This document shows positions 1 to 64,000 of a DNA stretch of 64,000 bases, piece after piece. Positions within the stretch are counted from its first letter, which is position 1; every line of letters starts with the position of its first letter. The notes under the pieces were generated by a model. The model was not told where the DNA came from. It saw nothing but the letters and a program-made list of their open reading frames with translations, and did not search any database. The translations under genes were made by a program, and so were the position numbers. The stretch lies in NCBI RefSeq assembly GCF_000975155.1, contig NZ_BBRG01000001.1, positions 913,999 through 977,998 of the forward strand. The letters run 5' to 3'. The stretch is from Demequina globuliformis. GTDB lineage: Bacteria; Actinomycetota; Actinomycetes; Actinomycetales; Demequinaceae.

Positions 1-165
1 TGGCGCACCGAACTCGAACGGGCGGGACTGTGCGCCCGCCGGCAGCGCTTCCGCGTCCGCCTCGGAGCGCACCCCTGCCACGACATCGGCGCCACGCTCA
101 AGGAGCCCGTTCACCGTGGGCAGCCCGACGGTGCCGGTTGCCCCTGTCACAAACACTGCGCTCAT
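1..165 (-). CDS. NAD(P)-binding NmrA-like protein, N-terminal fragment
   Basis: The reading frame starts at an ATG and runs off the left edge of the window after 55 codons. The first residues carry a nucleotide-binding glycine motif, GATGTVG, in a Rossmann beta-alpha-beta setting. This points to the NmrA / atypical short-chain dehydrogenase group, which binds NAD(P) as an oxidoreductase or redox sensor. Its ATG overlaps the TGA of the MarR gene in an ATGA arrangement, so it is probably the third, translationally coupled gene of a leftward operon. The substrate cannot be told from the fragment. Confidence 0.8.
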   Translation of the reverse strand, partial: MSAVFVTGATGTVGLPTVNGLLERGADVVAGVRSEADAEALPAGAQSRPFEFGAP

Positions 166-602
166 CGCACCACTCCTGTTGTTCGCGTGAGCGTCGCGGC
201 CAAAGCCGCGAGCTCCTCATCAGACACTGCCACAAAGTGCGGCGCCACAGCTTTCACGGCATTGGCCTCGAAAGCGGTGACGATCTCCCGGGCCGAGCCC
301 GTCAACCGGACCACCTTGGATCGCGCGTCGCTGGGGTGCGGGACCTGCTCGACCAGCCCACGCTGAACGAGCGGATCGACCGCTTGTGTCACGGCGCCGC
401 GGGTGACTCCCAGATGCTCCGCGAGTGCGCTGGGCGTCATGTCCTGAGCGCCGTGAGCGAGAGCGAACAGCACCTCCATGTGCGACCGGCTGAGCTCCTG
501 GTCCGCGAACGGAGGGCGCGGCAAGCTCGCCAGCACCCGCTGCCACTGCACCATCGCCTCCAACACGGTGGCGATGGAGGTCGAGCGGCTCACGTCACGC
601 AC
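162..602 (-). CDS. MarR-family transcriptional regulator
   Basis: A 146-residue winged-helix protein, the usual MarR length. The DNA-recognition helix region lies near residues 60-82 (LGVTRGAVTQAVDPL) and the wing near 88-101, with the conserved pattern SDARSKVVRLT. It starts at a GTG that overlaps the end of the upstream NAD(P)-binding gene by 8 bases. It lies between two NAD(P)-binding proteins in one leftward operon and probably autoregulates it through the palindrome just upstream of the first gene. The ligand is unknown; electrophiles or phenolics would be typical for the family. Confidence 0.88.
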   Translation of the reverse strand: MRDVSRSTSIATVLEAMVQWQRVLASLPRPPFADQELSRSHMEVLFALAHGAQDMTPSALAEHLGVTRGAVTQAVDPLVQRGLVEQVPHPSDARSKVVRLTGSAREIVTAFEANAVKAVAPHFVAVSDEELAALAATLTRTTGVVR

Positions 603-1224
603 TCACGAACGGCATCTGGTGAACGAAGGTGCGGTCATCGATTTGCGTCACGATGAAGTCCGCGAGGTCCTCACGGCTGATCTTCATCCCGGTCCCGACG
701 CCCACCCAGCCTGCGCGGTAGCTTCCCTGGCGGGGGTCCTCCGTGAGACGCGGGCCGCGCACGACCGTCCAATCCAGGTGGGACTTCTCAAGAATCTCGA
801 GGTGCCCCTCGGCGTCAGCGAGCACGTGCCCTGCCATGAGCTTGAGCGCGCCGCGCATGAGCCGGTCGGGGAAGGCGGGCTGATCCTGAGGCGCGCGCAA
901 CCCGCCGCCTGACAGCGTCACCAGCCGCGTGGCGCCCGAGTCCTGCATCGCAGCCACGATGTTCGCCGTGCCGTCAGTCTGCAAGGTGCGCGGCGATCCC
1001 TTGACCTGGCCGAACAAACTCAGCACAGCGTCGGCCCCCTCCACCGTGTCAGCAACGGCGGCCGGATCGAGGACGTCACCCTGGATGACGACCAGGCGGT
1101 CGTGCTCGGGCAGGGCCGACGCGCGGCGTGCGAGGGCGCGGACGGTGTCGCCGCGGTCGAGGAGACGGGTCAGAACGCGCGAACCGGTCTTGCCGGTGGC
1201 GCCAAAGAGTGCAACGGTAGCCAT
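595..1224 (-). CDS. NAD(P)H-binding protein, atypical SDR / NmrA-like
   Basis: A 209-residue Rossmann protein with the nucleotide-binding motif GATGKTG at residues 8-14 and an SDR-like core of about 210 residues. The classical YxxxK pair is not obvious, which fits the atypical NAD(P)-binding group (flavin reductase or NmrA-like). It is the first gene of a leftward operon followed by a MarR regulator and a second NAD(P)-binding protein. No good Shine-Dalgarno precedes the ATG, and a palindrome ends 9 bases upstream, so transcription may begin very close to the start codon. The reaction is not identifiable. Confidence 0.85.
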   Translation of the reverse strand: MATVALFGATGKTGSRVLTRLLDRGDTVRALARRASALPEHDRLVVIQGDVLDPAAVADTVEGADAVLSLFGQVKGSPRTLQTDGTANIVAAMQDSGATRLVTLSGGGLRAPQDQPAFPDRLMRGALKLMAGHVLADAEGHLEILEKSHLDWTVVRGPRLTEDPRQGSYRAGWVGVGTGMKISREDLADFIVTQIDDRTFVHQMPFVSA

Positions 1225-1232
1225 GCGACTTA

Positions 1233-1247
1233 GTTTAGACGCTAAAC
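1233..1247. promoter_or_regulatory. Palindromic operator candidate upstream of the MarR operon
   Basis: GTTTAG and CTAAAC form a perfect 6-bp inverted repeat around a 3-bp spacer, immediately upstream of the first gene of the MarR-containing operon. MarR dimers bind short inverted repeats of this kind. The AT-rich site in a GC-rich background is also where a -10 element would sit, so repression by occlusion is plausible. This is inference from position and symmetry. Confidence 0.55.
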
Positions 1248-1270
1248 AACCTGCCGGCTACCACCGGGCC

Positions 1271-1978
1271 TTACTCCTCGTCGCCGCCTTCGCCATCTCC
1301 CGAGGGCTCAGGCGACGGGCTGGCGGTGGCAAGCGGGTTCTCCGGTAGCACGCCTGGCGCAAGCTGAGGCTGGATGAGGTCTGCGGGCAGGCACTCCGCC
1401 TGAGCGCTCAGCTGAAGGTCGGGGTCCAGTTCAGGCGACAGCGCCTCGCGCAGACCCGGGTCCTCGCCATACTCGTCGCCCAAAATGAGGTCCAGAGTGA
1501 TGTCATCGCGATTGTCGAGCGTGAGCTCCACATCGTCGAACTGAACCGAGAGGGTATAAGCCTGGTGAACGCCGGCGGAGCCAAAGAGGATCTCCACGCC
1601 TCCCGTGAACTCGCGATTCCAGTTCTGAGTCCCCGTCACCAGGAAGCCGCGCGATTCCAGCGCGGTAGCCGTCGTTCCAGCGAGCCCAGCCACGTCGGTG
1701 GCATTGCTCACGCGCAACACCACTTCCTCAGCCGGCAGCGGTGTGGCCCCGGCTGGCGGGCAGACCAGCGTCGTATCCGCCTCGAACGCCCCGGCCGGCG
1801 TGTGAATAGCGGCGTTGAATGGCCCCTGCGCATCCCCGCGGAAGATCGCGAGCGCCGCGATGGTGAGCGCCGTCAACACAATGATCGCGATTCCAAAGAC
1901 CAGGAGCTGGCGCTCCCTCCTCCGACGACGCGTCACCGAACCGCGCGGCGTCGCGTCGGGGTGCTGGGCGTCTGTCAC
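1271..1978 (-). CDS. Single-pass membrane protein with LytR C-terminal domain
   Basis: Start chosen at the GTG preceded by AGAGGTAGGA. A longer in-frame extension would run into tRNA-Ser and is rejected. The 235-residue product has a basic cytoplasmic start, one membrane segment near residues 23-46 and an extracytoplasmic LytR_C-like domain. That domain contains a VLRVSNATDVAGLAGTTA pattern followed by mixed beta structure, and the protein ends in an acidic Pro/Ser tail. Standalone LytR_C proteins are common in actinobacteria and are linked by family only to cell-envelope assembly. No enzyme motif is visible. Confidence 0.75.
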   Translation of the reverse strand: MTDAQHPDATPRGSVTRRRRRERQLLVFGIAIIVLTALTIAALAIFRGDAQGPFNAAIHTPAGAFEADTTLVCPPAGATPLPAEEVVLRVSNATDVAGLAGTTATALESRGFLVTGTQNWNREFTGGVEILFGSAGVHQAYTLSVQFDDVELTLDNRDDITLDLILGDEYGEDPGLREALSPELDPDLQLSAQAECLPADLIQPQLAPGVLPENPLATASPSPEPSGDGEGGDEE

Positions 1979-2016
1979 AGGTCCTACCTCTAGGCAGTGG
2001 TGCGTCGGGACGGAAA

Positions 2017-2106
2017 TGGCGGAGGATAGGGGATTCGAACCCCTGAGGGCTTTAACACCCAACACGCTTTCCAAGCGTGCGCACTAGGCCACTATGCGAA
2101 TCCTCC
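2017..2106 (-). tRNA. tRNA-Ser (anticodon GGA)
   Basis: Read on the minus strand, the seven-base acceptor arms GGAGGAT and ATCCTCC pair. The anticodon stem CACGC/GCGTG encloses a seven-base loop TTGGAAA with anticodon GGA. A long variable arm typical of serine tRNAs is present, and the T-loop reads GGTTCGAATCC. The discriminator is G and the CCA end is encoded. It lies next to the SRP RNA gene and dnaX, a common actinobacterial arrangement. Confidence 0.96.
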
Positions 2107-2181
2107 AGGAGCCACGATGGTACCCGAGCATTGCCGAGGGAAGAAATCGCACCACCCCGGATAGCCGCTAGACTATTCCCC

Positions 2182-2274
2182 GACCCCCCACGTGGCGATA
2201 CCTCGCCCAACTCCCCCAGGGCAGGAATGCAGCAAGGGTAAGCGGGCTCTGTCGGGTGCGTGGGGGGTCCTTTT
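2182..2274 (+). ncRNA. ffs: Signal recognition particle RNA (small 4.5S type)
   Basis: The ends GACCCCCCACG and CGTGGGGGGTC pair to close a long hairpin. The interior carries the conserved SRP domain IV pattern: AGGGCAGGAATGCAGCAAGG, then GGTAAGCGGGCTCTGTCGGG. These features identify the short bacterial SRP RNA, which binds Ffh and targets nascent membrane proteins. The closing stem is followed by TTTT and probably doubles as the terminator. Position between tRNA-Ser and dnaX supports the call. Confidence 0.93.
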
Positions 2275-2493
2275 ATGCCCGGGTGACCCCGGCATCGGCC
2301 CGGCGCCCACAGCGAGCCAACCCCTCCCTGACCCCGGCGACGCCCCTCCCCACGCCACTCGAACCATCCCCACGGCCGGACTGTGACCCAGGTCTCAAAT
2401 GAACAGGGACTTTCCGCCCGGGCGCCGCGGGCCAAACAGGCATACCGTCGAAGTGTCGTCATCGAAGACCACACCAGATGAAGGGAACACATC

Positions 2494-3525
2494 ATGGCCG
2501 ACACATTCCGCGCCGCAGTCGTCGAAAGCTTCGACGCCCCCCTGAACGTCAAGGACGTAGAACTACCCACCCCAGGCCCATTCGAGGCACTCGTCAAGGT
2601 TCAGTACTCCGGCGTCTGCCACACGGACCTCCACGCAGCAGAAGGCGACTGGCCCGTCAAGCCCACGCCGCCCTTTATCCCCGGCCACGAAGGTGTCGGA
2701 GAAGTTGTCGCCGTCGGCGACCGCGTCACCCGTGTCAATGTGGGCGACACCGTCGGCAACGCCTGGCTGTGGAGCGCCTGTGGCGAGTGCGAGTTCTGCG
2801 AGTCCGGCTGGGAGACCTTGTGCCTGGCGCAGAAGAACGGCGGCTACGCCGTAGACGGCTCGTTCGGACAGTACATGCTCGTTGACTCGCGCTACTGCCC
2901 CGTCCTGCCTGAGGGCGTCGACCTCGCGGGCGCCGCGCCCATCCTGTGCGCTGGCGTCACCGTCTACAAGGGCCTCAAGCAGACGGACACCAAGCCCGGT
3001 GACTGGGTCATGATTTCCGGAATCGGCGGGCTGGGCCACATCGCAGTCCAGTACGCGGTCGCAATGGGCCGTCGCGTGGTGGCTGTTGACGTCGATGACG
3101 CCAAGTTGGAGCTCGCCAAGAAGCACGGCGCGGAAGTGACCGTGAACGCTGCGACCGCTGAAGACGCTGCCGCAGACATTCAGGCGGCGACCGGTGGCGG
3201 TGTGCACGGTGCACTCGTGACTGCGGTCAACGGCAAGGCGTTCCCGCAGGCAGTCAGTTCGCTGCGCCGCGGAGGCACCGTGTCGCTCGTGGGCCTGCCC
3301 CCCGAGCAGTTCCCACTGGATATCTTCTCCGTTGTGCTGAGCGGCTGGACCGTTCGCGGCTCCATCGTTGGCACCCGCCGCGACATGGAAGAGGCCATTG
3401 ACTTCTTCGCTCGCGGCAAGGTGGTGCCGACCTACACGGTCGAGCCACTGGACAACATCAACGACATCTTCTCCCGCATGCACGCCGGCAAGATCGACGG
3501 CCGCATCGTGATGGACATGGCGTAA
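2494..3525 (+). CDS. adhP: Zinc-dependent alcohol dehydrogenase (AdhP type)
   Basis: A 343-residue medium-chain dehydrogenase oxidising primary alcohols to aldehydes with NAD+. Catalytic zinc ligands are visible at Cys42, His65-Glu66 (GHE) and Cys152. The structural zinc knuckle uses Cys96, Cys99, Cys102 and Cys110. The cofactor motif GIGGLG lies at residues 176-181. Length and the GWETLC pattern match the AdhP group rather than formaldehyde or threonine dehydrogenases. The ATG is preceded by GAAGGGAA. It appears to be a single gene ended by a strong hairpin, and it sits between ffs and dnaX, so it is probably a lineage-specific insertion there. Confidence 0.93.
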   Translation: MADTFRAAVVESFDAPLNVKDVELPTPGPFEALVKVQYSGVCHTDLHAAEGDWPVKPTPPFIPGHEGVGEVVAVGDRVTRVNVGDTVGNAWLWSACGECEFCESGWETLCLAQKNGGYAVDGSFGQYMLVDSRYCPVLPEGVDLAGAAPILCAGVTVYKGLKQTDTKPGDWVMISGIGGLGHIAVQYAVAMGRRVVAVDVDDAKLELAKKHGAEVTVNAATAEDAAADIQAATGGGVHGALVTAVNGKAFPQAVSSLRRGGTVSLVGLPPEQFPLDIFSVVLSGWTVRGSIVGTRRDMEEAIDFFARGKVVPTYTVEPLDNINDIFSRMHAGKIDGRIVMDMA

Positions 3526-3543
3526 CACCCGCAATCACCCCAA

Positions 3544-3577
3544 GGCCGCCCCGAGCACACCGCTCGGGGCGGCCTTT
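3544..3577 (+). terminator. Intrinsic terminator after adhP
   Basis: A perfect 12-bp stem (GGCCGCCCCGAG with CTCGGGGCGGCC) closes a 7-base loop and is followed by TTT. It lies 18 bases after the adhP stop and separates it from dnaX. Confidence 0.85.
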
Positions 3578-3631
3578 GCCTTGTGTGGAGGGCCGATGCG
3601 CGTGTCGGTGGGGACGGTTAGGCTCAGTCCC

Positions 3632-6007
3632 GTGAGCCAAGCCTTGTATCGCCGGTACCGCCCCGACGCCTTCGCCGACGTCGTGGGCCAGGAGCACGTC
3701 ACCACGCCCCTCATGCAGGCGTTGCGGTCGGACAAGGTCAACCACGCATACCTGTTCTCCGGCCCGCGCGGCTGCGGCAAGACCACCTCAGCGCGCATCC
3801 TGGCACGCTGCCTCAACTGCGCGCAGGGGCCCACAGATACGCCGTGCGGCGAGTGCGATTCCTGCGTCGAGCTCGCGCGCGGTGGCGCGGGGTCGGTGGA
3901 CGTGGTCGAGATCGATGCCGCATCCCACAACGGCGTCGATGACGCCCGCGAGCTTCGCGAGCGCGCGGCGTTCGCCCCCGCGCGCGACCGCTACAAGATC
4001 TTCATCCTGGACGAGGCCCACATGGTCACGACCCAGGGCTTTAACGCGCTGCTGAAGCTGGTGGAGGAGCCGCCGCCGCACGTGCGCTTTATCTTCGCGA
4101 CCACCGAGCCGGACAAGGTCATCGGCACCATCCGCTCTCGCACCCACCACTACCCGTTCCGGCTGGTCCCGCCGTCCGTGCTGACCGAGTATCTCGAGAC
4201 GCTGTGTGCCCAGGAGAACGTCACGGTCAGCTCCGGCGTGATGCCTCTTGTGGTGCGTGCGGGCAGCGGGTCCGTGCGCGACACGCTCTCTGTGTTGGAC
4301 CAACTGATCGCCGGCTCGGACGCCGCTGGCGTCACGTATGAGCGCGCCATCGCATTGCTGGGCTTCACCGATGCCACGCTCCTCGACGACGCCGTGGATG
4401 CACTAGCGGCCTCAGACGGTGCGTCGCTGTTCCACGTGGTCGACCGCATCATCTCGACGGGCCACGAGCCACGCCGCTTTGTCGAGGACCTGCTTGAGCG
4501 CCTACGCGACCTCCTGGTGCTGGCCGCCTCAGGCCAGGCTGGCGCCGGGGCCCTGGGGGAAGTTCCTGAGGACCAGCTCGAGCGCATGCAAGACCAGAGT
4601 AGGCGTCTGGGGCTCGCACGAGCGTCCCGCGCCGGGGACTTGGTCAACGACGCCCTGACCTCGATGGTGGGCGCGACCTCGCCTCGCCTCCACCTTGAGC
4701 TCCTGTGCGCGCGCCTGCTCGCTGCGGACGCGTCCCCGGCTGGCGTCGCTGTCGCCGCCGCACCGAGCGCGGCACCGACGGCCGTCCCTGCAGGGACCGC
4801 CGCGAACCAGGTGCAAGGTGCGGGACACGCCGGTGGCGCCGCACAGATAGACGACGGCCTGACGGGCGCCGCTCGCGCCAAGGCGGCGCTGGCGGCGGCG
4901 CGGCCCCCGGCCAGCGAAGCTCAGGCCAGTGCAGCTCAGGCCAGCCAAGCTCAGGCCAGCGCGGCTCCGGCCGCGGAGCAGGTCACGCCTGGCGAACCTA
5001 CTCGCCCCGCACCGTGGGATGACGAGCCCGAGGACGGCGCGACGCCGGCGACCTCGACGCAACCGGCGGAACCCGCTCAGGCGCCAACGCCAGCCCCGGC
5101 GCCATCGTCGGCGCCTGACACCCCGGCCGCTCCTCCTTCACCGAGCGCGCCATGGGACGAGCCTGAGCCGGTGGAACCCGACCCCATTGAGCCCATGCCG
5201 TACACCGCCCCCACCCCTGTCGTGAAGCAGGCTCCGGCAGAGGCACCCGCCGCGAGCGCTCCAGCGCCGACCGCGACGCCGGCCCCCCAGGAGCCCGCTG
5301 TCCCACCTGCGGCACCGCCGGCCGGATCTCAGGCCGGCGGCGCCGAGGACGCCGAGCTCCTTCGCCGGCGGTGGCAAGAGGTCCTCGGCACGCTGGAACG
5401 GCGCCGCGTGACATGGTCGATGGTGTCGCAGAGCGCTCAGGTCGCCTCGGTGGAAGCCGGCGTGCTCACACTCGCCTTCGACAACGCGGCACTCGCCGGG
5501 CGGTTCGGCGGCTCTCAGCACGCGGAGAACGTCGCGCTCGCGGTGCGCGAGACGCTGGGCCTCCAGGTGCGCGTCGAAGCCACCACTGGACCCGTCGCCA
5601 CACCCACCGGTCCTGGCATCCCCGCGACGGGAGCAGCGCCGTCCTACGGTCAAGCACCATCGCACGGGGCCGCGCAGTCCGCCGACTCGGCGTCGCCGTA
5701 CGGATCCGCGCAAGGTTCGGCACCCGCCTATGGAGCGTCCACAGCGCACGTTGCAGGGACCGCGGGTCTTGGCTCGCACGCGGCGGCCATGCCCAGCACC
5801 GCGGCACCCGCCCCTGCGGGTAGCGCCGCCTCGGTACCCGCCACCGGCGCATCGGCCGCTTCCGCACCCGCGGCTGCGTCAGCCACCGCAGCCGCCGATG
5901 ACTACGAAGAGATCATTTCCGACGACGATGAGGCCGCACCTGATGCCACTCTGTCCGGCGCGGACGTCGTCGCAAAGATGCTTGGCGGGCAGGTCGTCGA
6001 GGAATAG
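3632..6007 (+). CDS. dnaX: DNA polymerase III subunit gamma/tau
   Basis: Clamp-loader ATPase of the replicative polymerase, 791 residues if started at the GTG giving VSQALYRRYRPD, where family similarity begins; earlier in-frame starts lack support. Walker A GPRGCGKT is at 44-51, the zinc module uses Cys63, Cys72, Cys75 and Cys78, and Walker B DEAH is at 127-130. The arginine-finger motif is SRT (residues 169-171) rather than the usual SRC. After about residue 370 comes a very long Ala/Pro/Ser-rich linker with imperfect 15-bp repeats near 4920-4970. A compact tau domain (about 585-660) and a second low-complexity stretch follow. I see no A-rich slippery site for a frameshifted gamma form. Confidence 0.93.
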   Translation: MSQALYRRYRPDAFADVVGQEHVTTPLMQALRSDKVNHAYLFSGPRGCGKTTSARILARCLNCAQGPTDTPCGECDSCVELARGGAGSVDVVEIDAASHNGVDDARELRERAAFAPARDRYKIFILDEAHMVTTQGFNALLKLVEEPPPHVRFIFATTEPDKVIGTIRSRTHHYPFRLVPPSVLTEYLETLCAQENVTVSSGVMPLVVRAGSGSVRDTLSVLDQLIAGSDAAGVTYERAIALLGFTDATLLDDAVDALAASDGASLFHVVDRIISTGHEPRRFVEDLLERLRDLLVLAASGQAGAGALGEVPEDQLERMQDQSRRLGLARASRAGDLVNDALTSMVGATSPRLHLELLCARLLAADASPAGVAVAAAPSAAPTAVPAGTAANQVQGAGHAGGAAQIDDGLTGAARAKAALAAARPPASEAQASAAQASQAQASAAPAAEQVTPGEPTRPAPWDDEPEDGATPATSTQPAEPAQAPTPAPAPSSAPDTPAAPPSPSAPWDEPEPVEPDPIEPMPYTAPTPVVKQAPAEAPAASAPAPTATPAPQEPAVPPAAPPAGSQAGGAEDAELLRRRWQEVLGTLERRRVTWSMVSQSAQVASVEAGVLTLAFDNAALAGRFGGSQHAENVALAVRETLGLQVRVEATTGPVATPTGPGIPATGAAPSYGQAPSHGAAQSADSASPYGSAQGSAPAYGASTAHVAGTAGLGSHAAAMPSTAAPAPAGSAASVPATGASAASAPAAASATAAADDYEEIISDDDEAAPDATLSGADVVAKMLGGQVVEE

Positions 6008-6062
6008 TGCGGCGTCTGCGGCCCCCCTTGGCACGCGCTTACTGACTGGTAACGTGTGCGCC

Positions 6063-6686
6063 ATGGGCGAGGCGGACAAAGGGGACAGGAAGAAGGCCCC
6101 CACTAAGTTCGAACTACGCCGCGCCAAGACTCGTGCCGACCTTCTGCTGCTGGGCTACGAGCGGTTCCCCATCAAGGGATATGCCTCCACCACCATCGAA
6201 GATGTGGTGCGCGACTCCGGATACACCCGCGGTGCGTTCTACTTCCACTTCGACTCCAAAGAAGAGTTCTTCCTGGAAGTGCTGCGCTACCGCAAGCAGA
6301 TCCGCGGTCAATGGTGGGAGGTCCTGGAATCGGACAGCGTCACGGACCTGATGAGCGCGCTGGCGGCGACCTCAGCCGAGTTCGATCGGACAGACCCCAA
6401 CGGCGGCGTGTGGACCATGCTGATCGCAGAGTTCGTCAATGAGATTGCCGGCAATGCCGACATCCTTGCGCCGCTACGTGACATGTACCGCGAATGGATT
6501 GCGGAGCTGGCGATCCTGATGCGCTTCCTTCAAGACAAAGGATGGGGCAGGACGGACCTTCCTGCGGAGGTCCTTGCCCAGCAGATCCTGTCGCTCACCG
6601 ACGGCTACGGGCTCGCGCACCGCATGTACGACGTGGACTTCACCTCGATGTTCGACGCCTACGTCCGCATTCTCGAGCCCCGCTAA
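6063..6686 (+). CDS. TetR-family transcriptional regulator
   Basis: A 207-residue one-domain repressor. The N-terminal HTH spans about residues 25-65 and contains STTIEDVVRDSGYTRGAFYF, the classic TetR pattern. The C-terminal ligand domain has no recognisable specificity. It lies alone between dnaX and recR, genes usually adjacent or separated only by ybaB, so this looks like an insertion into a conserved block. No obvious target gene is divergent to it, so the regulon is unknown. Confidence 0.88.
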   Translation: MGEADKGDRKKAPTKFELRRAKTRADLLLLGYERFPIKGYASTTIEDVVRDSGYTRGAFYFHFDSKEEFFLEVLRYRKQIRGQWWEVLESDSVTDLMSALAATSAEFDRTDPNGGVWTMLIAEFVNEIAGNADILAPLRDMYREWIAELAILMRFLQDKGWGRTDLPAEVLAQQILSLTDGYGLAHRMYDVDFTSMFDAYVRILEPR

Positions 6687-6789
6687 CCGCGGCACCATAC
6701 GGCAGGTGCGTGCGGCATCGGCCCTGGGCCCACTCCGGTTCGTGCGAGCCTGAACTCCACCACCAGTTCTGCCGCCTACGCTTGACCCC

Positions 6790-7386
6790 ATGTATGACGG
6801 CGCGGTGCAGGATCTGATTGACGAACTGGGGTATCTCCCCGGCGTGGGCCCCAAGAGCGCCCAGCGCATCGCGTTTCACCTGCTGGCGGCGGACGCCACT
6901 GACGTCAAACGCCTCGCGGACGCGATCACCACCGTCAAGGAAAAGGTGCGGTTCTGCGACACCTGCGGCAACGTCGCTGAGTCCGCGCAGTGCCGCATTT
7001 GCGCCGACCCTCGGCGCGCCGAGGACTTGCTGTGCGTGGTGGAAGAGCCCAAGGACGTCGTCGTGATCGAGCGGACCCGCGAGTACCGCGGGCGCTATCA
7101 CGTGCTGGGCGGCGCGATCGATCCCATGAACGGTGTGGGACCGGACGATCTACGTATTCGCGAGCTCCTTACCCGCCTGGGCGACGGAGTAGTGCAGGAA
7201 GTGATCATCGCAACCGACCCCAACATTGAGGGTGAGGCCACCGCAACCTACCTCACGCGCATGTTGGTTCCCATGGGCGTCAAGGTGTCGCGGCTCGCAT
7301 CGGGCCTGCCCGTGGGCGGCGACTTGGAGTACGCGGACGAGGTCACGCTTGGCCGTGCCTTCGAAGGCCGCCGCCAGGTCTCCTAG
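6790..7386 (+). CDS. recR: Recombination mediator RecR
   Basis: A 198-residue protein of standard RecR length. It works with RecF/RecO to load RecA on gapped DNA. Visible parts are the helix-hairpin-helix (about 8-30, [17 protein letters not shown]), a zinc finger with Cys56, Cys59, Cys68 and Cys71, and a Toprim domain from about residue 79. The Toprim domain holds the conserved [15 protein letters not shown] segment, and a C-terminal Walker-like tail follows. It lies downstream of dnaX as in many bacteria, with a TetR gene intervening and no ybaB in between. Confidence 0.96.
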
Positions 7387-7652
7387 CCCCGCACCCAGTT
7401 ATCCCTGGCCGAACATACGCGGCGGGATCCGGCCGCTATCTGGGGCCCCGCCGAAGCTTTCCGGTGGTGAGCCACGCGAGCGCCATCGCTTCGCGCCCCA
7501 GGGCCACAGCATCGGTCCCCGCAGCGCGCCAACACCCCCGCAACGCGCCAAGGCCCCCGGTGGCCCCTGGAAACCACCGAGAATCGACGGCCAGGGGCCC
7601 GCGGGGGCCTCAACCCCACCGTGTATGTACGGCCAGGGGAATGGGGGGGTGG
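7387..7652. other. Convergent intergenic region without a gene
   Basis: About 266 bases separate convergent recR and the ABC permease. No supportable coding region is present. A 9-bp inverted repeat (GGCCCCTGG at 7562 and CCAGGGGCC at 7591) could form a hairpin. The decamer ACGGCCAGGG occurs twice, at about 7587 and 7630. The hairpin may end transcription from one or both sides, but it has no T-tract. Confidence 0.4.
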
Positions 7653-8933
7653 TTATGCCACTCGTGTTCCCGAGCGGAGCTTCTTGTAGGGGACACGGAG
7701 CCTGTTGATGACGATCCACATGGACCCCACCAGCAGGAGCACCGACACCCCGAGGCCGAGCCACGGAGCCCGTTCGAGGTTCGCCACCTCACGCTGACGC
7801 GCCTCCCAGTCCGCCTCGGTCTCGGCCCACTCCGCTTCCATGTCCTCGTCGCTCACCTGCGCCGCGGCGGAGATTTGGCGCTCGAGGTCAGCGCATTCAT
7901 CCCAGGGCTCGTAGCCGGTGAGCTCGTCGTCCGGTCCCAGGCGGGCCTCCGACAGCAACTGGTGCACGTTCGCGAAGACACCGGGCGCCGCGCGACCGTC
8001 CTCTTCCCAGGTCTCAGGGTCGACGATGGGGGCGGTCTCGGTGATCATGACCGCCGGGTTCATGAGTAGGATCCACGCCACCTTCTCGGTATGCGTCACG
8101 GTGTACGCCCACTCCGAGTCGATGCAGGTGTAGTCATCCGCGTTAAGCGCGGAGAAGTCACCCGTCATGTAGGCGTCATTGAGCGCGTCTTCCGCCGCGG
8201 GCGTCATCTGCCCATAGTCGATGTACCGGTCGCGGTCAGGGGCCTCTTCGGTGACCAGCAGCGTCGACACTCCGAACACGATGATGGTGCCGATCAGGAA
8301 GAACCCCGTCGTGAGGTGCGCGAGCGCCACGGAAGCCACCGCGCGGGCGGCGATCGAGGACCACGCGAGGCCCACTGCGGTGAACGTCAGCACGACCAGG
8401 AGAATCGCGCCAATCGTGATCAGCATCTCCCCCAGCCTCCACCCAGAGGACAGGTACGTATAGATCAAGAACGGCGACAGCGCCACGAGTGCAAAAACGG
8501 ACACCGTCCACGACGCGAGCAGCTTGCCGACGGCGATGTCCCCGGCCGTCAGGTGGCTCATCTGCAGCGGCGCCAATACGCCCTCGCCCGAGTCTCCGTT
8601 GATCGATGTCGCTGACAGCGATGGCGCAATCAGCATCCCGACACCGAGCACCATGATGAGCACGATCTCGAAGTTGGTCGACGACAGTTGAGCCGGCGTG
8701 AAGATGGCAGCCGCGATACAGATCGCGATGACGATCGCGAACAGGATCCCGTAGAAGATGTACCCCTTCGTGGAGGGGCGGCGGCGCCGGAGCTCGATGC
8801 GGGTCATCAGGCTGACGCCGCGGAAGGTCGGCAACCACGGGTTGCCCTTCCGGGGCGGAGGTGCCACCGGGGTAGGGGCCGATGCCGGGGGCGCAGCGGG
8901 TGGCTGGGTGCCAGTGGGGGCCGTGGTCGTCAT
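7653..8933 (-). CDS. ABC transporter permease (ABC-2 type)
   Basis: A 426-residue integral membrane protein that would form the channel for the ATPase encoded just upstream; their genes overlap by ATGA. The first ~35 residues are a Pro/Ala/Thr-rich cytoplasmic tail. Six or more hydrophobic segments follow (about 58-78, 92-110, 135-155, 168-195, 200-230 and 388-410). A large hydrophilic region of roughly 150 residues rich in Glu/Asp precedes the last membrane helix and is unusual for this family. The transported substrate is not evident. A divergent TetR gene may regulate the pair. Confidence 0.82.
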   Translation of the reverse strand: MTTTAPTGTQPPAAPPASAPTPVAPPPRKGNPWLPTFRGVSLMTRIELRRRRPSTKGYIFYGILFAIVIAICIAAAIFTPAQLSSTNFEIVLIMVLGVGMLIAPSLSATSINGDSGEGVLAPLQMSHLTAGDIAVGKLLASWTVSVFALVALSPFLIYTYLSSGWRLGEMLITIGAILLVVLTFTAVGLAWSSIAARAVASVALAHLTTGFFLIGTIIVFGVSTLLVTEEAPDRDRYIDYGQMTPAAEDALNDAYMTGDFSALNADDYTCIDSEWAYTVTHTEKVAWILLMNPAVMITETAPIVDPETWEEDGRAAPGVFANVHQLLSEARLGPDDELTGYEPWDECADLERQISAAAQVSDEDMEAEWAETEADWEARQREVANLERAPWLGLGVSVLLLVGSMWIVINRLRVPYKKLRSGTRVA

Positions 8934-9871
8934 CGCCGCTCCTCGTTCATCGCCATGTAGGTCTGCTCAAGCGCCGACCCCACGGGGCCAAAGCGGTGGA
9001 CGGCCACACCTTGTTGGACCAGCCACGCGAGCGCTTGCGCCGCCTTGTGCGCGTCGTCAATCCTGACGATCGCGCCGTACTCCTGCGCCTCGAAGGGCAC
9101 GTTGTACGCGGCGAGGGCCTCGTGAAGCACCTGCGGCTCGAGGGCGTCGACGCGGTACTTGGTCTTGGCATCAGCGACCATGGCCGCCGCATCGTCGCCA
9201 AGCGTGCGGCCTTGCGACATGAAGATCGCGTCGTCGACCATCTCGTCGAGCTCGGCGAGCACGTGGCTGGAGACCAGCACCGCGCGTCCCTCGCCGGCGA
9301 ACTCGCGCACCAGGGTCCGTAGCTCGATGCGTGAGCGCGGGTCCAGCCCGTTCGCCGGCTCATCGAGCAGCAGAACACCGGGATCGTGAACGAGCGCGCG
9401 GGCAAGCGAGAGCCTCTGCTTTTGGCCGCGCGACAGCACCCGCGCGGGACGTTCGGCGAACTCGCTGAGGTGGACCCGCGCGAGCAGGTCCACTCCGCGG
9501 GCACGAGCCGTGGCGCGCGGAATGCGGTACGCCTCCCCCATCAACGTCAGGGTCTGGAGGCACGTGAGGTTGTCCCACGATCCCAGTTGGTCTGGCATCC
9601 AGCCAATCGACGCCCGCACAGCCGCAGCGTCGGTGCTGGGGTTGTGTCCTGCGACGGTGATGGTGCCGGCGTCCGGGCGCAGCAGCCCTGACAGCATGAG
9701 CATGAGGGTGGTCTTGCCGCATCCGTTTGGCCCAATGAGGGCGGTCACAGAGCCAGCGGGAACCGTCAGCGTCGCGTCTTGGACGGCGTGCACGGAGCCA
9801 AAGCTCCTCGCGACGCCCGTGGCGACGATTGCCTCACGCACGGGCGCAGGGGCCTGTGCAGTTGCGGTCAT
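8930..9871 (-). CDS. ABC transporter ATP-binding protein
   Basis: A 313-residue ATPase of a two-gene exporter. Walker A GPNGCGKT is at 47-54, the Q-loop at Gln95, signature LSRGQ at 146-150, Walker B VLLLDEP at 166-172 and the switch His in SSH near 203. After the nucleotide-binding domain come about 90 residues typical of the CcmA/DrrA-like group. AAGGAG lies 5 bases before the ATG. It is the promoter-proximal gene, followed by the permease with an ATGA overlap, and it is divergent from a TetR regulator. Confidence 0.92.
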   Translation of the reverse strand: MTATAQAPAPVREAIVATGVARSFGSVHAVQDATLTVPAGSVTALIGPNGCGKTTLMLMLSGLLRPDAGTITVAGHNPSTDAAAVRASIGWMPDQLGSWDNLTCLQTLTLMGEAYRIPRATARARGVDLLARVHLSEFAERPARVLSRGQKQRLSLARALVHDPGVLLLDEPANGLDPRSRIELRTLVREFAGEGRAVLVSSHVLAELDEMVDDAIFMSQGRTLGDDAAAMVADAKTKYRVDALEPQVLHEALAAYNVPFEAQEYGAIVRIDDAHKAAQALAWLVQQGVAVHRFGPVGSALEQTYMAMNEERR

Positions 9872-10024
9872 GATGCTCCTTGTCTAATGACGTGGGCGCG
9901 CCCCCTGCGCGCCGACTCCCCTAGCCTTCCAGCGCTCGTGCGGCATGCATATGAGGTAGCCCCCTGATATTTGGCGCGTGTCGCAACGGTGGCCGTCATA
10001 CTCAGGTGTCATAGTGAGTAGACC

Positions 10025-10042
10025 AACTAGTTCACGTGTGAA
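10025..10042. promoter_or_regulatory. Operator candidate for the downstream TetR gene
   Basis: The perfect 8-bp palindrome AACTAGTT (10025-10032) overlaps a second inverted repeat, TTCAC-GT-GTGAA (10031-10042). It lies just upstream of the TetR start and in the divergent region shared with the ABC exporter operon. TetR dimers typically bind AT-centred palindromes of this size. Assignment rests on position and symmetry only. Confidence 0.5.
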
Positions 10043-10059
10043 TGACCCGAGGAGAGCTC

Positions 10060-10602
10060 GTGCCCCGCAATCCGTCCGACAAACGCGAGCGACTCACCGC
10101 CGCGGCAATCCGACTTGCCCGCACCCAAGGGCTCGAGGCCACCACCATCGCCGCCATCGCCGCGGAGGCCGAGGTGCCATCCGGAAGCGTCTACTACTAC
10201 TTCAAGACCAAGACAGACGTTGCGCAGGCCATCGCGGATGGCATTGCGGCGGTCTTGGCGGGCGAAGCCGCCGAGCACAGCGGGGCACAGGATCCCCGCG
10301 ATGCGCTGACGTCCTTTCTCTCGTCGTACCTCGATGACGCTGACACCACCGTGGAGTACGGCACCGTGTTGTCGACGGCTGCGCGGGTCGGTTCAGGTGA
10401 CGCTCATGCTCAGGTACTTGCATGGATCGCCGACACCTTCATGGAGCTCGGGTTCGCCGAGTCCGCAGCGCACGCCCGTGCCCAGCACCTGCTTGCTGGA
10501 CTTGAAGGGGGAGCCGCACTTGCATCGGCCCTAGGCGACACCGCGCCCCTCGAACGCGAGGTCGCCCACCTCACCCGCTGGGTCGCCAACGCCAAGCCCT
10601 AG
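10060..10602 (+). CDS. TetR-family regulator, divergent from ABC exporter
   Basis: Start chosen at the GTG preceded by GAGGAGAG at ideal spacing, which is better than the upstream ATG that this ribosome site overlaps. The 180-residue product has a TetR HTH at about residues 10-55, including [20 protein letters not shown], and an Ala-rich ligand-binding domain. Divergent placement with overlapping palindromes suggests it represses itself and the exporter. The inducer is not identifiable. Confidence 0.87.
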
Positions 10603-10650
10603 CAAAGCCGTCATGCCTGAAGTGGCACTTTCTGGCCGTTATGCACCCGC

Positions 10651-10677
10651 AAAACAGCCAAATGGAGCCATTTGGCG
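10651..10677 (+). repeat. 27-bp palindromic intergenic element, copy 1
   Basis: AAAACA precedes the perfect 9-bp inverted repeat GCCAAATGG / CCATTTGGC with a 2-base spacer. The identical 27-mer recurs at 25999-26025, and variants occur at 20720, 21368 and 43864-43925. This copy lies between a TetR gene and lysC, upstream of the lysC ribosome site. Confidence 0.8.
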
Positions 10678-10781
10678 GGAGGTTGGGGGGCGCGGGTAGG
10701 CCTAACGGCTTGCGTTCACTACAATGGGCCGCGCGTCCGAGGTCGGGCGAATCATCCCAGATAACTTTACGGAGCCTTTCC

Positions 10782-13087
<2,306 letters not shown>

Positions 13088-13100
13088 CCGCGTTCAGGCC

Positions 13101-13150
13101 TCACGCTTCCGCGCCGCCCGCTCAACCGGGCAGGCGGCGCGGAAGCGTGA
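13101..13150. terminator. Bidirectional hairpin between asd and convergent membrane gene
   Basis: An 18-bp perfect stem (arms 13101-13118 and 13133-13150) encloses a 14-base loop. It lies between the convergent asd and the membrane-protein gene. No T-tract follows, so termination is inferred from stem strength and position. Confidence 0.7.
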
Positions 13151-13186
13151 GACTCCTGACCAATGGCGGCCGTCTGTGGCGCTCGC

Positions 13187-14680
13187 TCATAGATGCGTGT
13201 CCCGGGAGCCAGCGTTGTCGGTCAAGCACACGAGCCGTGACGTTCGCACGTACCGGGCAGTACCTAGGGCAATGAGCGCGACAGCAAGCACCACGGCAGT
13301 GGGCACGACGTGAGCCCACGCGCGGTTAAGTGAATCCCCCGCACCCACACGGTAGGCGCTGCCGCGCGCAACCCCCAGAAGGAGCATGACGGGAAAGAAG
13401 GTCGTCACTGCGAAGCGGAGCGGACGGGTAGTGGCGCGGCGCAGGCACACTACTGCAAAACCGACGATGAGCGGCAGCAAGGGAAGCATGGGAAACCATC
13501 CGCCCTCGTTGCGGATCAGATTGTCCCAGGTGGCTAGCACGCTGACTTTAACTAAGCCCGTCGTCAACGCTGTCGCGAGCGCCACCACCGCCCACAACCC
13601 AAATTCCCCGGTTGCGAGTATCCATACTTGAAAGCGGGCGGGCCAACGCAGCAGCGCCAGTCCCGCCATCGCCACCACGCCAACCGCAATGAACCAGGAC
13701 ACAACCGCGGGCATCGACATGGCCGGGCCGTGGAGCGCCCACAACGCCACTACATAACTCTGCCACGCCACAGCACTTGCACCCACACCCGCCAGAACAA
13801 GTGCTCGCGTTTGGCGTGGAATCTCGGACTGCGTTGCAAAAGCACACAACAACACCGCAAGTGCGACAATGGAGTCTGGCCGGGTAACTACCGCCGCAGC
13901 GCCGGCAAGGATCATGACTGGCACCAGTTCACGGCCGGCGAGCCCCTCCGCCAGGACCCACGCGCCCGCGCAAATTACGATGAATGCCAAGGCAACCGTA
14001 GCGTGTCCGTTGACATAAAAACCGGTAAACACCAGCCGGTTCGTTGCCGCGAGGGCAAGGACAAAAATCGCCGCGGCCCCGAGCGCTGCCGCCGGCCGCA
14101 CCCGCATGCTCAGGACCCGCCAAATGGCCCATGCACCCATAGCGGCGACAGCCATGAACGTGAGCGGTGTCGCGGCGTGAAAGAACCACTCCCCGCTCAG
14201 GGCGCCAGGCAAGTGCAGGAGAGCTACCCCTACCAATCGTTCTTCGAGGAACAACGGGTAGATCGTGTCCACGTAGGTGTCATTGTTCAACAGGGCGGTG
14301 ACATTGAGGTACGCGAGCGAGTCTGTCGACCACTTGTAGAGCAGGAACGAACGCGCCACTGAAGCCACCACGAGGGTAAGCACGTACGCGAGGGCCAACC
14401 ATGCCCACGCAACGTGGTGCCGTATTCCTATGCTCTCGTGTCGATGGCGCCACAGACGCCACCCAAGTGCCCCGACGCCCAACGCGCACACTGCAAAGCC
14501 GAGTGTGCCGTGGTTCACGGGGAGATGCGCGACCACGAGCAACCATCCGACTCCCGGTAGGAGCACGGCCTGAGACACGACCGTGAGGACTGCTTGTAGA
14601 GCCCCGCGGGCGTTCGAAGCGACGGCAAAGCAGGCCCCAGTCGCGAACAGCACCGTCACGCTCGCCAAATCAAGAATCAT
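13187..14680 (-). CDS. Polytopic membrane protein of unknown function
   Basis: A 497-residue hydrophobic protein with roughly 12-13 predicted membrane helices spread over its length and few conserved polar motifs. The start ATG overlaps the TCA stop of the upstream gene (ATGA). The large early loop after the third or fourth helix, with WSTDSLAYLN and an acidic YVDTIYP segment, recalls GT-C type membrane glycosyltransferases, but this is weak. It forms a pair with a single-pass protein encoded upstream. I do not recognise the family. Confidence 0.7.
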   Translation of the reverse strand: MILDLASVTVLFATGACFAVASNARGALQAVLTVVSQAVLLPGVGWLLVVAHLPVNHGTLGFAVCALGVGALGWRLWRHRHESIGIRHHVAWAWLALAYVLTLVVASVARSFLLYKWSTDSLAYLNVTALLNNDTYVDTIYPLFLEERLVGVALLHLPGALSGEWFFHAATPLTFMAVAAMGAWAIWRVLSMRVRPAAALGAAAIFVLALAATNRLVFTGFYVNGHATVALAFIVICAGAWVLAEGLAGRELVPVMILAGAAAVVTRPDSIVALAVLLCAFATQSEIPRQTRALVLAGVGASAVAWQSYVVALWALHGPAMSMPAVVSWFIAVGVVAMAGLALLRWPARFQVWILATGEFGLWAVVALATALTTGLVKVSVLATWDNLIRNEGGWFPMLPLLPLIVGFAVVCLRRATTRPLRFAVTTFFPVMLLLGVARGSAYRVGAGDSLNRAWAHVVPTAVVLAVALIALGTARYVRTSRLVCLTDNAGSRDTHL

Positions 14681-15225
14681 TCCGAGCCCTCGTCGATACC
14701 GAGATCGATTAGACGCGCTTCCACGACGAGCTCCGGGTCCGTCAAAGTAGTAGGCGCAAGATGCACCAAGACGCTGTGCGAGCCTGCGGCGTCGAGGATG
14801 ATGTCCCACTGTCCGGGCACAGAGTAGGTCTCCTCATCTCCCGTGAAAGCCAGGCGTCCCCATAGTTCGAGAGCAGGTGTGTCTACAGCAGTGACGCGCT
14901 CCGCTTTTCCGTACCCGGCAAGCCGCATTCCAGTCCAAGTACGTTGGAACGTACCGCCGTCCGGAAAGACCATGACCGCGCCGGGCGCCGTCTCGCCAAC
15001 GGCTTGAGACAACGAGTAGGCCTCGTACAGCTGCGGACCCGACTCGACAGCAGCCGCAAGAATATCCGACGTCTCCTCGCTCTCCACGGCCTGATACCGG
15101 GATGGAAAGGACGCATCTGTACGCCCAAACCACAGCGCGGAAGCTGCGATCGTCGCAATGAGCGCGGCCCCGAGAGAGGCGCGCAGCACCACCGCATTCG
15201 ACTCCACACTCAACGCGACGGGCAT
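14677..15225 (-). CDS. Single-pass secreted or anchored protein of unknown function
   Basis: A 182-residue product when started at the ATG giving MPVALSVESN; a start 15 codons earlier is possible. GAGG lies close before the chosen ATG and TACAAT a little further upstream, so the message may be nearly leaderless. One hydrophobic segment (about residues 13-32) is followed by an extracytoplasmic region with beta-rich character. It is coupled to the polytopic membrane protein downstream. No known domain is recognised. Confidence 0.6.
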   Translation of the reverse strand: MPVALSVESNAVVLRASLGAALIATIAASALWFGRTDASFPSRYQAVESEETSDILAAAVESGPQLYEAYSLSQAVGETAPGAVMVFPDGGTFQRTWTGMRLAGYGKAERVTAVDTPALELWGRLAFTGDEETYSVPGQWDIILDAAGSHSVLVHLAPTTLTDPELVVEARLIDLGIDEGSE

Positions 15226-15290
15226 GACCTCGATTGTAGGGAGTCCGAACTTACGCTGTCGGCGCAGCAAACCGGCGCGTTGACATTCCC

Positions 15291-16484
15291 CTAGCCAGCC
15301 AACGGGTCCGCCAGCAGCGGCGCGAAGGCCAGCTCCGCGGCGCCAACGAACATGAGGTCGTCCCCGAGCGAATCGCTGGCGAGCACAAGCCGGTCGGCCA
15401 GCGGCGTGAAGGCGAGGTCCGCAACGCGCTGTCGCAACACCTCCCCGCGCCGTTCAAACAGCGCGGCAAGGAACCCGCCAAGAATGACCGCCTGCGGGTT
15501 GAACACCGACATGTGGGAACTGATCGCACCGGCGAGCATCTCCACCTGGCGGTCAATCTCCGCGGCGACGGGGCCGGCGTCCACGTCAGCGAGCGCGCTA
15601 GCGATATTGGCGAAGTCCAGGACCGTTGGCGCTGCGGCGGCCTTCAGGCGGGAGAACTGCACCTCCGTCTCGAGGCACCCGCGGCGTCCACAGTGGCACA
15701 GCGGTCCGGCGGAATCGACGACGGTGTGGCCCAGTTCGCCCGCGTAGCCATCGGCACCGCGTAGCACCGTGCCGCCGGCAATCAGCGCGCCACCGATGCC
15801 GGAAGCGGAGCCGTTCATGTAGAAGTAGGTCGAGAACTCGCGGCCTGCGCCGAACGCGGCCTCCGCGATAAGACCCACGTTGGCGTCGTTATCGATAAAG
15901 GCCGGCGCGGAGAAGGCGTCGGCAAGCATCCCTGCGTAGTCGACGCCGTGCCAGTCAAGGTGCGGGGAACGCGTGATGAGGCCCTCGGCGGGCTGCGCGA
16001 GCCCGGGCACGGCCGCCCCTACACCCACAATCCGGGTGACCTCAGGGTGCGCCGCGCGCAGTTGCCGCACGGCGTCGACGGCGATCTCGATGCTTTGCTG
16101 GGGCGTGGGCAGGCTCGGGACCGTGACTCGGGTCCGCGCCAGGACGGCGCCACCCATGCCCACGAGCGCCACCGCGATGGCGTCGACGTCGGGGTTCACG
16201 GCGATCGCTGCCAGGGAGGGGTCAGGAGTGACGCGCGGGCTGGGACGTCCCACGGTTCCCGACAGTGCGGATACCTCTCGGACCAGACCGGCCTCGGCAA
16301 GATCCGTCACCAGCGCGCCCACGGTCGAGCGGTTGAGCCCTGTCAGGCGGGTCATGTCTGCGCGCGAGATGCCCGGGTCGTGATGCGCCATCGACAACAG
16401 CAGTGACAGGTTGTGCTGCCGCGTCGACTCATTGCGGCTACCGCGCACGTTGGCGTGCGACCCTGCCGGCTGCTTCTTCGTCAT
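15291..16484 (-). CDS. ROK-family transcriptional repressor 1
   Basis: A 397-residue protein: a winged HTH (about residues 20-75, TGLNRSTVGALVTDL) fused to an inactive sugar-kinase-like ROK domain. The ROK zinc motif CHCGRRGCLE is present, as is the EIAVDAVRQL helix region. The start is set at the ATG with AAGGAG five bases upstream. It lies downstream of, and parallel to, a second ROK gene, and is strongly similar to it in layout and motifs, so the two are paralogs. Xylose or another sugar is a plausible effector given the nearby xylA-xylB. Confidence 0.88.
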   Translation of the reverse strand: MTKKQPAGSHANVRGSRNESTRQHNLSLLLSMAHHDPGISRADMTRLTGLNRSTVGALVTDLAEAGLVREVSALSGTVGRPSPRVTPDPSLAAIAVNPDVDAIAVALVGMGGAVLARTRVTVPSLPTPQQSIEIAVDAVRQLRAAHPEVTRIVGVGAAVPGLAQPAEGLITRSPHLDWHGVDYAGMLADAFSAPAFIDNDANVGLIAEAAFGAGREFSTYFYMNGSASGIGGALIAGGTVLRGADGYAGELGHTVVDSAGPLCHCGRRGCLETEVQFSRLKAAAAPTVLDFANIASALADVDAGPVAAEIDRQVEMLAGAISSHMSVFNPQAVILGGFLAALFERRGEVLRQRVADLAFTPLADRLVLASDSLGDDLMFVGAAELAFAPLLADPLAG

Positions 16485-16610
16485 GGGCTCTCCTTGGTCC
16501 ATCGGTCTCACCCACCCCCACTCGGCTCATTGTCTCTCATTTCCCTGAGACTCTTGTGCACTGCGCGTTGCGAGCGGTCCGCGCCGCTCTGCCAGGGGAT
16601 ACGCGGGCGA

Positions 16611-17843
16611 CTATGCCAGCAGCGCGCGCGTGGCGCCGGCGGCGTTCGCGTCGGTGAGCATTCTCAACGGGTCGGCGAGGAGAGGCCGGAATGCGGCCTC
16701 GGCGGCGCCGACGGCGATGCGGTCGTTGCCTAGTTCGGCTCGGGCGATCTCGAGCCCGTCAGCCATGGGATCGAAGGCGTGCTTGGCGACCCCGCTCACG
16801 ATCTCATCGTGACGGAAGTCGAGGAGGTCCCCAAGGAATCCGCCCAGCACGACCATGCCTGGGTTGAGCACAGACACGATGTTCGCGATCCCGCGCGCGA
16901 GGATGTCTGCCTGGCGACCGGCCTCTGCCTCGAGCGCCGGCGAATCCGACTGGGCGAGCCGAGTAGCCAGGCCGCCGGGGCCAAAACGGTCGACAGAGGC
17001 GGCGGCGCGGAGACGGCGGATGTTGACCTCGGACTCGAGGCAGCCGATGCGCCCGCAGTGGCATGCGATGCCGTTGCGGTCAACGGTGATGTGCCCCAGT
17101 TCGCCCGCGAAGCCGTCCTCGCCTGCCACGAGGCGACCGCCCGCGAGGATGCCGCCGCCAATGCCGGACGGGGATCCGTTGAGGTAGATCACATTTCTGG
17201 CCCCGCGTGCGGCTCCGAAGATCGACTCAGCGACGAGGCCCGCCTTCGCGTCATTCTCAACCCACACGGGCATCTGGAGCTCCTCCTGGAGCATTGCGCC
17301 AAAGGGCTCGTATTGCCACTCCAAGTGCGGGGCGCGGACCACGGAGCGTTCCGCGATGTTCACTAGTCCCGGGATCGCGACGCCCGCTCCCCATACGGTC
17401 CGGCCGGGGTGCGCCGTAAGGATGTCCCGCGCCATCGATACCGCCGTGGCGATGGCGTCGCGCGCGGTGATCGTCGCCGTGACCTCGGTCATGCGGGAGT
17501 CGAGCACGCGACCTCCGAGCGCGACGAGCGCGACCTCGATTCCGTCGACGTCGGGGTTGACCGCGATCGCGGTGTTGTCATCACACGGGCTCACCGCGGG
17601 GCTCGGACGTCCCACTCGCGTCGTGGCGGTCGCGGACTCGTACACCGCACCTGCCTCCACGAGGTCTCCCACCAGGGCGCCCACGGTGGAGCGGTTGAGG
17701 CCCGTTTGCTGCGTCAGTTGCGCACGCGTGATGCCGGGCGCGTGGTGAACCCGGGTGAGGACCGCAGCCAAGTTGCGCTGCCGGGTCGCCTCGTTGCGCG
17801 ATCCCCGTTCAGCGGCGACGGCGCCGGTGGCCTCGTGTTCCAT
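16611..17843 (-). CDS. ROK-family repressor 2, probable xylose repressor (XylR-like)
   Basis: A 410-residue ROK repressor with an N-terminal HTH (TGLNRSTVGALVGDLVEAG near residues 50-68), a kinase-like fold and the zinc motif CHCGRIGCLESE. The start ATG is the first after the divergent promoter region shared with xylA. Longer frames would run into that region. Divergent ROK genes beside xylA normally encode XylR, which releases its operator when xylose binds. Its paralog lies directly downstream. Which of the two controls xylA is not shown by sequence. Confidence 0.88.
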   Translation of the reverse strand: MEHEATGAVAAERGSRNEATRQRNLAAVLTRVHHAPGITRAQLTQQTGLNRSTVGALVGDLVEAGAVYESATATTRVGRPSPAVSPCDDNTAIAVNPDVDGIEVALVALGGRVLDSRMTEVTATITARDAIATAVSMARDILTAHPGRTVWGAGVAIPGLVNIAERSVVRAPHLEWQYEPFGAMLQEELQMPVWVENDAKAGLVAESIFGAARGARNVIYLNGSPSGIGGGILAGGRLVAGEDGFAGELGHITVDRNGIACHCGRIGCLESEVNIRRLRAAASVDRFGPGGLATRLAQSDSPALEAEAGRQADILARGIANIVSVLNPGMVVLGGFLGDLLDFRHDEIVSGVAKHAFDPMADGLEIARAELGNDRIAVGAAEAAFRPLLADPLRMLTDANAAGATRALLA

Positions 17844-17882
17844 GAAGCACACTTTACTTACTTCCGACCTTTTGTGGCTACC

Positions 17883-17894
17883 GCAAACGTTTAC
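17883..17894. promoter_or_regulatory. LacI-type operator-like palindrome
   Basis: GCAAACGTTTAC has a perfect 8-bp palindromic core AAACGTTT with the central CG typical of LacI-family sites. It lies between the ROK repressor gene and xylA. A carbon-control regulator of the LacI family could act here in addition to ROK. No lacI gene is in the window. Confidence 0.45.
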
Positions 17895-17963
17895 AGCGAC
17901 ACGCACGCCACGCCCCACCCCCGCGGCGCCCCGAACGCGCACTGCACCCCGGCATCGGCCCGA

Positions 17964-17992
17964 TTGACACGCATCCGCGTCGGGTTTATGTT
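17964..17992 (+). promoter_or_regulatory. xylA promoter
   Basis: TTGACA (17964-17969), a 17-base spacer and TATGTT (17987-17992) form a good housekeeping sigma promoter 45 bases before the xylA start. A GCATCGGCC motif copy ends just before the -35 element. Short AT-rich repeats between promoter and start (GATCGACGATGATCG) may bind a repressor. Confidence 0.7.
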
Positions 17993-18037
17993 GTTGCCAT
18001 CACTTAAATAATGATCGACGATGATCGGAGAGCCGCC

Positions 18038-19231
18038 ATGGCACCCACCCCCACTCGCGAGGACAAGTTCTCGTTTGGCCTCTGGACCCTGGGCTGGGAG
18101 GCGCAGGACCCCTTCGGCGGCCCCACCCGCCCCCGCCTCGACACCGTCGAGGCCATCCACGGGCTGGCCGACGCCGGCGCCTGGGGCATCACCTTCCACG
18201 ACGACGACGTGTTCCCGTTCGGCTCCTCCGATGCCGACCGCGACAAGGCCATCGCCGACCTCAAGGGCGCGTGCGACGACACGGGCCTGGTGGTCGAGAT
18301 GGTCACCACCAACCTGTTCAGCCACCCCGTGTTCAAGGACGGCGGCTTCACCTCCAACGACCGCGATGTGCGCCGGTTCGCGCTGCGCAAGGTGCTACGC
18401 AACATCGACCTCGCCGCAGAAGTGGGCGCAACCACCTTCGTGATGTGGGGCGGCCGCGAGGGCGCTGAGTACGACTCCGCCAAGGACATCCACGCCGCTC
18501 TCGAACGCTACCGCGAAGCAGTGAATCTGCTGGGCGACTACGTCACCGACAAGGGCTACGACATCAAGTTCGCGATTGAGCCCAAGCCCAACGAGCCCCG
18601 CGGCGACATCCTGCTGCCCACGGTGGGCCACGCTCTCGCCTTCATCAACTCCCTTGAGCGCCCCGAGCTGGTGGGCCTCAACCCGGAGACCGGTCACGAG
18701 CAGATGGCTGGCCTGAACTTCACGGCCGGCATTGCCCAGGCGCTGTATCACGGCAAGCTCTTCCACATTGACCTGAACGGCCAGCGCGGCATCAAGTACG
18801 ACCAGGACCTCGTGTTCGGCCACGGCGACCTCCACAACGCGTTCTCGCTGGTAGACCTGCTTGAGCACGGCGGCCCCAACGGCGGGCCCAGCTACGACGG
18901 CCCCCGCCACTTCGACTACAAGCCCTCGCGTACAGAAGACAGCAAGGGCGTGTGGGAGTCCGTGCGCGCCAACATGTCCATGTACCTGCTGCTCAAGGAG
19001 CGGGCGGCGGCGTTCCGCGCGGACCCCGAGGTCCAGGAGGCGCTGCAGGAGGCCAAGGTCCTCGAGCTCGGCCAGCCCACCCTGGGCGAGGGCGAGTCGT
19101 ACAACGACCTGCTCGCTGACCGTTCCGCCTTCGAAGACTTCAATGCGGACGCGTACTTTGGCGGCAACGGCTTCGGCTTTGTCCGCCTCCAGCAGCTCGC
19201 CTCGGAGCACCTGATGGGCGCCCGCGGCTAA
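18038..19231 (+). CDS. xylA: Xylose isomerase
   Basis: A 397-residue class I (actinobacterial) xylose isomerase converting D-xylose to D-xylulose. Catalytic His54 and Asp57 lie in [10 protein letters not shown], and metal ligands and catalytic lysine in [10 protein letters not shown] (Glu181, Lys183). These positions match the well-studied Streptomyces/Arthrobacter enzymes. The start is the ATG with GGAGAG six bases upstream. xylB follows after a hairpin, and a ROK repressor is divergent. Confidence 0.97.
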
Positions 19232-19242
19232 CTCCTCCTAGG

Positions 19243-19288
19243 GCCGATGCTCGGGTGGGGTCCGTACGGGCCCCACCCGAGCATCGGC
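19243..19288 (+). terminator. Intercistronic hairpin between xylA and xylB
   Basis: A perfect 18-bp stem (19243-19260 with 19271-19288) encloses a 10-base loop. Each arm carries the GCATCGG core of the dispersed 9-mer. It may reduce read-through into xylB or stabilise the xylA message. The following bases are only weakly T-rich (TCGCCTCATTTCC), so partial termination is the safest reading. Confidence 0.65.
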
Positions 19289-19318
19289 TCGCCTCATTTC
19301 CTTACGAAAGGACGCGCG

Positions 19319-20743
19319 ATGACGCTCGTCGCCGGAGTCGACTCCTCGACCCAAAGCTGCAAAGTGGTCGTGCGCGACCTCGACACCGGCGAGGTGGTGC
19401 GCACGGGCCGTGCCTCGCACCCCGACGGCACGGCAGTGGATCCCGCCGCATGGTGGGAGGCGCTTCAGTCGGCGGCCGCGGACGCCGGCGGCCTAGGCGA
19501 CATCGCGGCCATCTCGGTGGGCGGCCAGCAACACGGCATGGTTGCGCTCGACGCCGATGGACGAGTGGTGCGGGACGCGCTGCTGTGGAACGACACCCGC
19601 TCCGCCGGCGCAGCCGAGGACCTGATCGCTGAGTACGGCGCCGAATCGCTCGTCGAGCGCACGGGGCTGGTGCCGGTCGCCTCCTTCACGTCCACGAAGC
19701 TGCGCTGGCTGCGTGACAACGAGCCAGACAATGCGGCGCGCGTCGCTGCTGTGGCGCTCCCGCACGACTGGCTCACGTGGCGCCTGCGCGGCTACGGACC
19801 CGCTGACGAATCGCCGCTGGGTCCGGTTCTCGATGAACTCGCGACGGACCGGTCCGACGCATCCGGCACCGGCTATTGGAACCCCGCCACCGGCGAGTAC
19901 GACCGCGAGCTGCTTGTCGCGGCATTGGGACACGACTGCGTCCTCCCGCGTGTCCTGGGGCCATCGCAGCAGGCCGGGCGCGGCATCAGCGGGCTCGAGC
20001 CACAGGGCGCCGATGTTGTGGTGGGCCCCGGTGCAGGTGACAACGCGGGCGCGGCGCTGGGGCTTGGGGCCGTGACCGGTGACGTGGTGGTGTCGATCGG
20101 CACGTCCGGCACGGTCTTTGGGGTGTCAGCTGAGCCGGCGCGCGACGCGAGTGGGGTCGTGGCCGGATTCGCCGACGCCTCGGGGGCATTCCTGCCGTTG
20201 GTGGCGACCCTCAACGCGGCGCGCGTGCTTGATGCGTTTGCACGGGTGCTCGGGGTGACTCACGATGAGCTCGGCGCGCTTGCGCTCGACGCCGAGCCCG
20301 GCGCAGGCGGCGCGGTGCTCGTGCCCTACTTCGAAGGCGAACGCACGCCCAACCTCCCGGATGCGACCGCATCGCTCACGGGCCTGACGTTGGCATCGAC
20401 CACCCGTGAGAACCTGGCGCGGGCGGCGATTGAGGGCATGCTGTGCGGCTTGGCGGACGGCCTCGACGCGGTGCGCGAGCAGGGCCTGTCGCCTCAGCGC
20501 CTGCTCCTGGTCGGCGGTGCGGCTCAGAACGAGGCCGTGCAGACCATTGCGGCGCAGGTGTTCGACGCGCCGGTCGAGGTGCCCGAGCCCGCCGAGTACG
20601 TCGCCCTTGGCGCCACTGTCCAGGCGGCGTGGGCGCTCACGGGCGAGCGGCCGGCTTGGGAGGTGTCGATCGTGGCATCGCCGCCGGTCGACACCCGCGA
20701 TCACATCCGCAGCGCCTACCGCCAGATGGCTCCATCTCGCTGA
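19319..20743 (+). CDS. xylB: Xylulokinase
   Basis: A 474-residue FGGY-family kinase phosphorylating D-xylulose to xylulose 5-phosphate for the pentose phosphate pathway. The N-terminal ATP-site start [13 protein letters not shown] and the LLWNDTRS segment are typical, and [15 protein letters not shown] carries the catalytic aspartate. The start ATG has AAAGGA upstream; an earlier in-frame start would read through the hairpin. It follows xylA in the same direction. The last codons and stop are part of a copy of the palindromic element found elsewhere in the window. Confidence 0.95.
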
Positions 20744-20804
20744 TGCCGACGCATTCCGGCGTTCTTCGCGCCGCTCATCCCTGCTTGCTGCTCATCGGAG
20801 CCTG

Positions 20805-20858
20805 AAATGGAGCACCGGCCGCCATACACGATCAAAGTTGGCGGCCTGTGCTCCGTTT
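20805..20858. terminator. Long hairpin after xylB
   Basis: Arms 20805-20824 and 20839-20858 pair over 20 bp with two mismatches around a 14-base loop. It lies between xylB and the convergent small membrane gene. It probably ends transcription on either side. No long T-tract is present. Confidence 0.65.
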
Positions 20859-20882
20859 CGCGCGTTCGTCGACACATTCGCA

Positions 20883-21266
20883 CTACGCGTTCGGCTCGTA
20901 CAGGCTGCGTTCCGCGAAGGTGGCGGCGTCTGGGCGGCCGTGCGCGCTCCCGGTGCTCGCTGACACCTCGCCGGTCTCCCGCGCCTGCCCCCACTGGTGA
21001 CCCTGGACGACCTGACCGATGCGTGGCCCAAGCGTATTGATAATGATGGCGGCCGCGACCAAGGCGGCACTGAGCATCAGCGGGAATGTAGCGAGCATCC
21101 AGGTCACTGCGCTGGCCACGTAGTACCACCCGGGCACCGCTTCCCAGTCCAACAGCCAGTCGCCAAACATCCAATTCGTGATGGGGGTGGTGGCCGCCTG
21201 CGCCACGACTCCAAATGCAAGCGCTCCGAGCGCCGCCCACAAGCATGACTTCGCCGCCTTCTCCAC
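20883..21266 (-). CDS. Small membrane protein of unknown function
   Basis: A 127-residue protein. The start is set at a GTG preceded by AGAGAGGTGGGG; a GTG three codons earlier is an alternative, and still longer versions would overlap tRNA-Pro. Two hydrophobic segments (about residues 6-26 and 48-80) flank a Trp-rich turn containing NWMFGDWLLDW. The C-terminal tail is polar. It is encoded alone between xylB and tRNA-Pro. No family is recognised. Confidence 0.6.
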   Translation of the reverse strand: MEKAAKSCLWAALGALAFGVVAQAATTPITNWMFGDWLLDWEAVPGWYYVASAVTWMLATFPLMLSAALVAAAIIINTLGPRIGQVVQGHQWGQARETGEVSASTGSAHGRPDAATFAERSLYEPNA

Positions 21267-21367
21267 GATCCCCACCTCTCTTGGGGCACGCCTAGCGCCC
21301 CGGTCGTAGCCCGACGGTAGTGCGGAAGCCGCTGCGAGGTGGAAGAAAATGCTTGTCTCGTTCGCGA

Positions 21368-21394
21368 AAAACAGCGAAATGGAGCCACTTGGCG
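21368..21394 (+). repeat. 27-bp palindromic element, variant copy near tRNA-Pro
   Basis: This copy differs from the 27-mer at 10651 by two bases (C to G in the first arm, T to C in the second). It lies directly beside the tRNA-Pro terminator hairpin. Confidence 0.7.
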
Positions 21395-21432
21395 AAAAAG
21401 GGCCGATGCCCGGGTCACCCGAGCATCGGCCC
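21395..21432 (-). terminator. Terminator of tRNA-Pro built from an inverted pair of the 9-mer
   Basis: On the minus strand the 10-bp arms GGGCCGATGC and GCATCGGCCC, extended by CGGGT/ACCCG, form a hairpin followed by TTTTT. Both outer arms are exact copies of the dispersed GCATCGGCC motif in opposite orientation. Confidence 0.8.
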
Positions 21433-21438
21433 TTCTCT

Positions 21439-21515
<77 letters not shown>

Positions 21516-21556
21516 AAATTCAGCCGTGCCAGGATACCTGATTCACGGCGGGCCGC

Positions 21557-22456
21557 CTAACCGCGCGGTAGCAGCGTGAGCATCGTCGCCTCCGGACGGC
21601 ACGCGAAGCGCACCGGGGCGTACGGCGACGTGCCGAGCCCCGCGGACACGTGAAGCCACGCGCTGTCCTCGCCGCCGGGGGCGTCGGGACGCGGCCCGGG
21701 CCACCCGTGCAGACCCGAGGCACGGGACGTGTCCAGGTCACAGTTCGTGACCAGCGCACCCATGCCGGGCACACAGACCTGGCCACCATGCGTATGGCCC
21801 GCAATCAGGACATCGGCCCCGTCACCGTGCAGCGCGCCCAGAGCACGCAGGTACGGAGCGTGTGTCACGCCAATGCGAAGGTCGCCACGGTCAGGCTCGG
21901 GCGCGGGAATCGCGTCCCGCTCCAGGTGGGGATCGTCGAGGCCCACGAAGGTCAGGCGCGACCCCATGACCGTCAACTCGCCGCGCGCGTTGTTCAAGTC
22001 GAGCCAGCCTGCCCCTGTCATGCCGGATGTGAGGCGCTCGATGTCGTGCTCCGCCTCGTCTCCCCGAACCTTGGTGGGTGCGGTGAAGTACGTGAAGGGG
22101 TTCTTGGGTCGTGGCGCGTAGTAGTCGTTCGAGCCGTGGACGAACACCCCCGGGAAGTCGAGGAGGGGCTCCATCGCGTCCAGAACTGCGGGGACCGCGT
22201 CCAGGTGCGCGAGGTTGTCGCCCGTGTTGATCACGAGGTCGGGGCGGAAGTGCGCAAGGTCGCGCACCCACTCAACCTTGCGGCGCTGGCCCGGCGTCAT
22301 GTGGAGGTCGGACAGGTGCAGGATGCGCACTGGCCGGCTGCCAGGAGCCAGCGCCTGAGCCGACACCTGGCGCACGGTGAAGGACTGAGCCTCCACCAAT
22401 CCCCAGGCGAGTGCCCCGGAAGCAGCGAGACCAACCGCGGTAGCGGCGCGCTTCAT
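21557..22456 (-). CDS. Metallophosphoesterase
   Basis: A 299-residue calcineurin-like phosphoesterase. Metal-site motifs appear in order: LSDLH (Asp50, His52), GDN (Asp80, Asn81), GSND (Asn110), a later histidine in VTHAP, and GHTHGG. An N-terminal hydrophobic segment (about 6-24) suggests membrane anchoring or export. The YkuE/YaeI-like group includes UDP-diacylglucosamine-like and cyclic nucleotide phosphodiesterases, but the substrate is not evident. It lies immediately downstream of the penicillin-binding protein gene, as often seen in actinobacteria. Confidence 0.88.
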   Translation of the reverse strand: MKRAATAVGLAASGALAWGLVEAQSFTVRQVSAQALAPGSRPVRILHLSDLHMTPGQRRKVEWVRDLAHFRPDLVINTGDNLAHLDAVPAVLDAMEPLLDFPGVFVHGSNDYYAPRPKNPFTYFTAPTKVRGDEAEHDIERLTSGMTGAGWLDLNNARGELTVMGSRLTFVGLDDPHLERDAIPAPEPDRGDLRIGVTHAPYLRALGALHGDGADVLIAGHTHGGQVCVPGMGALVTNCDLDTSRASGLHGWPGPRPDAPGGEDSAWLHVSAGLGTSPYAPVRFACRPEATMLTLLPRG

Positions 22457-22501
22457 CGATCACCCTTTCGTGGTGTGCAGGCGGGGGTGGCGACCACCCC
22501 G

Positions 22502-25156
22502 CTAGTCATCGTCGTTGCCGCGACCGTTGCCGTTGCCGTTCCCGTTACCGTTACCGCCAGGCAGCGGGCAGGCCTCGTTGGTGTCTTCGTTCCACCAGTC
22601 GCTGTCGTCGGCGCACTGCTTGCCCTTGTCCTCCTCTTCCTCAACCCAGCCCTCGGGCGGGTTGGAGGAGAACTCAGCCGGAGGCCACGAGCTGCCCCAG
22701 TAGTCACTTGGCGCCTCGGACTTGTCCCAGCCCTCTGGCCACTTGGTCCACCAGCTGGGCCGGCTTTGGGTCGACAGCTGGATGGTGATGGTCGTGCCGG
22801 GGGTCATCATGGCGCCGGATCCAGGCGACTGCGTCATGACCGTGCCCTCTTCGACATTGGGCGCGTAGACCCGGGAGTCGGACACAGAGATCTGGAAGCC
22901 ACTCTCGTTGGCGACCTTGCGTGCCCACCACTCGGTCGAGTCGGTCACGTACGGTACGCGGACGGGAACGCCGTTGAGGATCTCGTCGGTCGGCTCGTCG
23001 AAGTCAGAGATCTCGGTGCCGTCAAGCGCGCGGCTCATGAAGTCGGACCAGGTAGGACCGGCGATCGTGGAGCCGTACACGTAGTTGTACCAACGGTCGT
23101 TGATGGTGACGAACTGCTGCTCCACGTCTTCATCGGGGTTGCCGAGCCAGAACACGGACACCAAGTCAGGCGTGAAGCCCGCGAACCAGGTGTGCTTGTT
23201 GTTGTTGGCCGTTCCCGTCTTTCCAGCTGCCGGGCGGCTGTCCTCGAGCGGGAAGAACCGCCCTGAGCCTTCCGTCATCACGCCCTGCATCGCGTAGGTG
23301 ACGCCGTCGGCGACCTCCTTCGAGATGGCCTGGCGGCAGTCAGGCTGGGGAACGTCGAGTTCATTGCCCTCAGCATCGGTGATCGACTTGATCGCGAGCG
23401 GCTCGCAGTGGATGCCGTCGTTGGCGAAGGTCTGGTAGATGCCGGCCATGGTCAGCGGCGAGGAGTTCTGCGGTCCCAGCACGGAGGAAGGCACCAGCTC
23501 AAAGTCGGCGCCGTCGGCGCGCTCAAAGCCCATCGCCTCAGCGGTGTCACGCACGTCACACAGGTCCAGCTGGCTTGCCATCGCCGCGTATGCGGTGTTG
23601 ATCGAGTCTGCCGTGGCCTTCATTACGGTCATCTGGCCGCGGTTGTCGGCGTCGACGTTGCCTGGCTTCCATGGCTTCTGCCCCACGAGCACGGGGCCCT
23701 CACACGTTTCCGTCCAGTTCTCGCTGGTCCACTCTTGCTGGCGGCCGGAGACGTACTGGTTGAGCGAGTGACCTGTCTCCAGCCAGTTGGCGAGGATCAC
23801 GGTCTTGAAGGTCGATCCCGGGGAGAATCCCTTCGAGCCACCCCACTCGCGGTCGACTGCGTAGTTGATCGACGTGGAGTTCTCCGCCTCCGCGGACGGG
23901 TCAAAGATGCGGTTCTGCGCCATCGACAAGATCTCACCCGTGGACGGCTCCAGCGCGACCATGGCCATCGCGAATCCGTTGGGGTCGTCGGCAGGCAGGG
24001 AGTCGTACAGCTCTTCGTTCGCGATGCGCTGCTTACCGATGTCGAGGGTCGTGACGATGTCGAGTCCACCACGCAGCAACAGGTCGCGGCCGTTCTGGTC
24101 GTCAGTGTTGAAGACCTCGTCCTTGGCAATCACCTTCGTGACGTAGTCACAGAAGAACGGAGCGTCTTGCGAGGCGGCGCATGACGACAGCGGGCGGGAC
24201 ACGTCAAGGGTGTCCTGCACGGGTACCGCTTCATACTCGTCGAACTCGGCCTGAGTGAGCATGTCCTGCTCGAGCATGGTGCCCAGCACCGTGTCGCGGC
24301 GCTTCTCTGCATCTTCGTAGTTGTCTTCACCGTCGAAGGTCCGGGTGGGGTCCCACCGGGACGGGTTCTGGGTCACGCCGGCGATGGTCGCGGCCTCGAC
24401 GGCGTTAAGTTCCTTCGCGGGCTTAGAGAAGTAGTACTGCGCGGCAGCCTCGACGCCGTAAATGTTGGGGCCAAACTGCGCGATGTTGAGGTACTGCTGG
24501 AGGATCTCCTCCTTCGCGCAGTCCACGCCGGGGTTGTCGCCGGAACACTCGTTGCCCAGTGACTCGGTGAGGTTCTCTTCCAGGCCAAGCGCAAGGCGCC
24601 ACTCGCGGATCTTGCGCGCGAGCGAGACCTCAGTCGCGGCGTCGGCTGCCTCGTCGTCCTCGGCGTTTTCCGCAGCGGTGCGGAGCTTGTTCTTCACGAG
24701 CTGCTGGGTCAGGGTCGAGGCACCGGGGTTGGAGTCAGAGGTGAGGTTCGTATATGCGGCGGACATGACGCCTTCGCCATCCACGCCGTTGTGCTCCCAG
24801 AAGCGCTTGTCCTCAACGGCGACGATCGCCTGCTGCATCCACGGCGAGATTTCCTCAAGCGGGACCACGACGCGGTTCTGGTCGTAGAACGTCGCCAACA
24901 ATGTGGTGCCGTCGGAGGCGTAAATGTTGGACTGCTGAGGGAGTTGCACGTCCTGAAGTTCCGCCGGGAGTTCCTCGAAGAGTTCCGAGGTACCCGACGC
25001 CGCGGAGCTCGCGACGGTCGCAGCGGGCAGCGCGATGCCGGCGATCAAGAAACCGCCGATGACGGAGAAGGCGACGAATGCGACCAGCGCGCTAGCGAGC
25101 TGCACAACAGTCACACGGCCATCGCGGCGCGCGTCGTCAGACGTGAAAAAACCCAT
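22502..25156 (-). CDS. ponA: Bifunctional penicillin-binding protein with PASTA domain
   Basis: An 884-residue class A PBP that polymerises and cross-links peptidoglycan outside the membrane. A short cytoplasmic start and one membrane helix (about 17-48) precede the GT51 transglycosylase, with catalytic Glu115 in VEDKRFWEHNGVD. The transpeptidase has SxxK at Ser448-Lys451, SIN at 518-520 and KTGT at 646-649. One PASTA repeat lies at about 740-800, where the sequence has Asn-Val-Glu-Glu-Gly and PGTTITIQLS. The C terminus is Trp/Glu-rich and ends in Gly-Asn repeats encoded by CCGTTG-like hexamers at about 22524-22558. It is divergent from a 50-residue gene. Confidence 0.95.
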   Translation of the reverse strand: MGFFTSDDARRDGRVTVVQLASALVAFVAFSVIGGFLIAGIALPAATVASSAASGTSELFEELPAELQDVQLPQQSNIYASDGTTLLATFYDQNRVVVPLEEISPWMQQAIVAVEDKRFWEHNGVDGEGVMSAAYTNLTSDSNPGASTLTQQLVKNKLRTAAENAEDDEAADAATEVSLARKIREWRLALGLEENLTESLGNECSGDNPGVDCAKEEILQQYLNIAQFGPNIYGVEAAAQYYFSKPAKELNAVEAATIAGVTQNPSRWDPTRTFDGEDNYEDAEKRRDTVLGTMLEQDMLTQAEFDEYEAVPVQDTLDVSRPLSSCAASQDAPFFCDYVTKVIAKDEVFNTDDQNGRDLLLRGGLDIVTTLDIGKQRIANEELYDSLPADDPNGFAMAMVALEPSTGEILSMAQNRIFDPSAEAENSTSINYAVDREWGGSKGFSPGSTFKTVILANWLETGHSLNQYVSGRQQEWTSENWTETCEGPVLVGQKPWKPGNVDADNRGQMTVMKATADSINTAYAAMASQLDLCDVRDTAEAMGFERADGADFELVPSSVLGPQNSSPLTMAGIYQTFANDGIHCEPLAIKSITDAEGNELDVPQPDCRQAISKEVADGVTYAMQGVMTEGSGRFFPLEDSRPAAGKTGTANNNKHTWFAGFTPDLVSVFWLGNPDEDVEQQFVTINDRWYNYVYGSTIAGPTWSDFMSRALDGTEISDFDEPTDEILNGVPVRVPYVTDSTEWWARKVANESGFQISVSDSRVYAPNVEEGTVMTQSPGSGAMMTPGTTITIQLSTQSRPSWWTKWPEGWDKSEAPSDYWGSSWPPAEFSSNPPEGWVEEEEDKGKQCADDSDWWNEDTNEACPLPGGNGNGNGNGNGRGNDDD
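22524..22558. repeat. Hexanucleotide repeat encoding a Gly-Asn tail
   Basis: Five to six imperfect copies of a hexamer (CCGTTG, CCGTTC, CCGTTA) sit at the 3' end of the penicillin-binding protein gene and encode alternating Gly-Asn. Copy number may vary by slippage; the tract stays in frame because each unit is six bases. Confidence 0.7.
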
Positions 25157-25232
25157 GAACCTACCTTACGTTGCCCGTGTAACGCTCCAGAGTGCCGGAA
25201 CGTTTCCGGCACGCGCGCGATACGCTCGTCGT

Positions 25233-25385
25233 ATGACGACCTGGGAATACGCCACTGTGCCGCTGATCGACCACGTGACCAAGCAGATCCTCGACCAGTG
25301 GGGCGAGGACGGCTGGGAACTGGTCCAGGTGATCACCGGCCCCACGGGGGGGCTGGTGGCCTATCTTAAGCGACCCAAGGCATGA
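25233..25385 (+). CDS. Small conserved protein, DUF4177-like
   Basis: A 50-residue protein beginning MTTWEYATVPL and containing the GEDGWELVQV pattern of the DUF4177 group, whose members are short beta-alpha-beta proteins of unknown role. Its TGA overlaps the ATG of the RidA-like gene. The upstream region has a TACGCT-like -10 very near the ATG and no ribosome site, so the message is probably leaderless. It is divergent from the penicillin-binding protein gene. Confidence 0.8.
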   Translation: MTTWEYATVPLIDHVTKQILDQWGEDGWELVQVITGPTGGLVAYLKRPKA

Positions 25386-25858
25386 GCGCACGGGCCCGTC
25401 TCGAAGCGCTAGGGCTCACGCTGCCTGAGGTCGCGACACCCGTCGGCACCTACGTGCCCGCGAAGGTGCACGGAGACCTGGTGTACACCTCCGGTCAGTT
25501 GCCGCTGGTCGACGGTGAACTGCTCGCAGTGGGGGTCGTGGGTCAGCGGTCGGGCGACGTGAGCCCCGAGCGAGCGCTGGAGTGTGCCCGCGCCGCCATC
25601 ATGAACGCCATTGCTGCCGTGGCCTCGGCCGCCGGCGGCATCGACTCCATCCAGTCGATCGTGAAGATCACCGGATTTGTGGCGTCGGCGCCTGGGTTCA
25701 CTGCGCAGCCTGCGGTGATCAATGGTGCGAGCGGGATTCTTGCTGATGTGTTTGGCGAGGCCGGTCGCCACGCGCGCTCGGCGGTGGGGGTCGCCTCGCT
25801 GCCGCTCGGCGCTCCCGTAGAGATCGAGATGATCGCGCAGGTGCGCTCGGCTTCCTAG
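25382..25858 (+). CDS. RidA-family protein (YjgF/YER057c/UK114)
   Basis: A 158-residue protein of the longer actinobacterial Rid type. RidA enzymes hydrolyse reactive enamine/imine intermediates released by PLP enzymes. The VYTSGQLPLVDGEL segment, the core ARSAVGVASLPLGAPVEIEM and the conserved arginine before SAVG are visible. It overlaps the preceding 50-residue gene by ATGA. A dispersed GCATCGGCC copy follows directly after its stop codon. Confidence 0.9.
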   Translation: MSARARLEALGLTLPEVATPVGTYVPAKVHGDLVYTSGQLPLVDGELLAVGVVGQRSGDVSPERALECARAAIMNAIAAVASAAGGIDSIQSIVKITGFVASAPGFTAQPAVINGASGILADVFGEAGRHARSAVGVASLPLGAPVEIEMIAQVRSAS

Positions 25859-25998
25859 GGCCGATGCCCGGGTCGCTTCCCGGCGGCACGGGTACGTGGG
25901 CTGCTGCAGTCATCACGCCGTGAGTGGCACTCCGAGCGCCGGTGAGGTGGCACGCCGAGCACCGGTGAAGTGGCACGAAATGGCTGTTTTAGCTGCCC

Positions 25999-26025
25999 AA
26001 AACAGCCAAATGGAGCCATTTGGCG
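25999..26025 (+). repeat. 27-bp palindromic intergenic element, copy 2
   Basis: The 27 bases are identical to those at 10651-10677. It lies between convergent genes (RidA-like and Crp-like). Nearby upstream TGGCTGTTTT (25981-25990) can pair with AAAACAGCCA at its start, enlarging the possible hairpin. GAAGTGGCAC occurs before it, as before copy 1. Confidence 0.8.
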
Positions 26026-26048
26026 GGGGAGGTGCGGGCGCGGCGGGG

Positions 26049-26741
26049 TTAGCGAGAGCGGGCGCGGAGGCGCTCGGGCTCGTACACGTCTACCGCGCCA
26101 ATGTGCACGTCGATCCACCCGCGACCGGCGAAGTCGGCGAGCGCCTTGTTCACCGTCTCGCGCGAGGCACCGACCAACTGCGCAAGTTCTTCCTGCGTGA
26201 GGCCGTGACGCACGGTCACATGGCCGCGCTCCATGCGGCCAAACCGGTGGCCGAGGTCGAGGATCGCCTTCGCGACACGACCGGGGACATCGGAGAACAC
26301 GAGGTCCGCCATCGAGTTGGACAGGCGGCGAATGCGCTGCGCCAGGGCGCGGTTGAGGTGGCTACCCATCTCGAGGTGGCCAGCGAGCCACTCGTCGAGT
26401 TCCTCCTTGGGAAGCTCATACACGACCGTGTCCTCAACGGCGTGGGCGCGCGCCACCCGCGGGCCGGGATCAAACACGGACAACTCGCCGAGCATGTCGC
26501 CCACACCAAGCAGCCCCAACAGGTTTTCGCGTCCATCGCGGGCAGTGCGGGCGAGCTTCACCTTGCCCTTGACGATGATGAACATCGCCGAGCCTTCATC
26601 GCCCTCGCTGAAGATCACGTCGCCTCGCGGCAACTCCATGCGCTCCATGCGCTCGATCAACGCGTGCGCGCTCGCGGCGTCCATGCCGCCCAGCAGAGGC
26701 GACGATCGCAGGAGCTGTTCCTCGCGCGTCGCGTCAGGCAT
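26049..26741 (-). CDS. Crp/Fnr-family regulator (GlxR/Cmr-like)
   Basis: A 230-residue regulator. The cyclic-nucleotide domain includes GELSVFDPGPRVARAHA (phosphate-binding cassette), and the C-terminal winged helix has LTQEELAQLVGASRETVNKA. These match actinobacterial cAMP-responsive global regulators adjacent to nth. The chosen ATG overlaps the upstream gene by 8 bases; a GTG 12 codons earlier is an alternative. It would bind palindromes related to TGTGA-N6-TCACA. Confidence 0.92.
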   Translation of the reverse strand: MPDATREEQLLRSSPLLGGMDAASAHALIERMERMELPRGDVIFSEGDEGSAMFIIVKGKVKLARTARDGRENLLGLLGVGDMLGELSVFDPGPRVARAHAVEDTVVYELPKEELDEWLAGHLEMGSHLNRALAQRIRRLSNSMADLVFSDVPGRVAKAILDLGHRFGRMERGHVTVRHGLTQEELAQLVGASRETVNKALADFAGRGWIDVHIGAVDVYEPERLRARSR

Positions 26742-27138
26742 GGCGGCCACTCTGAGCTTTCGCTCGATGCTGCTCACCCAGCGCCTTTACCATCTGTGCT
26801 GTCACCGCTTCCAGGTTCTCTTCCACTCGCGTCTCGTACGACTCTAGTCGGCTATCCAACGCAACGAGGGTCTCCACGCTGCTGGGTGTCGCACTCGGAG
26901 GCTCGGGCCATACCGAGCCCGCCAGTTCCGTGCTCGTGGGAGCGTCCGCTGCCAACGCCTCCCAGGCATCGGCCAAACCCAGGCGGTCGAGTTCGTCGGC
27001 GTCGGCCAATTGCGCTATCTCCAAGTCCTTACGGGCCTGGACCAGGCGACGCCACCATCGCACGCGAGCCAATTCGCGGCGCATCTCTTTGCGACTGTGG
27101 CGCAAGTGTGCGATCACAGCATCGTGCGCGGCCAACAA
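26734..27138 (-). CDS. Coiled-coil protein of unknown function upstream of crp
   Basis: A 134-residue protein beginning at a TTG with GGAGGTGA upstream; the adjacent second TTG is equally possible. The N-terminal half is rich in Arg, Lys and Glu and likely helical (about residues 4-50). A Pro/Ser-rich stretch follows, then a second helix (about 90-130). It overlaps the Crp-like gene and is probably cotranscribed with it. No family recognised. Confidence 0.6.
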   Translation of the reverse strand: MLAAHDAVIAHLRHSRKEMRRELARVRWWRRLVQARKDLEIAQLADADELDRLGLADAWEALAADAPTSTELAGSVWPEPPSATPSSVETLVALDSRLESYETRVEENLEAVTAQMVKALGEQHRAKAQSGRHA

Positions 27139-27233
27139 TCACCTCCGAGGACTCGCGGTCAAGCGCGGCGCTTCACCACTGGCAATATCGGCCAATGCGG
27201 TGCCGCCCTTGAGGGTCGCCTAGGGTTTGAGGC

Positions 27234-27938
27234 ATGGCTTCTCGCACTCCGCTCACCGTCGCCACCGCAGACATGGAGGCGCCGCCCGTGTCGCTCACCC
27301 GCCGTGCCCGCGCCGTGAACCGCGCTCTCGCGGAGGTCTACCCTGACGCGCACTGCGAATTGGACTACGAGACGCCGTTCCAACTACTCGTCGCGACCGT
27401 GCTGAGCGCTCAATGCACCGACGTCCGCGTCAACCAGGTCACGCCCGGACTGTTCGCCGTGTACCCCGATGCCCCAGCTATGGCCGCCGCCGACCGGGAC
27501 CGCCTCGAGGCTCTGATCAAGCCCACCGGGTTTTACCGCGCCAAAGCTGAATCGCTCTTGGGACTGTCGCGCGACCTCACGGAGAAGTACGACGGCGAGG
27601 TGCCAGGCAAACTCACGGACCTCGTGACGCTACGCGGCGTGGGGCGCAAGACCGCCAACGTGGTGCTCGGCAACGCCTTCGACGTGCCGGGAATCACCGT
27701 CGACACCCACATGGGACGTCTCGCCCGGCGGTTAGGCCTCACGGTGAACGAGGACCCTGTGGTCGTGGAGCGCGAACTCATGGCCCTCATTGAGCGCCGC
27801 GAGTGGACGCTGTGGTCCCACCGCGTCATCTTCCACGGACGCCGCCGCTGCAAGGCACGCAAGCCCGAGTGCGGCGAGTGCGAGATTGCTTCGATGTGCG
27901 CGAGCGCGCCCGGAGCGAAGGTTCGCCCGGCTACATAG
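27234..27938 (+). CDS. nth: Endonuclease III
   Basis: A 234-residue DNA glycosylase/AP lyase that removes oxidised pyrimidines. The helix-hairpin-helix [17 protein letters not shown] carries catalytic Lys139, and [13 protein letters not shown] carries Asp157. The iron-sulfur cluster ligands Cys206, Cys213, Cys216 and Cys222 follow C-x6-C-x2-C-x5-C. The N terminus is slightly longer than in E. coli; Met14 is an alternative start. It is divergent from the crp operon, a common actinobacterial layout. Confidence 0.96.
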
Positions 27939-27951
27939 CCAGACGTGGGGG

Positions 27952-27980
27952 CGGGGACGCGACCGTTCGCCGCGTCCCCG
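27952..27980. terminator. Hairpin between nth and nhaA
   Basis: CGGGGACGCG at 27952 pairs with CGCGTCCCCG at 27971 around a 9-base loop, directly after nth and before the convergent end of nhaA. It is a likely shared terminator without a T-tract. Confidence 0.6.
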
Positions 27981-27985
27981 TCCGC

Positions 27986-29395
27986 CTACTTCTGATCGCC
28001 GCCAGGGTTGTCGGCCTTGGCCTCGGGCCCAGGGTTGGGGTGCTGGTCGCCGGGTCCTGGCACATCTTCTGGTTCACCCTCGCGGTGCAGGTCGACCACG
28101 TCGATCTCCTCCGCCTTGCGCCCGTGCTTATTCGCCAGCGCCTGGGCAAGGTCGTCGTCGAGCGGGGTCGAACGCAGGTCGTACAGCTTGCGGTAGTAGC
28201 GGTCGCGCCACACGAGGATGATCACACCGATCAGCGCGGACGCCAGCGACGCGAACAGCACCGACATCTTCACTTCCTCGACGCGCTCACCGTCAAAGGC
28301 CAGTTCGCCAATGAGCAGCGACACTGTGAAGCCGATTCCAGCGAGCGAGCCCATTCCGAGCACGTCCCACCAGGACAGTCCGCGATCGAGTTTGGCCTTC
28401 GTGAAGGTCGCAACAAGGAAGGTCGCGGCCAGGATGCCCAGAGGCTTGCCCAGCACCAGGCCGGCCACTACACCCTGCGCGACCGGGTCGCTCACGGCCA
28501 CGGAGATGGTCTCCGAGTTGATGGTCACGCCCGCCGCAAAGAGGGCGAAGACCGGCACGGCGATGCCCGCGGACACGGGGCGCCACAGGTGCTCCCAGTG
28601 CTCCGCCATGGAGTGCTTCTCGCCCTTGCGTGCAATGGCGGGAACCATAAGACCCAACGCCACACCGGCGATGGTCGCGTGGACACCGGAGGCGTGCATC
28701 ATGGCCCAGGCCACGACGCCCAGCGGGATCATGACCCACCAGTACGTGATGCCCTTGCGTGCGAGCCAACCGAACAGCAAGATGACGGCGAACGAGGCCA
28801 CGAGCCACAGGAACTGAACCTCGTCGGTGAAGAACACGGCGATGATCATGATCGCCAGCAAGTCATCGACCACGGCAAGCGTCAGCAGGAACGCACGCAA
28901 TGCTGCAGGCAGCCAGCGGCCGACAACGGCGAGCACGGCGATCGCGAAGGCGATGTCCGTCGCGGTGGGCACGGCCCAGCCGTCCATGGAGCCGCCGTCT
29001 TGGAGGTTCACGACCACGTAGAAGGCGGCGGGGACGAGCATGCCGCCAATGGCGGCGACGATGGGCACAATCGCCGTCGACGGCTTGCGGAGCTCACCCG
29101 CCACGATTTCGCGCTTGAGCTCGAGGCCCACCACAAAGAAGAAGATCGCGAGGAGGCCGTCCTTGGCCCACGTTCCCACGGACAGGTGCAGGTGAAGCGA
29201 CTCGGGGCCAAACTCGAAGTCCCGCAGCGATTCGTAGGAGTCAGCCCAGGCGGTGTTGGCCCACACGAGCGCGATCACCGTGCCGATGAGCAGCAAGATG
29301 CCACCCGCGCGTTCGGTGCGGAGGATGTCCGCGAGATTGCGCTCAGTCGAAGGAGTCAGACGCGAAAAGAGACGCGTGGGGCTGCTACCGGCCAT
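27986..29395 (-). CDS. nhaA: Na+/H+ antiporter NhaA
   Basis: A 469-residue inner-membrane antiporter exchanging sodium for protons, important for pH and salt balance. The family motif VVGLELKRE is at 88-96, the conserved Thr-Asp at 146-147 (TATD) and the ion-binding pair at Asp177-Asp178 in VVDDLLA. It is longer than E. coli NhaA because of a hydrophilic C-terminal tail of about 70 residues ending in Pro/Asp-rich sequence. It lies downstream of and parallel to glnR. Confidence 0.96.
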   Translation of the reverse strand: MAGSSPTRLFSRLTPSTERNLADILRTERAGGILLLIGTVIALVWANTAWADSYESLRDFEFGPESLHLHLSVGTWAKDGLLAIFFFVVGLELKREIVAGELRKPSTAIVPIVAAIGGMLVPAAFYVVVNLQDGGSMDGWAVPTATDIAFAIAVLAVVGRWLPAALRAFLLTLAVVDDLLAIMIIAVFFTDEVQFLWLVASFAVILLFGWLARKGITYWWVMIPLGVVAWAMMHASGVHATIAGVALGLMVPAIARKGEKHSMAEHWEHLWRPVSAGIAVPVFALFAAGVTINSETISVAVSDPVAQGVVAGLVLGKPLGILAATFLVATFTKAKLDRGLSWWDVLGMGSLAGIGFTVSLLIGELAFDGERVEEVKMSVLFASLASALIGVIILVWRDRYYRKLYDLRSTPLDDDLAQALANKHGRKAEEIDVVDLHREGEPEDVPGPGDQHPNPGPEAKADNPGGDQK

Positions 29396-29440
29396 GGATG
29401 GGTCCGTTCGCTCGGGGGGTACGGGTGAACGGAGAACAGC

Positions 29441-30169
29441 CTACCTAGAGGGTGATCGCGGTGACGATTCTGCCTGGTCAGGCTTGGGTGCCTTGGGCTG
29501 CGGCGGGTCAAAGCGGTAGCCCACGTTGCGAACGGTCCCGATGAGGTGCTCGTGTTCGGCGCCCAGCTTGGCGCGCAAACGGCGGACGTGAACGTCGACG
29601 GTGCGGGTACCCCCGTAATAGTCGAAGCCCCACACTTCTTGCAGCAACTGATCACGCGTATACACGCGACCGGGGTGCTGCATGAGGTACTTGAGGAGCT
29701 CGAACTCCTTGTACGTGAGGTCGAGCGGCACGCCCTTAAGCCGGGCGGTGTAGCCACCGACGTCGACGGTGAGTTCGCCTGAGGAGAACTCGACGGCCTT
29801 CTCGAGCGGGTCTTCCTGGCTCGCGCGCCCCATGAGGAGGCGGATGCGCGCCTCGACTTCAGCGGGAACCGCGTCCGCAAGCACCACGTCGTCAGCGCCC
29901 CAGTCGGCGTTGACGATCGACAGGCCGCCTTCACGCAAGACGAGCAACATGGGCGCGGTGACGCCGGTGACCTGGACCAACTTGCAGTTGGAGCGCGCCT
30001 GCGCAAGGTCGTGCCGGCCGTCGACGATCAGGACGTCGGCATCGAACGCGTCGAGCATCGCGGTCGGGTCTGGTGGGAGCGCTCTCACGCGGTGCGACAG
30101 GAGCCCGAGCGCAGGCAACACCTCATCTGCCCCGTCTGGTGACGGGGTCAGCACTAGTAGGTCAGCCAT
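29441..30169 (-). CDS. glnR: GlnR-type orphan response regulator
   Basis: A 242-residue OmpR-family regulator starting MADLLVLTP, with GGAGGG before the ATG. The receiver-like domain contains [16 protein letters not shown] and [10 protein letters not shown] (Asp50) but lacks the usual acidic pocket and conserved Lys. This is the hallmark of GlnR, which acts without phosphorylation as a dimer. The C-terminal winged helix has [17 protein letters not shown] and [13 protein letters not shown]. GlnR controls nitrogen assimilation genes in actinobacteria. The tail after the HTH is Pro/Ser-rich. Confidence 0.88.
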
Positions 30170-30228
30170 CGTGCGCCCTCCGTTATGGCTTTTACTGTAG
30201 CGGCACGAACTCTGAGACACTAAACCCC

Positions 30229-30966
30229 ATGAATCCCACGACCCGCGCGTCGATCACCGCTGTCGCGGCTGCTGTCGTCGCTGGCACCGGCGTCTTGGGC
30301 ACCCGTTGGCTGGCGTTGGGCGTGGCCGTCATCATGCTCGTCATGGCAGTGGGGTGGCCGCGCTTGTTGCGCGTCGCGCACACCTGGGTCAGCACGGCCG
30401 TGATCGGGGCGGGCTCGCTCATCGCGTTGGGCTCGGTCGTGATTGGCCGCACGGAGCCGTACTTGCGCTACATGGTGGTCGCGATCGCCGCCATCACTAT
30501 CGCAGCGCTCCTCACAGAAGTGTTCTTCCCCTCCCCGCGCGGGCGTGCGGTGACCGGCGTCGCCGCGACCGCGGCAGGCGGCGCGATCACCGCGACTGGG
30601 GCCGCGTGGGTAGCCGCGAACCGCACCGCGGGAGCCGAGGACTTGGTCGTCACCGCCGCTGCCGCCCTGGCGGTGGCGGCCGTCGCATCCGTCCTCACCT
30701 CCAGCGGCAACGTCAACGCAGTGCTCGCCCTCTTGGCGGGCGCAGCCACAGGCTCCGGTCTCGCATTCGCCTTCGACTCCATGCCTTGGTACGCGGGCAC
30801 CGTGGTGGGCGTTGTCGCGGGTGGGTCGGTGGTGCTGATGAATGAGCTGTCGCGCCGTGAGCCACGCCCCATCGACGTCTGGGCGGGAATAGCCTCGGGC
30901 GTCACCCCTGTTCTTGCTGCAGGAGTACTTGTGTACGTCGGCGGCGTCCTGCTCGTCGGCGCGTAG
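30229..30966 (+). CDS. Polytopic membrane protein of unknown function
   Basis: A 245-residue Ala/Val-rich protein with about seven or eight membrane segments and very few charged residues; short loops carry Arg/Glu ([12 protein letters not shown] near 205-216). A TACTGT -10-like element lies about 34 bases before the ATG and no clear ribosome site is seen. It is divergent from glnR and is followed by a thioredoxin-like gene. Family unknown. Confidence 0.7.
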
Positions 30967-30984
30967 CCCGCTGTGGAGGGTTCC

Positions 30985-31419
30985 ATGCTCGTCAATGCAC
31001 TGGTGGTGCTCGTGCTGCTCGCGGTCGCGAGCGCGTTCTATTGGTGGTGGCAACGCCGTCAAGGGCGCGTGCAGCACGTGGAGCGGGCCGATGCCGTGAC
31101 GAGTGAGCAGTTGGGCGCCACTCGCGGGTACTACGCGACTTTTGTGCAGTTCTCGACGCCCATGTGCTCCAAATGCCCTGGCGCAGCGCGCCTGCTCACG
31201 ACCATTGCCGGCGAGCAGCCGCACGTGGTGCACATCGACATCGATGCCTCGCAGCGCTTGGACCTCGCTCGCCGCTTCGACATCATGCGCACCCCCACCA
31301 CGCTCGTCCTCGACGGCGACGGTCTTGTCGTCGCGCGCATGGACGGCGCCCCCACCCCCGATCAAGCACGGGCTGCACTCGCCGAGGTTGACTCCGCCGG
31401 CACCGAGTACGCCATCTAG
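30985..31419 (+). CDS. Membrane-anchored thioredoxin-fold protein
   Basis: A 144-residue protein. The start is the ATG with GGAGGG four bases upstream. An N-terminal helix (about 4-22) anchors it, a linker follows, then a thioredoxin fold with redox motif CSKC (Cys61, Cys64) and cis-proline Pro104 in RTPTT. Orientation would place the active site outside if the helix is N-in. It precedes a DUF4395 membrane protein, a pairing repeatedly seen in actinobacteria, so the two may form a redox unit. Confidence 0.85.
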   Translation: MLVNALVVLVLLAVASAFYWWWQRRQGRVQHVERADAVTSEQLGATRGYYATFVQFSTPMCSKCPGAARLLTTIAGEQPHVVHIDIDASQRLDLARRFDIMRTPTTLVLDGDGLVVARMDGAPTPDQARAALAEVDSAGTEYAI

Positions 31420-31452
31420 ACCCGAGCACACCATCGAGACCAAGGAACCCTC

Positions 31453-31911
31453 ATGACTGATTCCGCCCCCGCCGTTCAGGACCGCCAGGTTGACCCGCGC
31501 GGCGTCCGCTTCGGTGCGGCCGTCACACTCGCCTTCGCGCTGATTGCGGTGATCGCCGGCGCCAGCACCCTCGGACTGGTCACCATGGCCATCCTCGCCG
31601 TGCTGTTCGCGCCCGGCGCCATCGTTGGCCCCCAGGCCACAGCGCAGTCCTGGCTCTTCTCGCGCCTGGTGCGTCCGCGAATCGGCCCTCCCCACGAGAC
31701 CGAGTCCTTCCGTCCTCCCCGGTTTGCCCAGCAGATGGGCTTCGCCATGTCGCTGCTCGCCCTCGTCCTCGGTCTGGCCGGCGTGGGAGTTGGTTACATG
31801 ATCTTCGCCGCGATGGTCCTGGTGGCTTCCTTCCTCAACGCCGTCTTTGGGTTCTGCCTTGGTTGCGAGATCTACCTCGCGGTGCGCAAGGCCACCACTC
31901 GCGCGGCGTGA
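31453..31911 (+). CDS. DUF4395 membrane protein
   Basis: A 152-residue membrane protein with two hydrophobic regions (about 22-62 and 96-140). The C-terminal FGFCLGCEIYL contains two cysteines in CLGC, characteristic of DUF4395, and could exchange disulfides with the neighbouring thioredoxin-like protein. AAGGAA precedes the ATG. It lies 33 bases downstream of the thioredoxin gene and is probably cotranscribed. Confidence 0.88.
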   Translation: MTDSAPAVQDRQVDPRGVRFGAAVTLAFALIAVIAGASTLGLVTMAILAVLFAPGAIVGPQATAQSWLFSRLVRPRIGPPHETESFRPPRFAQQMGFAMSLLALVLGLAGVGVGYMIFAAMVLVASFLNAVFGFCLGCEIYLAVRKATTRAA

Positions 31912-31962
31912 ACACGCGGCCTTGCCGACCACCGCACAAGCCGTAGTAAAGTTGGGCACACT

Positions 31963-32073
31963 ATGACTGCATTGGAAGCTGTCTTCACGGCCCTCGCTGT
32001 GCTTGCCTTCGGCGGCGCGGCTTGGACGTCTGGCATCGTCGCCTGGCGTCTGCTGAGGAGTCCTCGACGTTGA
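31963..32073 (+). CDS. 36-residue single-span membrane peptide
   Basis: A small reading frame beginning MTALEAVFTALAV, with one hydrophobic helix (residues 5-31) and a basic end (RLLRSPRR). Its TGA overlaps the TTG start of the nitrobindin-like gene, giving tight coupling. A TAGTAA-like -10 with TTGCCG upstream lies just before the ATG. Coding status is supported by placement and composition only; it is too short for family recognition. Confidence 0.5.
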   Translation: MTALEAVFTALAVLAFGGAAWTSGIVAWRLLRSPRR

Positions 32074-32603
32074 CGTTCACCATTCCCGACGACATGGCGC
32101 CCGAGGCCTACCCCCTGGCGTGGCTCGTGGGCCACTGGCAGGGCCATGGGGAGATTGAATACCCCGGCATCCCCAAGGTAGAGATCCTCCAAGACATCGA
32201 GTTCGACCACGACGGCGGCCCCTACCTCACGTACAACTGCACCACGTGGCTGCGGGGCGAGGGTGACGATGCTGGCCAGGTGTGGAGCGTCGAGTCCGGA
32301 TTTTGGCGCGTAGCGCCCCAGGCGCCCGAGGGCGTCGAGTTGCAGGACTTCCAGCACCCCCTTGAGATCGTCATGACGGAGGCTTCAGGGGTGCTGACCT
32401 GCTACATGGGCGCCGTTGGCAACGGACGCATCGATATGGCAACGCGGTTCGCGGCCGCCACCGAGTCCGGACCCGAGGTGCGCGGCGCCACCCGCATGTA
32501 CGGCCTGGTCGAGGGCGAGCTGATGTGGGCGTGGGACCTCGCTGCCTTTGGGCAGGAGCTGCAGTCCTACCTGAGCGCCCGGCTCACGCGCGTCGAGTCC
32601 TAA
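32070..32603 (+). CDS. FABP-like / nitrobindin-like heme-binding protein
   Basis: A 177-residue beta-barrel protein of the THAP4/nitrobindin (DUF1794) group. The early motif PLAWLVGHWQGHGEIEYPG matches the family's WLxGxWxGxG signature, and later YxxCTTWLRG and MYGLVEGELMWAWDLAA are typical. Members bind ferric heme and isomerise peroxynitrite. The start is a TTG sharing bases with the stop of a 36-residue frame; GAGGAG lies nine bases upstream. Confidence 0.85.
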   Translation: MTFTIPDDMAPEAYPLAWLVGHWQGHGEIEYPGIPKVEILQDIEFDHDGGPYLTYNCTTWLRGEGDDAGQVWSVESGFWRVAPQAPEGVELQDFQHPLEIVMTEASGVLTCYMGAVGNGRIDMATRFAAATESGPEVRGATRMYGLVEGELMWAWDLAAFGQELQSYLSARLTRVES

Positions 32604-32660
32604 CCGCGCAGGCACGTAGCCTGGGTGGAATCTCTTCACCCTTGGAGGCGTTCCCCAGCC

Positions 32661-33803
32661 ATGACTTCCCCCTTGTTGACCCACCACGGCGCGGTCGAGG
32701 CCGCGGGCCCAGACGCCGGCGTCGCCTGGCACTACGGTGACCCCACCGCGGAGCAGCGCGCCCTCGCTGGCGGGCGGGCGGTCGTCGACCAATCACACCT
32801 GGGCGTAGTGACCGTCACCGGTCCCGACCGACTCACGTGGCTGGACTCCCTCACGACCCAGCAGGTCGCGTCCCTCCAACCCGGCGAGTCGAGCGAACTG
32901 ATGATCCTGTCCCCGCAGGGCCGGGTGGAGCACGTCGCAGGGATTGTGGATGACGGCGAGACTGCCTGGCTCATCTCGGAGACCGCGCCAGCCTTGGCCA
33001 CGTTCCTGGACCGCATGAGGTTTATGTTGCGTGTCGAGGTGGCGGACGTCACGGAGCAGTGGGCCGCGCTCGGCGAGGCCGTGTCCGCGCCAGCCGCAGC
33101 CGGTGAGCCCGTGACCTGGGTGGACCCGTGGCCACACATCAGTGCCGGCGGCACCACCTACAGCGCCGACCCGACCGCCACCCACCCCGGCTCCGAGCGG
33201 GCCTGGCGTCTGGTGTTGGTGCCCCGGGAGGACATCGAGTCGGAGGTCGAGGCCCGCCTTGCCGCAGGGTGGATGCTGGCCGGAACGTGGGCGAGTGAGG
33301 CGGAGCGGATCGCCGCACACCGCCCCCGCGCCGCGACCGAGGTCGACGAGACCACGCTGCCGCACGAGTTGGACTGGCTCCGCACGGGCGTGCACCTCCA
33401 CAAGGGCTGCTACCGCGGCCAAGAGACCGTCGCCAAGGTCCATAACGTGGGCCGGCCGCCGCGTCGCCTCACGATGCTGCACCTGGACGGGTCCGCACAC
33501 GTGGTGCCTGATCTAGGCGCAGACGTCACGATGGGCGAGGACGGCAAGGTGGTTGGGCGGGTCACGTCCGTCGCGCGCCACCATGAGTATGGCCCGATCG
33601 CGCTGGCCGTTCTCAAGCGCTCGGTCGACCCTTCCGCGGTGGTCACGGTGCCCTCCGATGGTGGGTTGCTCGCGGCGAGCCAGGAGCTGATTGTGAACGC
33701 CGATGGCTTCTCCGCCGACCGTCCCGACAAGCCCGGCCCCACCATGAAGGGGCTGCTGATGGGCAAGGGTTGCGCAGCTGACGGCGGCGACATTCCGGCG
33801 TAA
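32661..33803 (+). CDS. ygfZ: Folate-binding protein YgfZ (tRNA-modifying / Fe-S repair)
   Basis: A 380-residue GcvT-like protein. The YgfZ signature KGCYRGQE lies at 248-255 with the invariant Cys250, followed by TVAKVHNVGRPPRRL. YgfZ helps assemble or repair certain iron-sulfur enzymes with tetrahydrofolate. The ATG chosen gives the expected N terminus; a GTG 12 codons upstream is less likely. It follows the nitrobindin-like gene in the same direction. Confidence 0.9.
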   Translation: MTSPLLTHHGAVEAAGPDAGVAWHYGDPTAEQRALAGGRAVVDQSHLGVVTVTGPDRLTWLDSLTTQQVASLQPGESSELMILSPQGRVEHVAGIVDDGETAWLISETAPALATFLDRMRFMLRVEVADVTEQWAALGEAVSAPAAAGEPVTWVDPWPHISAGGTTYSADPTATHPGSERAWRLVLVPREDIESEVEARLAAGWMLAGTWASEAERIAAHRPRAATEVDETTLPHELDWLRTGVHLHKGCYRGQETVAKVHNVGRPPRRLTMLHLDGSAHVVPDLGADVTMGEDGKVVGRVTSVARHHEYGPIALAVLKRSVDPSAVVTVPSDGGLLAASQELIVNADGFSADRPDKPGPTMKGLLMGKGCAADGGDIPA

Positions 33804-33856
33804 CCCGTCGCGCGCCTGCCGCGCCCGTCGGTAACGGCGGGGTTACGGTGGGAGGC

Positions 33857-34117
33857 GTGGAACTCACAGTGACGCAGCTGCGAAAAGACCTGACACGGGC
33901 ACTCGAAGCCGTGAAGGCAGGTGACGAGGTCGTCATCACCGAGCGGGGCGCGCCTATTGCGCGCTTGGGTGGAGTGGAGTCCTCCACGTTGCTGGCACAG
34001 CTCGAAGCCGACGGCGTTCTCACCCCACCTGCCCAGTCGCGCGCCGTGCCTCGCTTGCCGGAGGCGGAGGCCGCGAAGGACGCCCTGTCCAGCCTCCTGG
34101 GCCGGCTGCGGAGGTAA
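33857..34117 (+). CDS. Phd/YefM-type antitoxin
   Basis: A protein of about 86 residues with the Phd fold pattern TVTQLRKDLTRALEAVKAGD followed by EVVITERGAPIARL. Start choice among three nearby GTGs is uncertain: 33848, 33857 or 33869. It would neutralise the PIN-domain toxin encoded four bases downstream and autorepress the pair through its N-terminal DNA-binding part. Confidence 0.82.
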   Translation: MELTVTQLRKDLTRALEAVKAGDEVVITERGAPIARLGGVESSTLLAQLEADGVLTPPAQSRAVPRLPEAEAAKDALSSLLGRLRR

Positions 34118-34120
34118 ACG

Positions 34121-34552
34121 GTGGCGCTGGTCTATTTCGACACGTCCGCCCTGGTCAAGCTGTGCGTCCTGGAGACGGGTTCACCCCTGGCCGTCGCGCT
34201 GTGGAAGCGGGCCGATGCCGTGGTCACGTCCCGAATCGCCGACGCCGAAGTGCGGGCGGTGCTGGGCGCTGCCGAGCGCATAGGCCGCCTCGATGCCGCC
34301 CCCGCAGGGCAGGCACGGGCCAGATGGGACGAACTGTGGCCGTCGCTGGCCACCATTGAGGTCGCATCCGACGTCGCGGCGCTGAGCGGTGACCTCGCAG
34401 ACCGACGGCCGTTGCGGGCAGGGGACGCGCTACACCTCGCGAGCGCCCTGCAACTGAGAGACGCCGACCCGGTGTTCGCCGCGTGGGACCGGGGCCTCGC
34501 CGCTGCGGCGCACGCGGAGGGCCTGACTGTCCTTCCCCCTACACTGGCGTGA
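34121..34552 (+). CDS. vapC: VapC-type PIN-domain ribonuclease toxin
   Basis: A 143-residue PIN protein. The acidic metal-binding residues are all present: Asp7 (YFDTSALVK), Glu43 (ADAEV), Asp102 (GDALHLASA) and Asp123 (AWDRGL). VapC toxins cleave tRNAs or other RNAs when freed from the antitoxin. The GTG start has GGAGG six bases upstream, overlapping the end of the antitoxin gene. Confidence 0.88.
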   Translation: MALVYFDTSALVKLCVLETGSPLAVALWKRADAVVTSRIADAEVRAVLGAAERIGRLDAAPAGQARARWDELWPSLATIEVASDVAALSGDLADRRPLRAGDALHLASALQLRDADPVFAAWDRGLAAAAHAEGLTVLPPTLA

Positions 34553-34583
34553 GTCTGATCGCACTCGACAGTCAAGGGAAGTC

Positions 34584-34925
34584 ATGTTCGGCACTTTGCA
34601 GCAGCTCATCGTGTTCGCCCTGTCGACGGCCGCCTTCGTAGGCGCCATCTGGGGTCTCATCGACGCGGCCCGCCGTCCCAACTCCGCCTTCCAAGCCGCG
34701 GGCAAGCAATCCAAGACGTTGTGGGTCGTGATTCTTGCCGCCGCGACCGTCGTGGCGTTCCTCGCGCTGCCGTGGCCGCTGGGCACCGGCGGGGGCATTG
34801 GCGGCATTCTCGGGATCGCTGCCGTCGTGGCCGTCATCGTCTACTTCGTCGACGTGCGGCCAAAGGTGTCACAGTATGGAGGGCCGCCTCAGGGCCGCAA
34901 CCGCATGAATCAGGGCGGCTGGTAG
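34584..34925 (+). CDS. DUF2516 membrane protein
   Basis: A 113-residue protein with three membrane segments (about 5-26, 46-62 and 70-90) separated by a polar loop [15 protein letters not shown], typical of the actinobacterial DUF2516 group. AAGGGAAG precedes the ATG. The role is unknown. It is followed closely by dtd. Confidence 0.82.
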
Positions 34926-34930
34926 GGCCC

Positions 34931-35356
34931 GTGCGCGCGGTCGTGCAGCGCGCCAAACGCGCTTCCGTCACGGTGGACGGCGCCGTGACGGCCTCATTCA
35001 CGACGCAAGGACTCGTCGCATTGGTGGGCGCCACCCACGACGACGGCGCGGACCAGGTCGAGACGATTGCGCGCAAGATCGCTGAGCTGCGCATCCTGGA
35101 CAACGAAAAGTCCGCAACGGACGTGGGTGCCCCCGTCATTGTGGTGTCCCAGTTCACCCTGTACGCGGATGTGCGCAAGGGCCGCCGGCCCTCGTGGAAC
35201 GGCGCCGCGCCCGGGCCCGTCGCGGAGCCCCTGGTGGAGGCCGTGGTCGATGCGCTCCGAGCCCGCGGGCTCACCGTTGGTACGGGGGTCTTTGGCGCCA
35301 TGATGGACGTTGAACTCGTGAACGACGGCCCCATGACGATTCTTATCGAGGCGTAG
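34931..35356 (+). CDS. dtd: D-aminoacyl-tRNA deacylase
   Basis: A 141-residue Dtd that hydrolyses D-aminoacyl-tRNAs and mischarged glycyl-tRNA. Catalytic [17 protein letters not shown] starts at residue 73, and the cross-subunit Gly-cisPro motif is NDGP at 131-134. The start is a GTG 5 bases after the stop of the DUF2516 gene, giving the family N terminus [15 protein letters not shown]. It is probably cotranscribed with that gene. Confidence 0.95.
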
Positions 35357-35381
35357 GCCCGTCGGCCCCGTTCTCGCGCTG

Positions 35382-35421
35382 CATGGCCGGGTAGCGCCCT
35401 CAGCGGCACCACCCGGCCATG
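35382..35421. terminator. Hairpin between dtd and convergent DUF4352 gene
   Basis: CATGGCCGGGT at 35382 pairs with ACCCGGCCATG at 35411, an 11-bp perfect stem with an 18-base loop. It is a likely bidirectional terminator. Confidence 0.65.
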
Positions 35422-35439
35422 TCCCCCCGCGTGGGACCG

Positions 35440-36321
35440 CTACTGCGTTGGCAGCGCGAAGAACACGTCGTCGCCAAAGAGGCCGGGCGTCACCCGCATG
35501 AGGCCATCCAGGGAGTCGGGCACCAGGTACGCGATGCGGCCGTCCTCGGTGGCGTCGGTGTACAGCTCTGCGAGGGAGTCGAAGTCGGGCTCCAGGCCCA
35601 TCACGAACGAGTCGTGAGCGCCCACCACAGTGCCGTCGGCGGTGACGTAGTCAAAGCTGAGCTCAAAGGTAGAACCGGTGTCCTCGCCCAGGTAGGTGGC
35701 GGCGACGTCCGCGATGACCCACTGGCTGCCCTCGGGGGCCTCGTCGTTGAACTCGTTTGCGGCCGCGATGTCCGCAGCGGCGTCGGCGGTGAAGTCGGTG
35801 AGCTCGACGCGCCAGTCGTTGTTCTCAATCACGTCACCAAAGGCATACGGGTTGTCGCGAGTGCCAGCCTCGGCGGTGGCCTCCTGGGGCGCGGCATCCT
35901 CGTCGCCCGCCTCAGCCGCTGCGCTGGGCTCAGCCCCGGCATCGGCCTCATCCTCGGTCACCACCACCGTGTCGCCGCCACCGGCCTCCTCGAATGCGTC
36001 CGAGACCGCCGTGGCAGCCACCGCGAGGAACACGATCACTCCCACGATGGTGCCCACCACGGAGACGATGATCGCCGCGATGCCCATGCCCTTCTTCTGG
36101 CCCTTGCGAGTCACCGCGACAATTCCCAGGATGAAGCCGACTGGCAAGAGAATCCAGCCCACAATCAGTGCGCCGGGGATGCACGCGAAAAGGAAGCCCG
36201 CGGCGGCCGTGATCAGCGCGATCAGTCCCATGCGGTTCTTGGCGGGCGCCTCGGCGGCGGGCGTCGGCATGGGCTGGGGAGCGCCGGCGGGAGCGGCCGG
36301 AGGCGTGGGGTTCTGCGTCAT
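35440..36321 (-). CDS. Membrane protein with DUF4190-like helices and DUF4352-like outer domain
   Basis: A 293-residue protein. A Pro/Ala-rich N terminus leads to two or three membrane segments (about 32-58, 62-76 and 84-108) with the DUF4190-like pattern GIVAVTRKGQKKGMGIAA. An acidic Glu/Asp/Ala linker (120-155) follows, then an extracytoplasmic beta domain with RDNPYAFGDVI, GSQWVIADV and TFELSFDYV, typical of DUF4352/telomeric-repeat-like folds. GAGGA precedes the ATG. It is divergent from a sensor kinase. Function unknown. Confidence 0.75.
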   Translation of the reverse strand: MTQNPTPPAAPAGAPQPMPTPAAEAPAKNRMGLIALITAAAGFLFACIPGALIVGWILLPVGFILGIVAVTRKGQKKGMGIAAIIVSVVGTIVGVIVFLAVAATAVSDAFEEAGGGDTVVVTEDEADAGAEPSAAAEAGDEDAAPQEATAEAGTRDNPYAFGDVIENNDWRVELTDFTADAAADIAAANEFNDEAPEGSQWVIADVAATYLGEDTGSTFELSFDYVTADGTVVGAHDSFVMGLEPDFDSLAELYTDATEDGRIAYLVPDSLDGLMRVTPGLFGDDVFFALPTQ

Positions 36322-36508
36322 GATGTCCTCAGTTCGTAAGGTCGGGCGGCGCCGGTCGGAGCCGCTGTCCCGGATGGGTTGACACCACCCTGTCCGGGGG
36401 CCTGTGCCGGGCGCATCGGCCATTCGGTCAGCGTGCATGGCCGATCGGACACCAACCGTGGCCAAGCGGCGGGTGTGCGTGTCGCCCCCTGCAAATAGGG
36501 TGTGCGGT

Positions 36509-37786
36509 ATGGAACCGCCCGTGACTCAGCCGCCGCCCCTGCGCCGCTCCGGTGTGCGGGCATGGGACTTTGGGCTGTACGGGCTGGGCTTCCTGTTCAC
36601 GGTGATCGGGCTCATGAATCTCCCGCCAGCGTGGACAAACGGGTCTTCGAGCATGCTCGTTCTGGCGTGGGCCCTCGGCGTCGGCGCATGGGTGACGGTG
36701 TTCTTCCGTCGCTCGCGCCCGCTCCTGGTAGTTGGCGCAGGCGCCGTGCTGGCGCTGATAGGCAGCGAGTACCTGCTCATGCTCATCGGCGTGTACCACG
36801 CGCTCGTAGTCGCCAACAGGCGCCGTCAGCTCGTTCTCGGCGGCGCCGCCACGGGAATCGTGGGCCTCTTTTGGCTCCGCGAGATCACCACCGTATGGGG
36901 CGACCAGGCCGCCTACGCCGCCGACGAGTCCGCACTAACAGCCGCGATCGTCAGCGGCTTCGTTGCCTTGGCAAGCCTGGCCGTGACCTTCGGACTAGCG
37001 GCGCTGTCGCATAGCCAGCGCGCAGCCGACTCCCAGCGCGCGCGGGCCGACACCGAGCACACGCTCGCCACACAGTTGGGCGACGAACTTGCCCGCCAGG
37101 CCGAACGCAGCGAGATCGCGCGCGAGATTCACGATGGCCTCACGAACAAGTTGGCGTTGGTGTCGATGATGAGCGCCAATGTGGAGAAGGCGGTGGTCCA
37201 GGGTGACCCGCGGGCACCGGGACTGGCGCGCGAACTGCAAGGCCAGGCGCGGCTCGCGCTCGCCGAGTTGCGTGGCCTGGTGGAGAACCTGCGCACCGAG
37301 CCGGATTCAGCGCACGCTGCTCGGGGGAGCATGCGGACGGTGGGCGAGGTCATCACGGCTACGCGCGCGGCGGGAACGCCCGTCGACGCGATCGTCATCT
37401 TGGACGGCGCGCACCATGCGCCCGAGTCCCTGGACTCCGCGGTCTACCGACTCGTTCAAGAGGCCCTCACGAATGCGGTCAAGCATGCACCGGGGCGCAC
37501 CATCTCGCTCTTCCTGGAGGCCAACCCCACCTCCGGAGTGCGACTGCGTGTCACGAATGTGCTCGCGGCCGTGCCGCACTCGGGCGATGGTCGAGGCGCC
37601 GGCGCTGGGCTGGTCGGCATCCGCGAGCGCGTCACCGCCTTGCACGGGACGCTCTGGGCAGGGCCGTACGAGGGCGAGTTCATCGTGGACGTGACCGTCC
37701 CGTGGCCGGCGCCGTCCGTCTCGGCGGCCGATGCCCCTGCTGGGGCGGCAACCGGCGTTCCGGGAGAATCTAGGGTGGGCCCATGA
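36509..37786 (+). CDS. NarL-type sensor histidine kinase
   Basis: A 425-residue kinase with about five or six N-terminal membrane helices (20-165), a HisKA_3 dimerisation domain with phospho-accepting His208 in REIHDGLTNKLALV, and an HATPase domain containing EALTNAVKHAPG and GAGLVGIRERV. There is no large extracellular sensor, so a membrane signal is likely. The C-terminal tail is Ala/Pro-rich. The response regulator gene overlaps by ATGA. Confidence 0.92.
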   Translation: MEPPVTQPPPLRRSGVRAWDFGLYGLGFLFTVIGLMNLPPAWTNGSSSMLVLAWALGVGAWVTVFFRRSRPLLVVGAGAVLALIGSEYLLMLIGVYHALVVANRRRQLVLGGAATGIVGLFWLREITTVWGDQAAYAADESALTAAIVSGFVALASLAVTFGLAALSHSQRAADSQRARADTEHTLATQLGDELARQAERSEIAREIHDGLTNKLALVSMMSANVEKAVVQGDPRAPGLARELQGQARLALAELRGLVENLRTEPDSAHAARGSMRTVGEVITATRAAGTPVDAIVILDGAHHAPESLDSAVYRLVQEALTNAVKHAPGRTISLFLEANPTSGVRLRVTNVLAAVPHSGDGRGAGAGLVGIRERVTALHGTLWAGPYEGEFIVDVTVPWPAPSVSAADAPAGAATGVPGESRVGP

Positions 37787-38460
37787 GCTCTGACGGCCCG
37801 CACGCGTCGCCCGCCACCATCACGGTCGTGATCGCCGACGACGACCCGATGGTGCGCAACCAGGTGCGCTTCCTGCTCGACACGAACGACTCGGTCAGGA
37901 TCGCGGGCGAAGCGGCCGATGGCCACCAGGCCGTCGCCGCTGTCGCCGCCCATCGTCCCGACCTTGTGCTGATGGACGTCTCGATGCCAGGGATCTCCGG
38001 CATCGAGGCCACCCGTGCGATCGCGGCCACCGGAGCAGGCACGCGCGTCATCGCGTTAACCGCCCTTGGCCATGACGACGTGTTGATGGGCATGCTTGCG
38101 GCCGGCGCGGCCGGGTTTGTTCCCAAGGAGTACGCGATCGAGGATCTCGAGGCCGCGATCACGTGCGTCGCCCGTGGCGACAGCTATGTGTCACCCCACT
38201 GCCAGCCCGCGCTCATTCGCCAGTTGACACAGGGCGGGGCCCACGCGGGGCGCGATCAGGCTCGGCAGCAGTTGTCCTCGCTGTCCGACCGGGAACGTGA
38301 GGTCGCCAACCACGTGGCGACGGGCGCCAAGACCGCCCAGATAGCGTCGGCGCTGTACGTGTCCGAGTCGACCGTGAAGAGCCAACTGGACTCCATCCGC
38401 ACCAAACTGGGCGTGTCCAGCCGCGAGGAGATCGCCGTCTTGGTCGAGCGAGCGCGTTAA
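37783..38460 (+). CDS. NarL/LuxR-type response regulator
   Basis: A 225-residue regulator. The receiver has Asp20-Asp21, phospho-accepting Asp65 in VLMDVSMPG and Lys115 in VPKEY. The C-terminal HTH includes LSDREREVANHVATGAKTAQ followed by STVKSQLDSIRTKLG. It pairs with the kinase just upstream. Its TAA shares four bases (TTAA) with the stop of the convergent HTH gene. Confidence 0.93.
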   Translation: MSSDGPHASPATITVVIADDDPMVRNQVRFLLDTNDSVRIAGEAADGHQAVAAVAAHRPDLVLMDVSMPGISGIEATRAIAATGAGTRVIALTALGHDDVLMGMLAAGAAGFVPKEYAIEDLEAAITCVARGDSYVSPHCQPALIRQLTQGGAHAGRDQARQQLSSLSDREREVANHVATGAKTAQIASALYVSESTVKSQLDSIRTKLGVSSREEIAVLVERAR

Positions 38461-38699
38461 CTGGGGCGAGCAGCGTCCCGCACCAGCAAGTCGCCCACCT
38501 CGCAATCGAGCACCGCGCAGATCGCGGCCAGCGTCGAATAGCGGATGGCCTTCGCGCGGTCATTCTTGAGCACAGACAAGTTCACGACAGAGACCCCGAC
38601 CGCCTCGCTCAGCGCAGTCAGAGTCATGCCTCGCGCATCCAGGAGCTCGTCGAGCCGGCAGTGAATGCCCGTGTCCTCGTTGCTCTCCGCTGGGCTCAT
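38457..38699 (-). CDS. Small Cro/C1-type HTH regulator (YozG-like)
   Basis: An 80-residue DNA-binding protein with LDELLDARGMTLTALSEAVG and a second helix region containing VVNLSVLKNDRAKAIRYSTL. This matches YozG-like regulators normally encoded after DUF2975 proteins. Its ATG overlaps the DUF2975 stop by four bases. It probably binds the repeated TATCGAT sites upstream of the pair. Confidence 0.88.
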   Translation of the reverse strand: MSPAESNEDTGIHCRLDELLDARGMTLTALSEAVGVSVVNLSVLKNDRAKAIRYSTLAAICAVLDCEVGDLLVRDAARPS

Positions 38700-39337
38700 A
38701 CCAGGCCCTCCGTGTCGCGCTGGAGGCGTTCGCCCACCTGAAAGGCGGCCGCAAACGCTCCCACCACGAGATACACAAAGAACGGCGCAAGACTCGTCTC
38801 GAAGATGACGTAATCGTCGTAGGTGTAGTCGCTCAACGCGGACAATGCACCGTTCGTCGTCATGTTCATCAGCACTCCTGAACCAAACCACCCGACCAAG
38901 AGCACGCCAGCTCCAATGTAGATCAGTCGCGATGTCCGCCCGCTAAACGCAGTGCCGCGGGCAAGGCGAAGGAACAGCGCAGCAGCGAATCCGCACGCGA
39001 CAATGACCATGAGGGCTGTCCAGATGGGTTGGGCGTAGAGCGCAAAGAGAGTCGCCGGCGCCGGGTTCGGCACCACCACCGTGGCCGTGTCGACGGAGGC
39101 GGTCACCGCCGCACCGTCAGGGCCCAACGGCAGCTCGGCCTCGTGGCCAGACAGGGGCACGGTGACGGGCACATCGCGCCCATCGCCCACCTCGCGAAGT
39201 CGCCCCACCGCCGGCACCAACGCCAGCAATGACCCCAACGCCACCACGCCGATCGAGATGTACATGCCGATGCGATCGGCCTTGTCCAACATCCGCTGAT
39301 TGCCCGCAGGCCCCGTGCCGCTTGATGACTCACCCAT
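38696..39337 (-). CDS. DUF2975 membrane protein
   Basis: A 213-residue protein with four membrane segments (about 24-45, 104-125, 136-158 and 180-202). One extracytoplasmic loop follows the first helix, and the RTSRLIYIGAGVLL region is typical of DUF2975. AAGGGGA precedes the ATG. Such proteins are paired with small HTH regulators and are of unknown function, possibly acting as membrane sensors or anti-regulators. Confidence 0.88.
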   Translation of the reverse strand: MGESSSGTGPAGNQRMLDKADRIGMYISIGVVALGSLLALVPAVGRLREVGDGRDVPVTVPLSGHEAELPLGPDGAAVTASVDTATVVVPNPAPATLFALYAQPIWTALMVIVACGFAAALFLRLARGTAFSGRTSRLIYIGAGVLLVGWFGSGVLMNMTTNGALSALSDYTYDDYVIFETSLAPFFVYLVVGAFAAAFQVGERLQRDTEGLV

Positions 39338-39347
39338 GGCGTCCCCT

Positions 39348-39387
39348 TATCGATTTTCGTTGTTATCGATAAACGATACATATCGAT
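39348..39387. promoter_or_regulatory. Array of TATCGAT sites upstream of DUF2975/HTH pair
   Basis: TATCGAT occurs at 39348, 39364 and 39381, spaced 16 and 17 bases. The middle copy is part of the perfect palindrome TTATCGATAA (39363-39372). The AT-rich stretch directly precedes the DUF2975 start and stands out from the GC-rich background. It is a likely autoregulatory operator for the HTH protein. Confidence 0.65.
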
Positions 39388-39489
39388 GATCGTTACGTCA
39401 ACGGCGGGCCCGCCCGGCCCGCGCGGGACGCAGGGCGACCCGAGTGCGGGCGCCCAACGGGCATCGGCCCTCATCACGCTCACGGCGTA

Positions 39490-39512
39490 GTGTTCATGCC
39501 CCTAGCGAACAC
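39490..39512. promoter_or_regulatory. Inverted repeat in the clpC promoter region
   Basis: GTGTTC and GAACAC form a perfect 6-bp inverted repeat separated by 11 bases. CAATAT about 3 bases downstream could be a -10 element, putting the repeat over the promoter. Stress regulators of clp genes (ClgR, CtsR, HspR) bind inverted or direct repeats; this one does not match their consensus exactly. Confidence 0.45.
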
Positions 39513-39610
39513 GGCAATATAGGCCCCCTCCCGCTCGTTAGCCTGGACAGCAGATACCGGTGAACTGAGGCGACCCCGCCCACGAGCCGGCTGGTCTTGA
39601 GGAGGCAAAA

Positions 39611-42208
39611 ATGTTCGAGCGGTTCACTGATCGGGCCCGACGAGTCGTGGTGCTGGCGCAGGAAGAAGCGCGCATGCTCAACCACAACTACATCGGCACC
39701 GAGCACATCCTGCTGGGTCTGGTTCGCGAGGGCGAAGGAGTCGCCGCCAAGGCGCTGGAGTCCATGGACATCTCGCTGAACGCCGTGCGCGAGCAGGTCC
39801 AGGAGATCATCGGAGAGGGCTCGCACGCCCCATCCGGCCACATCCCCTTCACCCCGCGCGCCAAGAAGGTTCTGGAGCTGTCCCTGCGCGAGGCGCTGCA
39901 GCTGGGTCACAACTACATCGGCACCGAGCACATCCTGCTGGGCCTCATCCGCGAGGGTGAAGGCGTCGCGGCGAAGGTGCTCGACAAGCTGGGTGCTGAC
40001 CTCGGTTCGGTTCGCCAGCAGGTCATTCAGCTCCTCAGCGGCTACGAGGGCAAGGAGCCGGCCACTGCTGGCGCCGGTCCCGCAGAGGGCACCCCGGCCG
40101 GGTCCACGGTGCTGGACCAGTTTGGCCGTAACTACACGCAGGCAGCGCGCGAAGGCAAGCTCGACCCCGTCGTGGGACGCGAGCTCATCCAGGAGCGCGT
40201 GATGCAGGTGCTCAGCCGCCGCACCAAGAACAACCCCGTCCTGATTGGCGAGCCCGGCGTCGGTAAGACCGCCGTCGTCGAAGGCCTTGCCCAGGCGATC
40301 GTGCGCGGCGACGTGCCGGAGACCCTGAAGGACAAGCACCTCTACACGCTTGACCTCGGATCGCTCGTGGCTGGCTCGCGCTACCGCGGTGACTTCGAGG
40401 AGCGCCTCAAGAAGGTGCTGAAGGAGATCCGCACCCGCGGCGACATCATCCTGTTCATCGATGAGATCCACACCCTCGTGGGCGCAGGTGCGGCCGAGGG
40501 CGCCATCGACGCGGCCTCGATTTTGAAGCCGATGCTTGCCCGCGGTGAGCTGCAGACCATCGGTGCCACCACGCTGGACGAGTACCGCAAGAACGTGGAG
40601 AAGGACCCCGCGCTCGAGCGTCGCTTCCAGCCCATTCAGGTTCCCGAGCCCGAGCTCGCGCACGCCATCGAGATCCTCAAGGGTCTGCGCGACCGCTACG
40701 AGGCGTTCCACCGCGTCACCATCACGGACGAGGCCATCGTGGCCGCCGCCCAGATGGCTGACCGCTACATCTCCGACCGGTTCCTGCCGGACAAGGCGAT
40801 CGACCTGATCGATGAGGCCGGTGCGCGCCTGCGCATCCGTCGCATGACCAGCCCGCCGGAACTGCGTGACCTCGACGAGCGCATCGCAGAGGTGCGTCGC
40901 GAGAAGGAGTCGGCGATCGACGAGCAGCAGTTCGAGAAGGCTGCGAACCTTCGCGATGTTGAGCGCCGCCTGTCCGAGGAGCGCGCGGAGAAGGAAGAGG
41001 CCTGGAAGTCCGGCGACCTCGACGTTGCCGCTGTGGTCGACGAGGAACTGATCGCCGAGGTTCTCGCAATGTCCACCGGTGTGCCGGTGACCCGCGTGTC
41101 CTCCGACGAGTCCTCGCGCCTGCTCCAGATGGAGTCCGAGCTGCACAAGCGCGTCATTGGTCAGGAGCAGGCCATCAAGGTCCTGTCCCAGTCCATCCGC
41201 CGCACCCGTGCCGGCCTGAAGGACCCCAAGCGTCCCGGTGGTTCGTTCATCTTCGCCGGTCCCACCGGTGTCGGAAAGACGGAGCTCGCCAAGACCCTTG
41301 CCGAGTTCCTGTTCGGCGACGAGGACGCGCTCATCTCGCTCGACATGTCCGAGTACGGCGAGAAGCACACCGTGGCTCGCCTCTTCGGTGCGCCTCCCGG
41401 CTACGTGGGCTTCGAAGAGGGCGGCCAGCTCACCGAGAAGGTCCGCCGCAAGCCGTTCTCCGTGGTGCTGTTCGACGAGGTCGAGAAGGCCCACCCGGAC
41501 ATCTTCAACTCGCTGCTGCAGATCCTGGAAGACGGAAAGCTCACCGACGCCCAGGGCCGCGAGGTCAATTTCAAGAACACCATCGTGATCATGACCACGA
41601 ACCTGGGTGCAGACGCCATCTCGCGTCGCCAGGCCACGGGCTTCTCGGTGCAGTCGGAAACCGGCCACACCTACGAAGAGATGACCAAGCTGGTGAACGG
41701 AAAGCTCAAGGAGCACTTCAAGCCTGAATTCCTCAACCGCGTGGACAACGTGGTGGTCTTCCCGCAGCTCACGCAGGACGAGATCGTGGAGATCGTGGAC
41801 CTCATGGTCGCCCGCCTCGACGAGCGTATGCGCGACAAGGACATGGCGATCGAGCTCACCGATGCCGCGAAGCGCCTGCTGGCGGAGAAGGGCTACGACC
41901 CCGTGTTGGGTGCCCGTCCCTTGCGCCGCGCCTTGCAGCGTGAGATCGAGGACCCGTTGAGCGAGAAGATCCTCTTTGGCGAGGTCACGTCCGGCCAGTT
42001 GGTGCAGGTTGACGCTCAGGGCGAAGGCATCCTGGGTGAGTTCACCTTCACCGGTATTGACCGCAGCGACCTCCTCAGCGACGCCGACATCCCTGCCGAG
42101 GAGCGCGAGGTGCGCGTCGGAGGCGGCGAGGCCGAGGGTGCGGATGTCCCCCGCGACGGTGGCTCGTCCGACAACGGCGGCGATGCTCAGGCAGCCGCCA
42201 ACGAGTAA
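39611..42208 (+). CDS. clpC: ATP-dependent Clp protease ATP-binding subunit ClpC
   Basis: An 865-residue AAA+ unfoldase feeding ClpP. Two N-terminal repeats carry the same [12 protein letters not shown] segment at 26-37 and 101-112, encoded by closely similar DNA 225 bp apart. D1 Walker A GEPGVGKT is at 213-220, a UVR-type coiled coil lies near 430-465, and D2 Walker A GPTGVGKT is at 550-557. The C-terminal tail is Gly/Glu/Asp-rich. GGAGG lies six bases before the ATG. In actinobacteria ClpC is essential and the target of cyclic peptide antibiotics such as cyclomarin. Confidence 0.97.
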
Positions 42209-42220
42209 GTCTCAGTAAGC

Positions 42221-42260
42221 CGAAAGGCCCCGGCTCCCTCGAGGGAGCCGGGGCCTTTCG
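42221..42260. terminator. Perfect 40-bp palindrome after clpC
   Basis: The 40 bases are exactly self-complementary, centred on CTCGAG, with A-rich and T-rich ends (CGAAAGGCCCC and GGGGCCTTTCG). It folds to an 18-bp stem with a 4-base loop on either strand. It lies between convergent clpC and DoxX genes and should terminate both. Confidence 0.85.
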
Positions 42261-42299
42261 CGTTGATGCTGCCTGCCGCACCGCGTGCGGCGACGATGA

Positions 42300-42686
42300 C
42301 TAGTTGCCGCCGAGCGAGAACTCGCCAATGCGGCCCACAAAGACGATGAGCGCAATCACCATCAGCAGCGCCGGCACAGTGATGTTGGCCAGCGGGTCAC
42401 CGCGACGAATGTGCACGAACGCCGCGCCACCGCCAATGACCATGAGTCCGGCTGCGGCCACGGGGACAATCCACGGGATGAAGCCGATGATCGGAAACAA
42501 GACGACGGCGATAGAGCCCACGATCTCCGCCGCACCAATGAGGCGCACCTGCTTGTCGTCGAAGTCGTTTGCCCAGTCCTGGCCCAGTTCAATTGAGCGA
42601 GCCTTGCCGCGCACCAAGTGGACAAAGCCCGACGGGATAAAGACGGCGGCGAGTGCGATCACAGCGACCCATAGAGCTGCATCCAT
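42300..42686 (-). CDS. DoxX-like membrane protein
   Basis: A 128-residue protein with four membrane helices (about 4-22, 50-68, 72-92 and 103-120). An RLIGAAEIVGSIAVVLFPI segment is typical of the DoxX-like group. GAGGAGG precedes the ATG. The role is unknown; relatives are linked to oxidative stress or thiosulfate metabolism. Confidence 0.85.
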   Translation of the reverse strand: MDAALWVAVIALAAVFIPSGFVHLVRGKARSIELGQDWANDFDDKQVRLIGAAEIVGSIAVVLFPIIGFIPWIVPVAAAGLMVIGGGAAFVHIRRGDPLANITVPALLMVIALIVFVGRIGEFSLGGN

Positions 42687-42832
42687 GGTGGTCCTCCTCA
42701 GTTGAACTTCCTTGCTGAGGTCAGACTATTGCAGGTGGGCGTTCCGCACGGCCTGCGCCGGGCCAATACCGCCGTGTCCCACCTCCTACCAAACGGTCAG
42801 CAGAACCCGAGAATCGGCCCTACCCTAGAAAG

Positions 42833-43846
42833 ATGACTCACACACCCCACGTCGCCGCCGACGATCGCTACGAGACCATGAAGTACCGCCGCTCCGGTAA
42901 GTCGGGCCTGAAGCTCCCCGGCGTCAGCCTGGGGCTGTGGCACAACTTCGGCGGTGCGAACGACACCGACACGATGCGCGACACCATCCGCACCGCTTTC
43001 GACCTGGGTGTCACGCACTACGACCTCGCGAACAACTACGGCCCTCCCGCCGGCTCCGCCGAGGAGAACTTTGGTCGCATTTTCCACCAGGACTTGGCGC
43101 CGTACCGCGACGAGATCCTGATCTCGTCCAAGGCGGGGTACTACATGTGGCCCGGGCCCTACGGCGAGTGGGGCTCGCGCAAGAACCTGCTGTCATCGCT
43201 CGACCAGTCGTTGACCCGCATGCGCCTGGACTACGTCGACATCTTCTACTCGCACCGCTTTGACCCCGACACGCCGCTCGAGGAGACCATCGGGGCGCTG
43301 GACACCGCGGTGCGTAGCGGCCGCGCGCTGTACGCGGGCATCTCCAATTATGGACCCGAGCAGACGCGCGAGGCGGTGCGTATTGCTCGCGACCTCGGCA
43401 CGCCCATCCTCATCAACCAGTTCCCGTACTCGATGTTTGAGCGCACCCCTGAAGACGGGCTGCTCGACACCCTCGATGCTGAGGGCCTGGGGTCGATCGT
43501 GTTCTCGCCGCTCGCGCAGGGGATGCTGACCGACCGCTACCTCAACGGCGTGCCAGAGGGCTCGCGCGCGACGCACTCGCAGTTCCTCAGCGAGAACCAA
43601 CTGACCCCCACCTACCTCGAGCGGGTGGGCGCCCTCAACGAGATCGCGAAGGGCCGCGGCCAGACGCTGGCACAGTTGGCGATTCAGTGGGTGCTGCGTG
43701 GCGATCGCGTCACGTCCGCGCTCGTGGGCGCGTCTTCGGCCAAGCAGCTGCGGGACACGGTCGCGGCGCTGGACTTCGCGCCGCTTAGCGAGGACGAGGT
43801 CGCAGCGATCGAGCCGCACGCCGTTCACGGCACGCACCACCGCTAA
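42833..43846 (+). CDS. Aldo/keto reductase (YghZ-like)
   Basis: A 337-residue TIM-barrel oxidoreductase. Catalytic residues are Asp64, Tyr69 (DLANNYGPPAGSAEENFG), Lys100 (ISSKAGYYMWPGPYG) and His141 (YSHRFDP). The KAGYxMWPGPYGEWGSRK context matches YghZ/Kv-beta-like NADPH enzymes that reduce L-glyceraldehyde 3-phosphate and methylglyoxal. The in vivo substrate is not certain. Confidence 0.92.
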   Translation: MTHTPHVAADDRYETMKYRRSGKSGLKLPGVSLGLWHNFGGANDTDTMRDTIRTAFDLGVTHYDLANNYGPPAGSAEENFGRIFHQDLAPYRDEILISSKAGYYMWPGPYGEWGSRKNLLSSLDQSLTRMRLDYVDIFYSHRFDPDTPLEETIGALDTAVRSGRALYAGISNYGPEQTREAVRIARDLGTPILINQFPYSMFERTPEDGLLDTLDAEGLGSIVFSPLAQGMLTDRYLNGVPEGSRATHSQFLSENQLTPTYLERVGALNEIAKGRGQTLAQLAIQWVLRGDRVTSALVGASSAKQLRDTVAALDFAPLSEDEVAAIEPHAVHGTHHR

Positions 43847-43863
43847 TCCCACCCTCCCCCTTT

Positions 43864-43925
43864 AGCCAAATGGCTCCATTTCGCTGTTTTAGGTCACCTA
43901 GACAGCGAGATGGAGCCATTTGGCG
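43864..43925. repeat. Inverted pair of the palindromic element forming a long hairpin
   Basis: Two copies of the 27-bp element face each other: the left copy on the minus strand at 43864-43890 and the right copy on the plus strand at 43901-43925. Together they form a stem of about 23 bp with one T-G pair, around the loop TTTAGGTCACCTAG. The structure lies between convergent genes (aldo/keto reductase and mutY) and would terminate both. Confidence 0.8.
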
Positions 43926-43940
43926 TGGAGGGGAGGGGGG

Positions 43941-44831
43941 TTAGAGCGTGTAGGTGACCGGTTCGCCACCCCGGGCTTCAACCAAACCATCGGCCACCAA
44001 GGAGGCAAGACAGCGGTCGCGCTGCTCGGGTTCCACGTCTTCTAGTTGAGGGCAACTAGCCAAGTCCACCGGGGCATCGGCCTCCCGCAACAGGGCCATC
44101 ATGCGCCCCCGCACCTGCCGGTCCGTGCCGTGCCACGCCTGCGTGCGCCGCGGCGCCTCCTCCAAGCCGGGGGCGCCGGCCGCTACCCATGCGCACTCGG
44201 CCTGCAGCGGACACTCGTCGCAGCGAGGCCGCCGCGCCGTGCACACCAGCGCCCCCAATTCCATTGATCCCGCGTTCCACGCCGCCGCTTCGAGGGCCGA
44301 TGCCGGGACAAGCGCCGCTGCGTGCTCACGTTCGGCTCGGGTGAGGTGCGCTGTGGGCAACGGTTGGGCGCGCCACGCCCGGCCGATGACGCGGCGCACG
44401 TTCGTGTCGAGCACCACCGCGCGCTCACCAAACGCGAAGGCGCGCACCGCGTTCGCCGTGTATTCGCCAATGCCCGGCAGTGCGAGCAACTCGTCCAGCT
44501 CGCGCGGCACATCGCCACCGTGACGCTCCACCAGCACGGCGGCGCATTCCTTGAGGCGCTTGGCGCGGCGGGGGTACCCCAACCGTCCCCAGGCCCGCAG
44601 CACATCCGCTTGGGGCGCCGCGGCCAGGTCGTGGGCAGTTGGCCACCGGCTCATCCACTCGCGCCACACGGGCTCGACGCGGTTGACGGGGGTTTGCTGC
44701 AGCATGATCTCGGACACGAGCACACCCCACGCCGAGCAGCCGGGGTCTCGCCATGGCAGGTCGCGCGCCTCGCGTGCGAACCACGCGATAACGTCCTCCA
44801 CGCGGGAGTCGATGCGAGAAGCGGGCGGCAT
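43941..44831 (-). CDS. mutY: A/G-specific adenine glycosylase
   Basis: A 296-residue MutY removing adenine opposite 8-oxoguanine. Catalytic Glu41 is in VSEIMLQQTPVNRV, the helix-hairpin-helix is LPGIGEYTANAVRAFAF, and Asp142 is in LDTNVRRVIG. Fe-S ligands Cys197, Cys204, Cys207 and Cys213 fit C-x6-C-x2-C-x5-C. The C-terminal NUDIX-like 8-oxoG domain of E. coli MutY is missing, as is normal in actinobacteria. GAAGG precedes the chosen ATG; an upstream start is possible. Confidence 0.95.
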   Translation of the reverse strand: MPPASRIDSRVEDVIAWFAREARDLPWRDPGCSAWGVLVSEIMLQQTPVNRVEPVWREWMSRWPTAHDLAAAPQADVLRAWGRLGYPRRAKRLKECAAVLVERHGGDVPRELDELLALPGIGEYTANAVRAFAFGERAVVLDTNVRRVIGRAWRAQPLPTAHLTRAEREHAAALVPASALEAAAWNAGSMELGALVCTARRPRCDECPLQAECAWVAAGAPGLEEAPRRTQAWHGTDRQVRGRMMALLREADAPVDLASCPQLEDVEPEQRDRCLASLVADGLVEARGGEPVTYTL

Positions 44832-44893
44832 GCCTTCATTGTCCCAGCGCCCGACGGGGTTACGGTTTCTGTAAGCCACTCGAGGAGGACGCG

Positions 44894-45532
44894 ATGGGAT
44901 CGCTACAACACCCGGTGGGCGACCAGCCGCCGCAGGTGTACTGGTTCCGCCGCGTGCTGGTGCTTGTCGTACTGATTGCCATCATTGTGGGCGGGTGGTT
45001 CCTGGTCTCAGCGCTGACCGGCGGGGACAACGCGTCGACCGAGAACGGCACGCCCGCGACCTCCGGCAGCCCAGAGCCCACGGTGACGACCTCCACGGGC
45101 GCCGCCTCGCTCGAGGATCCGTCGCAGCCGTGCACGGCAGACGATGTCACGGTGGCCGCCGTCGCCTCCCCCGAGAGCCCCGAGATTGGCACCATGCCCG
45201 CCTTCGATCTGTCGATCAAGCACACCGGCATCTCCGCGTGCACGCTGTCGACGGATGCGGATGGCACGGAACTCGCGATTAGCTCAGGTAACGACCAGTA
45301 CTACTCGACCAACTGGTGTCCCGAGGACCCGGGCTTTGAGTCCAAGGAGTGGATCCTGCAGCCGGAGGACTCAGAGGCGCTCCAGGTCGTGTGGCCCGGC
45401 ATCTGGCAGAACGAGGAATGCGGCGGACCCGTGGGTGACGTCCGCCCTGGCACGTACAACGCGGCTATCTCGGTCGCCGGCATCACCGCGGACGTCGTGC
45501 CCTTCGCGATGGTCGAGGCCGCGTCACCCTAG
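44894..45532 (+). CDS. Single-pass extracytoplasmic protein, DUF4232-like region
   Basis: A 212-residue protein with a membrane helix (about 21-41), a Thr/Ser/Pro-rich linker and a beta domain with six cysteines. TADDVTVAAVASPESPEIGTM and later segments resemble DUF4232-type secreted domains. GAGGAGG precedes the ATG. It is divergent from mutY, and its TAG shares four bases (CTAG) with the radA stop. Function unknown. Confidence 0.75.
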   Translation: MGSLQHPVGDQPPQVYWFRRVLVLVVLIAIIVGGWFLVSALTGGDNASTENGTPATSGSPEPTVTTSTGAASLEDPSQPCTADDVTVAAVASPESPEIGTMPAFDLSIKHTGISACTLSTDADGTELAISSGNDQYYSTNWCPEDPGFESKEWILQPEDSEALQVVWPGIWQNEECGGPVGDVRPGTYNAAISVAGITADVVPFAMVEAASP

Positions 45533-46902
45533 TCCCGCGGCAGTGCCGCGTTCACAGCCTCCCGCAACGTCGCAATCCGGTGCACTCGGATGCCGGCTGG
45601 ATCCTTGTCCTTGCCGCCGGACTCGGGCACGATCACATCGGTGAAGCCCAGCCGCGCGGCTTCCGCAATGCGCTGCGCCATCGCGTTCACGGGGCGGACC
45701 GCTCCCGAGAGCGCCACCTCACCGATGGCCGCAAATCCCGGCCGAACCGGGGCATCGGCCCGCGCGGAGGCAAGAGCGAGCGCTAGCGCCACGTCTGCGC
45801 CGGGCTCGGTGACGCGAGCTCCGCCAATGGTGGAGACGTACACGTCATCCGCCGCGACGGCGAGACCCACCCGCCGGTGGAGGACCGCCAGGATCATGGA
45901 CACGCGGGCGGAGTCAATCCCCGACGTTGCGCGGCGAGGGTTGCTGAGCGCGCTGGGAGCAACGAGCGCTTGAATCTCCGCGGGAAGGGGGCGCTTGCCG
46001 TCGATCGTGATCGTCGCGCAGGTGCCGGGAACCTGCGTCCCCTCCCGCGACAGGAACAGCCCCGACGGGTCCGCGACTCCCTCAATTCCCGTGTCATGGA
46101 GCTGGAAACAGCCAACCTCATCCACGGAACCGAAGCGGTTCTTGATGGCCCTCAGCAAGCGCAGCTGGGAATGCTGCTCGCCCTCAAACTGACAGACCAC
46201 GTCGACGAGGTGCTCGACAATGCGCGGGCCAGCGACGGATCCGTCCTTAGTGACGTGACCCACGATGACCATGGCGAAACCGCGGCTCTTCGCCGCTTGA
46301 ATCAGCGCCGAGGCCACCTCGCGTACCTGCCCCACGCCGCCGGGCGCGCCATCAATCTGCGCGGAGGCGATGGTCTGAATCGAGTCCACGACGAGGAGGT
46401 CCGGCTGGACGGCATCAATGTGGGCGAGCACGGCTCCGAGGTCGGTCTCTGCGGCAAGCATGAGCCCCGGCTCGAGAGCGCCGATGCGTTCAGCACGCAG
46501 TCGCACCTGCCCGGCAGACTCCTCACCAGTCGCGTACAACACGCGTTGTTTCTCGCGCGCCGCGCGGGCAGCGACATCAAGCAAGAGGGTTGACTTGCCG
46601 ACACCGGGCTCACCGGCGAGCAAGATCACCGCCCCGGGGACGAGGCCGCCGCCCAGGACCCGGTCGAATTCCGCCACCCCGGTGCCGCGGCGTGCCGATG
46701 CTGTGGCATCCACGTCGCTGATGGGCGTCGCAGGAGTAGTCGCGGCGGTTGCCTTGGTCGCCGGGCCGGCGGGGGCGGCGCCAGCCTCCTCGACAGTCCC
46801 CCATTGTTGGCATTCGCCGCACCGGCCCACCCACTTGGCGGCCGTCCAGCCGCATTCGGTGCAGCGGTAGGCAGGCTTGGAGGTACGGCTCGCGGTTGGC
46901 AT
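45529..46902 (-). CDS. radA: DNA repair protein RadA
   Basis: A 457-residue RecA-like branch-migration helicase. The zinc finger uses Cys14, Cys17, Cys28 and Cys31, Walker A GEPGVGKS is at 97-104, and the RadA-specific KNRFG is at 254-258 followed by GSVDEVGCF. The C-terminal part is Lon-protease-like without its active site. The start gives the family N terminus before the zinc finger. Longer frames have no similarity. Confidence 0.96.
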   Translation of the reverse strand: MPTASRTSKPAYRCTECGWTAAKWVGRCGECQQWGTVEEAGAAPAGPATKATAATTPATPISDVDATASARRGTGVAEFDRVLGGGLVPGAVILLAGEPGVGKSTLLLDVAARAAREKQRVLYATGEESAGQVRLRAERIGALEPGLMLAAETDLGAVLAHIDAVQPDLLVVDSIQTIASAQIDGAPGGVGQVREVASALIQAAKSRGFAMVIVGHVTKDGSVAGPRIVEHLVDVVCQFEGEQHSQLRLLRAIKNRFGSVDEVGCFQLHDTGIEGVADPSGLFLSREGTQVPGTCATITIDGKRPLPAEIQALVAPSALSNPRRATSGIDSARVSMILAVLHRRVGLAVAADDVYVSTIGGARVTEPGADVALALALASARADAPVRPGFAAIGEVALSGAVRPVNAMAQRIAEAARLGFTDVIVPESGGKDKDPAGIRVHRIATLREAVNAALPRD

Positions 46903-46984
46903 GGTGACTACGCTATCCGGGCCCTGTGACACGCGGGACCGCCTGCGCTTCCCGCGCGTCACACCTGCACCGTACGCTGGGGTC

Positions 46985-48295
46985 ATGGCGCAGGAAAAGA
47001 GCGACGGCACGGCCACTCCATGGCTTCCCATCAACGGCGAGCGCGAGCCCGTCGCCCCCTCGAAACCCAGTGTGCCGTCCACCGGGTCCGTGCCCGTGGT
47101 GCCGCAGTCCATCGAGGGCGATGACGGGGAGATCATCCCGCCAGTAGCCCAGCCGGACCAGGACGAAATCATGCCCGGCCCCGGCTCCAACCCCTGGCGA
47201 CCGGGAGACCAGACGGCGTCCCCGACTGAGCCCGACGCCATCCGCGAGCTAGGCGACTCCGCAGTCCGGTCCGCCTCACTGTCAGCCTCTGGTGCTCCGA
47301 CGCCGCTGGGAGGCGTGCCGCTCGTGACGAGTGTTCAACCTGGAAAAGACGCCGACGGAGTGCGGCCCGCGTGGGCCGCCGGCGACCCCGGGACCAACGC
47401 CCCCGACGCCGCCTCGCCGTGGTCAGCGCGCACACCCACGGAGGGTTCGCCCGAGACCCCGGAGTCGCCCGTCAGCCCGGGGTCAGGGCCTTCGACCGAC
47501 TCGGCAGCAACGCCCGACGAGGGGGCCGATGCCTGGGTCGCCACCGCCGCAGGAGCGGCGGTAGCCGCGGAGCGGTCCCCGGACACCCAGGAAGACGAGG
47601 AGCCCACTCAGGCCATGCCCGTTCACGACTTCGGTGACGACCAGCCCGCATACGAGCCCGAGGTGATCGCGGCATCGGCCCCCTCCCAGGACGGGAGCGG
47701 TACCGAACCGCCAAAGGGCATCGCCGAGCGCGACGGAGGCACCCCCTGGTACGCAGGCGCCCCCTTCCTCATCGCTGTCGGTCTGCTGGTACTGGGAGGC
47801 ATCGGATTCGCGGCGTATCAACTGTTCTTCGCTCCCGAGGATGTGGAGCTGACGCCTGAGGTCCTGGTCGAGGCGCCCCCCGAGGCGACCCTTGACCCCA
47901 TCACCTTGGATGAGCCCACCGACTTCCTCGCAGCCATGCCGGGCACGGTTGGCACCTTTGCGATGACGGCAGCCAGCCCCGTCGAGGCGGACGATGCTGG
48001 GCTCACCGCGAGGGCGGCCGAGGTGAATGACGTCACCTACTCCGACGGCACCACCGACATGACGGTGCGCGCAATCCAGCACTACAACGAGGACGACGCG
48101 ACCGAGCAGTACACGGCGCTGGCAGAAGGCGGCACCGACCCGCAGCCGGTGATGGTCGGTGACACCGAGGCCGGAGAGCGCGTGACCCTCGAAGGCGACC
48201 CGACCACCTACGTGTGGCGCAACGGCACCGCGGTCTTCGAACTCACCGGACCCGCGGACCAGATCGAAGCGTTCTACGCCCAGTTCCCCCTATAG
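46985..48295 (+). CDS. Membrane-anchored protein with acidic N-terminal region, unknown function
   Basis: A 436-residue protein. The first ~260 residues are Pro/Asp/Glu/Ser-rich and probably disordered in the cytoplasm. One membrane helix (about 257-282, PFLIAVGLLVLGGIGFAAY) leads to an extracellular alpha/beta domain of about 150 residues without cysteines. TACGCT as -10 and CTGGGG lie upstream of the ATG. It is divergent from radA. No known family is recognised. Confidence 0.7.
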   Translation: MAQEKSDGTATPWLPINGEREPVAPSKPSVPSTGSVPVVPQSIEGDDGEIIPPVAQPDQDEIMPGPGSNPWRPGDQTASPTEPDAIRELGDSAVRSASLSASGAPTPLGGVPLVTSVQPGKDADGVRPAWAAGDPGTNAPDAASPWSARTPTEGSPETPESPVSPGSGPSTDSAATPDEGADAWVATAAGAAVAAERSPDTQEDEEPTQAMPVHDFGDDQPAYEPEVIAASAPSQDGSGTEPPKGIAERDGGTPWYAGAPFLIAVGLLVLGGIGFAAYQLFFAPEDVELTPEVLVEAPPEATLDPITLDEPTDFLAAMPGTVGTFAMTAASPVEADDAGLTARAAEVNDVTYSDGTTDMTVRAIQHYNEDDATEQYTALAEGGTDPQPVMVGDTEAGERVTLEGDPTTYVWRNGTAVFELTGPADQIEAFYAQFPL

Positions 48296-48433
48296 GGATG
48301 TCCCATACGTAGGGGTTTGCCACAATTGTGCGCCTGATCAAGCCTGCCTAGCCTCGGACCAGGATGCGCGTCAGCGCCGAGTCTGACCCCGGGCATCTCG
48401 CCGCGCGTCCTCCCTACGACCTGGGAGTGATCG

Positions 48434-49501
48434 ATGCACAGCACAACCCCAATGAGGCGACCGCTCAGCCGTCCGGCGCGCGTCGCCATCATGGCGGTGA
48501 TCGCCACACTACTGGCCGTTGTCGCCGTCCCCGCGCTCACGTCAACCACGGCGTCCGCGCACGGATGGGTGACATCCCCGCCAAGCCGCCAGGACCACTG
48601 CGCGGCTGGCACCACCTCGTTCGACTGTGGGCAGATCGCCTACGAACCTCAGTCGGTCGAGGCGCCCAAAGGCTCACTGAAGTGTTCGGGAGACTCCGGC
48701 TACGCGGTACTCGACGACGAGTCCTTGCCGTGGCCCCGCACCCAGACCGGCACCGACGTCACGTTCCAGTGGAAGCTCACCGCCGCGCACTCCACCAGCA
48801 CCTGGGAGTACTTCGTGGACGGCGAGCTCTTCGCCACGTACGACCAGGGCGGCCAGCAGCCTCCGTCGAACATTCAGCACACGCTGACCGGCCTGCCAGA
48901 GGGCGATCACACCATCCTCGCCCGCTGGAACATCGCGGACACAGCAATGGCGTTCTACAACTGCGTCGACCTCACCATCGGCGACGGCGGACCCGACCCC
49001 GAGCCCACTACTGACCCGGAACCCACTCCCGACCCGACCACGACGCCGGGGCCGACTGAGTGCGCTCCCGCGTGGAACGCGGATTCGGTCTACAACGGCG
49101 GCGCCACGGTCAGCCACAACGGCTCCGAGTGGAGCGCGAAGTGGTGGACGCAGGGCGAGGCACCCGGTGGCCAGTGGGGCCCGTGGAACGAGCTCGGCGA
49201 GTGTGGCACCCCGTCGTCCCCCGAGCCGACGACGGATCCCGAGCCGACATCGGCCCCCAGCCCGACCCAGACCACCTCGCCCACTCCCACGCAGACGGCC
49301 ACGCCGACGCCTGACCCGACTCAGACGTCGCTACCCAGGTGCGCCTCCCCTGACTACGAGCCCGGTCAGGTCTACGTAGGCGGCGACACCGTCGTGTTCG
49401 ACGGCCAGGAATGGAAGGCGCGCTGGTGGAACCAGGACGAGCCCTCCGCCCAGCCATGGGGACCATGGGAGTCGCAGGGCACCTGCGCTGACCCGCGCTA
49501 G
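48434..49501 (+). CDS. Lytic polysaccharide monooxygenase (AA10) with two CBM5/12-like modules
   Basis: A 355-residue secreted, chitin-type LPMO. A signal peptide ends at TTASA before His43, which becomes the N-terminal histidine-brace ligand (HGWVTSPPSRQ); the second ligand is His119 in WKLTAAHSTSTW. ARWNIADTAMAFYNCVDLTI closes the catalytic domain, which is compact at about 140 residues. Two Cys/Trp-rich CBM5/12-like modules follow, each after a Pro/Thr linker: about 205-250 and 302-350. It oxidatively cleaves crystalline chitin or cellulose with copper. GGGAG precedes the ATG. Confidence 0.93.
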   Translation: MHSTTPMRRPLSRPARVAIMAVIATLLAVVAVPALTSTTASAHGWVTSPPSRQDHCAAGTTSFDCGQIAYEPQSVEAPKGSLKCSGDSGYAVLDDESLPWPRTQTGTDVTFQWKLTAAHSTSTWEYFVDGELFATYDQGGQQPPSNIQHTLTGLPEGDHTILARWNIADTAMAFYNCVDLTIGDGGPDPEPTTDPEPTPDPTTTPGPTECAPAWNADSVYNGGATVSHNGSEWSAKWWTQGEAPGGQWGPWNELGECGTPSSPEPTTDPEPTSAPSPTQTTSPTPTQTATPTPDPTQTSLPRCASPDYEPGQVYVGGDTVVFDGQEWKARWWNQDEPSAQPWGPWESQGTCADPR

Positions 49502-49507
49502 CAGACT

Positions 49508-49545
49508 AAGAGGTGCCCGGTACGTAGGTTCCGGGCACCTCTTTG
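49508..49545. terminator. Terminator between LPMO and sugar-nucleotide dehydrogenase
   Basis: A 13-bp perfect stem (AAGAGGTGCCCGG with CCGGGCACCTCTT) with a 10-base loop and flanking A and T runs lies between convergent genes, so it can terminate both. Confidence 0.82.
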
Positions 49546-49559
49546 AGCGGGTCGGGACG

Positions 49560-50852
49560 CTACGCGCCGATCACGATCCGGGTGATCGAAGTCCAGGCGC
49601 CAGCGTCAGTGACGTTGCGGCCGTCGACGAGGGCCACAATGCCGGGGAGTTGTGCGGGCGTCAGGTCCGCATACTCGGCGTGGTCTGCCTGGATCACGGC
49701 AGCGTCCACCGGCTCGCCGATGGTGTACGGCGTCCAACCGAACGCTGCGAGCTCGTCGTCGGTGTACATCGGGTCGTGAACGACCACCGTCGCACCGCGC
49801 TCTTGCAGGGCGGCAACCGTTGCGAACACGCCTGAGAAGGCCGTCTCCTTGACGCCACCACGGTAGGCAGCACCCAGGACTGCGACGGTCTTGTTGGCGA
49901 CTGACCCGCCCAGGGCGGCGGCGGCCAGGTCAACGGCGTAGCTCGGCATAGCGGCGTTGGCTTCGCGCGCCGAGCGCACCACGGTCGCGTCCGGGTCGTT
50001 GAACAGGTACAGGCGCGGGTACACGGGAATGCAGTGGCCGCCCACCGCGATGCCGGGACGGTGAATGTGGCTGTACGGCTGCGAGTTCGACGCGTCAATG
50101 ACCTTGTACACGTCAATGCCGTTGCGGTCAGCGAAGCGCGCAAACTGGTTGGCGAGGCCGATGTTGACGTCGCGGTAGGTGGTTTCCGCAAGTTTCGCTA
50201 GTTCCGACGCTTCCGCGGAGCCCAGGTCCCAGACACCGTTGGGCTGGTCTAGGTCGGGGCGCTCGTCGAAGTCCAGCACGGCTTCGTAGAACTCACGGGC
50301 CTGGGCTGCGCCGGCTTCGGACAGTCCACCAATGAGCTTGGGGTAGGCCCGCAGGTCGCGGAACACACGGCCCGTGAGCACTCGCTCAGGGGAGAACACG
50401 GCGTGGAAGTCGACGCCTTCCTTGAGGCCGGACACTTCCTCAATGAGCGGCACCCAGCGGGTACGGGTGGTCCCGACCGGCAGGGTCGTCTCGTACGAAA
50501 CGAGCGTGCCAGGCGTGAGGTTTTCTGCCAGCGAGCGGGTCGCAGCATCCATCCAGCCAAAGTCGGGCTGCCACGTTTCGTCGTTGACGAACAACGGCAC
50601 CACAATGACGACGGCGTCCGCGCCGGGCACAGCGTCCGAGTAGTCGGTGGTGGCACGGAGTTTGCCCGCGGGAACGAGTTCGCTGAGGCGGTCTTGTAGC
50701 TCTGCCTCTCCGGGGAAGGGCTCGATGCCCTTGTTGACGGAGTCAACGACGGCCTCGTTGACGTCGACACCGGTGACCTCGTGGCCCTTCGATGCAAACT
50801 GCACTGCCAACGGCAGTCCAATCTTGCCCATCGCGATGACGGCAATCTTCAT
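49560..50852 (-). CDS. UDP-sugar 6-dehydrogenase (WbpA/WecC-like)
   Basis: A 430-residue nucleotide-sugar dehydrogenase making a uronic acid from UDP-N-acetyl-hexosamine with two NAD+. The cofactor loop is IAMGKIGLP, catalytic Lys220 lies in ASELAKLAETTYRDVNIG and catalytic Cys274 in GGHCIPVYP. GAGGAG precedes the ATG. With the three upstream genes it fits UDP-GlcNAc 6-dehydrogenase of the diacetamido-glucuronate pathway. UDP-ManNAc dehydrogenase is the alternative. Confidence 0.88.
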   Translation of the reverse strand: MKIAVIAMGKIGLPLAVQFASKGHEVTGVDVNEAVVDSVNKGIEPFPGEAELQDRLSELVPAGKLRATTDYSDAVPGADAVVIVVPLFVNDETWQPDFGWMDAATRSLAENLTPGTLVSYETTLPVGTTRTRWVPLIEEVSGLKEGVDFHAVFSPERVLTGRVFRDLRAYPKLIGGLSEAGAAQAREFYEAVLDFDERPDLDQPNGVWDLGSAEASELAKLAETTYRDVNIGLANQFARFADRNGIDVYKVIDASNSQPYSHIHRPGIAVGGHCIPVYPRLYLFNDPDATVVRSAREANAAMPSYAVDLAAAALGGSVANKTVAVLGAAYRGGVKETAFSGVFATVAALQERGATVVVHDPMYTDDELAAFGWTPYTIGEPVDAAVIQADHAEYADLTPAQLPGIVALVDGRNVTDAGAWTSITRIVIGA

Positions 50853-50907
50853 GAATGGCTCCTCACCATCGTGGCGCAGCACGCGTCCACGTGTGTCAGT
50901 TGGAATG

Positions 50908-51894
50908 TCAAAGAGTGACGGTCTGGCGGGACCGCGCGGACTCAAGCACCGCATTGGCCACACGGACAGTCGCAAGGCCCTGCTCCATCGTGACGATGTC
51001 TGCTTCCTTGCCCAGCACTGCGTCGCGGAAGGCCTCGTGTTCAGTCTTCAGCGGCTCTGGCTTGGCGAAGGAGAAGCGCACCATATCGCCCTCAGAAACA
51101 CCACGGAAGCCAGCGACCGCGTCCCATTCGGTCTGCACGGTGCCGTTGGCATAGAAGTACAGATCTGCCGTGAGGGTGTCCGCGACAAAGGCGCCGCGTT
51201 CACCGGTGACGACGGACAGACGTTCCTTGATGGGGGACAACCAGTTCACCAAGTGGCTGGTGACAGCGTCGTTGGCGAGGCGGCCCGTGATGGCGATCAG
51301 GTCTTCGTGTTCACGACCGGAACGGAAGCCGGCTTGGGCGGCTACGGTCGCAAACTCGGACTGTGTCACCCATGCGGTCAGGTCGATGTCGTGGGTCGCG
51401 AGGTCCTTGACGACGCCCACGTCCGCGATGCGCGCGGGGAACGGGCCCTGGCGGCGCGTGACGACTTGGTACATCTCCCCCAAGTCGCCTTGAGCGAGAC
51501 GTGCGCGCAGCTGTTGCAGGGCGGGGTTGTAACGCTCGATGTGGCCCACGGCTCCGACCAGACCGGCGGCCTTGAAGGCGTCCGTCACCCGCTCGGCTGA
51601 CTCCGGCGAGGGAGCGAGGGGCTTTTCCACCATGGCGTGAACGCCAGCTGCGGCAGCCTTGAGCGCAAAGTCCTCGTGGAGGTGAGTAGGGACCGCGATC
51701 ATGACGTAGTCGAGGCCCATCTCCAGCAGTCCGTCGAACGACTCGTGGACGGGCAGACCGGCGGCAACGCCGTGAGCGTCGCCAGCAGCATCGGCGATTC
51801 CAACCAAGTCAATGCCGTCGAGTCCACGCAGCACACGCGCGTGGTGACGGCCCATCATTCCGACTCCGGCGAGTCCTACACGCAAGTTCGCCAT
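50908..51894 (-). CDS. Gfo/Idh/MocA oxidoreductase (WbpB-like 3-dehydrogenase)
   Basis: A 328-residue NAD-dependent oxidoreductase with GLAGVGMMG at the cofactor site, EKP at 90-92 and the catalytic region GVVKDLATHDIDL (His168). In this gene context it would oxidise C3 of UDP-GlcNAc-uronate before transamination. Its ATG shares one base with the upstream aminotransferase stop (TAATG), indicating cotranslation. Confidence 0.87.
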   Translation of the reverse strand: MANLRVGLAGVGMMGRHHARVLRGLDGIDLVGIADAAGDAHGVAAGLPVHESFDGLLEMGLDYVMIAVPTHLHEDFALKAAAAGVHAMVEKPLAPSPESAERVTDAFKAAGLVGAVGHIERYNPALQQLRARLAQGDLGEMYQVVTRRQGPFPARIADVGVVKDLATHDIDLTAWVTQSEFATVAAQAGFRSGREHEDLIAITGRLANDAVTSHLVNWLSPIKERLSVVTGERGAFVADTLTADLYFYANGTVQTEWDAVAGFRGVSEGDMVRFSFAKPEPLKTEHEAFRDAVLGKEADIVTMEQGLATVRVANAVLESARSRQTVTL

Positions 51895-52985
51895 TACGCA
51901 CCTGCCTTTGCCACGGTGTTGACTGCTTCGACGATGCGGTCCAGGTCTTCCTGAACGAGCGACGGGTGAACGGGCAGTGACAGTGCCTCATCGCACGCGC
52001 TGCGAGTCTGAGGCAAGTCGAGCTCCAGGCCAAAGGACGGGAGTTCGTGGTTCGGGATGGGGTAATACACGCCGGAACCGACGCCGTGCTCGTCGAGGAG
52101 CGCCTTGGCGAATCCGTCACGGTCGCCTTCAACGCGAATCGTGTACTGGTGGTAGACGTGCGTGGCATTGTCCGCGACCTTGGGAACCGTCACGCCCTCG
52201 ATGTTGGTGCTGAGGAAAGCGGCGTTGCGCTGGCGGTCTGCCGTCCATCCGGGAAGCTTGGTCAACTGCACGCGGCCGATGGCGGCGTGGATGTCCGTCA
52301 TACGGGAGTTGAATCCCACGACTTCATTCTCGTAGCGGCGTTCCATGCCCTGGTTGCGCAGCAACTTGACCATGCGCGCGATCTCGTCGGTAGCGCACGA
52401 CACCATGCCGCCCTCACCGGAGGTCATGTTTTTGGTGGGGTACAGGCTGAACATGGCAAAGTCCCCGAACGACCCCACGGGAGCGCCATCCCAGGTGGCG
52501 CCGTGTGCCTGGGCTGCGTCTTCGTACAGCGCGATGCCGTGCTTGTCCGCGATGGCCCGCAGGGCCGTCATGTTCGCGGGGTGACCGTAAAGGTGGACGG
52601 GCATGATCGCTTTAGTGCGCTCAGTGATCGCGGCTTCGACAGCGACGGGGTCCAAGCAGAAGAAGTCCGGCTCAATGTCCGCGAAGACGGGAGTGGCGCC
52701 GGTCAATGCAACAGAGTTCGCGGTCGCAGCAAACGTGAACGACGGGACGATGACCTCGTCTCCCGGGCCTACGCCTGCAGCAATGAGGCCAAGGTGGAGG
52801 CCTGCTGTGCCTGAGGAAACGGCCACACACTGGCGACCGCCCACGAGTTCCTGCGCGAACTCTTCTTCGAAGGTCGCGACCTCTGGGCCTTGGGCAATCA
52901 TGCCGGAGCGCATGACTCGATCAACGGCCTCGCGCTCTTCGTCACCGACGATGGGCTTAGCCGCTGGAATGTTCGGTTGTGTCAT
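51894..52985 (-). CDS. DegT/DnrJ/EryC1 sugar aminotransferase (WbpE-like)
   Basis: A 363-residue PLP enzyme. Catalytic Lys185 lies in FSLYPTKNMTSGEGG, EDAAQAHGA carries the PLP aspartate, and PSFTFAATANSVALTG is typical. In this cluster it would aminate the 3-keto UDP-uronate made by the WbpB-like enzyme. GGAGGA precedes the ATG. It is coupled to the downstream oxidoreductase. Confidence 0.9.
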   Translation of the reverse strand: MTQPNIPAAKPIVGDEEREAVDRVMRSGMIAQGPEVATFEEEFAQELVGGRQCVAVSSGTAGLHLGLIAAGVGPGDEVIVPSFTFAATANSVALTGATPVFADIEPDFFCLDPVAVEAAITERTKAIMPVHLYGHPANMTALRAIADKHGIALYEDAAQAHGATWDGAPVGSFGDFAMFSLYPTKNMTSGEGGMVSCATDEIARMVKLLRNQGMERRYENEVVGFNSRMTDIHAAIGRVQLTKLPGWTADRQRNAAFLSTNIEGVTVPKVADNATHVYHQYTIRVEGDRDGFAKALLDEHGVGSGVYYPIPNHELPSFGLELDLPQTRSACDEALSLPVHPSLVQEDLDRIVEAVNTVAKAGA

Positions 52986-53017
52986 AGGGGGTCCTCCGGC
53001 GCGGGCGCACCGCGCTC

Positions 53018-53626
53018 CTAGTTGTCGTGGGGGGACACTTGTGGTGTGAGTTTACCGTCGCGCTCCAGGTACGCGTCACCTGTCGCAGGGCACTTCCATT
53101 TGCCTTCGCCTGCCGGCTCGAGTGGAACGCCAGCGCGCCCAACCCAGCGAATCTGCTTCGCCGGCACCCCAGCAACGAGAGCGTAGGCCGGCACATCCTT
53201 CGTGACGACTGCGCCGGCGGCGATCATCGCCCACGCGCCAATCGTTACCGGCGCTACACACACTGCGCGCGCTCCTACCGAGGCGCCATCCTCAATTTTC
53301 ACGCCAACCGGTTCCCAATCGGCGGTGGACTTCGGAGTGAGATCGCCATTGACGGCTCGGGGAAAGTGATCGTTGGTGAGCACTACTGCGGGTCCAATAA
53401 AGACGCCGTCACCGAGGCTCGCAGGCTCGTAGACAAGGGCATAGTTCTGAATCTTGCAACCCCGGCCCATGGTCACGCCGGTGCCTATATAGGCACCCCG
53501 ACCGATGACGCAGTTATCGCCCATCACCACGTCCTCACGCACTTGCGCGAGGTGCCAGACCGAGGATGCGTCGCCGATGGTGGCATTGGCGGCAACATCC
53601 GCAGAGTCGACAATCCGTACGGTCAT
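53018..53626 (-). CDS. Hexapeptide-repeat N-acetyltransferase (WbpD-like)
   Basis: A 202-residue left-handed beta-helix acyltransferase with many [LIV]G-x4 turns and the catalytic-type histidine in TNDHFPRAV. The end reads [16 protein letters not shown] followed by a CPATG motif typical of WbpD/WlbB. It would acetylate the new 3-amino group to give UDP-2,3-diacetamido-glucuronate. It is the first gene of the leftward four-gene set. Confidence 0.88.
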
Positions 53627-53797
53627 GGAAACTCAGTGCCCTCTCATTGTTTCCCGGACCGCACAGGGCGGGTCTGGGGTGTCGCTAGTAGTCATGTCTA
53701 CTGTAGTTGCTTTGCTCCGGTACTTTTGGCCTCAGTTCGCGTGGTGGCGCAAGGCCGCTACGTTGACACCCGAACACTGGATTAGGGGGACAGAGCC

Positions 53798-55249
53798 TTG
53801 GCGCGAATTGCCTATATTGCAGGAAACAACATCCTGGTCGACGCTCGTGTGCTGAAGTACATCGATTCGGCTGTGGGGGCAGGCCACGAGGTGCGGGGCT
53901 TTGGCTCGGACACCACTCAACCGGCGCGCGTAGAGCACTACAAAGGGGTGGAGCTCGATGTCCACGGGCGCGACTCAGACGTATCCCCGCGGATTCCCCG
54001 GTGGGACGAGGCTCCGCACCGGGTCGTGCTGCGGTGGCGCTACACCTACCCGTGGCAGTTGGAGACCGCTTCGACGCAATTGCACAGTTGGCAACGACGG
54101 GCTCGCCGTGCCAGAGGTATTCAGAAGGTGGTGCGGACCGCCCACGTGCGCCTAGCAGGCGCATGGGTACGAGTCGCGGGCTCGTGGTCAAAGCCATGGC
54201 TGCGTGCAGACAATGCCGGCGTCGATGACCCCAGCCTCAAGATGGCCGAGGTGATGCCCTTCATCGATTCGCCTGATTTCGACGGCGAGGATGAGTTCAC
54301 CGTCTACGACGGAGCTGAGTCGTATTTGGGGCCCCGCATCGATGCCTTCGAGCCAGACATCATCCACGCCCACGACGTCCACCTCCTGGGCATCGCGGTT
54401 CGCGCGGCGAAACGCGCGCGCGCACGTGGACGCCGCGTCACGCTCATCTACGACGCTCATGAGTACGTGAAGGGGCAGACTCACCTGCCCCCCCGCTACC
54501 GGGCCGGGCTGATCGCAATGGAGAACGCCCTGATGGGGGACGTTGATGAGGTCATCACGGTGTCTGATCGCCTTGCCGACTACCTCATAGCAGATTTCAA
54601 ATTGTCACGACGACCACGCGTCGTGATGAACGTCACTGAGCCAGAGCCGCCGCCATCAGACTTGGGGACCGTGCGCGAGAAACTCGAGATCGGTGACGCA
54701 CCGCTCATGGCCTACTCAGGAAATGTCAATCTCATGCGAGGCCTAGATACGGCTATTGCGGCACTTCCCGCCCTGCCAGGCACCCATCTCGTTGTCCTCA
54801 CGCAGGCGAACAACAGGACGATGCCGCGGTACATGACGTTGGCGCGAGAGCTCGGTGTGGACGATCGCGTGCACCAACTACCATTCGTAAATGCACGACA
54901 CGTGAGCCCTTTCTTGCATGACGCCACGATCGGAATCAGTCCACTTCAACGCACTCCAAACCACGACGTGGCCATCACCAACAAGTTCTGTGAGTACATC
55001 CACGCGCGTCTACCGATCTTAACGAGCGACACACCCGCACAAGCCGACCTCGTGCGTCGTTACGACATCGGGGCAGTCCATGTCGCTGGGGACAGTGAGT
55101 CATTCGCGACCCAAGCCGCAGAGCTCATGCGTCGCGCGCACGAGGTGCGGCAACGTTTGGACAATGACCGAGAACTCAATGAGACTTTCACCTGGCACCG
55201 CCAGGCTCAGGAGTTCCTGGAGCTCTACGAGGAAGTGGCCGCCAGGTGA
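53798..55249 (+). CDS. GT4-like glycosyltransferase
   Basis: A 483-residue protein with two Rossmann-like halves. The N-terminal part starts ARIAYIAGNNILVDARVLKY and includes PDIIHAHDVHLLGIAV. The C-terminal GT-B domain has AYSGNVNLMRGLDTAI and a nucleotide-sugar site near FCEYIHARLPILTSD. An unusual internal Arg/Trp-rich stretch spans about 75-135. The start is a TTG with AGGGGG upstream. It is divergent from the UDP-diacetamido-glucuronate genes and may use their product. Confidence 0.85.
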   Translation: MARIAYIAGNNILVDARVLKYIDSAVGAGHEVRGFGSDTTQPARVEHYKGVELDVHGRDSDVSPRIPRWDEAPHRVVLRWRYTYPWQLETASTQLHSWQRRARRARGIQKVVRTAHVRLAGAWVRVAGSWSKPWLRADNAGVDDPSLKMAEVMPFIDSPDFDGEDEFTVYDGAESYLGPRIDAFEPDIIHAHDVHLLGIAVRAAKRARARGRRVTLIYDAHEYVKGQTHLPPRYRAGLIAMENALMGDVDEVITVSDRLADYLIADFKLSRRPRVVMNVTEPEPPPSDLGTVREKLEIGDAPLMAYSGNVNLMRGLDTAIAALPALPGTHLVVLTQANNRTMPRYMTLARELGVDDRVHQLPFVNARHVSPFLHDATIGISPLQRTPNHDVAITNKFCEYIHARLPILTSDTPAQADLVRRYDIGAVHVAGDSESFATQAAELMRRAHEVRQRLDNDRELNETFTWHRQAQEFLELYEEVAAR

Positions 55250-55388
55250 CGCGCGTTCGCGGCGAGCAGTTTCGCCTGGGTCGGCATTAGACCCTTATCG
55301 GTCGCGTACGAAGAGAAGTTAAGCGGGACTAAGCCCAAAGGTAAGGACAATATTGCGCTGAAGATTGTTGCCGCCGCCGAAAGCTGGT

Positions 55389-56015
55389 CTACAGACCGCT
55401 GCTATTGAGCGGGTGCTGTCCCTGTGACAGGGCGATGAGGTCCGTCGTGGTCTCGCCGAACGTGCACTGCATGAGTTCGGCTGCGGTGGGGTTGTCTGCG
55501 GCGTCGGGCATCCGCATCGCGAGCAACGTGGTGGTGAGCATGCCACGAGCGAAGAACGCGCTGGCTTCCTCGGGCGACAACCCGGCCTCGGCCCGCACAA
55601 TCTCGTAGGTATCCAGAAAGCACGACCGCGCCAACGGCCCAAAGGACTCGTCGTGGCCAAGCGAGAACAGGTGCAGCAACGTGAGCAAAATGCCGCGATC
55701 AGCCACCAACTCCGTGTACGCCACCGCCAACTTAAGCGTCTTGTCGTGAGTGTCGTCGCCCTCGTCGAAGGTCGCAATCGCGCCTCGGAAAGCCTCGCTC
55801 ACCTTGGCGGCAGCGCGCTGAGCCGACGCTCGGAACAGTTTTTCCTTGCCGCCGAACATCCGCACCACGTAGGCCTGCGATACCCCTGCCTGCTGTGCGA
55901 TGGCGTCCGTCGTGCCACCCGCATAGCCGCGCTCGCCAAACACGACAGAGGCGGCCGCAAGGATCTGTTCACGGCGGTCCGCTGAGGCGAGACGTTGGCC
56001 TTCTTCTGGCGACAT
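55389..56015 (-). CDS. TetR-family repressor of the adjacent efflux gene
   Basis: A 208-residue TetR protein. The HTH at about 15-60 includes TTDAIAQQAGVSQAYVVRMF. The C-terminal domain has no recognised ligand. It is divergent from an MFS drug exporter, with two matched palindromes in between, and so very probably represses both genes until a toxic substrate binds. Confidence 0.9.
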   Translation of the reverse strand: MSPEEGQRLASADRREQILAAASVVFGERGYAGGTTDAIAQQAGVSQAYVVRMFGGKEKLFRASAQRAAAKVSEAFRGAIATFDEGDDTHDKTLKLAVAYTELVADRGILLTLLHLFSLGHDESFGPLARSCFLDTYEIVRAEAGLSPEEASAFFARGMLTTTLLAMRMPDAADNPTAAELMQCTFGETTTDLIALSQGQHPLNSSGL

Positions 56016-56023
56016 GTTGACAT

Positions 56024-56039
56024 GTTATCAACCGATAAC
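56024..56039. promoter_or_regulatory. TetR operator 1
   Basis: GTTATC-AACC-GATAAC is a perfect inverted repeat. It shares the pattern GTWATC-N4-GATWAC with operator 2. It lies between a TTGACA hexamer (56017-56022) and TTAATC (56040-56045), inside the likely rightward promoter of the MFS gene. Confidence 0.75.
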
Positions 56040-56057
56040 TTAATCTCTCGTCTTGTA

Positions 56058-56073
56058 GTAATCAGTTGATTAC
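56058..56073. promoter_or_regulatory. TetR operator 2
   Basis: GTAATC-AGTT-GATTAC is a perfect inverted repeat matching operator 1 in length and outer bases, 34 bp downstream of it. It ends 16 bases before the MFS start codon, so a bound repressor would also block early elongation. Confidence 0.75.
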
Positions 56074-56089
56074 ATCAAGAGAGGAAACC

Positions 56090-57571
56090 ATGTCCCCCAC
56101 CCGCCGCGCGCCGCTCCCGCTGGTGATCATCGCCGCCTCCTTACCCATGTTCATGGCCATGCTCGACAACCTCGTCGTCACGAATGCGCTGCCCGCACTC
56201 GCCCAAGACCTCGACGCGTCGATCGAGCAGCTGCAGTGGTTCATCAACGCGTACTCGCTCAGCTTCGCCTCATTCATCCTGATGGCCGTCGCGCTGGGCG
56301 ACCGAATGGGACGCCGACGCATCTTCACCGCTGGCATCGCCCTGTTCACGCTGGCCTCGATTGCGTGCGCGCTCGCCGGCTCCCCCACTGAACTGATCAT
56401 CGCCCGCGCCGTGCAAGGCGCCGGCGCCGCGGCCCTGCTTCCCCTCTCGCTCGCGATCCTCGCCTCCAACGTGACGCCGCGCCAACGTCCCCTCGCGATC
56501 GGGGTGTGGGGCGGAATCTCAGGGCTGGGCGTGGCGCTCGGCCCCGTCATCGGCGGAGCCGTCGTGGAGGGGATGACCTGGCACGCGATCTTCTGGCTCA
56601 ACGTGCCAGTCGGCATCATCGCCATCCCCCTGGTGCGCTACGCCCTCGCGGAGTCGCGCGGTGAGCGGGCCCCACTGGACGTCCCCGGCCTGCTGCTTGG
56701 CATGAGCGGAGTGTTCGCGCTCGTCTTCGGCATCATCCGCGGCAATGAGGCGGGTTGGACCAGTCCGCAGGTCCTGGCAGGGCTCGTGGGCGGCACCGTG
56801 CTCACGGCGACCTTTATCGCCTGGGAGAGGCGGGCATCGGCCCCGTTGCTCCCGCTCGGACTTTTCCGGGACAGGTCGTTCTCCGTGGCAAACGCCGTAG
56901 GGCTGCTGTTCAGCCTGGGCATGTTCGGGTCCGTCTTTATCCTCATTCAGTACCTGCAGGTGGTGCAGGGCCACTCCCCGCTTGAGGCAGGCGTGATGAC
57001 CATGCCGTGGACCATGGCGCCACTCATCGTTGCGCCCATCACGGGATTCATCACACCGCGCGTGGGCACGAGGACACCCATCGTGGCCGGGCTGGCGTCC
57101 CAGGCGGTCGGGCTCGCGTGGATCGCGACAGTGATGGACGTCAGCACGCCGTACGTGCAGTTCGTACCGGCATTCATCCTGTGTGGGGTAGGCATGGGGC
57201 TCGTGTTCGCCCCCTCGGCAACCGCCGTCCTCGCGCACATGCGGGAGGTCGACCACGCCAAGGCGTCCGGCACCAACTCGACGGTTCGCGAAATTGGGGT
57301 CGCGCTCGGCATCGCGATCCTGACCGCCGTCTTCACCGGGACAGGCGGCGACTTCACACCGACTGGATACACCGATTCCGCCGTGATCGCCGTGTACGTG
57401 GGCGCCGCAATACTCGCGCTCACGACCGCGATCGGGACAATGCTGCCGCCCCTGCGCGCACGGGGTGAAGCGGGCCTCTCCACTGGGCCGGGCGCTGGCG
57501 CGAAGGAGTCGGGCGCTGGCGCTCAGGAACAGCCGGGCGTTCCGACGCACGTGCCGGCCATGCGCTCCTAG
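56090..57571 (+). CDS. MFS efflux transporter (DHA2, EmrB/QacA type)
   Basis: A 493-residue proton-driven exporter with about 14 membrane helices. Motif-like MLDNLVVTNALPAL in helix 1 and GDRMGRRRIFTAGIALF after helix 2 identify the DHA2 drug:H+ antiporter family. GAGG precedes the ATG. It is controlled by the divergent TetR gene. Its TAG shares four bases (CTAG) with the stop of the convergent aminotransferase. Confidence 0.93.
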   Translation: MSPTRRAPLPLVIIAASLPMFMAMLDNLVVTNALPALAQDLDASIEQLQWFINAYSLSFASFILMAVALGDRMGRRRIFTAGIALFTLASIACALAGSPTELIIARAVQGAGAAALLPLSLAILASNVTPRQRPLAIGVWGGISGLGVALGPVIGGAVVEGMTWHAIFWLNVPVGIIAIPLVRYALAESRGERAPLDVPGLLLGMSGVFALVFGIIRGNEAGWTSPQVLAGLVGGTVLTATFIAWERRASAPLLPLGLFRDRSFSVANAVGLLFSLGMFGSVFILIQYLQVVQGHSPLEAGVMTMPWTMAPLIVAPITGFITPRVGTRTPIVAGLASQAVGLAWIATVMDVSTPYVQFVPAFILCGVGMGLVFAPSATAVLAHMREVDHAKASGTNSTVREIGVALGIAILTAVFTGTGGDFTPTGYTDSAVIAVYVGAAILALTTAIGTMLPPLRARGEAGLSTGPGAGAKESGAGAQEQPGVPTHVPAMRS

Positions 57572-58602
57572 GCGGCGGCGACGACGGGCCGGAGCGCCGT
57601 GGCCGCACGTTGGACATCGACCTCATCGTTGTACACATGAAAACTCAGCCTCACGCGGCCGGCGCGTTCCGAGGCCCGGACTCCCGCTGCACGGAGCCTG
57701 TCGGCCTCCGCGGCAAGCGTCACGATCGCGGACCCGGTCGGCGCCAGGCCCACTTCTTCACAGAACGCATCCGCGAGTCCAACGCAGTGATCGTGAACCT
57801 GCCGACTGTCCTGCCGCGCGTGAAACTCAAGCGCCAGCGCCCCCGCCTCACACAACTGCCACGGCGGGGAACTATCGAAACGGCGCGCGCCGTGGCTGAG
57901 GCCAAGGGGCGCGTAGAGGTTCTCCCACGGCGAGTCAGATCCGTACCAGGAGGCGTACACGGGGCGTAGCCAGGTCGCGTCCGGGTGGATCGCGGCCAGC
58001 GCAAGCCCCCGGGGCGCATTGAGCCACTTGTAGGCGGACACCACCACGACATCGAACCGCTCAGCATCGACCGGCAGCCACGGCGTGGCTTGCGTGGCGT
58101 CCACCACCGTCCGTGCCCCGGCCCTTCGTGACGCCTCGTGCAGCGCCTCGAGGTCAATGAGGCGCCCGTCACGCGACTGCACTGCGGACACCGCCACGAG
58201 GTCCACGGCAGGCGTGATGGCGTCCACGAGCGCCTCGAGCGGAAGGGACCGCACTCGCAGGCGAGGGTCCGCGAGGAATGGCCTCACCAACGACCCGAAG
58301 TCCCCGTCGGCCACCAACACCCGGGCACCCTCGGGCAAGGACGCGGCCACCATGCCGACCACCTGCGACGTCGAACCCGCGAGCGCAACGCTCGTACTGG
58401 GCACCCCGACGAGCGCACCGAAAGCCGCCCTCAACCGCTCCACCGCGGCATCGGCCTGCTCGGGTGCGAAGGCGCCGGTCTCCCAGGTTCCGGCCGCTCG
58501 CCGCAGGGCGCGTGCCGTCTCCCACGAGGGCAGCCCATAGCTCGCGGTGTCGAGGTACCCGCGGCTGTGCGCAAAGGCTGCGGGCGTACGTGGCGTGCTC
58601 AT
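57568..58602 (-). CDS. Class V PLP aminotransferase
   Basis: A 344-residue aminotransferase/cysteine-desulfurase-fold protein. The PLP lysine lies in VVSAYKWLNAPRG, preceded by VVDATQATPWLPVDA; ALAGSTSQVVGMVAA is the phosphate-binding region. It lacks a clear cysteine-desulfurase active-site Cys loop, so an isopenicillin-epimerase-like or kynureninase-like role is more likely than sulfur transfer. GAAGG precedes the ATG. It is divergent from a LysR-type regulator. Confidence 0.85.
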   Translation of the reverse strand: MSTPRTPAAFAHSRGYLDTASYGLPSWETARALRRAAGTWETGAFAPEQADAAVERLRAAFGALVGVPSTSVALAGSTSQVVGMVAASLPEGARVLVADGDFGSLVRPFLADPRLRVRSLPLEALVDAITPAVDLVAVSAVQSRDGRLIDLEALHEASRRAGARTVVDATQATPWLPVDAERFDVVVVSAYKWLNAPRGLALAAIHPDATWLRPVYASWYGSDSPWENLYAPLGLSHGARRFDSSPPWQLCEAGALALEFHARQDSRQVHDHCVGLADAFCEEVGLAPTGSAIVTLAAEADRLRAAGVRASERAGRVRLSFHVYNDEVDVQRAATALRPVVAAA

Positions 58603-58680
58603 GCCTTCATGGTGCGCGACGCACAAGACTGCGACAAGATGGTGTCATTATGGTCCTCACCACGAAATGATCGAGGTCTC

Positions 58681-59592
58681 ATGATTGACGCAGAGCGGCT
58701 GTTGATCCTGCGCGAGGTCGCGCGCCATGGATCCAAGGCCGGGGCAGCGCGCGCGCTGTCGCTGTCCGAGCCGACCGTGGCGCACCACCTCGCCTCGCTC
58801 GAACGCCAAGCACGCGTGCCGCTGACGGCACGCGTGGGGCGCGTCACGCGCCTCACCTCCGCAGGCGAGGCACTCCTTGAACACGCCGACGCCATCGCCG
58901 CGTCGCTCGCCAGCGCCGAGCGCGCCATCTCCCAGCACGCTGACCTGTCCAGCGGCCGCCTGCGCATCGCGGCATTCACGTCTTACTGCGCGGTCGCACT
59001 CCCCAGCCCCCTCGCACAGTTTGCACGCCGGTACCCAGGCGTCGAGGTGGGGCTCGTGGAGACGGAGACGGACGATGCACTCGCGCTCCTTGCCGCCGGC
59101 GAGGTGGACGTCGTGATTGGCTTCGCCGACGACGTCACCCCCGCACCCCGCGACATTCCGGTGCGCATGCTCGAATCCGACGAGTACCTCGCCGTGATGC
59201 CCGCGACCCATCCCGCCGCTCGCCGTGAAACGGTCGACGTCGCCGCGCTCGCGCATGACACCTGGATATCCGGCTGCCAGCGCTGTCGCGCACACGTGCA
59301 CGCACTTGCAGACTCCGGTGGTTTCACCCCGCGCGTGGCCTTCCAGACCGAGGACTACGTGACCGTGCAACGCCTCGTAGCCGAAGGCTTGGGAGTGGCA
59401 CTCCTGCCACGCATGGCGCTGGCGGCGAGCCCCGAGGTCGCTGGCATCGTCACCGCGCCCACCTCGCCCACCTCGTACCGCGAGGTATTCCTCGCGACCC
59501 CGCTGGAGGCGTCCGCGGCCGCCCGCACGTTCGTGGGGCTCTTGGCGCCACTGCGCGAGCCGGCAGCCTCGGAGGCGACCACCCGGGCGTGA
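58681..59592 (+). CDS. LysR-type transcriptional regulator
   Basis: A 303-residue regulator. The N-terminal HTH has LREVARHGSKAGAARALSLS followed by EPTVAHHLASLERQARVPL, and a two-lobed effector-binding domain follows from about residue 90. GAGG precedes the ATG. It is divergent from the class V aminotransferase, the most likely target, with its operator in the 78 bases between them. Confidence 0.9.
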   Translation: MIDAERLLILREVARHGSKAGAARALSLSEPTVAHHLASLERQARVPLTARVGRVTRLTSAGEALLEHADAIAASLASAERAISQHADLSSGRLRIAAFTSYCAVALPSPLAQFARRYPGVEVGLVETETDDALALLAAGEVDVVIGFADDVTPAPRDIPVRMLESDEYLAVMPATHPAARRETVDVAALAHDTWISGCQRCRAHVHALADSGGFTPRVAFQTEDYVTVQRLVAEGLGVALLPRMALAASPEVAGIVTAPTSPTSYREVFLATPLEASAAARTFVGLLAPLREPAASEATTRA

Positions 59593-59726
59593 CGTGCGCG
59601 CTGGCACACACGAGAACTAGGCGCAGCGGAGAGCAACCCCGCGCAGCGGCGGAACTGTGAGCAACGACGGAACCCTGCGCACCGCGTAGCCCTGCCCAGC
59701 GAGCGGCAAACCGGGGTAGCCGAGCG

Positions 59727-60212
59727 CTACACGAGCGCGCCAGCCTCCCGCTGCAGCAGCGCCCGCTTGACGCCGACGCCCCACGCAAAGCCGGTCAGTG
59801 CCCCTGACGCTCCCGTCACGCGGTGGCACGGCACAAACAGCGCGACCGGGTTGGCTCCACAAGCGGCCCCCACTGCGCGGCTCGCGCCAGGAGATCCCAG
59901 CTGGGCCGCTAGTTCACCGTACGTGCGGCGCTGGCCCGATGGGATCTGGCGCAGCGCCTCCCACACTCGCGCCCGGAACGCCGTGCCTTGCGTGGCCACC
60001 GGTACCCCCAGAACCGCCGCGTGCTGGCCTGCGTAGAACCGCATGACGGCGTCGGCAGCCTGTACGGTGCCGGCGCTGCCAGGCTCGCCCACGCGCGACC
60101 TGCCCGCGAGCGCGGCCACATCCGCAGTCCAGCCAGCGGCGATGACCGCGCCGTCCTCCTCGACTACTGCGAACGGGCCGTCTGGCGTGTCGAGTACTTC
60201 ATAGGTCCGCAT
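59727..60212 (-). CDS. ogt: Methylated-DNA--protein-cysteine methyltransferase
   Basis: A 161-residue suicide enzyme removing O6-alkyl groups from guanine. The active-site motif PCHRV contains acceptor Cys129, and the helix-turn-helix includes YGELAAQLGSPGASRAVGAA. The catalytic domain is nearly the whole protein. Its start lies inside the end of the Ada-AlkA fusion gene (14-base overlap), so the two form an alkylation-repair operon. Confidence 0.94.
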   Translation of the reverse strand: MRTYEVLDTPDGPFAVVEEDGAVIAAGWTADVAALAGRSRVGEPGSAGTVQAADAVMRFYAGQHAAVLGVPVATQGTAFRARVWEALRQIPSGQRRTYGELAAQLGSPGASRAVGAACGANPVALFVPCHRVTGASGALTGFAWGVGVKRALLQREAGALV

Positions 60213-61686
60213 GGTGTCCTCCAGAGGTCGGTGACGCTGCGCGCCACAGGTGCATCATCAGGTAGCTGCGCCACGGCGCCGCTGACGCGGTGGCGGCAAC
60301 GAGGTCTCGAGGCGCGTCGGGCAGGCCCAGGGCCCTGGCCCCGGTCCGGACCGCGACGTCTCCTGTGAGCAGCACGTCGGTGGCTCCGAGCGCACGGAGG
60401 GTCACGTAGCCGGCGGTCCATGGGCCGATGCCACGGAGGCTTTCAAGGGCCGAGGCGGCATCCGCGACGGCAACCCCTGGGTCTAGGCGCACGGTGCCGT
60501 CGGCGAGCGCAGCGCACGCACCTACGAGGGCCGCCTGGCGCGCACGGGGGCCGGACAGCACGCCCGCTCCGGCATCGGCCACTGTTGCGGACGTGGGGAA
60601 GAGCCGGGTCACGCCGTCGACCGCGAGCGCCTCCGGGACACGATCCCCGACGGCGTCCACGAGGCGCTGCACGGCTATGCGGGCCGCAGCGACGGAGACC
60701 TGCTGGCCGAGGATCGCGCGCACGAGCATCTCGCCGCCGTCGACCGCGCCCGGAATGCGGATGCCCGGCACCGCCGCCACGCAGGCGCGCATGGCTGGCA
60801 GCGCCGCAAGCGCCTCATCGATCGCCACCGGGTCCGCGTCCAGGTCCATGAGCCGGCGCACGCGTGCCAGCAATTCGGGGAGGTCAGCGAGATCAGTGAG
60901 CCGCGCCGTGACGGCCACGTAGGCCCCGTCGGGGCGGAGGTCGACCGTCGCCGGCCCCCGAGCGAGCCGAAGACTCCTCGAGTAGCCGTGTGCACTCACC
61001 CGCTCCACGCCATCGATTGCACGCTGGCGCAGCCACGTCAGCACGCCGTCGCCGTCGAAAGGCTCGCGCGCCCTCAGCCGCACGGTGAGCGCGCCCGGTT
61101 CAGCCGTCCGCTCGCTGCGGCGTGCATGCGACCGCAGTTGCGTGGGGGTCGCACCGTAAATCTCCTTGCACGTGTCGTTGAATTGCCGCACAGACGCGAA
61201 CCCCGCGGCGTGCGCCACGTCGGTGGTCGGCATGAGAGTCGACACGAGCAGATGACGCGCCGTCTGGGCTCGCTGGGCCCGTGCCAGCGCGAGCGGTCCA
61301 GCGCCGAACTCGTCGACGAGGATGCGTCCCAATTGGCGAGATGAATAGCCCAGCCGCGCAGCCAACCCCGGCACACCCTCGCGGTCGACCAGGCCTGTCG
61401 AGATCAGTCTCATGGCCCTGGCCGCCACGTCCTGGCGGAGGTTCCACGCGGGACTGCCAGGCGTCGCCTCCGGCAGACACCGACGGCACGCCCGGTAGCC
61501 GGCCGCGTGCGCGGCTGCGGATGTCACAAAGAACGTGCAATTCCCCGGCTTGGGAGTCCTCGCGGGGCACGACGGGCGGCAATAGATACCCGTCGACCGC
61601 ACCGCCGTCACGAACTGCCCGTCAAACCGAGCGTCGCGCCCGCTCACCGCGGCGTAACGGGAAGCGAAGTCGGTTGGAGCGGTCAT
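60199..61686 (-). CDS. Ada-AraC-AlkA fusion: methyl-sensing regulator and 3-methyladenine glycosylase
   Basis: A 495-residue three-part protein. The Ada-type zinc domain has Cys36, Cys40, Cys67 and Cys70 (YCRPSCPARTPKPGNC and ACRRC), where Cys36 accepts methyl groups from phosphotriesters. An AraC HTH follows (about 85-185). The AlkA glycosylase begins near 200, with helix-hairpin-helix LRGIGPWTAGY (417-427) and catalytic Asp443 in TGDVAVR. It can therefore sense methylation, activate genes and excise alkylated bases. ogt follows directly. The start ATG gives the family N terminus. Confidence 0.93.
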   Translation of the reverse strand: MTAPTDFASRYAAVSGRDARFDGQFVTAVRSTGIYCRPSCPARTPKPGNCTFFVTSAAAHAAGYRACRRCLPEATPGSPAWNLRQDVAARAMRLISTGLVDREGVPGLAARLGYSSRQLGRILVDEFGAGPLALARAQRAQTARHLLVSTLMPTTDVAHAAGFASVRQFNDTCKEIYGATPTQLRSHARRSERTAEPGALTVRLRAREPFDGDGVLTWLRQRAIDGVERVSAHGYSRSLRLARGPATVDLRPDGAYVAVTARLTDLADLPELLARVRRLMDLDADPVAIDEALAALPAMRACVAAVPGIRIPGAVDGGEMLVRAILGQQVSVAAARIAVQRLVDAVGDRVPEALAVDGVTRLFPTSATVADAGAGVLSGPRARQAALVGACAALADGTVRLDPGVAVADAASALESLRGIGPWTAGYVTLRALGATDVLLTGDVAVRTGARALGLPDAPRDLVAATASAAPWRSYLMMHLWRAASPTSGGHHADL

Positions 61687-61768
61687 CACACCAATATGCC
61701 CGCCAATCGCCATGGGTGCTAGCGGTTTTCGGACACGACAGTCGCGCGCCGCAGATCCCACAGGAGCA

Positions 61769-62527
61769 CTAGACGACGGAAACGTAACTGCGCAACGTGC
61801 GCGCCCATCGGTTGTGAGGGAGCTCGGGGTGTAGGGCCGCGAGCGACGTGCAGTACTTGGAGACCTTGGACGGGCGCACCCCGTGGTTCCACAGGGCGCG
61901 GTCCACCACGCCCGCACGCGATGCGGACTTGGTCTCCACGATCAGGTGCCTCGCGAAGGCCGCCTGGCGGCCCTGTGCATCAACCCCGGTGACGCCGGCG
62001 TCCACGGTGACCCGGGCATCGGCCGTCACCACGGTGGTGCGCCGGTATTCGGTGGTGAGCACCGCGGCTAGATCTGCCACGGCGATGCCGGGAAAGCCGG
62101 ACACGAAATTCATGGCTGCGGCAGGCAGCCGATCCGTGCGTCCCACCGGGGTGTTGAGAAACTCGCGGTGTTTGACCGTGTCTCCCGTGCGGGAGCGCAG
62201 CTTGACCTCGATCGCGGCCGTGCCCGTGTCCACGTAGGAACGGGTGCGGACCTTGTATCGCGCCGGGCGGCGGTGTGCGGCGGCCCGGTAGCTGTCCCAC
62301 GTGGGGGTGTCGTAGTACGTCGACGAGTAGCGGAACGCGCGCACGCCATCGATCTCGAGGGTCCGTGGCCGTTCGGGCAGCGTCGCCACCACGTTCGCCC
62401 AGGTCGCGGGGCTGATCAGGTACTTGCGGTCCACGCGTTGCTGGAGCGCGGCGGCCGCGTTGACCTCCTCGAGGGAGATGGGCGCGAGGTCGTCCGTCCA
62501 GGACACGGCAGTAGCGGCGTCGATCAT
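61769..62527 (-). CDS. VTC-domain protein
   Basis: A 252-residue protein of the VTC (polyphosphate polymerase) tunnel fold. Conserved basic and acidic residues appear in QRVDRKYL, YYDTPTWDSYRAAAHRRPAR, YKVRTRSYVD, AIEVKLRS, IVETKSAS and SKVSKYCTSL. In yeast the VTC domain makes polyphosphate from ATP; bacterial homologs are poorly studied. The gene is coupled by ATGA to a DUF4956 membrane gene, its usual partner. Confidence 0.9.
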   Translation of the reverse strand: MIDAATAVSWTDDLAPISLEEVNAAAALQQRVDRKYLISPATWANVVATLPERPRTLEIDGVRAFRYSSTYYDTPTWDSYRAAAHRRPARYKVRTRSYVDTGTAAIEVKLRSRTGDTVKHREFLNTPVGRTDRLPAAAMNFVSGFPGIAVADLAAVLTTEYRRTTVVTADARVTVDAGVTGVDAQGRQAAFARHLIVETKSASRAGVVDRALWNHGVRPSKVSKYCTSLAALHPELPHNRWARTLRSYVSVV

Positions 62528-63132
62528 CGCGCCACCGCCGCCTGCGCCCGCTCGGCCGCCGTGCCCTCGTGGCGGGGGGCCGGCGCCTCATCACGCACGT
62601 TGTAGCGCACGTCGCACAGGGTCGTCTGCTGAACCACGTCGGTCTTGCGGATCACCACCCGGCGCACGTCCGCGTTGAGGAGGTCCTCGAGCATCCGGGT
62701 AGCCTCCGCCTCCGTGCTCACGACGCGATCGAGCATCACCTGCTGGGAGCGCGAGCGGGACAACAGGCGCGGGCTGTCGCCGACGGCGATGGCGAGCAAA
62801 AGAATCGCCATGAGGACCAGGCCCACCGCTCCGTGGATTCCGGGGAAGCCGCCCAGCAGACCAAGTGCAATCGCGGTGAAGTAGTACGCGATCTCCGAGT
62901 GATCCATCTCCGTGGACCGCAGCCGGATGATCGACAGGACTGCGAAGATCCCGAGCCCAAAGCCAAGCGAGACGTCCGCGGTCGCCATGGCGTAGGTGAC
63001 GCCCATGACGCCCACGTTGATGGCCAGGAAGGCGACGATCATCTCGCGGCGCCGGTGGCGCGGGAAGTACAAGCCAAAGACGAGCAGCGTGATCGCGATC
63101 AGGTCTGCGGCGATGAGGGCGTAGATAGACAT
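62524..63132 (-). CDS. DUF4956 membrane protein
   Basis: A 202-residue protein with about five membrane segments in its first 125 residues; RLRSTEMDHSEIAYYFTAIA is characteristic of DUF4956. A cytoplasmic C-terminal domain follows, with an ACT/ferredoxin-like pattern near 140-175. GAAGGTT precedes the ATG; longer frames would run through the regulatory boxes upstream. It probably forms a complex with the VTC-domain protein. Confidence 0.88.
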   Translation of the reverse strand: MSIYALIAADLIAITLLVFGLYFPRHRRREMIVAFLAINVGVMGVTYAMATADVSLGFGLGIFAVLSIIRLRSTEMDHSEIAYYFTAIALGLLGGFPGIHGAVGLVLMAILLLAIAVGDSPRLLSRSRSQQVMLDRVVSTEAEATRMLEDLLNADVRRVVIRKTDVVQQTTLCDVRYNVRDEAPAPRHEGTAAERAQAAVAR

Positions 63133-63197
63133 GGGTTTCAACCTTCGGTGTGGGGGCTCCAGGGTGAGCCGGCAATAACTCCATGGAATCCGGGGTG

Positions 63198-63279
63198 CCT
63201 GGGAACTCCCTGGGAACGGCGGCACAACCCCCTGGGAACCCAACCCCCGCCACAGCCCGCGGTCCCAGCGATTTCCCAG
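63198..63279. promoter_or_regulatory. Phased CCTGGGAA boxes, probable response-regulator sites
   Basis: CCTGGGAA occurs on the plus strand at 63198, 63209 and 63231, spaced 11 and 22 bp. On the minus strand CTGGGA occurs twice 11 bp apart (TCCCAG at 63263 and 63274). OmpR-family regulators bind direct repeats of 11-bp period, and one is encoded 23 bases further on. The sites lie between the divergent DUF4956 and regulator genes. Confidence 0.7.
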
Positions 63280-63301
63280 GCCAGAGTGCTTGACTGGAGT
63301 C

Positions 63302-63985
63302 ATGACCGACCGACGCATCCTCGTGGTGGACGACGAAGACAACCTGCGCACCATGCTCGTGGCCGCCCTCAAGTACGAGGGCTACGACGTGGTGCAGGCC
63401 GTCGACGGCGCCGAAGGCCTGAAGGCCGTCAAGGAGCACCGCCCTGACCTCATCGTGCTCGACGTGATGATGCCGAACATCGATGGGTTCGCCATGTGCC
63501 GGCGCCTGCGCGATGCGGGCGACCGCACACCTGTCATTTTTTTGACCGCGCGCGACAGTTCCGAGGACAAGGTCGAAGGGCTTCGCATTGGCGGCGACGA
63601 CTACCTCGACAAGCCCTTCAACCTTGACGAACTCGTGGCCCGCGTCGAGGCCGTCTCGCGCCGCTTTGAGCGCGACCCGTCCTCCGCGGACACCTATGAG
63701 GTTGCCGACCTGGTGCTCGACGACGTCTCTCACCGCGTGACGCGCGGCAGCAAGGAGATCTCGCTGTCGCCCACGGAGTACCGCCTGTTGATGTACCTGA
63801 TGCGCCACGTGGGGCGGGTGCTCTCGCGAGGCCAACTCTTGGAAAACGTGTGGGGCTACTCGCCTGACGATGACCCTGCGGTGGTCGAGACGTACATCGG
63901 GTACCTGCGCCGCAAGGTGGACGCCTCCGAACCCAAGCTCATTCACACCGTCCGCGGGGCCGGGTACACGCTGAGGGCGCCGTGA
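63302..63985 (+). CDS. OmpR-family response regulator
   Basis: A 227-residue regulator. The receiver has Asp10-Asp11, phospho-accepting Asp54 in VLDVMMPN, Thr82 and Lys104 (DYLDKPF). The C-terminal winged helix includes LSPTEYRLLMYLMRHVGRVL and a recognition helix region ETYIGYLRRKVD. GGAG lies four bases before the ATG; an ATG four codons upstream is less likely. A kinase start probably overlaps its stop codon. Confidence 0.94.
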   Translation: MTDRRILVVDDEDNLRTMLVAALKYEGYDVVQAVDGAEGLKAVKEHRPDLIVLDVMMPNIDGFAMCRRLRDAGDRTPVIFLTARDSSEDKVEGLRIGGDDYLDKPFNLDELVARVEAVSRRFERDPSSADTYEVADLVLDDVSHRVTRGSKEISLSPTEYRLLMYLMRHVGRVLSRGQLLENVWGYSPDDDPAVVETYIGYLRRKVDASEPKLIHTVRGAGYTLRAP

Positions 63986-64000
63986 CCGCACGACGCACCC
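63982..64000 (+). CDS. Probable sensor kinase, first codons only
   Basis: A GTG overlaps the TGA of the response regulator (GTGA) and opens a frame beginning V-T-A-R-R-T at the window edge. A cognate histidine kinase normally follows such a regulator. Only six codons are visible, so the product is inferred from context. Confidence 0.35.

Follow-up and report, generated by a model that had tools for sequence, protein, structure and literature searches.

Phased direct repeats between a PhoP-like response regulator and a divergent DUF4956-VTC gene pair in Demequina: a candidate switch for the CotH-VTC-DUF4956 module

Self-regulating switches of the OmpR/PhoB type that act through phased repeats are a well-known kind of system. 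Likewise, genes for CotH, polyphosphate-polymerase and DUF4956 proteins keep company in several bacterial groups. Among the described regulators, PhoP of Mycobacterium tuberculosis is the nearest to the one considered here. PhoP binds TCACAGC-N4-TCACAGC as a tandem dimer for which the 4-bp spacer is strict, and its affinity is higher for three or four phased repeats (PMC4832192). Its residues Asn212 and Ser216 touch base 3 of the half-site via a water molecule (PMC4832192). At lipF and pks2, the PhoP sites lie over the −35 region and class II activation was proposed, while the auto-site of PhoP in M. tuberculosis is located downstream of +1 (PMC3413638).

A second point of reference is provided by the PhoP/PhoB-type phosphate regulators and PolR of Microlunatus, which, like the system analysed here, rely on 11-nt direct repeats in actinobacteria; PolR also controls polyphosphate genes (PMC6754071). 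The half-site is different, namely GTTCAC-N5-GTTCAC (PMC6754071). PolR binds the ppk, ppgk, pstS and pit promoters, and the main text of that paper does not mention VTC (PMC6754071). Regarding the gene set, the Pel loci of streptococci and clostridia include CotH, polyphosphate polymerase and DUF4956 as adjoining accessory genes, and bifidobacteria possess a similar set (PMC7112168). These Gram-positive Pel loci encode the same three protein types as the Demequina module. In the Pel loci, however, the accessory genes are contiguous with pelDEADAFG (PMC7112168), whereas the CotH gene of Demequina globuliformis lies 430 kb off and is tied to the other two by promoter layout. Since the three genes are contiguous in Pel loci, a shared switch makes sense; the passages of PMC7112168 on these accessory genes name no transcriptional regulator for them. 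In the open-access literature searched, a scope outside which most subscription journals fall, no title or opening of an abstract describes a transcriptional regulator of the CotH-VTC-DUF4956 module. Within this literature, the assignment of the module to a PhoP-like switch appears to be new.

The window, i.e. the whole stretch of 64,000 nucleotides that was analysed, belongs to the D. globuliformis genome (class Actinomycetes; assembly with 8 contigs, 2.62 Mb in total). At the right end of the window, minus-strand genes for DUF4956 and VTC diverge from the plus-strand gene of an OmpR-type response regulator, and a gap of 169 bp (63133-63301) separates the DUF4956 and regulator genes (Table 1). 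These identities, which an earlier note had assigned from the letters of the sequence, agree with our profile searches. By its domains, the regulator is a member of the OmpR/PhoB family (PF00072, E 3.6e-33; PF00486, Trans_reg_C, E 1.4e-26). The histidine kinase encoded behind it carries HAMP, HisKA and HATPase_c domains according to a family scan. The ATG of the VTC gene overlaps the DUF4956 stop, so the two probably form one operon. A PDB sequence search with the VTC protein up to E 1 returned no match. Beside VTC, the minus-strand frames at 59727-61917 were labelled by eye as methylated-DNA alkyltransferase-like and Ada/AlkA-type repair protein-like.

Table 1. Genes, boxes and predicted promoter elements at the right end of the window
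Feature	Position	Strand	Description
VTC-domain gene	61769..62527	-	PF09359, E 7.5e-19; polyphosphate-polymerase family by name
DUF4956 gene	62524..63132	-	PF16316, E 6e-53
Predicted −10, DUF4956 promoter	63183..63188	-	TTCCAT, 9 nt past the box pair; promoter model
Box closest to DUF4956	63198..63205	-	CCTGGGAA on the plus strand, TTCCCAGG on the minus strand; promoter-proximal half-site of the DUF4956-facing pair
DUF4956-facing pair, second box	63209..63216	-	11 bp onward from the first box; sequence and promoter model
Third box	63231..63238	-	22 bp (two periods) beyond the second box; relatives also show 22- and 33-bp spacings
Regulator promoter, upstream box	63263..63269	+	TCCCAGC
Regulator promoter, downstream box	63274..63280	+	TCCCAGG; spacer 4 bp, period 11 bp
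Predicted −10, regulator gene	63290..63295	+	TTGACT, 6 nt upstream of the ATG
Response regulator, PhoP-like	63302..63985	+	Receiver and winged-helix DNA-binding domain
Histidine kinase gene start	63982..64000	+	GTG overlaps the regulator stop; runs past the window (L117 2981-4375)

Within the gap, two clusters of boxes are oppositely oriented, each facing its divergent gene, and they display the period of OmpR/PhoB sites, as the earlier note had claimed. Its coordinates for the plus-strand CCTGGGAA repeats (starts 63198, 63209 and 63231, i.e. 11 and 22 bp apart) and for a minus-strand CTGGGA pair (63263-63268 and 63274-63279, 11 bp apart) proved exact. An additional CCTGGGAA copy is present on the minus strand (63273-63280). 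The intermediate phase at 63220-63227 (CGGCACAA) is degenerate.

GC-rich spacer DNA such as this could contain boxes by chance or as a low-complexity trait, and CCTGGGAA is present seven times in the window; the expected number, however, is 1.58. The gap contains two CTGGGA pairs that share a strand and are spaced by exactly 11 bp; in 5000 dinucleotide-shuffled versions this count was never reached, and at least one pair appeared in a single version. As the CTGGGA motif was picked by eye, this figure is post hoc, and independent testing has to come from the relatives. Across a further 28 loci of the genus (L036-L062 plus L069, the Demequina share of an 80-locus set), CTG[GA]GA pairs are spaced by 11 bp in 25 cases, by 22 bp in 13 and by 33 bp in six. 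The remaining pairs are found at 12, 16 and 34 bp, one each, with no others between 6 and 40 bp, and shuffled Demequina loci give at most 0.1 pairs for any spacing. These 28 loci are kin and hence do not represent 28 independent trials. Poor conservation of the spacing in close relatives was the outcome that the earlier note had named as speaking against it; the spacing is kept. Considering this conservation across Demequina together with the promoter model below, we take the chance reading as refuted and its probability as negligible.

The regulator itself points to PhoP. Its best match among solved structures is M. tuberculosis PhoP (230 bits, E 2e-67), followed by PrrA (189 bits) and MtrA (176). 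In the reverse search, a PhoP segment retrieves the regulator first from its own genome with 229 bits, the next match reaching 161; judged by these pairwise matches, the regulator is the closest sequence relative of PhoP in both search directions. The NCBIfam equivalog cut-offs are missed for PhoB (229.6 vs 296.2) and for MtrA (213.4 vs 300). Four base-contacting residues are shared with PhoP: Val213, Glu215, Tyr217 and Tyr220 (contacts from PMC4832192). In contrast, Asn212 is replaced by Ala, Ser or Gly and Ser216 by Thr. In helix α8, four of the six base contacts of PhoP are kept, so not all are conserved. Because Asn212 and Ser216 are replaced, we name the regulator PhoP-like and do not equate it with PhoP in function.

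The boxes resemble PhoP sites in their 7-bp half-sites, 4-bp spacer, 11-bp period and extra phased repeats. The extra box at 63231 fits the tighter binding of PhoP to three or four repeats (PMC4832192). In Demequina, C or T mostly replaces the A that TCACAGC of PhoP has at base 3 of the half-site; several loci outside the genus have A. We considered a recognition code in which residues 212 and 216 co-vary with base 3 and found it unsupported: two loci (L077, L078) have Gly212 and Thr216 yet mostly A.

For the promoter model, a weight matrix was built solely from regulator-facing promoters, comprising 37 of the 38 in the genus aligned on the start codon; L013, whose start was not located by the start-finder, was left out. 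The consensus reads TC[C/T]CAGC-N4-box-N9-(-10)-N6-ATG without a leader, with −10 variants such as GATACT, GAGACT and TTGACT. This geometry is identical in 34 of the 37 aligned orthologous promoters and shifted by one base in the others (L008, L149 and L154). Many species have a degenerate downstream box, such as CGTGAGG or GTGGAGG. As the predicted −10 of the regulator gene is only 6 nt from the ATG, a leaderless mRNA is implied.

When the window was scanned with this matrix (127,936 positions), the regulator promoter, a member of the training set, scored best (34.9). The DUF4956-facing site, which is outside the training set, came second with 13.9 (hit 63183-63215, minus strand), and the next position reached 8.9. 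The maxima of six Markov-shuffled windows were 7.8 to 14.8. Since the score of the DUF4956-facing site is close to the best of these, the case depends on conservation and not on a single-window score. When both strands of the 28 Demequina loci were scanned, the DUF4956-facing site came top among some 12,500 positions in 26 loci, second in L062 and fourth in L061. The lowest scores of true DUF4956-facing sites, found in two of the 28 loci, were 5.7 and −0.1. The arrangement box-N4-box-N9-(-10), in which the −10 is predicted, is common to the regulator, DUF4956 and CotH promoters. It matches class II activated promoters in layout, the site lying over the −35 region at a fixed distance to the predicted −10.

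The distribution of the genes across the genus offers a complementary view. The regulator was found in 38 of 44 Demequina genomes (69-100% identity) and DUF4956 in 37 of 44, with 36 above the cut-off; their co-occurrence has a Fisher P of 0.003, a value that ignores relatedness. A DUF4956 match without a detected regulator occurs in two genomes, as a full match in G040 and as a fragment at a contig end in G035. Conversely, G011, G027 and G039 hold the regulator and lack DUF4956. In these three, the regulator-facing site is retained (matrix scores of 28.6, 39.1 and 29.5, respectively); beside the regulator, no DUF4956-type site was seen, the next hits scoring at most 5.8 at a distance of 0.7-3.4 kb. 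True DUF4956-facing sites score equally low in two of the 28 loci, so the absence from the regulator-only genomes is likely, not certain. The comparison suggests that the two clusters are likely separable and that the DUF4956-facing one accompanies DUF4956.

The persistence of the regulator-facing pair in three genomes without DUF4956, and its standing as the best conserved pair, could also mean that the boxes serve the regulator operon alone, the DUF4956-facing array being a by-product of its upstream region. Yet this array is conserved with a −10 geometry of its own and was not detected in the genomes that lack DUF4956. Unlinked CotH genes show this layout as well, and on these grounds a by-product is very unlikely. 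The comparison instead supports the proposal of the earlier note that the adjacent regulator controls itself and the VTC/DUF4956 pair (matrix, 26 of 28 loci; 3 of 3 genomes without DUF4956). Judged from these sequence data, control of both divergent genes by the adjacent PhoP-like regulator is probable.

We infer the following mechanism. The boxes would represent tandem half-sites TC[C/T]CAG[C/G], with a 4-bp spacer and an 11-bp period, for the adjacent PhoP-like regulator. Upon a putative signal, the histidine kinase would phosphorylate the regulator, which would then dimerise head-to-tail on each box pair and replace the −35 element. The bound regulator would recruit RNA polymerase to the −10 located 9 nt onward (class II activation). 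The regulator-facing pair would drive the regulator-kinase operon from the predicted transcription start, resulting in positive autoregulation and a leaderless mRNA, and the opposite array, composed of two boxes and a third at +22, would drive DUF4956-VTC. Through the common layout, the regulon would extend to the unlinked CotH gene and, in some Demequina, to a sigE-like ECF sigma gene.

If the regulator binds, activation is in our judgement highly probable. At both promoters the boxes lie over the −35 region, a position where a protein could block RNA polymerase, and a regulator acting as a repressor would do so from these boxes. In addition, the auto-site of PhoP downstream of +1 fails to match the activation layout (PMC3413638), and differs from the Demequina auto-site, which is at −35. 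Nevertheless, the boxes occupy the −35 position itself at a fixed distance to the −10, as judged by eye, and their predicted placement is that of PhoP at lipF and pks2, where class II activation was proposed (PMC3413638). Repression therefore seems unlikely, and activation is retained as the preferred mode.

The earlier note had suggested searching the genome for the box pair, and CTGRGA-N5-CTGRGA indeed occurs four times. The pattern TCYCAG-N5-TCYCAG-N15-T has four perfect matches and four with one mismatch in the 2.62-Mb genome, and a reversed control pattern gives four matches at up to one mismatch. The perfect matches precede the regulator, DUF4956(-VTC), an ECF sigma gene and, at a distance of 430 kb, the unlinked gene for CotH. 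Hence the candidate targets beyond the regulator are DUF4956-VTC, CotH and the ECF sigma gene, unlike those of PhoP. CotH (PF08757, E 2.7e-27), which weakly matches B. cereus CotH (5jd9, E 0.00025), completes the module, whose PF16316 and PF09359 members lie in the window. Its promoter has the layout box-N4-box-N9-(-10)-N6-ATG, as at the regulator.

CotH-family genes are present in 21 of 44 Demequina genomes, and DUF4956 and the regulator accompany them in all 21 (P 0.001, a value that disregards relatedness). The strict box pair is found at CotH-family promoters in 19 of the 21 genomes. It precedes nine of 11 long CotH genes, with a relaxed match in L189 and none in L196, and all ten weaker, mostly short CotH-domain genes. 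Over the 162,576 positions of the CotH loci there are 21 strict pairs, all explained by 19 promoters, two of which have three boxes in a row and thus two overlapping pairs each. The top hit of the matrix missed the CotH site in three of the 11 long-CotH loci (L187, L190 and L196); the strict pattern recovers it in L187 and L190, not in L196. In the ten loci with weaker CotH genes, the matrix placed the promoter site first in seven and second in two (L213; L216, tied); in L214 the site fell outside the top two.

Over all genomes of the genus, the box-pair pattern was counted 174 times and its reversed control 24 times. Genomes with the regulator contain on average 4.3 pairs (n=38) versus 1.5 in those without (n=6; P 0.004). 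Subtraction of one or two pairs per genome changes P to 0.03 or 0.18, respectively: the excess fades because the raw counts include the regulator's own and the DUF4956 promoters. As proof of the regulator, box counts are weaker than they first looked.

Box counts outside these two promoters are thus not clearly dependent on the adjacent regulator, which would fit another OmpR-type regulator of the genome, and not the adjacent one, as the main binder. Candidates exist: the PhoP segment matches 12 further places in the genome, five of them over almost the full length (36-43% identity), and some relatives have a 48-52% paralogue with a like box before its own gene. Moreover, G035, in which no regulator was found, retains boxes at the ECF sigma gene; its assembly, however, is only 88% complete and consists of about 170 contigs. 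The orthologues that were read have boxes at the adjacent regulator's own promoter, the next PhoP relative of the genome lies far behind (161 vs 229 bits), and CotH occurs only where the regulator is present (21 of 21 genomes). A different main binder is accordingly improbable, and the adjacent PhoP-like regulator remains our candidate.

The ECF sigma gene of D. globuliformis (L116, C8:486801-487467) is sigma-E-like and is followed by a zinc-finger (anti-sigma-like) gene. It is present in 44 genomes, of which 30 loci were examined for boxes. All 30 loci have GGGAACAT upstream of the gene, whether boxes are present or not, and PhoP-like boxes are found just upstream of GGGAACAT in 15 of the 30 (set L116, L238-L267). 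By regulator status, boxes occur in 14 of 26 loci with the regulator and in one of four without (G035). GAACAT was considered as the −10 of the ECF sigma promoter and dropped, as GGGAACAT occurs even where boxes are lacking; given the ECF consensus, GGGAACAT more probably serves as the −35 element of a promoter through which the ECF factor would drive its own gene.

Beyond Demequina, the regulator was found within the fetched flanks (~3 kb) in five of 52 DUF4956 loci (L063, L077, L078, L086 and L100; 49-62% identity), where it lies beside DUF4956, VTC or CotH. In these five, visual reading reveals TCACAG, TCTCAG or TCCCAG boxes with 11-bp spacing upstream of DUF4956, CotH or the regulator. L063 is from Ilumatobacter, class Acidimicrobiia. 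In a phylum sample of 296 genomes, 18, our own included, have a regulator this close, and 18 loci other than our own were examined. The auto-site pattern is present upstream of 8 of these 18 homologues (shuffle mean 0.015, maximum 1), in comparison with 0/18 for reversed sequence and 2/18 for the opposite strand. DUF4956 within 1.5 kb of the regulator homologue was seen in 0/18 loci and an adjacent CotH in 2/18. The idea of one regulator dedicated to one module was abandoned in its simple form, as the homologues are mostly without either neighbour. On this comparison, the auto-site is widespread in the regulator group and the tie to the module is seen in part of the group only.

Tentatively, and with marginally more doubt than belief, we propose that some Actinomycetota, from at least two classes (Actinomycetes and Acidimicrobiia), share a PhoP-like two-component system as a conserved switch of the CotH-VTC-DUF4956 module. 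In this proposal the half-site would drift between TCACAG and TCCCAG, and an ECF sigma factor of the envelope-stress type would have been added in part of Demequina. From its CotH kinase-like protein, VTC-type polymerase and DUF4956 protein, we infer that the module presumably acts in cell-surface modification. If the proposal is true, the module would be an envelope-stress or surface-remodelling output, not a phosphate store. The promoter geometry, PhoP as the nearest known regulator and the CotH and ECF sigma sites elsewhere in the genome extend the picture beyond the earlier note. A shared promoter switch would also offer a handle on the module, with one regulator and one small gene set. 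Furthermore, the PhoP-like regulator, its half-site and its regulon may form a natural series, changing jointly across actinobacteria.

Lastly, boxes were observed at several other genes. The paralogous response regulator with 48-52% identity (L159, L161 and L165) has a similar auto-site at the same distance from the ATG. Two or three phased boxes lie upstream of an HlyD-family gene in three Demequina (L172, L173 and L179); the family scan was made on the L172 protein, and L173 and L179 were assigned by likeness. The HlyD, Cthe_2159, ferric-reductase-like and FMN-binding targets were all treated in this way, with one protein per kind scanned and the others assigned by likeness. In some Demequina, the same box pair is located upstream of ferric-reductase-like and FMN-binding protein genes (L176, L181 and L182), which hints that the regulon has a redox branch. 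In G029 (L177), boxes precede a gene for a Cthe_2159-type carbohydrate-binding protein, and in G006 (L167) a Cthe_2159-like gene, recognised by likeness, stands third behind DUF4956 and VTC.
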